Below are positions 1 through 28,913 of a DNA stretch of 28,913 nt, piece by piece. The DNA comes from a virus. The DNA lies in the IMG/VR virus record IMGVR_UViG_3300035196_000304, positions 1-28,913 of that record, one strand, 5' to 3'. Position 1 is the stretch's first letter. Each line of letters starts with the position of its first letter. The position numbers and the translations under genes were made by a program. A model generated the notes under the pieces. The model was not told the origin of the DNA, did no database searches, and saw nothing but the letters and a program-made list of their open reading frames with translations.

Positions 1-243
1 AACGCGGTCACGTCCACACACATCGCCAACGCGACGGTCACCCTTGGCAACCTGGGACAGAACGGCTGCACCGATGGGCAGCTTATGAAGTGGAACAACG
101 GCGCCTCTGCCTGGCAGTGCGCAGCAGATGTCGATGTCGCGGTCCAGCGATGGCAGGCATTCACCGGCCAGGAAGCAACGTGCGAGGGCATGACCTTTGA
201 CCAAGCCGCGCAAGAGCCTGGGGCGCCCGCCGGCAAAGATTGA
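1..243 (+). CDS. C-terminal fragment of a tail-fibre-like structural protein (5' end outside window)
   Basis: Frame 1 is open from the first base to a TGA at 241-243, giving 80 residues. The fragment contains a segment of the type GQLMKWNNGASAWQCAAD, a 'GQ(V/L)LKWNG.AW.' module that is common near the ends of phage tail fibre and collagen-like structural proteins. The last 15 codons overlap the start of the small terminase gene in another frame. I infer a fibre or appendage protein placed upstream of the packaging genes, as happens when a circular or permuted phage map is cut here. The true start and full domain content are unknown. Confidence 0.55.
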   Translation, partial: NAVTSTHIANATVTLGNLGQNGCTDGQLMKWNNGASAWQCAADVDVAVQRWQAFTGQEATCEGMTFDQAAQEPGAPAGKD

Positions 244-637
244 CTCAGCCGAATTGGAGAAGCTGGCCGGGCTGCAATGTACCCAGGAGGAGGCCGCCGC
301 GTGGTTCGGCGTATCCTTGGCGACGATCAAGCGCCGTCTGCGCGAGGACAAATACCGCGCCGTCTGGGAAAACGGACTCGGCAAAGGGCGGATAAGCCTG
401 CGGCGGCACCAGTTCCGGCAGGCCGAAAAGAGCCCCGCCATGGCGATCTTCCTCGGCAAGCAATACCTCGGGCAGGTCGACCGGAAGGAACTCGAGGTCG
501 GCAACCCTGGCGATTTCGAGAATCTGACCGATGGGCAACTTGACGACCAGCATACCGAACTCGACCGGGAAATTGCGGAGTTTGAAGATACAACTCCTGG
601 AGGTGAAACGGGAGAAGGTCCGAAGACGAGACACTAG
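197..637 (+). CDS. Terminase small subunit (DNA-recognition component)
   Basis: This 146-residue protein has a helix-turn-helix at about residues 28-51 (TQEEAAAWFGVSLATIKRRL), followed by a segment containing SPAMAIFLGKQYLGQVDRKE, which is typical of small terminases of alphaproteobacterial phages. The acidic C-terminus would serve oligomer or large-subunit contacts. Small terminases bind the packaging site and hand DNA to the motor. The start chosen is TTG at 197, with GAGGG eight bases upstream at 184-188; no ATG lies near it in frame. It overlaps the preceding fibre-like reading frame by 47 bases and overlaps the large terminase downstream. Family assignment rests on the motif plus position directly before the large terminase. 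Confidence 0.8.
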   Translation: MTKPRKSLGRPPAKIDSAELEKLAGLQCTQEEAAAWFGVSLATIKRRLREDKYRAVWENGLGKGRISLRRHQFRQAEKSPAMAIFLGKQYLGQVDRKELEVGNPGDFENLTDGQLDDQHTELDREIAEFEDTTPGGETGEGPKTRH

Positions 638-2120
638 GCGCCAGGACACCATAAATGCCGAGTGCGCCCAGGATCTGGTCGGCTGGGTCAACGACTGGGT
701 CTGGACCTTCGATCCCCGCGAGACCACCCAGGGCCGGGCCGCGTATTTTCCGTTCAAGCTCTGGCCGATCCAGGCCAAGTACCTGCGTTGGCTCGAGGCC
801 AGGGTCGCGGGTCGTGACGAGGCGGTGGTCGAGAAGTCCCGCGACATGGGCGTCAGCTGGCTCAATGTCGCGTTCGCGGTCCACCGGTGGCTCTACCATC
901 CGGGATTCAAGACCACCTTCGGGGCGAACAAGGAAGACAACGTCGACCATCTGGGCGACCCCGATGCGCTGTTCGAAAAGCAGCGGCTCCTGCTGAGCTA
1001 CCTGCCGACATGGATGTTGCCCACGGGGTTCTCGCGCAAGCAGCACGACAATTTCTGCCGGCTGATCAACCCGCACAACGGCAACGTGGTCAGCGGCGAG
1101 GCGGGCGACAACATGGGCCGGGGCGGCCGATCCTCGGTCTACTTCATCGACGAGGCCGCACATGTCGAGCGCGCCGAGCGGGCCGATGCCGCCACCTTGG
1201 CCTCGGCGGATTGCCGGATCTGGTGTTCGAGCGTCAACGGGATGGGGAACACCTTCGCCCGCAAGCGGTTCAGCGGCAAGATCCCGGTTTTCACGATGCA
1301 TTTCCGCGACGACCCGCGCAAAGATGCGCAGTGGGAACGCCAAATGCGCGACCGGACCGACGAGGCGATCTTCGCGGCCGAATACGACATCGACTATTCG
1401 GCCAGCGTCGAGGGCATCTGCATCCCGGCCAAATGGGTCGAGGCGGCGCGACGGATCGCCGATCTGGTGCCGATCCTGGCGGCGCCGGGCGGCTACGGCG
1501 GACTGGACGTCGGCGGCGGCAAGGCCAAGTCGGTCTTCATCGCCCGCAAGGGACCGGTGGTCCAGATGCCGGTGGCGTGGAAAGATCCAGATACGATCGA
1601 GACCGCGCATCGCGGCCTGGATGCGGCCCGCGCGGCCGGGGTCGAGGTCCTGAACTATGACTCGGTCGGCATCGGATTCGGGGTCACGGCCGCCCTGAAA
1701 CGCGCCGACACCAACGGGCTAAAGGTCGCCGGGGTCAATGTCGGGCTGCCGCCGTCCAACCGGGTATGGCCGGACGGCCGACGCAGCCACGAGAAGTTCG
1801 GCAACCTCAAGGCCGAAATCTGGCATGTGGCCCGGGAGACGTTCAAGCGGACCTATGAGCGGGTCCTGTGGGAAGAGGGCCAGGAAGGCGGGATCAGGCA
1901 TCCGATCGACGAATGCGTGAGCCTTCCCAACCATCATGATCTCGCGATGCAACTCAGCCTGGTGCGACGCTTCCGAAACGAAAAAGGCAAGATGGTGATG
2001 GAAACCAAGGCCCAGCTTGCCGCGCGTGGGATCGCGAGTCCCGATTATGCCGAAGGGTTCGTGCTGACGTACGTAGAGCCGGCCGAGCGCCGCCGCATGA
2101 TCGATCTCGTGGGCTACTGA
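531..2120 (+). CDS. Terminase large subunit (packaging ATPase/nuclease)
   Basis: The protein is 529 residues as drawn. A Walker-A-like KSRDMGVSWL lies at residues 102-111 and a Walker B FIDEA at 205-209 with the catalytic Glu at 208, as in phage packaging ATPases. The C-terminal RNase-H-like nuclease shows acidic residues in GGLDVGGG (Asp 326), NYDS (Asp 377) and SPDYAEG (Asp 505). It pumps DNA into the prohead through the portal and cuts it at headful or cos. The start is uncertain: ATG 531 overlaps the small terminase by 107 bases and has a weak ribosome site; TTG 582 and GTG 603 are in-frame alternatives and would remove only a basic, non-conserved leader. The stop shares one base with the portal start (TGATG). 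Confidence 0.93.
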   Translation: MGNLTTSIPNSTGKLRSLKIQLLEVKREKVRRRDTRRQDTINAECAQDLVGWVNDWVWTFDPRETTQGRAAYFPFKLWPIQAKYLRWLEARVAGRDEAVVEKSRDMGVSWLNVAFAVHRWLYHPGFKTTFGANKEDNVDHLGDPDALFEKQRLLLSYLPTWMLPTGFSRKQHDNFCRLINPHNGNVVSGEAGDNMGRGGRSSVYFIDEAAHVERAERADAATLASADCRIWCSSVNGMGNTFARKRFSGKIPVFTMHFRDDPRKDAQWERQMRDRTDEAIFAAEYDIDYSASVEGICIPAKWVEAARRIADLVPILAAPGGYGGLDVGGGKAKSVFIARKGPVVQMPVAWKDPDTIETAHRGLDAARAAGVEVLNYDSVGIGFGVTAALKRADTNGLKVAGVNVGLPPSNRVWPDGRRSHEKFGNLKAEIWHVARETFKRTYERVLWEEGQEGGIRHPIDECVSLPNHHDLAMQLSLVRRFRNEKGKMVMETKAQLAARGIASPDYAEGFVLTYVEPAERRRMIDLVGY

Positions 2121-3547
2121 TGCCGGTCGACACCAGACACGAGGACTACACGGCCCATGAGGGCCGGTGGCGCCGGGTTCGGGATGTGCTCGAGGGAGAG
2201 CACGCGGTCAAGCAGGCGGGCGAGAAATACCTGCCCAAACTGAAGCGCCAGAACATGGAGGATTACGCCGCCTACCAGAACCGGGCGCCGTTCTTCGACG
2301 CCAGCTCCCGCACCCTGGACGGGCTGGTCGGGGCGATCTTCCGCAAGGACCCCTCGGTCACGATGCCGCAAAGCCGCGAGGCTGTGCTTGAGAACGTCAC
2401 CCAGCGCGGGACCTCGTTCGACGCCTTCGCGAAGGAGACCACGGCGGAGGTAATTTCGCTTGGCCGGTACGGGATCCTGGTCGATGTCTCGGACACTGGT
2501 GGCGAGCCATACCTGGCCGGCTATGCGGCCGAGGCGATCCTGAACTGGCGCGTGTCGATCATCGACCGGCAGCCGGTTTTGTCGCTGGTGGTGCTGCGGG
2601 AGACCAAGTCGGAGCCCAAGTCGGACGATCCATTCGGGACGACGGAGATCGAGCAGTTCCGGGTGCTGCAGCTGGGCCGGCTGGATGGCGCCAAGGGCGC
2701 GCTGGTCTACCTGCAATCCCTGTGGGAGCGCCGGCCGAACGCCGCCGGGTCGGATGATCTGCTGCTGACGGTCAAGCCGTTCGCGCCAACCAGGCGCGGC
2801 CAGCCGCTGGACTTTGTGCCGTTCCAGTTCATCGCGCCCAGACAACTAGGCCCCGAGGTGGCCAAGAGCCCCATTGACGGGTTGGTCAATACCAATCTGG
2901 CCATCTACCGGACCAGCGTGGACCTGAAGCACGGGGCGCATTTCACCGCCCTGCCGACGCCGGTCATCGCGGGGTCGATAATCGGCGGCAGCGACGGCGA
3001 CACGACGCTGTCGATCGGCGGGCCCACGGCTTGGCAACTGGAGAAAGACGCCAAGTGGGGCATGTTGGAATACACCGGCCAGGGCCTCGGCGCGCTGCGC
3101 GATATCCGCGACGACGAAAAGAAGGACATGGCCGTGCTGGGGGCGCGCCTGCTGGAGGACCAGAAATCCGGCGTCGAGGCCGCGGCGACGATCTCGCTGC
3201 GTCACCGGGGCGAGAACAGCCTCCTGGCCAGCATCGCCGACACGACCGGCCGCGGGCTGCAGCAGGCGCTACGATGGCTGGTCGAATGGGCCGGGGCGGA
3301 ATCCTCGGACGATGTGACGGTCGAGCTCAACCGCGACTTCTTCGAAAAGGCCATGACGCCCAAGGATACCATCGAACTGGTGGCGGGCTGGCAACAGGGC
3401 GGCTTCGGTGGCGATGTGCTGTATCACAATCTGCGCGAAGGCGAGCGCCTGCCGCCCGGGATGACCAAGGAAGAGTGGATCAAGGATATCGAGGACAACG
3501 GGCCGAGCGCGGCGATGTTCGGGGGCGATGACGGACCTGCGGCCTGA
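2120..3547 (+). CDS. Portal protein, DUF4055 type
   Basis: This 475-residue protein has the N-terminal pattern of DUF4055 phage portal proteins, including AYQNRAPFFDASSRTLDGLV and GAIFRKDP near residues 50-75. These form the dodecameric ring at one capsid vertex through which DNA enters and to which the tail attaches. Its length fits the family. Translation is coupled: the start ATG shares its A with the large-terminase stop, and the stop shares a base with the next start. Position between terminase and MuF-like protein is the canonical order. No anomaly is seen. Confidence 0.88.
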   Translation: MPVDTRHEDYTAHEGRWRRVRDVLEGEHAVKQAGEKYLPKLKRQNMEDYAAYQNRAPFFDASSRTLDGLVGAIFRKDPSVTMPQSREAVLENVTQRGTSFDAFAKETTAEVISLGRYGILVDVSDTGGEPYLAGYAAEAILNWRVSIIDRQPVLSLVVLRETKSEPKSDDPFGTTEIEQFRVLQLGRLDGAKGALVYLQSLWERRPNAAGSDDLLLTVKPFAPTRRGQPLDFVPFQFIAPRQLGPEVAKSPIDGLVNTNLAIYRTSVDLKHGAHFTALPTPVIAGSIIGGSDGDTTLSIGGPTAWQLEKDAKWGMLEYTGQGLGALRDIRDDEKKDMAVLGARLLEDQKSGVEAAATISLRHRGENSLLASIADTTGRGLQQALRWLVEWAGAESSDDVTVELNRDFFEKAMTPKDTIELVAGWQQGGFGGDVLYHNLREGERLPPGMTKEEWIKDIEDNGPSAAMFGGDDGPAA

Positions 3548-4707
3548 TGGTCGACACCACCAACGAGGCCCTGTTCGACGCGGCGAACCGGCATCAGGTA
3601 TTCCTGCTGCGCTTCGGCGGATCGTCCGCCAACCGCATCGTCCGCCTGCTCGACAGGGCCGATGCCGACCTCATAAGCCGCATCAGGGATCGGGTCGACC
3701 GGCTGGGCCCGGTGGACCGGCAGGAGTTCGGATCGGGCCTGGTGACGACGCGGCGGCTACAGGCGCTGCTTGACGGCGTCCGGACCCAGAACCGCGATAT
3801 CCGCACGGCGCTCAACGACGGGCTGACGGTAGATTTGGACCAACTGGCCGAGCTAGAGGTCGATCTGACGGTCCGGCGGCTCGACGAAGCCATCGGGGTC
3901 GATCTGGGCAATCTGCGACCATCGCCCGAAATGCTCCGCGCGGCCGTCCGATCGGAGCCGTTCCGGGGCCGGCTGTTGCGGGATTGGGTCGCCGACTGGG
4001 ACCGGCGCAAGGTCAGCAACGTCCAGGCCGCGATCCGGCTCGGGCTGGTCGAGGCCGACACGACACCGCAGATCGTCCGGCGCGTCCGACAGGCGGCCGA
4101 GGTGAGCAAGCGCGGCGCCACGGCGCTGGTGCGGACATCGGTGAACCACATTGCCAACCGGGCGCGGGAGATGGTCTATCAGGCCAATGACGATCTCGTG
4201 AAGGCGCTGCGCTGGACCGCGACTTTGGATTCTGCAACGACTCTGATTTGCCAAGCCAGGGACAAACGCACCTTTCCCCTGGATACCGGCCCACGACCGC
4301 CAGCGCATATTCAGTGCCGCTCTATCATGACACCGGTGACCCGTAGTTGGGACGAACTAGCCCAGGACGGCGCGCTTAAACGCGGCCGTGGCGCGAACAA
4401 CATAGACCGGCTATTCGAGCGGCGGCTCCGCGAGCAAGGCTTCACGGCCCAGGAGATCGCAGGCATCAAGCGCGACACCAGGGCCGCGATGACCGGACAG
4501 GTGCCGGGCGACCTGTCGTATCAGGATTGGATCAGGCGGCAACCGGCCGCCTTCCAGGACGATGTGCTAGGCCCGACCAAGGGCGCGCTGTTCCGCCGCG
4601 GCGATCTGACCCTGGATCGGTTCGTCGACATGAGGTCGGGCCGCGAGTTCACGATCGACGAACTGCGGTCGAAGAACGAGGAGGCGTTCATGCAAGCGGG
4701 GGTTTGA
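3547..4707 (+). CDS. MuF-like phage head morphogenesis protein
   Basis: This 386-residue protein carries the MuF/SPP1 gp7 signature near residues 200-265: ALVRTSVNHIANRAREMVYQ, then TLDSATTLICQARDKRTF and PPAHIQCRSIMTPV. Members are minor capsid proteins present in few copies near the portal, and in some phages they are injected. The N-terminal 190 residues are mostly helical with charged repeats. The C-terminus (DELRSKNEEAFMQAGV) shows no recognised toxin domain. The gene is coupled to the portal by a one-base overlap and ends three bases before the convergent stop of a minus-strand HTH gene. Confidence 0.88.
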   Translation: MVDTTNEALFDAANRHQVFLLRFGGSSANRIVRLLDRADADLISRIRDRVDRLGPVDRQEFGSGLVTTRRLQALLDGVRTQNRDIRTALNDGLTVDLDQLAELEVDLTVRRLDEAIGVDLGNLRPSPEMLRAAVRSEPFRGRLLRDWVADWDRRKVSNVQAAIRLGLVEADTTPQIVRRVRQAAEVSKRGATALVRTSVNHIANRAREMVYQANDDLVKALRWTATLDSATTLICQARDKRTFPLDTGPRPPAHIQCRSIMTPVTRSWDELAQDGALKRGRGANNIDRLFERRLREQGFTAQEIAGIKRDTRAAMTGQVPGDLSYQDWIRRQPAAFQDDVLGPTKGALFRRGDLTLDRFVDMRSGREFTIDELRSKNEEAFMQAGV

Positions 4708-4710
4708 AGG

Positions 4711-4926
4711 TCAATCAGGCCCGCGATAGTCTCGCAGCCCCATGGACCAAGCCGCGCACGCGAGCGCCACATGGAGCGGGACCGGATAATCGAAGCCCTT
4801 GCGGGTGCGGCCGGTTTCCAGCGCGGCCACGGTATCGCGGTCCATTTCGAGCATCCGGGCGGCGGCCGATCCGGAGCGGAAATTGCCGGACCGCCAGCGG
4901 GCGAACTGTTCGTTCGTCATGCTCAT
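4711..4926 (-). CDS. Small Cro/XRE-like helix-turn-helix protein
   Basis: This 71-residue minus-strand protein resembles compact phage HTH proteins of the form 'FARWR...AARMLEMDRDTVAALETGRT...PVPLHVALACAA', with the HTH at about residues 19-40. The start ATG at 4926 overlaps the stop of the upstream minus-strand gene (ATGA), so the two are translationally coupled; ATG 4920 is an alternative. It is the last gene of a four-gene cassette reading against the late operon. I infer a DNA-binding regulator, possibly acting on the operator-like repeat at 5565-5577; the target is not proven. Confidence 0.7.
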   Translation of the reverse strand: MSMTNEQFARWRSGNFRSGSAAARMLEMDRDTVAALETGRTRKGFDYPVPLHVALACAAWSMGLRDYRGPD

Positions 4927-5105
4927 CGTTCAGTCGCCGTAGATGCGCTGTCGAGAGCTTCCACATGGAGATGAAAGCCCATTGCCTGCGCAATGTTCAG
5001 TGCTCGATCGACACAGGGCTGACACATCGATAGAGGTTCGTTCCCAGGCCAAAAGACTCGTTGGGTGGCTGGCGCTTCGCATGAATTAGTTCCGCATTCG
5101 CTCAT
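4923..5105 (-). CDS. Small cysteine-motif protein, unknown function
   Basis: This 60-residue protein has Cys residues near the N-terminus (ECGTNSCEAP) and a central CQPC, a likely small zinc-binding fold. Reading from TTG 5120 is possible, but that stretch contains the ribosome site GGAGGA, which lies seven bases before ATG 5105, so 5105 is the better start. The end overlaps the HTH gene start by four bases. The family is not recognised; mini zinc-ribbon proteins of this kind are common and uncharacterised in phages. Confidence 0.65.
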   Translation of the reverse strand: MSECGTNSCEAPATQRVFWPGNEPLSMCQPCVDRALNIAQAMGFHLHVEALDSASTATER

Positions 5106-5134
5106 CAATCGATCCTCCAAGGGGTTGACTGGGG

Positions 5135-5335
5135 TTAGGCGTTGTCGGCCATCAGATTGGATGCGTGGATGCAGAGCTTGCCGCCATCGTCGAACCGGAC
5201 CAGATACCAGTCCGGTCCCGGCATTGGCAGATTGATGGCGCGCGGCCGAGCAATCGTGGCCTTCTCTTTCCAGTCCGGCTCAAAGTACGGGCCGACAAGA
5301 CGCTTCACTCTCACGGTCTGATTTGGGCGGTACAT
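5135..5335 (-). CDS. Small SH3-like hypothetical protein
   Basis: This 66-residue protein starts at an ATG preceded by GGAGG six bases upstream, an excellent ribosome site. The sequence (QTVRVKRL..., KATIARPR, DWYLVRFDDGGKLCIHASNL) is rich in beta-strand and resembles small SH3/KOW-like barrels found in phage accessory cassettes, where a strand of the form 'WYLVRFDDG' is typical. No catalytic residues are apparent. It is the second gene of the minus-strand cassette. Function is unknown; the fold guess comes from pattern only. Confidence 0.65.
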   Translation of the reverse strand: MYRPNQTVRVKRLVGPYFEPDWKEKATIARPRAINLPMPGPDWYLVRFDDGGKLCIHASNLMADNA

Positions 5336-5367
5336 GATTGCCTCCAGGGTCGGGGTGCGGGGCTGGG

Positions 5368-5508
5368 TCAGTCCTTCGGGATCGAGACTTGAATGAGGGC
5401 GGCGCCGTCGTTGTTGACGATCCAGCAAATGAAACAATCGTCGTATTCGATGGTCTCGCGCAGTATGCGGTCGGCCTGTTCGGCGGTCAGTTCGGAAAGT
5501 AAGATCAT
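5368..5508 (-). CDS. Tiny hypothetical protein, first gene of minus-strand cassette
   Basis: This 46-residue acidic protein (MILLSELTAEQADRIL...) has AGGAGG five bases before ATG 5508, the strongest ribosome site of the cassette. It has an N-terminal helical half and a beta-rich C-terminal half with a CFIC pair. It is the promoter-proximal gene, about 42 bases downstream of the predicted transcription start. No family is recognised. Both the strong ribosome site and the operon position argue that it is real despite its size. Confidence 0.6.
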   Translation of the reverse strand: MILLSELTAEQADRILRETIEYDDCFICWIVNNDGAALIQVSIPKD

Positions 5509-5556
5509 CGGGGCCTCCTGGGCTGGGGTGAATGGGCTGCTTGGCCGTCTACATCT

Positions 5557-5586
5557 AATATATGGTGGCCCGACCACGGATTACAA
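5557..5586 (-). promoter_or_regulatory. Sigma-70-type promoter for the minus-strand cassette with operator-like repeat
   Basis: On the minus strand a TTGTAA (-35, plus positions 5581-5586) is separated by 18 bases from TATATT (-10, plus positions 5557-5562). Between the boxes lies an inverted repeat GTGG-5 nt-CCAC at 5565-5577, placed where a repressor would block RNA polymerase. The stretch is visibly AT-richer than its surroundings. The first gene starts about 42 bases downstream. The promoter call is from consensus match only. Confidence 0.5.
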
Positions 5587-5695
5587 GCCGGAAAAGCGGC
5601 TAGACCACGACTTATTCCGAATGGTGACGACTATCCTGGACGTATCGACACCGGCGCCCGTTTCGTGATCCGCCCAACTGCGCTAAGATGGCCCC

Positions 5696-5950
5696 ATCGC
5701 AGACCAAGACCACAAACGCTTTCGTGTCGTCGATGGGGACCGCACACCCAAGCCCTACCACCGTGGCCGGGGCGCCAAGCAGGTCGTGTGCCGGGTCTGC
5801 GAGGCCGACACCGGGGCCGCCGGTAGCGAGTTCATCGAGACCGTGCTGGCGCCGTTCGAAAGCGGTGGCCGGATCGCCAAGCGCCGAGCCACCAAGTCGC
5901 TGATCTGCGTCGGGTGCCTGGCACGCGGGAAGATTACGAGGATCTCCTGA
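5696..5950 (+). CDS. Zinc-ribbon-like phage protein with no canonical start codon
   Basis: A plus-strand frame closed by TGA 5948-5950 encodes CRVCEADTG (residues 32-40 counting from the ATC at 5696), a central helix-prone segment and LICVGCLARGKITRIS. The two CxxC pairs suggest a zinc ribbon. Codons from 5696 read I-A-D-Q-D-H-K-R-F, exactly as if an ATG had been replaced by ATC; an in-frame TAA lies at 5684-5686 and the first GTG is at 5786, just before the first Cys. ATG 5688 is out of frame, and one extra C in the run at 5692-5695 would join it. The stop shares a base with the next ATG, which supports a real coupled gene. The start remains unresolved. Confidence 0.6.
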   Translation: MADQDHKRFRVVDGDRTPKPYHRGRGAKQVVCRVCEADTGAAGSEFIETVLAPFESGGRIAKRRATKSLICVGCLARGKITRIS

Positions 5951-6111
5951 TGAAGAACGACGATTGGCGGAACAGATCGCCGTATCTCTGGTTCGCGTGG
6001 TATCCAGTCCCTCTAGGCGCGCTGGCGAGCGGCCGGCTTGTCTGGTTGCGCACGGTCCTTCGGGTGCCGAGTGCGCCGGACATCTATCAGCCGGCTGAAA
6101 TGGCCGATTGA
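5950..6111 (+). CDS. Small aromatic-rich hypothetical protein
   Basis: This 53-residue protein begins at an ATG sharing its A with the stop of the zinc-ribbon frame, so it is probably translated by coupling. It has an aromatic, hydrophobic centre (YLWFAWYPVPLGAL) followed by GRLVWLRTVLRV, which could be one membrane-associated segment or a compact fold. There is no recognised family. It is followed by about 105 bases without a gene before the DUF115 enzyme. Confidence 0.5.
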   Translation: MKNDDWRNRSPYLWFAWYPVPLGALASGRLVWLRTVLRVPSAPDIYQPAEMAD

Positions 6112-6217
6112 GGCGCTGGGCGCCATAGGTTCGCTGCCTCTCTCAGGAACGGCAGCCTCTCCCAAGTTCATTTCAGACTAGCGCGGCTGTCCACCCAGGC
6201 GGCCCATCGGAGCGCCC
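6112..6217 (+). other. Gene-free interval with weak hairpins
   Basis: This stretch contains GGCGC-TGG-GCGCC at 6114-6126 and a GCTGCC/GGCAGC pair at 6133-6156 with a 12-base loop. Neither is followed by a T run, so termination is doubtful. It ends with GGAGCGCCC before ATG 6218, the ribosome site of the next gene. Confidence 0.3.
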
Positions 6218-7150
6218 ATGTCCCACACGATCCGATTCCAGAACACCGAGACCAACCATCTCGGCGATTACATCCGCGCCGCCGCCGCCCGTGGCCTGCC
6301 GCTGATCGAACGCGACAGCCACACGGAGGCCCGGGGCGCCGTGGTCTGCGGCCTCGGGGGGTCGCTGCAAAAGCCCAGCGTGTTGCGCCAGGTCCGGGCC
6401 AAGGCCAAGGCCGGCTGGCGGGTCTTCGCCCTCAAGGAGGCGATCGGCTTCCTGCGAGAGAAGAACATCCCGGTCCACTACTCGGTGAACATGGACCCGA
6501 CCACGCGGGAGGTGCCCAGGACCCCGGTCCACGAGGGGGTAACGTACTGCCTCGCATCGAGTTGCCACCCGGAGCTCTATGACTCCATCATCAGCCAGGG
6601 CGGCGACGCGCGGGTCTATCACAGCGCCTGCGGGTACACGAAAATCAAGTTCGACCCAGGGTTCGTCATGGAGCTGACGGACCAGCAGAAAAGCATCGTG
6701 CTGGGGAACTTCGTCTATGCGACCGATGACGGGTGCGAGTTCTGCCCCGTGGCGGTCGGCGTGGTGGATGAGGTCGCCCACTATCGGGAGTTGTTCGGCA
6801 ACGGCGACACCATGTGCGGCGGCTTCACGGTCGGCAACCGGGCGGTCGCGCTGGCCCACTATATGGGGTTCCCGCACATCTTGGCCGCGGGGCTGGATTT
6901 CGGATGGCGCGATGGCGGGACCTATTATGCGGAGTTCTGCAAGGCGGAACCGTTGCGCGACGTGTTCATGCACGACGATGGCAAGGTCGACGGTCGCCCG
7001 TGGCACACGAGGCCGGACCTGCTGGCCAGCGCGGTCGATCTCGCGCGCAAGGCCCGCAGGGGGATGGTGACCATCATCGGCGATAGCTTGGCGGCGTCGC
7101 TGGCCAAGCGGGACGATGAATATCTGGATCGCGTGGCGGTGGTGAGTTGA
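6218..7150 (+). CDS. DUF115 / MptE-like Rossmann enzyme (possible sugar-related transferase)
   Basis: This 310-residue protein has an N-terminal nucleotide-fold motif VVCGLGGS at residues 42-49, then VHYSVNMDP, and later GFTVGNRAVALAHYMGF followed by ILAAGLDFGW. That arrangement matches DUF115 (MptE-like), a family including archaeal 6-hydroxymethylpterin diphosphokinase and bacterial motility-associated factors linked to pseudaminic/sialic acid transfer to flagellin. Phage copies usually lie near structural or sugar genes. Here it precedes scaffold and coat and shares the region with two glycosyltransferases, which favours a glycan role over pterin synthesis; that is inference. GGAG lies six bases upstream of the start. 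Confidence 0.75.
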   Translation: MSHTIRFQNTETNHLGDYIRAAAARGLPLIERDSHTEARGAVVCGLGGSLQKPSVLRQVRAKAKAGWRVFALKEAIGFLREKNIPVHYSVNMDPTTREVPRTPVHEGVTYCLASSCHPELYDSIISQGGDARVYHSACGYTKIKFDPGFVMELTDQQKSIVLGNFVYATDDGCEFCPVAVGVVDEVAHYRELFGNGDTMCGGFTVGNRAVALAHYMGFPHILAAGLDFGWRDGGTYYAEFCKAEPLRDVFMHDDGKVDGRPWHTRPDLLASAVDLARKARRGMVTIIGDSLAASLAKRDDEYLDRVAVVS

Positions 7151-7254
7151 TCGACGGTTCCAAATCCGCGTTAGTGTGATACCATGCGCCTGTCTGGCAT
7201 CACAGTGAAGCGGAGTATCGGCCGCAAGCGGATGCGTCGGAAACGGGGTGAGAG

Positions 7255-7464
7255 ATGACGGAAATACGAGTCCAGGAGTTAGAGCCGGTTCAGCCATTGA
7301 CAAAGGACGAGGTCTTCCGCATCGAGGCGCTAGGGGCTGCGGCTACATACTTGGCCACGCGATCAAGCCCGCATAGCCCGTTGGATTATGCCGAGCACTT
7401 CCGACATTGGCTGAAGACCGGCGAGGATACGCTGACTGTGCCGAACCCGTCCGGGCGGCAGTGA
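7255..7464 (+). CDS. Small hypothetical phage protein
   Basis: This 69-residue protein starts after GGGGTGAG, a good ribosome site. The middle (RIEALGAAATYL...DYAEHFRHWLKTGED) is helical and resembles short phage proteins with 'EAL..A..YL....A..F..WL..GE'. Its stop shares a base with the next ATG (TGATG). No function is known. Confidence 0.6.
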   Translation: MTEIRVQELEPVQPLTKDEVFRIEALGAAATYLATRSSPHSPLDYAEHFRHWLKTGEDTLTVPNPSGRQ

Positions 7465-7694
7465 TGGGCGAGCTTCAACCCTTGGCTCGGGGCGAGGTTC
7501 CAGCCGATGACCCAGTGTATAGCTATGGCCTGCTCGGATTTGAGCCGCAGCCTGACATCACGGCATATGAATTGGCGCGGATCATGCAGTTGCCAGCGGG
7601 GCCGGGTGCGTATTCCGGGCTATTTCTGGGCGAGATGAAGAACATCGATCCCGATCTACGGCGGCATCTAGTGGCCACGCCGTGGCCAGAATGA
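7464..7694 (+). CDS. Small hypothetical protein
   Basis: This 76-residue protein starts at the ATG overlapping the previous stop. The sequence contains ELARIMQLPAGPGAYSGLFL and ends RRHLVATPWPE. It is helical in the middle with no Cys pairs or membrane segment. The family is not recognised. The one-base overlap and lack of an own ribosome site imply translation coupled to the gene before it. Confidence 0.55.
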   Translation: MGELQPLARGEVPADDPVYSYGLLGFEPQPDITAYELARIMQLPAGPGAYSGLFLGEMKNIDPDLRRHLVATPWPE

Positions 7695-7707
7695 TTGAAG
7701 GTAATCG

Positions 7708-7851
7708 ATGATGTGCTGGCTGCGGTCAATCTGGAAGCGTCTGCGCAAGGAATTCGAACCCAGCGACGAGGTGCGATTTTCGTCCAAGGCTCAGGAAGAG
7801 CGGTACTACGACTGGCTTTGGCGTGAGCACGGCGGGACCAAGATCGGGTGA
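7708..7851 (+). CDS. 47-residue basic/aromatic hypothetical protein
   Basis: The frame runs from ATG 7708 (a second ATG follows directly) to TGA 7849-7851, with GAAGGT five bases upstream. The product begins MMCWLRSIWKRLRKEF and ends YYDWLWREHGGTKIG, so it has an amphipathic basic N-terminus and an aromatic acidic C-terminus. Its stop lies a few bases before the next zinc-ribbon gene. Spacing, ribosome site and codon bias support a real gene; the function is unknown. Confidence 0.5.
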   Translation: MMCWLRSIWKRLRKEFEPSDEVRFSSKAQEERYYDWLWREHGGTKIG

Positions 7852-7857
7852 ACGGTG

Positions 7858-8076
7858 ATGGAGGCCATACCCAAACAGGCGCTGACCGGCTTCATGCTCT
7901 TCTGCCCCGATTGCAAGGAGCATACCGATCATCGGGTGACAAGCTGGGAGACCGCCGACGGTGTCCGTGGCGTCGTGTCCCTCTTCTGCCAGAAGTGCGC
8001 TCGAACGGTGTTGGCCGAACTGTCGTCGCTGCCTCTTGCTAATATTGCCGATCCGGTGATCAGGAAGACCGGGTGA
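7858..8076 (+). CDS. Small zinc-ribbon protein
   Basis: This 72-residue protein has two Cys pairs, CPDC near residue 16 and CQKC near residue 44, flanking beta-prone segments: a typical zinc ribbon. GTG 7855 directly precedes the chosen ATG and is an alternative; GGGTGA lies about six bases upstream of ATG. The stop overlaps the next GTG (GTGA). Such proteins may be nucleic-acid adaptors, but no specific role can be read from the sequence. Confidence 0.65.
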   Translation: MEAIPKQALTGFMLFCPDCKEHTDHRVTSWETADGVRGVVSLFCQKCARTVLAELSSLPLANIADPVIRKTG

Positions 8077-8348
8077 CCGCTGAGATGCCGAAATTCCCCG
8101 ATGACTACATTTGCCGGACATGCAACGGCCTGGGCGGGCTGCCTGGGACCGATTGTGCGGCCTGCGGCAATCACGGCATCCATTATTCCCACCCGCACCG
8201 GCAGCACCCTGAGCGCGATTACCGGGGGATAGTCACGGCCGAATGGTGCGAGGCGCAGACGGAGCGGAGGCGCAAGGAAGTGCTGCGGTGGGCCAGTCGG
8301 TCTGGCTATTCGGACGCCCTGTGCAAGACCGAGACACGCAGCCAGTGA
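8073..8348 (+). CDS. Small CxxC protein with DnaJ-type zinc motif
   Basis: This 91-residue protein reads ICRTCNGLGGLPGTDCAACG near residues 12-32. The CxxCxGxG pattern followed by a CxxC resembles half of a DnaJ zinc-finger repeat. The C-terminal half is helical and basic (AQTERRRKEVLRWA). The start GTG 8073 overlaps the previous stop (GTGA); ATG 8085 is an alternative. The stop overlaps the next GTG start in the same way. The function is unknown. Confidence 0.6.
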   Translation: MTAEMPKFPDDYICRTCNGLGGLPGTDCAACGNHGIHYSHPHRQHPERDYRGIVTAEWCEAQTERRRKEVLRWASRSGYSDALCKTETRSQ

Positions 8349-8545
8349 CCGCCGACGAACTCCTCGCGGCCCTCTCGACCCTTGGCTGGAAGCGCACCGA
8401 TCTAAAGCGCCGCCTCGGGGTCCACGCGAACACGGTCACGTTCTGGTGCCACGGCCGCCGGTCGGTGCCGGGCTATGTCGAGGCCTATGTCGGGCTGGCG
8501 CTGCATGTCCAGCGGATCGAGCGGCTGGCGAAGGAGGTTCTGTGA
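8345..8545 (+). CDS. Small XRE-like helix-turn-helix protein
   Basis: This 66-residue protein has ELLAALSTLGWKRTDLKRRL followed by GVHANTVTFWCHGRRSVPGY, a compact Cro/C1-type HTH of the kind often found singly in alphaproteobacterial phages. It starts at GTG 8345 within a GTGA overlap and ends in another GTGA overlap. It shares architecture with the minus-strand HTH gene at 4711-4926 but is not a close copy. A DNA-binding role is inferred from the motif. Confidence 0.7.
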   Translation: MTADELLAALSTLGWKRTDLKRRLGVHANTVTFWCHGRRSVPGYVEAYVGLALHVQRIERLAKEVL

Positions 8546-8712
8546 CGCCCACCAACCACGATCTCTACTTCCCCGACCGCTGCATCGAATGCCCGGCCCT
8601 GCTGAGCGAGGCCACGGCGGGCGACCGGTGCGCCGAATGCCTGGAGCGGGCGCGGGTGGCGGCCAAGGGCGACGAGCGCGTCCTGGTGCTGCAGCGGGCC
8701 GTGGCGGGCTGA
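8542..8712 (+). CDS. Small zinc-finger-like protein
   Basis: This 56-residue protein contains RCIECPALL and RCAECLERA, two CxxC pairs about 16 residues apart, followed by a basic helix. It begins at GTG 8542 with AGGAGG a few bases upstream, an unusually strong ribosome site, inside a GTGA overlap with the HTH gene. The pairing of a short zinc knuckle with the HTH gene suggests co-expression. No family is recognised. Confidence 0.6.
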   Translation: MTPTNHDLYFPDRCIECPALLSEATAGDRCAECLERARVAAKGDERVLVLQRAVAG

Positions 8713-8729
8713 CCGAAGGGACAAGATCA

Positions 8730-9023
8730 ATGACCGATCCGATTGCATTCATCGCCCTGGACTTGACGAAGCGCATCCCGGCGCTCCAGGCCCGCGACGG
8801 CACCAAGCTGACCAATCAGGCCAAGCGGCTGGAGCCGGCGATCGCCGAGACGGTCGCGGCCCTGGGGGCGGAGGGCTATGAGATCAGGCGGAAGGCACCG
8901 CCACCGTCGAGATTGGGCATCGGCGCGGCCAGCTTGAATGCCGGCCTTGGAGGTAAGGAACGGCCGCCGTCCGGCGAGCCCACCAACGCCGGCGGCCCCA
9001 CGACCAAACCCTCGCCCAAATAG
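8730..9023 (+). CDS. Hypothetical protein with low-complexity C-terminus
   Basis: This 97-residue protein starts at ATG 8730 with GAAGGG about nine bases upstream. Residues 1-55 are helical (FIALDLTKRIPALQ..., AIAETVAALGAEGYEI). The last 40 residues are Gly/Pro/Ser-rich and probably disordered. It stands just before the scaffold gene. No family is recognised. Confidence 0.5.
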   Translation: MTDPIAFIALDLTKRIPALQARDGTKLTNQAKRLEPAIAETVAALGAEGYEIRRKAPPPSRLGIGAASLNAGLGGKERPPSGEPTNAGGPTTKPSPK

Positions 9024-9177
9024 CCACCGGACACGCCGCCGCGCCTGGTGGCCGGCAGGAAACGACCGGCGGGGCCTCATCTCCCCGACCTCACCTGTGG
9101 CGCGCGGCGTGTACCTGCCCAATCCCCAGCGGTCCAGCGGACCATCAGCAACGCGGCAGCGCCGCAAAGGAGCCACC
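9023..9177 (+). other. Gene-free leader of the scaffold gene with inverted repeat
   Basis: GCCACC (9023-9028) pairs with GGTGGC (9047-9052), the first arm overlapping the upstream stop codon, and a GCCGG/CCGGC pair follows. There is no T run. The interval ends with AAAGGAG, the ribosome site of the scaffold gene. I see no clear promoter. Confidence 0.3.
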
Positions 9178-9960
9178 ATGGCACTGAAGGCCATTCTCGA
9201 TTCCCTCGACACCGTGCCAGAGGCACAGCGGGGCCTCTATACCGAAAAAGACGGCAAGTTCATCCTCGACCTCGAAGGCATCGAGGACCATCCCGGCGCC
9301 AAGTCGCTCAAGAACGCCCTCGAGATGGAGCGCAAAGAAAGGCTGAAGCGCCAGGACCGGATCGACGAGCTCACCAAGGAGGCCGAGAAGTTCAAGGACC
9401 TGGACCCGGATCGTGCCCGCGAGGCCTTGGCCAAGGTGCTGGAGCTGGGCGACAAGGAGTTGATGGACGCGGGCAAGATCGACGAGCTGGTGGATCAGCG
9501 GACCGAGCGTATGCGTGCCGATTCCGAGTCGCAACGCACCACCCTGGAGGCGGCGCGCGATACCGCGACGACGGAGCGCGACACGGCGCGGGAGCGGCTC
9601 GCCAAGGAGGTGATCGACAACCGCATCATGGTCGCGGCTACCGAGGCCGGGGTGCGCAAGGGCGCCATGCCTGATGTGCTCTCCCGCGCTCGCATGACAT
9701 GGCGGCTTGACGATGCCGGCGAACCGGCGGCGTTCAAGGACGACAATCGAATCTTCGGCAGCGACGGCAGCAAGCCAATGACGATGACCGAATGGGTATC
9801 TGGGCTGTCGTCCGACGCCGAACACCTGTTCGAGCCCAACAAGGGCGGCGGCGCCCAGGGCGGCACCGCGGACAAGGACGGCATCTCGATCATCAGCCCG
9901 TCGCAGGCCGGCGGCAATCTCGAAAAGATCGCCAGCGGCGAAGTGCAACTCAGCGAATAG
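9178..9960 (+). CDS. Phage capsid scaffolding protein
   Basis: This 260-residue protein starts after AAAGGAG. The N-terminus (SLDTVPEAQRGLYTEKDGKF, then LDLEGIEDHPGAKSL) is the usual opening of tailed-phage scaffold proteins. It is followed by a long charged coiled coil at about residues 45-160 and a polar Gly-rich tail with a short C-terminal helix. Scaffolds fill the prohead and guide coat assembly, then leave or are degraded. Its place directly before the coat gene is canonical. The C-terminal segment would contact coat. An embedded protease domain is not seen. Confidence 0.87.
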   Translation: MALKAILDSLDTVPEAQRGLYTEKDGKFILDLEGIEDHPGAKSLKNALEMERKERLKRQDRIDELTKEAEKFKDLDPDRAREALAKVLELGDKELMDAGKIDELVDQRTERMRADSESQRTTLEAARDTATTERDTARERLAKEVIDNRIMVAATEAGVRKGAMPDVLSRARMTWRLDDAGEPAAFKDDNRIFGSDGSKPMTMTEWVSGLSSDAEHLFEPNKGGGAQGGTADKDGISIISPSQAGGNLEKIASGEVQLSE

Positions 9961-9974
9961 CCCCTACTGCCCCG

Positions 9975-10019
9975 GCGGCGTGGATCAGCGATCCGCCCCG
10001 CGCCCGGCTCAGCGAGCCG
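9975..10019 (+). promoter_or_regulatory. Tandem stem-loops with identical TCAGCGA apex upstream of the coat gene
   Basis: GGATC-AGC-GATCC (9982-9994) and CGGCTC-AGC-GAGCCG (10005-10019) are two hairpins with three-base AGC loops and the same seven-base apex TCAGCGA. The first can extend outward by a GGC/GCC pairing with a small bulge. A moderately T-rich stretch follows the second, then the coat ribosome site. They could be an mRNA-stabilising, processing or attenuating element. Confidence 0.5.
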
Positions 10020-10057
10020 TCTTGTCGATTTCCCATTAACCCGAAAGGACCACCGTG

Positions 10058-11197
10058 ATGGCTAACAGCCTTACGAACATCCTTGACAAGATCCTGGCTC
10101 GGGGCCTGATGACGCTTCGTGAGGCTGCCGTTATGCCGCGTCTTGTCAACGTCGACTTCTCCACCGATGCGGCCCAGAAGGGCAACACCATCGATGTCCC
10201 CAAGCCGGTGGCGCAGACGGTCAGCGATGTGACCCCCGGACCGACCCGGGCGAGCTCCGCCAACACCACGCCGGGGTTGGTGCAGATCCCGCTGGACCAA
10301 TGGCGGCAGACGAACTTCTTCCTTTCCGACAAGGAAATGGTCGAGGTGGACCGAAACCGGCATTTCATCCCGATGCAGACCAGCGAGGCCGCCCGGGCGC
10401 TGGCCAACGATCTCGACACCAAGATCCACGAGAAGTATGTCGGGATTTACGGCTATGTCGGCACTGCGGGCGTGATCCCGTTCTCGACCGTCAAGACGGC
10501 GACCGACGCCCGCAAGGTGCTCAACGAGCAGTTGGCGCCGATGAACGACCGCCGGGTCGTGATCGATCCGACGGCCGAGTCCCAGGCCCTCCAACTGTCG
10601 GCCTACAGTGACGTCGAGAAGACCGACGACCGGGCCGTCAAGATCGAGGGCGAGATCGGGCGCAAGTTCGGCATGGACCATTTCATGTCGCAGAACGTCG
10701 TCACCCATACGGCGGGCACGGTGCCGAACGGCCTCGTGTTCAGCACCACGGCGGCCGGCGTGTCGGCGATCGATCTCATGGGCAACTCGACCCTTGGGAC
10801 CTTGGTCACCGGCGATATCTTCACCATCGCGGGCGACACCCAGACCTATGTCGTGCAAGCGACCGTCACCATCGTGTCGACGCCCGGCGCCACCGTGGCA
10901 TTCGGCCCGGCTCTGGCCCAGATCGCATCGGCCAATTCGGCGTGGGTCAAGAAGTCCACCCATGTGGTCAACCTGGCGTTCCAGCGGAATGCCTTCGCGT
11001 ATGCGACCCGGCCCTTGGCGCAGTCGGTCACCGGGCTCCAGGGCGGCAACATCATGCGCGTGTTGCAGGACGACCTGACCGGGCTCGTGCTGCGGCTGGA
11101 GGTGGTGCGCGAATCGAAGCAGGATTCGTGGGAATTCGATGTTTTGCACGGAGAAGAACTGGTCCGGCCGGAGTTCGCGGCCCGGATCGCCGGCTGA
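10058..11197 (+). CDS. Major capsid (coat) protein, P22 coat type
   Basis: This 379-residue protein matches the P22 coat family (HK97 fold). The N-terminus is MANSLTNILDKILARGLMTL, and a region with KGNTIDVPKP, a strand WRQTNFFLSDKEMVEVD and ARALANDLDTKI lies before residue 130. Residues about 220-310 (GLVFSTTAAGVSAIDL, GDIFTIAGDTQTYVV) correspond to the inserted domain, and ATRPL lies near the C-terminal third. It forms the icosahedral shell. ATG 10058 follows AAAGGA by eight bases; GTG 10055 is also in frame. The gene is bracketed by hairpins on both sides. Confidence 0.9.
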   Translation: MANSLTNILDKILARGLMTLREAAVMPRLVNVDFSTDAAQKGNTIDVPKPVAQTVSDVTPGPTRASSANTTPGLVQIPLDQWRQTNFFLSDKEMVEVDRNRHFIPMQTSEAARALANDLDTKIHEKYVGIYGYVGTAGVIPFSTVKTATDARKVLNEQLAPMNDRRVVIDPTAESQALQLSAYSDVEKTDDRAVKIEGEIGRKFGMDHFMSQNVVTHTAGTVPNGLVFSTTAAGVSAIDLMGNSTLGTLVTGDIFTIAGDTQTYVVQATVTIVSTPGATVAFGPALAQIASANSAWVKKSTHVVNLAFQRNAFAYATRPLAQSVTGLQGGNIMRVLQDDLTGLVLRLEVVRESKQDSWEFDVLHGEELVRPEFAARIAG

Positions 11198-11202
11198 CCG
11201 GC

Positions 11203-11224
11203 GGGGCGGCTCCAGGGCCGCCCC
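11203..11224 (+). terminator. Strong hairpin after the coat gene
   Basis: GGGGCGGC pairs perfectly with GCCGCCCC across a six-base loop, five bases after the coat stop. It is followed by TCGGTTTCC, a poor U tract, so it may act as a partial terminator or as a 3' barrier that stabilises coat mRNA. This could raise coat expression relative to downstream genes. Confidence 0.55.
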
Positions 11225-11265
11225 TCGGTTTCCGTCATGTCCGCCCAGTCCCGATGAGGTGATCC

Positions 11266-11733
11266 ATGCGCCTACCGACCGTCACGCTCCGCCATCCGAC
11301 GCGCGGCATCATGAAAGTCAACGCTTACGACTTCGGCCAGGATATCCGCGGCTATGGGTCGAAGGGCTGGAAACTGGCGACGGAGAGACGTGGCGACGCG
11401 CCGGATGACGTCGTCCTGGACGCCGGCCGCGAGGCGAAGATCCAGCAACACCGCGCGAGCCATCCGGTCATGCAAAAGACACTTGGCGATGCGGACCGGA
11501 TGATGGAGGAGCGGCGGATCAAGCGCGAAATCACGACCGAGGCCCCTGAGCCGGCGCCTGACCCGGCCCCCGAGCCGGCACCGGACGAAGATGCCGCGCC
11601 GGCGGTGGACCCGGACTGGGAGTCGAAGCCCTGGTTCGAACGCCGGGCCTACGTGAAGAAGATCACCGGCACCGATCCGAGCAACGCCCTGCACGCCAAG
11701 GAACTGATGGCCGCCCTACAGAAAGCCGACTGA
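11266..11733 (+). CDS. Hypothetical head-associated protein with Pro/Asp linker
   Basis: This 155-residue protein starts after GAGGTGA. The N-terminal part includes MKVNAYDFGQDIRGYG, the middle is helical and charged, residues about 88-112 are a (PEPAPD)-type linker, and the C-terminal 40 residues (WFERRAYVKKITGTDPSNAL...) form a small helical domain resembling the LEM/HeH-like tails of proteins encoded next to coat genes. A role in head completion or decoration is plausible from position. The stop overlaps the glycosyltransferase start (TGATG), tying the sugar gene to the head operon. Confidence 0.6.
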   Translation: MRLPTVTLRHPTRGIMKVNAYDFGQDIRGYGSKGWKLATERRGDAPDDVVLDAGREAKIQQHRASHPVMQKTLGDADRMMEERRIKREITTEAPEPAPDPAPEPAPDEDAAPAVDPDWESKPWFERRAYVKKITGTDPSNALHAKELMAALQKAD

Positions 11734-13592
11734 TGAAATTCTCCGCCCCACTGGGCCTGCTCCCCACGCTGGCCGAAAACGAGCTTTGCATCTTCGTCGG
11801 CTGCGACGCCCGCTATGCGCGGACCTACGCGGGGCCGCTGGTCCGCAGCATCGACCGGAACTCGCCGCACCGGCCAGTCCATCTGCACATCGTCAACCCC
11901 GATGACCGGCTGGAGACCGAACTCTCGACCCTGGCCTCGGAGCGGTCCGGCGCGGCCCTGACCTGGACGACGGAACAGACCGATTTTGGCGAACTGAACG
12001 CCGCCGCCCGGACGGTCTACTACGCCTGCGTCCGGTTCATCCGCGCTTTCCAGGTCATGAGCGCGGTGCCGGCGCCGTATCTGGTCCTGGACGCGGATTC
12101 GATCGTCCGCGATCATATCGTGGTGCCGGACGATTGCGACGCGGGGCTGTATCTGAGACCCGAGAATCCCGACCACATGAAGATCGCCGCCGGCGCGGTG
12201 CTGCTCTGCCCGACCAAGGCCGGGATGGCATTCGCGGCCACCGTGGCCAAGGCACTTGCCGAGCGTCTGCCGAAAGCGATGAAAACCGTCGGCTGGTTCC
12301 TGGACCAGATGGTGATCGAGCGGGCGCGCGAGACCGCGGCGGCACACGGGGCCCGGATCCACGATTTCAGCCAGGATCGGCTGCTCGATTGGGAATTCCG
12401 CCCAGATACCCAGATCTGGACCGGCAAGGGGCCGCGCAAGCACGGCAACAGCACATTCGGGGTCGAGGCGAAGCGATACGCCGCCGGGCCCGGCATCTGG
12501 GGGCCGGCGGAGCCCGAGGGGCAGCGCGTCCTGATCCTGCGGCCGTTCATGGACCTGCCGTTCAAACGGCCGCCCCTGGGGCAGCGCCGGTGCCTGGACG
12601 CGCAGACGGTCGCGCTGCGGTTCTACTGGTCTAGGATGGCCGACACGCTCCAGGCGGCGTTTCTGGCCCGTGGACACGATGCGGTGATCCTTGAGCGGCC
12701 CATGTGGGAGTTCACGCCCGAGATGGTGAACGCCCACCGGCCCGATCTGGTCCTGGTGCCGCACAAGCGCGCGGCCCAGTTCGCCGGTCTCGCCTGCCCG
12801 GCCATGTACTACATGCAGATGTACGCGCGGCATCTGTTCACGGTCGACCAGAAGGGCTGGGGCGGGGGCGCGGCCCGGTATCCGGCGGATTTCACGACCG
12901 GCGATCCGCGCTCCGATGCATGGGATCGGCTGTTCGAAGCCGCGACCGGCAATGCGAGCAAGTTCGACCAGCCGGCCCATCGGGACATCGAGGCCCTGCA
13001 GGATGACGGCAGCCTGCCGCGCGGGCCGTTCATCTTCTTCCCGTGCCAGATCCCGCATGACGAGACGATCCTGTTTGATTCCGATGTGACCGAGATCGTC
13101 GCCGTGGCCGGCTTGGCGGCCTGGGCGAACGATCGGCAAGTCCATGTCGTGTTCAAGGAGCATCCGGTCAACCGGGCCAGCATGGGGCCGTTGCGGGAGG
13201 CGGCGCCGGCCTCGGAATTCGTCCACTGGATCGACGCCGGCAACGACGCAAGCGTGCATGACCTGATCCGGTACGCCAAGGCCGTCTATACGATCAACTC
13301 CGGGGTCGGGTTCGAGGCCATCGTGCATGGCAAGCCAGTGGCTGCGTTCGGACGATCGGCTTATGACGCGGTCGCGCTCAATGCGCCGCCCGCGCCCGCG
13401 TTCGACCTTGACGGACTCTGGCAAACAGTCCAGGGGAGCGGCCACTTGGCCGAAGGCCGCTATCGGAAGTTCATCGACTGGTTCGTGCGCGACTATGCGG
13501 TCGATCTCGACGACAAAGCCCGGCTCGGCCCCCGGATGGATCGGCTGCTCGGCCAGGCCGAACGGCTGATGAGCCAGCGGGCGGCGGCATGA
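11733..13592 (+). CDS. Two-domain glycosyltransferase: GT-A domain fused to capsule Kdo-transferase-like (KpsC/KpsS) domain
   Basis: This protein is 619 residues. The N-terminal ~245 residues open with IFVGCDARYARTYAG and hold the metal-binding DxD motif as DAD at 120-122 within YLVLDADSIV, typical of GT-A nucleotide-sugar transferases. The C-terminal ~370 residues match the capsule-synthesis (KpsC/KpsS, PF05159-type) pattern: FIFFPCQIPHDETILF, then FKEHP at 474-478, then TINSGVGFEAIVHGKPVAAF from about 520. In bacteria that family adds beta-Kdo to the lipid anchor of group 2 capsules. The fusion inside a phage head operon is unusual. Likely roles are virion glycosylation or host surface-glycan change. 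The start is coupled to the gene before it. Donor and acceptor are unknown. Confidence 0.82.
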   Translation: MKFSAPLGLLPTLAENELCIFVGCDARYARTYAGPLVRSIDRNSPHRPVHLHIVNPDDRLETELSTLASERSGAALTWTTEQTDFGELNAAARTVYYACVRFIRAFQVMSAVPAPYLVLDADSIVRDHIVVPDDCDAGLYLRPENPDHMKIAAGAVLLCPTKAGMAFAATVAKALAERLPKAMKTVGWFLDQMVIERARETAAAHGARIHDFSQDRLLDWEFRPDTQIWTGKGPRKHGNSTFGVEAKRYAAGPGIWGPAEPEGQRVLILRPFMDLPFKRPPLGQRRCLDAQTVALRFYWSRMADTLQAAFLARGHDAVILERPMWEFTPEMVNAHRPDLVLVPHKRAAQFAGLACPAMYYMQMYARHLFTVDQKGWGGGAARYPADFTTGDPRSDAWDRLFEAATGNASKFDQPAHRDIEALQDDGSLPRGPFIFFPCQIPHDETILFDSDVTEIVAVAGLAAWANDRQVHVVFKEHPVNRASMGPLREAAPASEFVHWIDAGNDASVHDLIRYAKAVYTINSGVGFEAIVHGKPVAAFGRSAYDAVALNAPPAPAFDLDGLWQTVQGSGHLAEGRYRKFIDWFVRDYAVDLDDKARLGPRMDRLLGQAERLMSQRAAA

Positions 13593-13720
13593 CGCTGCGT
13601 GAACTGAAGCAGCGCGCGCGATATCCGGATACCGCGATCCCGTTGCAACTCTACGCAGTAGGCGTCTGTGCCGTGACGCTATTGTCCTGGCACTTGGCCA
13701 CGCGGATGTTCGGGACATGA
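13589..13720 (+). CDS. 43-residue single-span membrane protein between glycosyltransferases
   Basis: The frame opens at ATG 13589 inside an ATGA overlap with the glycosyltransferase stop and closes at TGA 13718-13720, overlapping the next gene's ATG 13717. The product has a basic N-terminus (RELKQRARYP) and a hydrophobic stretch at about residues 17-38 (LQLYAVGVCAVTLLSWHL), so one membrane span is likely with the N-terminus in the cytoplasm. Double coupling argues that it is real. It may anchor the neighbouring sugar enzymes at the membrane; that is a guess. Confidence 0.55.
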   Translation: MTLRELKQRARYPDTAIPLQLYAVGVCAVTLLSWHLATRMFGT

Positions 13721-14595
13721 TCGACCGCGCCGAAGCCTTCCACGACGACACCCTGGGGACGGACGAAACCGACTGGTCCCCTCAACCGAAAGCCCCAACC
13801 ATGAACCCGCCCCTGCGCATCTTCATCGGCTTCGACCCCCGCCAGGCCGTCGCGTACAACGTGCTGGCCATGTCGATCATCGAACACGCCAGCGTCCCGG
13901 TGCAGATCTCCCCGCTGGTGATCCAGCAGTTGCCGATCGCGAGGCAGGGCCTGACCCCGTTCACCTGGACGCGATTCCTGGTCCCGTGGCTCTGCGGCTT
14001 CGAGGGCGAGGCGCTGTTCGTCGATGCCGACATGCTGTTCCTGGCCGACCCGGCGGAGTTGTTCGACCACGCGCGGATCGAGGCGATGGGCAAATATGCC
14101 GCCGGCCATCAAGGTGACGCCGTGGCGGTGCGCGAGGATCCCGACGGCCACAAGTTCGAACGCGCCGCCCTGATCTGGTTCAACTGCGCCCATCCGGACA
14201 ACCGGGTCCTGACACCCGAATATATCGAGGAAGAGAAGCCCGGCCGCGCCCTGCATTGGATCGACTGGACCAAGAACATCGCCCGCATCCCGGACGAATG
14301 GGGCCATCTGGTCGGCTACAACGCGCCCCGGGCAGCGGGCAACCATGCCAAGCTGGCCCATTACACGCAGGGCATCCCGGTCTTTCCGGAGACCTGGGAA
14401 TGCGAATATGCGGCCGAATGGCAGCGGATCTTCGCCGCCACGATGATCCCGGCGGCGGCGCAGCAGATCCAGATCGACCCGAACGCCTGGACCGCCCTCA
14501 TGGGCGGCAGCGTCCACGCCAAGCGGCTGCCGAGCGGGCGCATGGTGCCGAAGTTCTGGCAGGAGACTGAAATCGAACCGGCGGTCCCGGCCTGA
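13717..14595 (+). CDS. GT-A-type glycosyltransferase
   Basis: This protein is 292 residues from ATG 13717. The fold begins at RIFIGFDPRQAVAYNVLAMS (residue 32 on), with the DxD motif as DAD at 103-105 (FVDADMLFL). The later parts LIWFNCAHP, HWIDWTKN and WGHLVGYN fit a GT8-like or related nucleotide-diphospho-sugar transferase. ATG 13801 would give a start right at the fold and is a serious alternative; 13717 is favoured by the ATGA overlap with the membrane miniprotein. It probably works with the adjacent two-domain transferase on the same glycan. Sugar specificity cannot be read. Confidence 0.8.
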   Translation: MIDRAEAFHDDTLGTDETDWSPQPKAPTMNPPLRIFIGFDPRQAVAYNVLAMSIIEHASVPVQISPLVIQQLPIARQGLTPFTWTRFLVPWLCGFEGEALFVDADMLFLADPAELFDHARIEAMGKYAAGHQGDAVAVREDPDGHKFERAALIWFNCAHPDNRVLTPEYIEEEKPGRALHWIDWTKNIARIPDEWGHLVGYNAPRAAGNHAKLAHYTQGIPVFPETWECEYAAEWQRIFAATMIPAAAQQIQIDPNAWTALMGGSVHAKRLPSGRMVPKFWQETEIEPAVPA

Positions 14596-14597
14596 TC

Positions 14598-15020
14598 ATG
14601 GGGGACATGATCGACGGGTTTCTGGATTCGGACGGCTGGGGCACGCTTACCGATGAACTGCGCCGGATATTCATCGCCAACGGCTGCGACCCCGCCTGTC
14701 ATATATGCGATAGCGGGATTAAGGTCGACGAGCGTTTCCACCTGAAGCCGTTCTATCATGGCCCTGGCTCCGTCGAGGGCGAAGACACGACGGTTCAGGT
14801 CATGATCTGCGCCACCTGCTCCCGCACGAATCGCAAGTTGCCGCGCAATGAGGCGAAAAGGGTTCTGCAATCGGCGATCGGATCTGATGCTGACCTGGAC
14901 GCTCACAAGCTGTCGCGCACTGTGATGCCGCCGCCCAAGCCGAGGCCGACGACACTGGGCGACTATGGCAATTATCAGCGGGGCGGGTGCTTTCTGGTCA
15001 ATGGCAAGATTGATGCTTGA
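14598..15020 (+). CDS. Hypothetical Cys-containing protein
   Basis: This 140-residue protein has CHICDSGIKVDERFHLKPFY near residues 35-54 and MICATCSRTNRKLPRNEAKR near 74-93. The two CxxC pairs 40 residues apart suggest a treble-clef or HNH-like zinc scaffold, but I do not see a full HNH catalytic set. The start is ATG 14598, two bases after the glycosyltransferase stop; ATG 14607 is possible. Function is not recognised. Confidence 0.55.
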   Translation: MGDMIDGFLDSDGWGTLTDELRRIFIANGCDPACHICDSGIKVDERFHLKPFYHGPGSVEGEDTTVQVMICATCSRTNRKLPRNEAKRVLQSAIGSDADLDAHKLSRTVMPPPKPRPTTLGDYGNYQRGGCFLVNGKIDA

Positions 15021-15153
15021 CCGCAATCCCGCCGTTTGCCCGGCCACCAAATCCGGCGGCATCGGCTGCACCACGCGCAACGCCTGCCGGGTCCTGGCGT
15101 GCTGCCTCAAGACCGCCGCAGCGTGTACCAGTGATGACGCCCCAACACGATGA
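15013..15153 (+). CDS. Possible Cys-rich miniprotein
   Basis: This 46-residue frame overlaps the preceding gene by eight bases and contains six Cys residues, including CRVLACC. It ends eleven bases before the next gene. No ribosome site of its own is clear, so it would rely on coupling. It may be a real small protein or a chance frame; overlap and compact packing slightly favour real. Confidence 0.35.
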   Translation: MLDRNPAVCPATKSGGIGCTTRNACRVLACCLKTAAACTSDDAPTR

Positions 15154-15164
15154 GGAGCAGTCCC

Positions 15165-15494
15165 ATGGCCGAACGATTTGTAGATATTTTCACTCTTCTT
15201 GGCGACCGCATCGATTACAAGAGGGTCAGTCCGTGTGGTCTGCGGAACATGTTTGTCAATCTGACGAGTATTTATGCGGTTTTTTCCATGACTGCGGATG
15301 AAGGGCCGTCTGTCCAGATCAAGTCCGTCGGCGGGCCCATGGGCTTCCCCATGGTATCGGCCGAGGCGGCCGACGTTGCGGCGAAGATGGTCGTCAGCGT
15401 CGTACAGATGGCGGCTGACGGTCCGATGGAGGAAGTCGAAGGCGTCATGCGCCGTGTGCTCAAGGAAGCGGCAGAAGAAAACGCAGGCGCCTGA
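15165..15494 (+). CDS. Hypothetical protein
   Basis: This 109-residue protein starts after GAGGAG with seven-base spacing. The first 45 codons are clearly AT-richer than the neighbours, while the C-terminal half returns to local composition. The sequence holds a hydrophobic helix-prone centre (VAAKMVVSVVQMAADG) and an acidic C-terminus. There is no recognisable family. It lies between zinc-type miniproteins and the methyltransferase pair. Confidence 0.55.
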   Translation: MAERFVDIFTLLGDRIDYKRVSPCGLRNMFVNLTSIYAVFSMTADEGPSVQIKSVGGPMGFPMVSAEAADVAAKMVVSVVQMAADGPMEEVEGVMRRVLKEAAEENAGA

Positions 15495-15507
15495 TCGGCC
15501 GGCGCGG

Positions 15508-16065
15508 ATGACGCCCGAACACGGCCCTGAAATCGCCTTCCTGGCCAATCTCGCCAAGGCCGAGGGCGTCCGGTCCTTCCTGGAGATCGGCGCCCGGAGC
15601 GGGGTGAGCTTCGGCCGCATCGCCGAGGCGCTGGATAGCCCCTCCAAGGTCGTGGCGGTCGACCTCCCAGGCGGCCCGTGGGGCAGCCCAGATACCGATC
15701 GGTCACTGCGCGACACCGCTGGACGGCTGACCACCAAGGGCCATGATGTCGACCTGGTGCTGGGCGACAGCCGCGATCCGGGCATCGTCGCGCAGGTCGA
15801 ACGATCGATGCCGTTCGATCTGCTCTACATCGACGCCGACCACGCCTATGAGAGCGTCAAGGCCGATTGGGAGAACTATGGCCCGATGGCCGCAATGGTG
15901 GCGTTCGACGACATCTGGAGCCGAGACCGGGACATCGGCGGCGGCGCGGTCCTCGCCTGCGGCGTTCCGCGGCTGTGGCGGGAGATCCGCCAAGGTCACC
16001 GATATCTGGAGATCGCCGGGACCGAGAACCGCACCCATGGGATAGGGCTGATATGGCAGTCGTAG
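15508..16065 (+). CDS. Class I SAM-dependent methyltransferase
   Basis: This 185-residue protein has the SAM-binding motif FLEIGARSGVS starting at residue 24, VVAVDLPGG as motif II and LLYIDADHAYESVKADW from about 105, where the DADH acids resemble those of Methyltransf_24-type enzymes often found in sugar and O-antigen clusters. No target-recognition domain for DNA is present, so glycan or small-molecule methylation is more likely than DNA methylation. It overlaps the next methyltransferase by 13 bases. The substrate is unknown. Confidence 0.8.
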   Translation: MTPEHGPEIAFLANLAKAEGVRSFLEIGARSGVSFGRIAEALDSPSKVVAVDLPGGPWGSPDTDRSLRDTAGRLTTKGHDVDLVLGDSRDPGIVAQVERSMPFDLLYIDADHAYESVKADWENYGPMAAMVAFDDIWSRDRDIGGGAVLACGVPRLWREIRQGHRYLEIAGTENRTHGIGLIWQS

Positions 16066-16649
16066 AGGGCCGCCAATGGGCGCCCACGGTGGCCGAAATC
16101 CGGCCCGATCATGTCAACCGCTACCGCTGGGCGGCCGAATGGCTGAAGGGGCATTTCGAAGCCCCCCGAGTCCTCGATGCCGCCTGTGGGATCGGGTACG
16201 GGTCCGCCATCCTGGCCCGGGCCGGATGCCGGGTCGACGGGATCGACGTGTCGCAACGCGCGCTGGATTACGCCGCCGAGCACTACCCCCACGAGCGCAC
16301 CCGGTATCTGCACTCGGATGTCCTGCAGCACCGGGGCGCCTATGACGCCGTGGTGAGCTTCGAAACCCTGGAGCATGTGGCCGACGCGCAACTGGTGCTG
16401 GAACGGTTCGCCGGCCAGGCGCCGTGGCTGCTGGTCTCGGTGCCGAACGAAACGGTGCTGCCGTTCGATCCTGGACGGCATCAGCACCACCGGCGCCACT
16501 ACACGACGGACGATCTGCGCGGCGCGCTCGGGATGGCCGGCTACGGGCTAGACGGGCTCTTCACCCAGATCGGCAAGACCGGGCCGGTGGAACCGGGACA
16601 GCACGGCCAGACCTTGATCGCGGTCGCGGCTCGGGCGATTTTCAGATAG
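16053..16649 (+). CDS. Class I SAM-dependent methyltransferase (Methyltransf_11/23-like)
   Basis: This 198-residue protein has motif I VLDAACGIGYG at residues 40-50, an acidic loop in GIDVSQRAL, and ETLEHV in the post-motif region that marks the UbiE/Methyltransf_11 superfamily. HQHHRRHYTTDDL is typical of glycan-cluster members, where a His-rich loop is followed by the 'F/YT.D.L' element. With the adjacent methyltransferase and two glycosyltransferases it looks like part of a glycan-modifying set. The start at ATG 16053 lies inside the preceding gene. Confidence 0.8.
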   Translation: MAVVEGRQWAPTVAEIRPDHVNRYRWAAEWLKGHFEAPRVLDAACGIGYGSAILARAGCRVDGIDVSQRALDYAAEHYPHERTRYLHSDVLQHRGAYDAVVSFETLEHVADAQLVLERFAGQAPWLLVSVPNETVLPFDPGRHQHHRRHYTTDDLRGALGMAGYGLDGLFTQIGKTGPVEPGQHGQTLIAVAARAIFR

Positions 16650-16657
16650 GAGGCGTT

Positions 16658-17272
16658 ATGAGGCTCTTGGTCGGTTTTCTTCTCACACTGTTCGTGGTCT
16701 TGCCGGTCACGCCAGCAAGCGCGGCGGTCGACTGCGCGGTGACGCCGCTGCAATGCCGTTGTGTCACCGCGGTCTTTCACCGACCGTGGCTGTCGCCGAC
16801 CAATAACGCCGACATGCAGGCGGTGACGGTCCGGTGGCAGAATGTCGAGAGACTCGGCAACCGGCAGATTGCCAGGGCGAACGGTCAGCGGAAGCTCACC
16901 GCCGCGTTCTATATCTGGTTCGACACCTTCGGCAATCTGGCTTCGACGACTTTCAATCCGGAAGATAGCCGGATAGGGCTGCGGTTCATTTCTCCCACCG
17001 GCTCGGAACCGCGCGACATGCTGTTTTATGGCGTCTGGTCGCTCGGGGCCAATCGATCCCAGGATAGCGGTTCGCGGAACTGGCTCGTCGCCCCGCTGGA
17101 CGATACCGAGGGCGAGACCGCGCCGTTCGATCTTGAATCCGGCACCTTGTCGCAATCCGTGAACGTGGGCACGACAACGGTTCTGTTCGGGGTGGCGACC
17201 GATGCCCTCCGTCTTCGGGGCGACGAGTTGTTCGACAGCGTCGAGACCGATCTGCTTGCAAACGGCTGTTGA
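16658..17272 (+). CDS. Secreted protein of unknown function
   Basis: This 204-residue protein has a Sec signal peptide at residues 1-22 (MRLLVGFLLTLFVVLP, then an ASA cleavage site) and a mature N-terminus with three Cys (DCAVTPLQCRC). The rest is beta-rich. TAGGAGG four bases before ATG is the best ribosome site in the region and suggests strong expression. Tailed-phage virion proteins rarely carry signal peptides, so it may be a host-envelope protein such as a superinfection-exclusion or receptor-masking factor, or a lipoprotein-like inhibitor; no lipobox is seen. Function is inferred only from export. Confidence 0.65.
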   Translation: MRLLVGFLLTLFVVLPVTPASAAVDCAVTPLQCRCVTAVFHRPWLSPTNNADMQAVTVRWQNVERLGNRQIARANGQRKLTAAFYIWFDTFGNLASTTFNPEDSRIGLRFISPTGSEPRDMLFYGVWSLGANRSQDSGSRNWLVAPLDDTEGETAPFDLESGTLSQSVNVGTTTVLFGVATDALRLRGDELFDSVETDLLANGC

Positions 17273-17297
17273 TGTGCGGCTGTAGAAAGAGGCGCGC

Positions 17298-17987
17298 ATG
17301 GCTTGGCAGGCTGTTTACGACGATCTTCAGGTCTACTCCTCGGAGACCACGGATCATCGTGATCTACCAGTAGACGGCCTGCAGGCGCTGACCGTCGACG
17401 GGAAGCTGCACATCGGGACGTTGGACTGCTGCGGCTTCGCGCAGGTGGATGGCAAGGAGGCCGTCCTCGTCCCGCGCCCGACCGCGACCCACCGGGACAT
17501 GCGCGCGCTATATCCCGATGCGGTGATCGTCCGGAGCAAGACCATTTCGACCCGGCAGTTCCACAAGGTCGAGGTGATGACCGGCCTGTGGAGTCCGATG
17601 AACCCGATTCCCCACGAAGGCTGGATGAAGGATGTCGTCGGCTGGCGCCTGTGGACCGAGACCGAGGTGTTCGATTCCGTCGGCGTGGCCGAGGCCGATT
17701 GGCCGGCGCACTGGGAGTCGCTTCCCGGCGCGGGCATCCAGGGCCTGATCCTTTACGAAAACTGGCAGTATCCGAAGGGCTACGACTGCCAGCAGGTCGT
17801 CTATGGCAAGGATCGCTATGCCTTGGCGCCGTCGCCATATGGGCCGGTTTTCCTAAACACGAACGCGCCGATCGCCGAAATCGAGCAACGCCATCCGGGG
17901 GCGGCGGTGAAGACCGGCTCCCGCCTCCCAGATGATGTCTTCTGGCCGCTGCACGGCCGGTTCACCGGCACGAACACGTTCAGATGA
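17298..17987 (+). CDS. Hypothetical Trp-rich protein
   Basis: This 229-residue protein starts after AGAGG. It contains many Trp and Pro residues (GLWSPMNPIPHEGWMKDVVG, WQYPKGYDCQQ) and a predicted beta-rich globular fold, with no signal peptide and no recognisable family. It overlaps the HGHxAD gene by four bases (ATGA), so it is co-translated with it and could be its chaperone, attachment or capping partner. That link is inference from coupling. Confidence 0.6.
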   Translation: MAWQAVYDDLQVYSSETTDHRDLPVDGLQALTVDGKLHIGTLDCCGFAQVDGKEAVLVPRPTATHRDMRALYPDAVIVRSKTISTRQFHKVEVMTGLWSPMNPIPHEGWMKDVVGWRLWTETEVFDSVGVAEADWPAHWESLPGAGIQGLILYENWQYPKGYDCQQVVYGKDRYALAPSPYGPVFLNTNAPIAEIEQRHPGAAVKTGSRLPDDVFWPLHGRFTGTNTFR

Positions 17988-19621
17988 CCGATTTCACCCA
18001 GACCGACACCGCGGCCGGGACATGCGGCACCGGGAATTTCTGCACCGGCAACTCGACGGTCGGAGATACGACCATCCTGTTCCAGGCGTCGGAAGGCGCC
18101 ACCCCAGGCGCGGGCAACCAGACCTATGGCGTCGTCGGCAGCGCCGACCAGCACGATACGATCTTCTTCGAGATCATCGACGGCGACACCAACCTGGAAG
18201 ATCTGACCGACGTCACCGGCAACTGGACGTTCCGGATGGACGTCAACCAGTCCAACATGAACCTGACCTGGACCGGCGCCGCCGCCTGCCGGGTCAACTC
18301 CTCCTGCGTCAACCAGGAGACGATTTGCAACGACCAGACGATCTCCGTCGGCCTCAACTCCACCGGCATCAAGACCCAGACCGTCAACCAGGCGTCCGCC
18401 ATCACCATGGGCGCGACGGACCTGATCATCGCGGTCTATGCGATCGACAACGCCGACAGCATGACCCAGACGGGTCGGATGGTGGCGGACCAGAACATCT
18501 CCAACCAGTGGACGGGTGGCGCTCAAACGCTCGTCGCCTTGGACGCAACCCACGGGCATACCGCCGACGCCACTGCGTTCATCGAAGCCAAGACCCTCGC
18601 GGTAGACGACGCCACCCATGGCCACACGGCGGATAACACCACCCTTGCCGAAGGTGCGCCACTCGATATCGACGACGCAACCCACGGTCACACCGCCGAC
18701 GTTGCCACTTTCACGATCACGCTTTTCCCCGCCGACTCCACCCATGGCCATGCGGCGGATCCAACGGCGTTCATCGAGGCGAAAACCCTAGCGGTCGATG
18801 AGGCGACCCATGGTCACGCGGCTGACAACACGACCCTCATATCGGGCATTCCGATCGTTGTTCAGGATGCCACCCATGGCCACACGGCCGACCAGACCTC
18901 TTTCATCGAAGCAAAGACGCTTGCGGTTGACGACGCCACCCATGGCCACACGGCGGACGCGGCCGGGTTCGTTCTAACACTTGCCCCGGCCGACGCGACG
19001 CACGGCCACAGCGCGGATAACGCGGCCCTGGCTATCAGCCTTGCGCCGGCTGACGCAACGCACGGCCACGCGGCGGACAATGCCGGGCTCGATCAAGCCC
19101 ATCTGCTCGCGGTCGCGGAAACCCTCCACGGCCACACGGCCGACAACGCCACCCTGTCCGAGGGCGGGGTCATCAACCTTGTGGTCGCGGACGCGACCCA
19201 TGGGCACACCGCCGACAGCCCGGCCCTGGTCCTCGATCTGACCGCGGAGGATGCAACCCATGGCCATACCGCGGATCAGGCCGGGTTCACGATCAGCTTG
19301 GCGCCGGACGATGCGGTCCACGGACACACGGCGGACAGCTCCGATCTGCTGCACACGCTGTCGCCGACGGGTGCAACTCACGGCCATACGGCCGACGCCG
19401 CGACGTTTACCGAAATCAGGGTCGCGGCCCCGGCCGACGCGCTTCATGGCCACACGGCGGACGAAGCGACCTTGGCGCAGATCCATGCGTTGGTGGTCGC
19501 CAATGCGACCCATGGCCACTTGGCCGACAACGCGACCTTCACATCATCCGGCGCCACGATCGGCCCTGCCCGAACCATCATCGTCGCCGCCCAGGATCGC
19601 GTCATTATCGTGAACCCATAG
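17984..19621 (+). CDS. Putative virion fibre/appendage protein with 16 HGHxAD repeats
   Basis: This protein is 545 residues. Residues 1-186 form a Cys-containing beta-rich domain (GTCGTGNFCTGNSTVGD..., RVNSSCVNQETICND) that may be the attachment or trimerisation head. From residue 187 to about 522 come 16 repeats whose core is (D/E)ATHGHTAD, with His-Gly-His-x-Ala-Asp invariant in all 16. Repeat lengths are only 20, 22 or 24 residues. Repeats 1, 4 and 6 also share FIEAKTLAVD. A short hydrophobic tail follows. His-x-His sites coordinate iron in some trimeric phage fibres such as T4 gp37, so metal-stabilised stacking is plausible. Similar 'DATH.HTAD' repeats occur in environmental phages as far as I recall, without known function. 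Confidence 0.75.
   Translation: MTDFTQTDTAAGTCGTGNFCTGNSTVGDTTILFQASEGATPGAGNQTYGVVGSADQHDTIFFEIIDGDTNLEDLTDVTGNWTFRMDVNQSNMNLTWTGAAACRVNSSCVNQETICNDQTISVGLNSTGIKTQTVNQASAITMGATDLIIAVYAIDNADSMTQTGRMVADQNISNQWTGGAQTLVALDATHGHTADATAFIEAKTLAVDDATHGHTADNTTLAEGAPLDIDDATHGHTADVATFTITLFPADSTHGHAADPTAFIEAKTLAVDEATHGHAADNTTLISGIPIVVQDATHGHTADQTSFIEAKTLAVDDATHGHTADAAGFVLTLAPADATHGHSADNAALAISLAPADATHGHAADNAGLDQAHLLAVAETLHGHTADNATLSEGGVINLVVADATHGHTADSPALVLDLTAEDATHGHTADQAGFTISLAPDDAVHGHTADSSDLLHTLSPTGATHGHTADAATFTEIRVAAPADALHGHTADEATLAQIHALVVANATHGHLADNATFTSSGATIGPARTIIVAAQDRVIIVNP
18542..19550 (+). repeat. Tandem coding repeats, 16 units of 60-72 bp
   Basis: Units are centred on a sequence close to GACGCCACCCATGGCCACAC. 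The core is highly conserved at DNA level while the spacer between cores diverges, with unit lengths of 60, 66 or 72 bp. Units 1, 4 and 6 share a longer block coding FIEAKTLAVD, which suggests past segmental duplication. The array would allow copy-number change by slippage or recombination. Confidence 0.9.
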
Positions 19622-19679
19622 CCCACCGAGCCACATCCCGGTTTGACCGCCCCAACCGGCCAACAAGGGATAGCCACTC

Positions 19680-20072
19680 ATGGCCAAATTCGCTGCCGAC
19701 TTCGTCATGGACAGATTCCTCTCGACCATTGTGGAGGAGGTCACCAAAATCACCGTCTGCTCCGGGCAACCGGCGACATTCTCGGCCGCCAATCTGCTCG
19801 AAATATCCGGCGGCGACGCCCTGGCATTCGTGAATGTCAGCGCCGGGTCGTTCGCGGCCTTGGCGGTTGGGGACGTCGACGGTCGCAAGTTGACCATCAA
19901 CGCCCACTCGGGGCTGACGGTTTCGGCCACCGGCGGCGGCAACCATGTCGCGTTGCTCAAGGTCTCGACCGCGACGCTCTACTATGTCACCACCGCCACA
20001 AGTCAAACGCTCACCGCGGGCAATCAATTGACAATAAATGCCTGGGATATCGAAATCGCCGATCCGGTGTAG
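19680..20072 (+). CDS. Hypothetical phage structural protein
   Basis: This 130-residue protein starts after AAGGGATAG. It opens MAKFAADFVMDRFLSTIVEE with a helix, then a beta-rich body (KITVCSGQPATF, GRKLTINAHSGLTVSATGGG, HVALLKVST, LTAGNQLTINAWDIEIADPV). This pattern is common among small proteins encoded beside connector genes of siphoviruses and is often described only as a phage protein. A decoration or connector-associated role is plausible. A hairpin follows its stop. Confidence 0.6.
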   Translation: MAKFAADFVMDRFLSTIVEEVTKITVCSGQPATFSAANLLEISGGDALAFVNVSAGSFAALAVGDVDGRKLTINAHSGLTVSATGGGNHVALLKVSTATLYYVTTATSQTLTAGNQLTINAWDIEIADPV

Positions 20073-20098
20073 CGGCGGCGCCGCCTCGGCTTTTCTTT
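20072..20098 (+). terminator. Terminator-like hairpin with T-rich tail
   Basis: GCGGC-GGC-GCCGC (20072-20084) is followed by CTCGGC and TTTTCTTT (20091-20098). GCCGA at 20058-20062 can additionally pair with TCGGC next to the T run. The hairpin touches the stop codon of the upstream gene. It may give partial termination within the operon. Confidence 0.4.
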
Positions 20099-20109
20099 CA
20101 GGAGACACA

Positions 20110-20307
20110 ATGCCCAAGTATCGCGTGCAAGTCGCCGGCTGGATGACCGTCGAAGCGGAGACCGAATCCGCCGCCGTCGAGACCGCCTTGAGTGAGGTCA
20201 AGAAGGGCCGTCGCCTGAAGGCGCCCGAGGTGCGGCAGATCATCGAGTCCGCCCAGACCGAACTCGCGGTCGACAAGTCCACCTTGGGCCAGCGAGCGAG
20301 GATGTAG
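20110..20307 (+). CDS. Small hypothetical protein
   Basis: This 65-residue protein starts after CAGGAGA with five-base spacing. The sequence (KYRVQVAGWMTVEAETESAA..., then a basic helix) resembles small phage proteins with 'Y.V.V.G...VEA.....A'. The C-terminus is helical and charged. No function is assigned. The stop is immediately followed by the next ATG. Confidence 0.6.
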   Translation: MPKYRVQVAGWMTVEAETESAAVETALSEVKKGRRLKAPEVRQIIESAQTELAVDKSTLGQRARM

Positions 20308-21105
20308 ATGGCCACCACGACCGTCCGGCAGGACAAGGACGCCAACGCCAAGCTGGACTATCTGTTCAGCTGGGAGGCGTTCGTCGACCCCGATGCCGAC
20401 AGCATCGCATCGGCCACGGTGTCTTGCCCATCCGGGCTGGCCTGCACCGGAACCGCGATCACGGCATCGACAGTCCGGGTGTTCGTATCGGGCGGGGCCG
20501 AGGGCCGGACCTACGATATCGTCAACCGGGTCTTCACCACCGGCGGCCGGACCGAGGACAAGGTCCTTCAACTCACCATCGTCCAGGTGCCGTCGGCGAC
20601 GCAATCGATCGTGGTCGAGACCGGGTCGGCGAGCCCGACCAGCAATTCCTACGCCTCGGTCGCGGACGGCAATGCCTATCACGCCAGCCACCTCTATGCT
20701 TCGGCTTGGCACCAGGCCAACGACGCGCAGAAGGAAAAGGCGCTCATCTGGGCTACGCGCCTGATCGACGAGAACGTCGAATGGACCGGGTTCCAATCCC
20801 AGGACGGCCAGGCCCTGCAGTGGCCCAGGCATGGAGCTGGCGACCGCGGCGGGTTCGTGATCGACAGCAACGAGATCCCCAGGGCTTTAAAGGATGCGAC
20901 GGCCGAGATGGCGCGGCTGATGCTGGGCGAGGATCGGACGGCGGAGGACGACACGCGCGGGTTCTCGATGATCAAGGCCGGCTCGGTGACGGTCAATATC
21001 GACAAGTCGGACCGCACGGATATCATCCCCAAGACCGTCGCGCGGATGGTTTCGCCGTTCGGGCGCGCGTTGTCGGCGGGGCAGCTGAAGTTGATCCGGG
21101 CCTAG
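20308..21105 (+). CDS. Head-tail connector: fibre-tail-adaptor-like domain fused to DnaT-like domain
   Basis: This 265-residue protein has two parts. Residues 1-95 (LDYLFSWEAFVDPDADSIAS..., VRVFVSGGAEGRTYDIVNRV) match the small beta-sandwich usually called phage fibre-tail adaptor. Residues 105-225 (NSYASVADGNAYHASHLYAS, KEKALIWATRLIDENVEW, GFQSQDGQALQWPR, IPRALKDATAEMARLML) match the phage 'DnaT-like' family, which in this context is a helical head-tail connector. In many phages these are separate genes; here they are one. Its stop overlaps a convergent minus-strand stop at a shared CTAG. Confidence 0.75.
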   Translation: MATTTVRQDKDANAKLDYLFSWEAFVDPDADSIASATVSCPSGLACTGTAITASTVRVFVSGGAEGRTYDIVNRVFTTGGRTEDKVLQLTIVQVPSATQSIVVETGSASPTSNSYASVADGNAYHASHLYASAWHQANDAQKEKALIWATRLIDENVEWTGFQSQDGQALQWPRHGAGDRGGFVIDSNEIPRALKDATAEMARLMLGEDRTAEDDTRGFSMIKAGSVTVNIDKSDRTDIIPKTVARMVSPFGRALSAGQLKLIRA

Positions 21106-21548
21106 TCGCACCAGCCCTGCCGCTGACCGCCATCATAGGGTCGCCCCAGCCCGTGGTGGGCCAGCAGGTCCGCTAGGTCGATCCCGTCCACCTCGACCCG
21201 GGCCACCACTCGGCCCCCGTACCGGCCCCATTGCGGATCACAGAACCGGACATCCGAGGCGGCCGAAAGCCGCTCGATCACGAAATCGCGGGCCTGGAGG
21301 GCAAGGGTCCGCTCGGCCTCGCAACGCCCTCTGATCTCGGGCGTATCGATGCCGGCCAACCGGACCGCCATTCGGGCGATCTCATCGGCCAGGCCCGGCA
21401 TCGCGATGTAGACCGTATCGCCATCGTAGGCGAGCCGCCCGCCCGGTCCCTCTCTGAGGGGCCAGGAATAGCATCCAGCCTCCGCAGCCCCAGCGAGGAA
21501 CAGCATGACGATCATCTGCGCGATCAGCGATGGAACACGAACGATCAT
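21102..21548 (-). CDS. Secreted Staphylococcal-nuclease-like (thermonuclease family) protein
   Basis: This minus-strand protein is 148 residues from ATG 21548. A signal peptide covers about residues 1-24 (MIVMLFLAGAAEAG from residue 12). The SNase fold motifs follow: DGDT at 42-45, RLAGIDTPE with Arg 63, Asp 68, Thr 69 and Glu 71, and YGGRVVARV with Arg 113, then LADLLAHHGLGRPY. All catalytic positions of the family are present, so an active calcium-dependent nuclease exported to the periplasm is expected. Starts at 21587, 21515 and 21506 are possible. It reads against the tail operon and its 5' end overlaps the HslV-like gene. It may degrade incoming DNA of rivals or host debris; this is inference. 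Confidence 0.82.
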   Translation of the reverse strand: MIVRVPSLIAQMIVMLFLAGAAEAGCYSWPLREGPGGRLAYDGDTVYIAMPGLADEIARMAVRLAGIDTPEIRGRCEAERTLALQARDFVIERLSAASDVRFCDPQWGRYGGRVVARVEVDGIDLADLLAHHGLGRPYDGGQRQGWCD

Positions 21549-22047
21549 TGGCAGCGATACTCTCGCGGTTTCGACCAACGGCGACAAAAGCTATACGGGA
21601 CCGAAGTGGGTATTGGCAGGCCCGTGGGCCATTGGGATTGCGGGACCGCTCTATTACCACCGTGTGGTCCAAGCACATCGTGAGGATGTGGCGGGACGGC
21701 TCAATTCCGCGGATGAGCCGTCATGGGGGTTGGCTGTTGCTCTGGCCGCGTTGTTCAAGGAACACGAGTGTAAGCCTCGCGGCGATGACTACGGGGCACT
21801 GTTTTGGGGCGGCTGGTTCATGCTTGCCGATGCAAAACGGATCTGGACGTTTGACAGCACGCTTTCGTCGGTCCAGGCGCCAACCGGCACCCTGGCGGCC
21901 GAAGGATCGGGCTGCGACTTTGCCAAAGGCGTCGCTTTCGCCGTGAAGCACGAGCCGGCGGACCGTCAGGTCGAGACGGCCATCAAGGCTGCGATGGAAT
22001 TCGACAACGGTTGCGGCGGCGAGGTCTGGACCCACGAACTGAGGTAG
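21505..22047 (+). CDS. Proteasome/HslV-like Ntn-hydrolase (putative threonine peptidase)
   Basis: The protein is 180 residues and aligns by eye with HslV and 20S beta subunits. Thr 2 follows the initiator Met (MTIICAISDG), as in HslV where removing Met frees the catalytic N-terminal Thr. GSD with Asp 18 matches HslV GD17, Lys 28 or 34 could be the catalytic Lys, and GSGCDFAKGVAFAV (134-147) matches the GSG...A helix, followed by a helical AIKAAMEFD. Length fits HslV (~175). No HslU-type ATPase is in the window. GAGGA five bases upstream supports ATG 21505. It may mature head or tail proteins or act on host proteins; activity is not shown. Confidence 0.72.
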   Translation: MTIICAISDGTRTIIGSDTLAVSTNGDKSYTGPKWVLAGPWAIGIAGPLYYHRVVQAHREDVAGRLNSADEPSWGLAVALAALFKEHECKPRGDDYGALFWGGWFMLADAKRIWTFDSTLSSVQAPTGTLAAEGSGCDFAKGVAFAVKHEPADRQVETAIKAAMEFDNGCGGEVWTHELR

Positions 22048-22051
22048 CGAC

Positions 22052-22234
22052 ATGGCAGCAGCATCCAAGGCCCCGGCGCGCAAGATCCTGAAAGCGGCGA
22101 TCAGCGACAACGGCAGCGTGTCGGTACGCAAGATCGCCAACGGGTACATCGTGACCGAGAGCAAGAGCACGGCGCGCAGCTTTACGTCCAAGGAGACCTT
22201 CAGCCCGTCCAAGCCGAAGATCGAAATCGGCTGA
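22052..22234 (+). CDS. Small basic hypothetical protein
   Basis: This 60-residue Lys/Ser-rich protein has a central strand pair (SVSVRKIANGYIVTES) and disordered basic ends. It lies four bases after the HslV-like gene and shares a base with the next start. The family is not recognised; small proteins of this form are frequent beside connector genes. It might bind DNA or RNA because of its charge, but nothing specific supports that. Confidence 0.55.
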   Translation: MAAASKAPARKILKAAISDNGSVSVRKIANGYIVTESKSTARSFTSKETFSPSKPKIEIG

Positions 22235-22602
22235 TGGGGATCAAGGAGGCCTTGCAGGGCGCCGCACAGGCGGCCATCGCGGCGACGGGCAACATCGCCG
22301 TCAGCACGAATTATCATGCCCATGTGTCGACCGCCTATGACGCCAGCGCGGGCACGGACACGACCACGTTCACGACGGTCACGGGGGTCAAGGTCGTGTT
22401 CGACGAATTCCGCATCGGGCAGATCGACGGGCAGTCGATAAAGCCTGAGGACAAGCGCGCCTTCGTGGCCCAGAAGGATATCCCGGGCGTGACTCCGGGC
22501 GCCAATGACCAGATCGGGCACGGCGGCCAGACGTGGGAGGTGCAGCGGGCCAGGGTCGACCCGGCGGGTGCGCTCTGGGACCTGCAGGTCAGGCGCCCCT
22601 GA
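22234..22602 (+). CDS. Probable head-tail joining / head-completion protein
   Basis: This 122-residue protein has a helical start (KEALQGAAQAAIAATG) and a beta-rich body with VKVVFDEFRIGQIDGQSI, KRAFVAQKDIPG and QIGHGGQTWEVQRARVD. The phrase 'D.i...G..W.V..v..DP.g..w.l..R' is typical of the small beta-barrel head-tail joining proteins. It lies directly before the HK97 gp10-like gene, the usual place. Both ends overlap neighbours by one base (TGATG), so stoichiometric expression is likely. Confidence 0.7.
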   Translation: MGIKEALQGAAQAAIAATGNIAVSTNYHAHVSTAYDASAGTDTTTFTTVTGVKVVFDEFRIGQIDGQSIKPEDKRAFVAQKDIPGVTPGANDQIGHGGQTWEVQRARVDPAGALWDLQVRRP

Positions 22603-23009
22603 TGCCGATCCGCAATACCGTCGCGGCGTTCGAGGCCGACCTGCGCAAGTTCGCCGAGCTGGTGCAGGTCGACATCCGCACGGTGCGCCGCAAGGTGTCC
22701 CTTGACCTGTTCGAAAAGGTCAGCCGCCGCAGTCCGCGCGACACCGGCCGATTCGTCTCGTCGTGGGCCATGTCCGATACCGCGCCCAGCAGTTTCGAGG
22801 CGCCGGACGGTCAGGCGTCCTACCCCGCCCGGGGCAACGTCACGGCGTCCTTTGTGCTGCCGTTCGACAAGACCTGGGTCGTCAACAACCTGGCCTATGC
22901 GGAGCCGCTGGAATTCGGGCATAGCAAGCAGGCCCCGGCCGGGATGGCGCGGATCGCGGTCGCCGAGGAAGAGGCCGAAATCGGCGCAAGGGTGGAGCGG
23001 CTGCGATGA
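22602..23009 (+). CDS. HK97 gp10-like tail-completion protein
   Basis: The protein is 135 residues. RRSPRDTGRFVSSWAMS at about residues 44-60 is the hallmark 'P.DTG....SW' of the HK97 gp10/tail-component family, and YAEPLEFGHSKQAPAGM near 100-116 is the equally typical 'YA..lEfG.S.qaP.G.' element. These proteins help join or stabilise the tail at the head. The start is the ATG sharing a base with the previous stop, and the end overlaps the next start (ATGA). Confidence 0.85.
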   Translation: MPIRNTVAAFEADLRKFAELVQVDIRTVRRKVSLDLFEKVSRRSPRDTGRFVSSWAMSDTAPSSFEAPDGQASYPARGNVTASFVLPFDKTWVVNNLAYAEPLEFGHSKQAPAGMARIAVAEEEAEIGARVERLR

Positions 23010-23422
23010 GCTTCGCCGATGAACGCCGGGCGATCGAGCAACGGTTCGAGGATAACTTCACCGCCCTTGCGGCGAGCCGGATCAAGTATGAGAACCAGCG
23101 GTTCACGCAGCCGACCGAGGGCGCCTGGGTCGCGCTGACGATCCTGACCGGGGACGGCATCCAGGCGTCGATCAATACCAGCCCCCTTAACCGCTATCCT
23201 GGCGTCATCCAGATCGACATCCGGGTGCCGGAGGATACCGGCACCGCCACCGCCCGCACCCATGCCGACACCATCGAGGCGATCTTCCGCAACCAGCAAT
23301 TCAGCGCCGCCGCCTCGGGGATCATCAAGACCCGCACACCATCGATCACGACGCGCGGGGTCATTGATGGCTGGTACACGCTGACCGTCTCCGTCCCCTA
23401 TATCCGCGACAAGATCTTCTAG
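23006..23422 (+). CDS. Tail terminator (DUF4128-type)
   Basis: This 138-residue protein opens with a helix (FADERRAIEQRFEDNF) and has NQRFTQPTEGAWVALTIL near residue 29 and YPGVIQIDIRVPEDTGT near 69, followed by a helix with a conserved Asp. This matches the DUF4128/tail-terminator family that caps the tail tube at the head-proximal end. Its place after gp10-like and before the tube gene supports it. The start is coupled to the previous gene by ATGA. Confidence 0.82.
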   Translation: MSFADERRAIEQRFEDNFTALAASRIKYENQRFTQPTEGAWVALTILTGDGIQASINTSPLNRYPGVIQIDIRVPEDTGTATARTHADTIEAIFRNQQFSAAASGIIKTRTPSITTRGVIDGWYTLTVSVPYIRDKIF

Positions 23423-23449
23423 CCGCCCCACGGCATTGGAAGGGAACTT

Positions 23450-24601
23450 ATGGCCGATACCAATCGCGTGAAAGTCCGCTATGCGCGTGAGACCACCTGG
23501 GGCGAGGCGGTCGTCAACGGGCCGGCGGCGACCGAGTTCCGCCTGACCGGCGAGACCTTGCGGCACGCCAAGCAGACCGTCGTCAGCCAGGAAATCCGCA
23601 GCGACCGGCAACGCGCCGACCTGCTGGAGGTCGGCCAGAGCGGGATCGGCGACCTGCAATTCGAGCTCACCTATGGGGAGTTCGAATCCTGGTACGAGAC
23701 CGCGCTGCGCGACACCATCGTCTCGACCACCAAGGCCGAGGCCTCGACCACCTTCGCGGCGTCGACCATTACCGGGGTGGTCCTGACGCAAAGCTACAAC
23801 GCTTTCGTCGCCGGGCAATGGGTCATCATCGGCGCCGATGGCAACGCGAACGACAACGCGGTGGCGCAGGTGGTGAGCGCCACCTCGTCGGTCCTCTCGA
23901 TCACCGGCACCACGTTGACGGCCGGGGTGGCGAGTTCCAACGTCACCGGCCGGACACTGGCCAACGGCACCACCAAGACCAGCTTCTTCGTCGAGGCGGA
24001 TTTCGAGGATCTGACCGGCATCAAGTATTTCAGCGGAGTCCGGCCCGACCAGGCCTCGATCGCGGTCCAGTCGCAGCAGATCGTCACGGGGGTGTTTTCG
24101 TGCCAGGCCAAGCGTGGCTTCACGGCCTCGACCTCCGTGGCCTCGACGGTCGTCACCAGCGCCGGCGCCACCACGCCGATGACCGCGGCGGTCAATGTCG
24201 GCACCATCCTCGAAAACGGCGCCCTGATCTCCGAAGACGTTCAGTCGATCACGCTGCAGTTGGCGAACAACATGCGCCAACGACCCAGGGTCGGCGATAA
24301 GACCAGTGCGGAGCATGGGGATGGCGGGGTGGATGTGACCGGCAACCTGACCCTCTACACGGGGTCGAACCTCAATCTCTACGGCAAGATGATCAACCAC
24401 ACAGCCACGGCGCTGAGCATGAAGTTCAAGGACGATGCGGGCAACGTCATCGTGATCAGCCTGCCCAAGACCCGCTATTCGGACGGCGACCCCACCACCC
24501 CGGGCCAGGACCAGGATGTGTTCCTGCCGCTCAATTTCACCGCGACCATCGATCCGGTCACGGGAAAGACCATCCGGATGGATTTCCTACCCGTTCAGTA
24601 A
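23450..24601 (+). CDS. Major tail tube protein (Phage_tube_2 type)
   Basis: This 383-residue protein opens MADTNRVKVRYARETTWGEA, followed by FRLTGETLRHAKQTVVSQEI and RADLLEVGQSGIGDLQFEL, the pattern of the tube_2 family used by siphoviruses with long flexible tails. A Ser/Thr/Val-rich part at about residues 100-160 could be an added surface domain. The C-terminus (VFLPLNFTATIDPVTGKTI) closes the fold. AAGGGAA lies five to six bases before ATG. It makes the hexameric rings around the tape measure. Confidence 0.85.
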   Translation: MADTNRVKVRYARETTWGEAVVNGPAATEFRLTGETLRHAKQTVVSQEIRSDRQRADLLEVGQSGIGDLQFELTYGEFESWYETALRDTIVSTTKAEASTTFAASTITGVVLTQSYNAFVAGQWVIIGADGNANDNAVAQVVSATSSVLSITGTTLTAGVASSNVTGRTLANGTTKTSFFVEADFEDLTGIKYFSGVRPDQASIAVQSQQIVTGVFSCQAKRGFTASTSVASTVVTSAGATTPMTAAVNVGTILENGALISEDVQSITLQLANNMRQRPRVGDKTSAEHGDGGVDVTGNLTLYTGSNLNLYGKMINHTATALSMKFKDDAGNVIVISLPKTRYSDGDPTTPGQDQDVFLPLNFTATIDPVTGKTIRMDFLPVQ

Positions 24602-24670
24602 CCGCCCCCGAGATCTCCGCGCGGAGTAGGCCGCCGGTTCCGTTACTTCTGGCTTCGGCCGTGGGGCGGT
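24601..24670 (+). promoter_or_regulatory. Structured leader between tube and chaperone genes
   Basis: ACCGCCCC (24601-24608) is complementary to GGGGCGGT (24663-24670), enclosing a perfect 12-base palindrome CTCCGCGCGGAG at 24615-24626. The transcript could fold into a closed multi-branch element just after the tube stop. There is no T run, so it may control stability or relative translation instead of ending transcription. Confidence 0.4.
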
Positions 24671-24703
24671 GCGGGACCGGCGGTCGCCCTTTGGAGCCCC
24701 ACC

Positions 24704-25159
24704 ATGGATATCAAGACCTCCTTCGCCGACCCCAAGAACGAAGTCCAGGGCGTCTGGATGGATTACCGGGACGGCAGCCGGGTCAAGTTGGCCCGCTTGG
24801 GCAACCCGGCATTCCAGAAGCTGTTCGACAAGATGCGCCGGCCGTATCTGGACATGATCCGCCGCGACAAGATGCCGCCGGAACGCGAGACCCATATTCT
24901 ATGCCAGTGCTACGCCCGGACCCTGCTACTGGATTGGGAGGGGTTCGAGGATGGCGGCAAGCCGCTGCCGTATTCGGAAGACGCCGCCGAGCGCCTGCTG
25001 GTCGCGCACATGGATTTCCGCAACGACGTCACCCGGTTGGCGGCCGAAGAGGAATTCTTCAAGCGCCAGACGGTCGAGGATTCGGAAAAAAACTCATCGA
25101 AACGCTCCGCTGGGAACTCCAATACGGGGAGCGGCGCGAGTGGTTCGAAGCCCGCCTGA
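24704..25159 (+). CDS. Tail assembly chaperone, unshifted (lambda G-like) product
   Basis: This 151-residue protein starts after GGAG with nine-base spacing. It is helical and charged, with RLGNPAFQKLFDKMRRPYLD and YARTLLLDWEGFEDGGKPLP typical of the siphovirus tail chaperone N-part. Beyond the slip site at 25087-25093 the zero frame continues only about 21 residues of Ser/Asn/Gly-rich filler, the usual look of a default termination path. In lambda, the G and G-T products coat the tape measure and recruit tube subunits; the same role is expected here. Confidence 0.85.
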   Translation: MDIKTSFADPKNEVQGVWMDYRDGSRVKLARLGNPAFQKLFDKMRRPYLDMIRRDKMPPERETHILCQCYARTLLLDWEGFEDGGKPLPYSEDAAERLLVAHMDFRNDVTRLAAEEEFFKRQTVEDSEKNSSKRSAGNSNTGSGASGSKPA

Positions 25160-25428
25160 TCCAGAGCGGCCGGCCCGACCGGGAACTGCTGGAGCGGCCG
25201 GAGCTCTACGATGATCTAAGGTGGGTCTGGGAAGCGTTCTTCGCCCTGAGCCCCTCGCGGCCGGTCTCGATGGACATCGGCGCGATCCCGCTGTCGGAGA
25301 TCGTGGCCTATCTGGGCATCCACGATATCCAGGATCCCGAGACCGGGCAGGAGTTCATGCGGCTGATCCGGGCGATGGATGGCGAGTTCCTGATCTGGCA
25401 CCGGGAGAAGCCGGCCAAGCCGCGCTGA
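24704..25428 (+). CDS. Tail assembly chaperone, -1 frameshift fusion (lambda G-T-like)
   Basis: Zero frame is read for 130 codons (24704-25093); a -1 shift at A-AAA-AAC then continues from 25093 to TGA 25426-25428, giving a 241-residue fusion. The T-part (LIETLRWELQYGERREWFEA, WVWEAFFALSPSRPVSMDIG, QEFMRLIRAMDGEFLIW) has no start of its own and is clearly coding by content, with WEAFFALSPSRP looking like the family core. The -1 fusion is the rule in this protein family. The ratio of the two products sets tail assembly. Confidence 0.85.
25087..25093 (+). other. Programmed -1 ribosomal frameshift site (A AAA AAC)
   Basis: Seven A residues at 25086-25092 followed by C form the heptamer A AAA AAC in the correct phase for the zero frame (GAA AAA AAC). 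It is the classical X XXY YYZ slippery type, and slipping by one base restores the long T-part frame. The downstream GC-rich sequence could provide a stimulating structure. Confidence 0.85.
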
Positions 25429-25431
25429 GTC

Positions 25432-25725
25432 CTACTTGACGCGCCGGATACGCGCCGGGGGCTCGATCTCGCTGCGGCAATGCGGGCACCGGGTGGCCTC
25501 GCGCTTGACGAACTCGGCGCATAGCGGGCACTTGACCCGCCCCTCCCGCATCGCCGCCCACTCGATCGCCTGCGGGGTCCGGTCCATCGCCAGCGCGTGG
25601 ATGATCGCCACAGGCCAGATCACGACCCCGTAGCAGAACCAGAGAAAGCCGTTCCGGCCCTTGCCGCTCGCGATGTGGGCCGTCAGGCCACCCATCACCA
25701 GCAAGACGATCAAGATCATTTCCAT
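25432..25725 (-). CDS. Membrane-anchored zinc-ribbon protein
   Basis: This minus-strand protein is 97 residues from ATG 25725. Two hydrophobic segments lie at about residues 3-16 (MILIVLLVMGGLTAHI) and 25-45 (FLWFCYGVVIWPVAIIHALA), followed by a C-terminal zinc ribbon CPLCAEFVKREATRCPHCRS. Small membrane proteins with a zinc ribbon are widespread in bacteria and phages, role unknown. It sits between the chaperone and tape measure genes, a place where almost all siphoviruses have none, and reads against them, like the other minus-strand insertions here. The ribosome site is weak. Confidence 0.72.
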   Translation of the reverse strand: MEMILIVLLVMGGLTAHIASGKGRNGFLWFCYGVVIWPVAIIHALAMDRTPQAIEWAAMREGRVKCPLCAEFVKREATRCPHCRSEIEPPARIRRVK

Positions 25726-25784
25726 GCCTGAAATTGTCCCGCAGCGGCGGCGGCAAGTCAATTATGAGTCAACCGGGAGTCGTA

Positions 25785-28700
25785 ATGGCATTCGAAACCG
25801 GCTTGCGCGTCTTCGTCGACAGCACCGGCGCCCGGACGGGCTCGGCGCAGGTCAAGCAGTCTATGGCCGGCGTTGCCGTGAGCGCGCGCCAGATGCAAGC
25901 GGGCGTCACGGGCGCCTTCGATGGGCTCCGGCGGACCATCTTTTCGCTGCAGGGCGCGATGGTGGGCCTGGGCGCGGTATTCGCGGCGCGTGAATTCGTC
26001 AGGGCGGTCGACACGTTCACGCTCGTCGAAAGCCGGCTGAAGCTCGTCACCAGTTCGACCCGTCAGTTGACCGCCGTCACGGAGGATCTGTTCGGTATCG
26101 CGCAGCGAACGAGGTCGGAATTCGAGGCGACCGGCGAACTTTACGCCCGGCTCGCGCGGAACACCGAGAGCCTCGGACTCGCACAGTCCGATTTGCTGGG
26201 CATTACCGAGACGGTCAACCAGGCGATCCAGGTATCGGGCGCCACCGCGGCCGAGGCATCGGCGGGCGTGATCCAGTTCTCGCAGGGCTTGGCCTCTGGC
26301 GCTCTCCGGGGCGACGAACTGCGATCGGTCCTGGAGCAGTTGCCGCGCCTCGCGAGGGCCATCGCGGACGGGCTTGGTGTCACGATCGGCGAGCTTCGCG
26401 ATCTGGGCGCCGAAGGCGAACTGACGGCCGACAAGATCACCCGGGCCCTGCTGGACCAGGCGCCGCAGATCGAACGCGAATTCGGCCAGATCGAACGCAC
26501 GGTCGGCGGCGCCCTGACTCAACTCGGAAACGACTTCGACCTGCTGGCCAGCGACGTCGACAAGGCATTCGCGGCGACGGATGCGTTCAAGTCGCTCATC
26601 GACGATCTCAGGGCCGTGCTGGCCGATCCGGAGTTGTTGCGCCTGCTGGAAAATCTGGGTCGCGGGTTCGGCGGTCTCGCGGCGTTGAACGAACGCATAC
26701 TTTCGGTCTTGCCGGGGCTCAGTGGGCTGTCGAACCTCGATCTCGGGACCATCAATCGGGGCGTCGAGGCCGTATTCCCACAAGGGGGAGATGTGGCGCG
26801 GCTGAGGGAATTGGAGGAGACGCGGTCCGCCCTGCGAGGCCTCATACAAGACCCGCTCACGCCGCCCGAGGGCCGCGCAAATGTCGTCAGACTGATAGCG
26901 CCGATCACCGCGGAGATCGAGCAGCTGATCGGCGCCGCGATGGCCGCGCAGGGGGCCATGGCGGGGTTCGGGGAAGAGACCGGCGCTGCTGCCGGCAAGG
27001 TTGAGACGCTCGACCAGGACATCGTGAAGCTGATCGACGATCTGCGCTTCGAAGTCCAGCAGGTCGAGGCGTTGCGCGCCGCGCAGGGACTCGGCGAGCA
27101 GCAGGTCGAGGCGACGATCATATCCCTTGAGGCCGAGCGCGCGATCCGCAAGGCCGGCTCAGACATCACCGCCGAGCAGGCCGACACGATCCGGGATTTG
27201 ACCAAGGCCCGGGTCGAGGGCGAACGGGAGATCGACGAGTTCAATCGGGCCGAGCGGGAGGCGGCCAGGGCGGCGGAGGAGACGACACGCGAACTGGAGC
27301 GGCAGCGCGAGGAACAGGAGCGACTGCTGCGGCGGCCGTTCGAAAACGCCCTCGACGGCATCCAGGCCGCCTTTACCGATACGTTCGAAACGATCTTCGA
27401 CGGCGGCGTCCGGTCATTTGGCGACCTGGCCGACGTGATCAAACAGATATTCATCCGGTTGGCGGCCGAGGTTGCGACCCTGCTGGTGTTCCGGCCCGTG
27501 GTGGGCAACATCCTGGGCTCGGTCGGTCTGGGCGGCATCGGCCAGTCGCTGGGCCTCGGCGGCGGGCCCGGTGGTTTCGGTGGGCTGGGCGGTCTTGGCT
27601 CGGGCACGCTGGGCGGGTTCGGTGGCCTCAACCAATTCGGGTTCAACAATCTCGGCACCGGCCTGCCGGGGCTCGAGGGCGGTCTGACCGGCGCGACGCT
27701 GGGCAATATCCTCGGCTCCGCCGGCCTCGGTTTCGCCGGCGGCGGCATCTTGGCCAGCCTCACCGGCGGCAACCAGCTCGGCGGATCTGTCGGCGGCGGA
27801 ATCGGGGCCGCGCTCGGCACGGCCCTGTTCCCGCTCGCTGGGCCCTTGGCCCCAATCCTGGGCGGCCTGGGCGGCTCGCTGCTCGGCGGGCTGTTCGGCG
27901 GCGGCCAGAGCACCGAGTTCAACAGTGTCGGGGTCGACCTGTCGACAGGTGCTGTCACCACCGGCACGTCGGAGATCCGCAGCGGCGCGGGCTCGCAGAA
28001 TGCCGCCTTGGCGCAGCAACTTGGCGAGACCTTCGCCAACGATATCGCGCCGGCCCTCTTGGCGGCGCTCGGCGGCACCCTGCCGGCCGGTGCCGGGACG
28101 TTCTTCGGGGTTTCCACCCTTGGCGTCCAGACCGGCGGGCTCGGCGGCGCGCCGACTGGCTTCGGCCTCACCCCAGATCAGGCGCTGCTGGAGGCGACGC
28201 GGCGGCTGGCCAGCATTGCGGAGGGCGTACCGGAGGCGTTGCGCGCCGCGATCGCCGCCAGCTCCGCCGCCACGGTCGAAGGCCTGCTGTCGGACATCGA
28301 TCTGGCACAGATGATTCTCGGCGACGGACGCGGCCCGACGCTGCAGGACGCAATCGAGCCGATCAAGGAGCAGCTGGCCGAATTGACCGAGCGGGGCTTG
28401 GCGCTGGGCTTCAGCTTCGACGAGGTGACGGCGGCGGTCGACCGGACCCGGGACGCGCTGATCGACGACCTGCTGGGCGGTATCCTGGCATTCCAGACCG
28501 CGCTCGGCATATCTCAATTCGCGCCGGTGTCGCCCATTGAGCGGTTCGGCCTTGCCCAGCAGGCCTTTGACGAATTGACCGGCCAGGCGCGCGCGGGCGA
28601 CCTCGGGGCCATCGATGCATTCCCACGCGCGGCGCAGGAATTCCTCGCCATCGCGCGTGACTTCTTCGCCTCCGGGCCCGGGTTCGTGGACGTGTTCCAG

Positions 28701-28913
28701 GATGTGAACCGCACCTTGAATCAGATCCTCGATCTCGGCAGTTTCCAACACGGCGGTAGCGTCACCATCCCCGGCGGCGGCGGGCCGGACAGCCGGATCG
28801 GCATCGGGCGGTTCGCGCCCGGCGAGACCCTCACGGTGCGCCGGTCAGGCGAGACGGATGGTGTTGTGGCGGCGGTCGACCGGGGCAGCCGCACGACCGC
28901 ACGGGCCAGCCAG
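25785..28913 (+). CDS. Tail tape measure protein (3' end beyond window)
   Basis: The frame is open for 1043 codons to the window edge. Residues about 75-235 match the tape-measure N-terminal domain (LKLVTSSTRQLTAVTEDLF, ATGELYARLARNTESLGL, SQGLASGALRGDELRSVLEQ). A long coiled coil spans about 405-520. RPFENALDGIQAAFTDTFET to about 580 resembles the lambda gpH conserved C-terminal region, and a Gly-rich hydrophobic part (about 575-710) could form membrane-active segments. GGGAG five bases before ATG 25785 favours that start over ATG 25764. It sets tail length; at about 1.5 angstrom per residue the tail would exceed 150 nm. Confidence 0.92.
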   Translation, partial: MAFETGLRVFVDSTGARTGSAQVKQSMAGVAVSARQMQAGVTGAFDGLRRTIFSLQGAMVGLGAVFAAREFVRAVDTFTLVESRLKLVTSSTRQLTAVTEDLFGIAQRTRSEFEATGELYARLARNTESLGLAQSDLLGITETVNQAIQVSGATAAEASAGVIQFSQGLASGALRGDELRSVLEQLPRLARAIADGLGVTIGELRDLGAEGELTADKITRALLDQAPQIEREFGQIERTVGGALTQLGNDFDLLASDVDKAFAATDAFKSLIDDLRAVLADPELLRLLENLGRGFGGLAALNERILSVLPGLSGLSNLDLGTINRGVEAVFPQGGDVARLRELEETRSALRGLIQDPLTPPEGRANVVRLIAPITAEIEQLIGAAMAAQGAMAGFGEETGAAAGKVETLDQDIVKLIDDLRFEVQQVEALRAAQGLGEQQVEATIISLEAERAIRKAGSDITAEQADTIRDLTKARVEGEREIDEFNRAEREAARAAEETTRELERQREEQERLLRRPFENALDGIQAAFTDTFETIFDGGVRSFGDLADVIKQIFIRLAAEVATLLVFRPVVGNILGSVGLGGIGQSLGLGGGPGGFGGLGGLGSGTLGGFGGLNQFGFNNLGTGLPGLEGGLTGATLGNILGSAGLGFAGGGILASLTGGNQLGGSVGGGIGAALGTALFPLAGPLAPILGGLGGSLLGGLFGGGQSTEFNSVGVDLSTGAVTTGTSEIRSGAGSQNAALAQQLGETFANDIAPALLAALGGTLPAGAGTFFGVSTLGVQTGGLGGAPTGFGLTPDQALLEATRRLASIAEGVPEALRAAIAASSAATVEGLLSDIDLAQMILGDGRGPTLQDAIEPIKEQLAELTERGLALGFSFDEVTAAVDRTRDALIDDLLGGILAFQTALGISQFAPVSPIERFGLAQQAFDELTGQARAGDLGAIDAFPRAAQEFLAIARDFFASGPGFVDVFQDVNRTLNQILDLGSFQHGGSVTIPGGGGPDSRIGIGRFAPGETLTVRRSGETDGVVAAVDRGSRTTARASQ

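Follow-up and report, generated by a model that had tools for sequence, protein, structure and literature searches.

The window, that is, the whole stretch of DNA analysed here, is a viral contig of 28,913 bases that represents a fragment of a genome. It belongs to a phage carrying a long-tail module (gene order in Table 1), and the gene of interest, coding for a protein made largely of repeats, lies downstream of the coat protein gene and upstream of the connector genes (Ad1, Hc1, and tail terminator). The ORF immediately upstream and the repeat gene share 4 nt (ATGA), the stop of the former and the start of the latter, which suggests their coupled translation. The interval that separates the coat and repeat genes contains, at 11733-16065, the PF05159 protein, the probable glycosyltransferase, and the PF13578 protein, possibly a cassette modifying glycans of the virion or of the host. 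In the same interval, the ORF at 16424-17272 has an internal start near residue 79 that would give its product an N-terminus resembling a signal peptide (MRLLVGFLLTLFVVLPVTPASA), with a Cys-containing segment after it.

Table 1 Genes and protein regions of the window (a single number is the start coordinate)
Feature	Position	Strand	Remarks
Terminase large subunit	531	+	
Portal	2120	+	
Mu F-like head morphogenesis	3547	+	
Scaffold	8938	+	
P22-type coat protein	10055	+	
Capsule-synthesis-like protein	11733	+	PF05159
Probable glycosyltransferase	13717	+	Our reading of the sequence
Methyltransferase, O-methyltransferase-like	15298	+	PF13578
229-aa ORF	17298..17987	+	No homolog found
Repeat protein (likely fibre-like), 545 aa	17984..19621	+	
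N-terminal domain, aa 1-182	17984..18529	+	Contains Cys; no relative found
16 repeat units of 20/22/24 aa, aa 183-525	18530..19558	+	HGHxAD cores
C-terminal tail, aa 526-545	19559..19618	+	IGPARTIIVAAQDRVIIVNP
Companion protein, 130 aa	19680..20072	+	Most relatives of the repeat gene have a homolog nearby
89-aa ORF		+	Between the companion ORF (19680) and the Gp77 fusion (20308)
Gp77 domain (phage GP4 fibre-tail adaptor, cf. 8jou_D) fused to DnaT_2 / head-tail adaptor Ad1	20308..21105	+	
HslV-family peptidase-like	21505..22047	+	phrog_1040; among connector genes
Head closure Hc1	22234	+	
Tail terminator	23006	+	
Tail tube	23450	+	
Tail chaperone	24661	+	

The HGHxAD cores of the repeat protein start at residues 190, 212, 234, 254, 276, 298, 320, 340, 360, 382, 406, 426, 446, 466, 488, and 510 (n = 16, against 0.003 expected from composition), and a His-x-His (HxH) pair is present in all 16 units. 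The 15 core-to-core steps (22, 22, 20, 22, 22, 22, 20, 20, 22, 24, 20, 20, 20, 22, and 22 residues) are all even, so that an earlier note on this DNA, which had described 16 cores at steps of 20, 22, or 24 residues, was accurate for this protein. Eight of these 15 steps equal 22, the usual step of the family presented below, and the proper statement is that the others depart from it by two. The variation is confined to the stretch between two anchors, position +9 of a core and residue -7 of the next one, which measures 3, 5, or 7 residues. When units were compared in pairs, the codons of the conserved core residues agreed in 100% of cases at positions 1 and 2 and in only 51% at position 3, and Tandem Repeats Finder detected no tandem DNA array over the repeats. 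The motif has therefore been held at the protein level and does not result from recent duplication alone.

Searches with the complete protein retrieved no family above cut-off in Pfam (none at E 0.1, the Curlin repeat PF07012 included), PHROGs, or NCBIfam, the latter yielding a single chance match far below its cut-off. Likewise, no relatives of the N-terminal domain were found in viral contigs and a literature search on HGHTAD produced no paper.

A repeat family and its companion gene

Judged from its sequence, the repeat protein belongs to a large, unnamed, and widespread family of phage repeats with a period of 22 residues, known mainly from uncultured phages: it has the 22-residue consensus, and its gene adjoins the companion gene. 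Numbered from the first His (position 0), this consensus reads L(-7) x V/I(-5) x D(-3) A(-2) x H(0) x H(2) x A(4) D(5) N(6) V/L(7) x L(9) T Q x H(13) x L(15), with clearly alternating conserved hydrophobic residues. A DNA pattern search retrieved at least 119 stretches of viral contigs with two HxHxAD cores 22 residues apart, and Microcystis phage Mae-JY22 was the sole match among 50,697 records of catalogued phages. Genome contigs, in which an earlier scan found no repeat arrays, gave mostly single chance matches and real arrays in five contigs, including one of Parazoarcus communis DSM 12120. At this locus (L268), the repeat protein adjoins a homolog of head closure Hc3, probably within a prophage of a named strain. 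Antisense ORFs with apparent periodicity at two loci (L014 and L024) were left out.

The set selected on HxH, scored with a matrix blind to both His, comprised 94 nonredundant proteins and 1022 units. The first His was present in 98.7% of these units, the second in 88.8%, and the complete pair in 87.7%, with HxQ in 7%; Gln is the main substitute for the second His in HxH-type arrays. The repeat units share about 50–64% identity. Most steps in the family (804 of 889) measure 22 residues, followed by those of 24 (45), 25 (13), 20 (11), 23 (6), 21 (5), and 26 (5). The exclusively even spacing described in the earlier note does not extend to the relatives, where steps of 21, 23, and 25 occur and odd lengths account for 24 of the 85 departures from 22 (the other 61 being even), as well as for 6 of the 37 departures in the companion-selected arrays described below. 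Even departures are a real preference of the family, and no rule.

The N-terminal domains of the relatives vary (e.g., LamG in L032, a weak DUF5123 match in L001, and others), and strands of the type R-x-[LIV]-x-V recur at the C-termini of many of them. The larger neighbours of the family repeat genes have their matches among terminase, portal, major head protein, head closure, and adaptor families. The companion, a family of proteins of ~125 amino acids, has homologs at 80 of the 108 HxH loci fetched (74 by profile), often at no more than 50 nt from the repeat gene, at 44 of 62 loci with Ser-x-Ser (SxS) repeats, and in 14 of 16 whole records tested. Only two of the 50,697 phage records contain it, those of Mae-JY22 and Octadecabacter Antarctic DB virus 2. 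Among 40 members of the companion family that we scanned, four matched phrog_240 'head protein' (E to 2.9e-9) and five matched phrog_3758 'virion structural protein', and a profile search of the PDB retrieved nothing. The variable N-terminal domains, the head and connector setting, and the companion make a modular head- or neck-associated fibre the best reading of these genes, with gene order and the minority of companion proteins matching PHROGs pointing to the head or neck. At another locus, a companion homolog lies beside a gene (L366:8675-10363, + strand) for a protein of propeller-like, 41-residue repeats (TWTTRTSGTTNALYGVTYSSADDLFVAVG).

Replacement of the His pair

Since the first collection had been picked on HxH, we also chose 80 loci by the companion alone, which gave 43 nonredundant arrays with 401 units (His-blind matrix). 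HxH occupied 69% of these units, if anything an overestimate because the matrix was trained on HxH-type units, and nine of the 43 arrays did not contain any HxH. In place of the pair, and in the same register, there were arrays of QxQ at four loci (L323, L324, L384, and L386), arrays of IxI, IxV, IxT, and IxL at two (L360 and L363), one of LxT, LxI, and MxT at L389, and others of HxT, HxS, HxQ, and QxT at L355 and L361. Direct reading of the sequences confirmed the register, for example for QxQ (L384, LVVQDITQSQTIDNILLTQHNSL) and for IxI/IxV (L360, LVVADAAIAIAADNIVVTQEHML). Some apparently 'mixed' HxH/TxT arrays were rejected, as they reflected a half-unit offset of the search pattern.

The QxQ, IxI/IxV, and LxT arrays indicate that the repeat fold can do without His and that the site takes amide and aliphatic side chains; the presence of Ile at both pair positions in L360 argues for a buried site. 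The most economical reading would be an inward, core-facing position for stacking, ladder formation, or packing that accepts His, Gln, or Ile, and metal binding by the HxH arrays would be possible without being required by the fold. The earlier note had named beforehand the loss of the His pair in homologues, or odd spacing there, as what would refute a metal-stacked fibre. Both occur in relatives, with arrays that have the same repeat and companion gene and no His pair and, since close relatives carry Gln or Ile instead of His, stacked metal ions cannot be the general purpose of the repeat.

A second large group of 22-residue phage repeats (L131-L192), in which Ser/Pro replace His (LTADNVESASEVTAPAIGQVHA), often lies beside the same companion gene. 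These SxS repeats (LTADNVESASEVTAPAIGQVH; e.g., gp11 of Octadecabacter Antarctic DB virus 2) resemble the HxH family in period, Q-x-H-x-L register, and companion gene, but differ from it by the Ser/Pro in place of His and by a profile homology that is weak after masking the pattern-selected columns: hhalign gave Prob 91.7 for the full comparison and a value in the upper tail of permuted controls for the masked one. Given their register and companion gene, both groups are likely related. Two additional companion-linked arrays on the + strand (L364 and L374), composed of Asn/Ser-rich 22-residue units (LLVNHLANSNLLTTADLIQANT), are possibly another version of the HxH repeat.

Predicted fold and possible roles

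The AlphaFold2 (AF2) monomer of the window protein was all beta, with a mean pLDDT of 52.6, values of 75–79 at residues 401–470, and mostly <50 in the N-terminal domain. For a regular relative (L122), the monomer reached a mean pLDDT of 71 and a pTM of 0.62, with three strands per 22-residue coil. This second model aligned to right-handed beta-helices with Z of about 18–21 (RbmB: Z 21.1 over 255 residues, rmsd 2.8), whereas Foldseek gave it no PDB match better than E 0.01, with low TM-scores; neither model had a significant Foldseek match. AF2 yields confident but false beta-solenoids for perfect repeats, and agreed with other methods for solenoid families with diverged repeats (PMC11795689). 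A beta-solenoid fold is plausible from these models, and a fibre-like beta repeat is likely.

We consider as the best explanation (probability of about 0.55) that the protein is a modular virion appendage of the head or neck, a fibre with a beta stalk of ~22-residue units in which the pair site is first of all a packing or ladder position. Such a fibre would comprise the variable N-terminal domain, the long and rigid stalk, and a short C-terminal beta tail. Within a unit, the long strand V-x-L-T-Q-x-H-x-L-x-V would lead through a turn at D-A to a short strand that bears the pair, A-x-H-x-H-x-A, and then to a turn at D-N. The pair would face the stalk interior and may stack on, or pack against, its counterparts in adjacent units or chains. 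His-x-His would be the commonest filling of the site, with Gln-x-Gln, Ile-x-Ile/Val, Leu-x-Thr, and probably Ser-x-Ser as equivalents, and the HxH arrays might in addition catch metal. Of the fibre proposed in the earlier note, we thus retain a tailed-phage protein with beta-rich repeats that change length mostly by two residues and with a gene lying among structural ones, and find the metal stack unsupported as an explanation of why the repeat exists.

The parallel with the HxH iron sites of T4 gp37 on which that proposal was built is real as a motif and extends to R-pyocin fibres. Crystallography has revealed iron sites made of six His, contributed by the HxH of three chains, in R1/R2 pyocin fibres, T4 gp37, P2 gpV, and phi92 spikes (PMC6116203), and the gp37 histidines are essential, their change to Ala abolishing plaques (PMC6957217). 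As in the T4 gp37 needle and the R1/R2 pyocin shaft (PDB 2XGF and relatives), HxH pairs would here be part of a beta-rich virion fibre; unlike them, the protein has a regular 22-residue repeat and relatives that swap both His for Gln or Ile. One could imagine a homotrimer with three chains around a common axis and, at each HxH ring, an octahedral six-His site for Fe, Zn, or Ni like that of gp37, amounting to up to 16 sites per trimer. This would agree with the pair being present in every unit of the window, with even steps, which maintain strand facing, and with the replacement of His by Ile, which fits an axis position. However, we regard such a trimer as unlikely. The retention of both His expected of a gp37-type site fails among the homologs, in which entire QxQ, IxV, and LxT arrays keep the register and the companion gene and the second His is less conserved than the first (89% vs 99%), although an octahedral site uses both equally. 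Moreover, odd steps exist in relatives, and phmmer and profile searches of the PDB with the repeat produced no relevant match and no solved HxH fibre. HxH also recurs every 22 residues in a phage fibre, gp12 of Alteromonas phage R22Y, for which iron was proposed from docking to a prediction (PMC11705849). This protein shares the pair and its spacing with the family but has the consensus HxHxIxDIxGLxxxL instead of A-x-HxHxADNVxLTQ; with an equal period, a different consensus, and no DIxGLxxxL after HxH in the family, we rejected it as a homolog.

The head or neck appendage could take the concrete form of a monomeric right-handed beta-helix with 22 residues per coil and metal-free, stacked rows of His, possibly pH-responsive. 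Right-handed parallel beta-helix and beta-solenoid proteins (tailspikes, RbmB, and also curli repeats) have coils of 22 residues, a usual length, with stacked identical residues, and the L122 model aligns to them; furthermore, the array-wide like-for-like filling of the site (all HxH, all QxQ, or all Ile) is what a ladder would be expected to show, and the divergence among units is that of the class for which AF2 agreed with other methods. Nevertheless, the protein matches no beta-helix family in sequence, the L122 model may be an artefact given the known bias of AF2 and the low Foldseek significance, and duplication can also explain array homogeneity. Phage fibres are mostly trimers, which also argues against a monomer, and we propose this form only tentatively. 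More doubtful is that the protein is a tail fibre or tail-tip protein instead of a head or neck appendage. The Gp77 fibre-tail adaptor domain encoded downstream, also found near 13 of the 108 relative loci, and the Octadecabacter virus companion gene, which adjoins genes annotated as tail tubular protein and tailspike, would favour a tail location; by contrast, head and connector families dominate the neighbour tally and some of the companion proteins match PHROGs of head proteins.

The lasting find is a repeat family, so far without a name, that comes together with a companion gene and occurs naturally with His, Gln, Ile, or perhaps Ser in the pair. This family is frequent in uncultured phages, nearly absent from catalogued records, and absent from the domain libraries searched, and the companion gene serves to mark it. 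Its HxH, QxQ, and IxI versions offer a comparison set to distinguish whether HxH in phage fibres is there for metal or for packing, and claims about the iron that phages carry in the sea depend on the answer. It is conceivable, if rather improbable, that a general phage stalk, existing in hydrophobic (IxI), amide (QxQ), and HxH versions, is specialised for metal loading in the HxH arrays, where a row of at least 16 closely spaced metal ions would run along the fibre; if true, these phages would possess a switchable or iron-carrying appendage.
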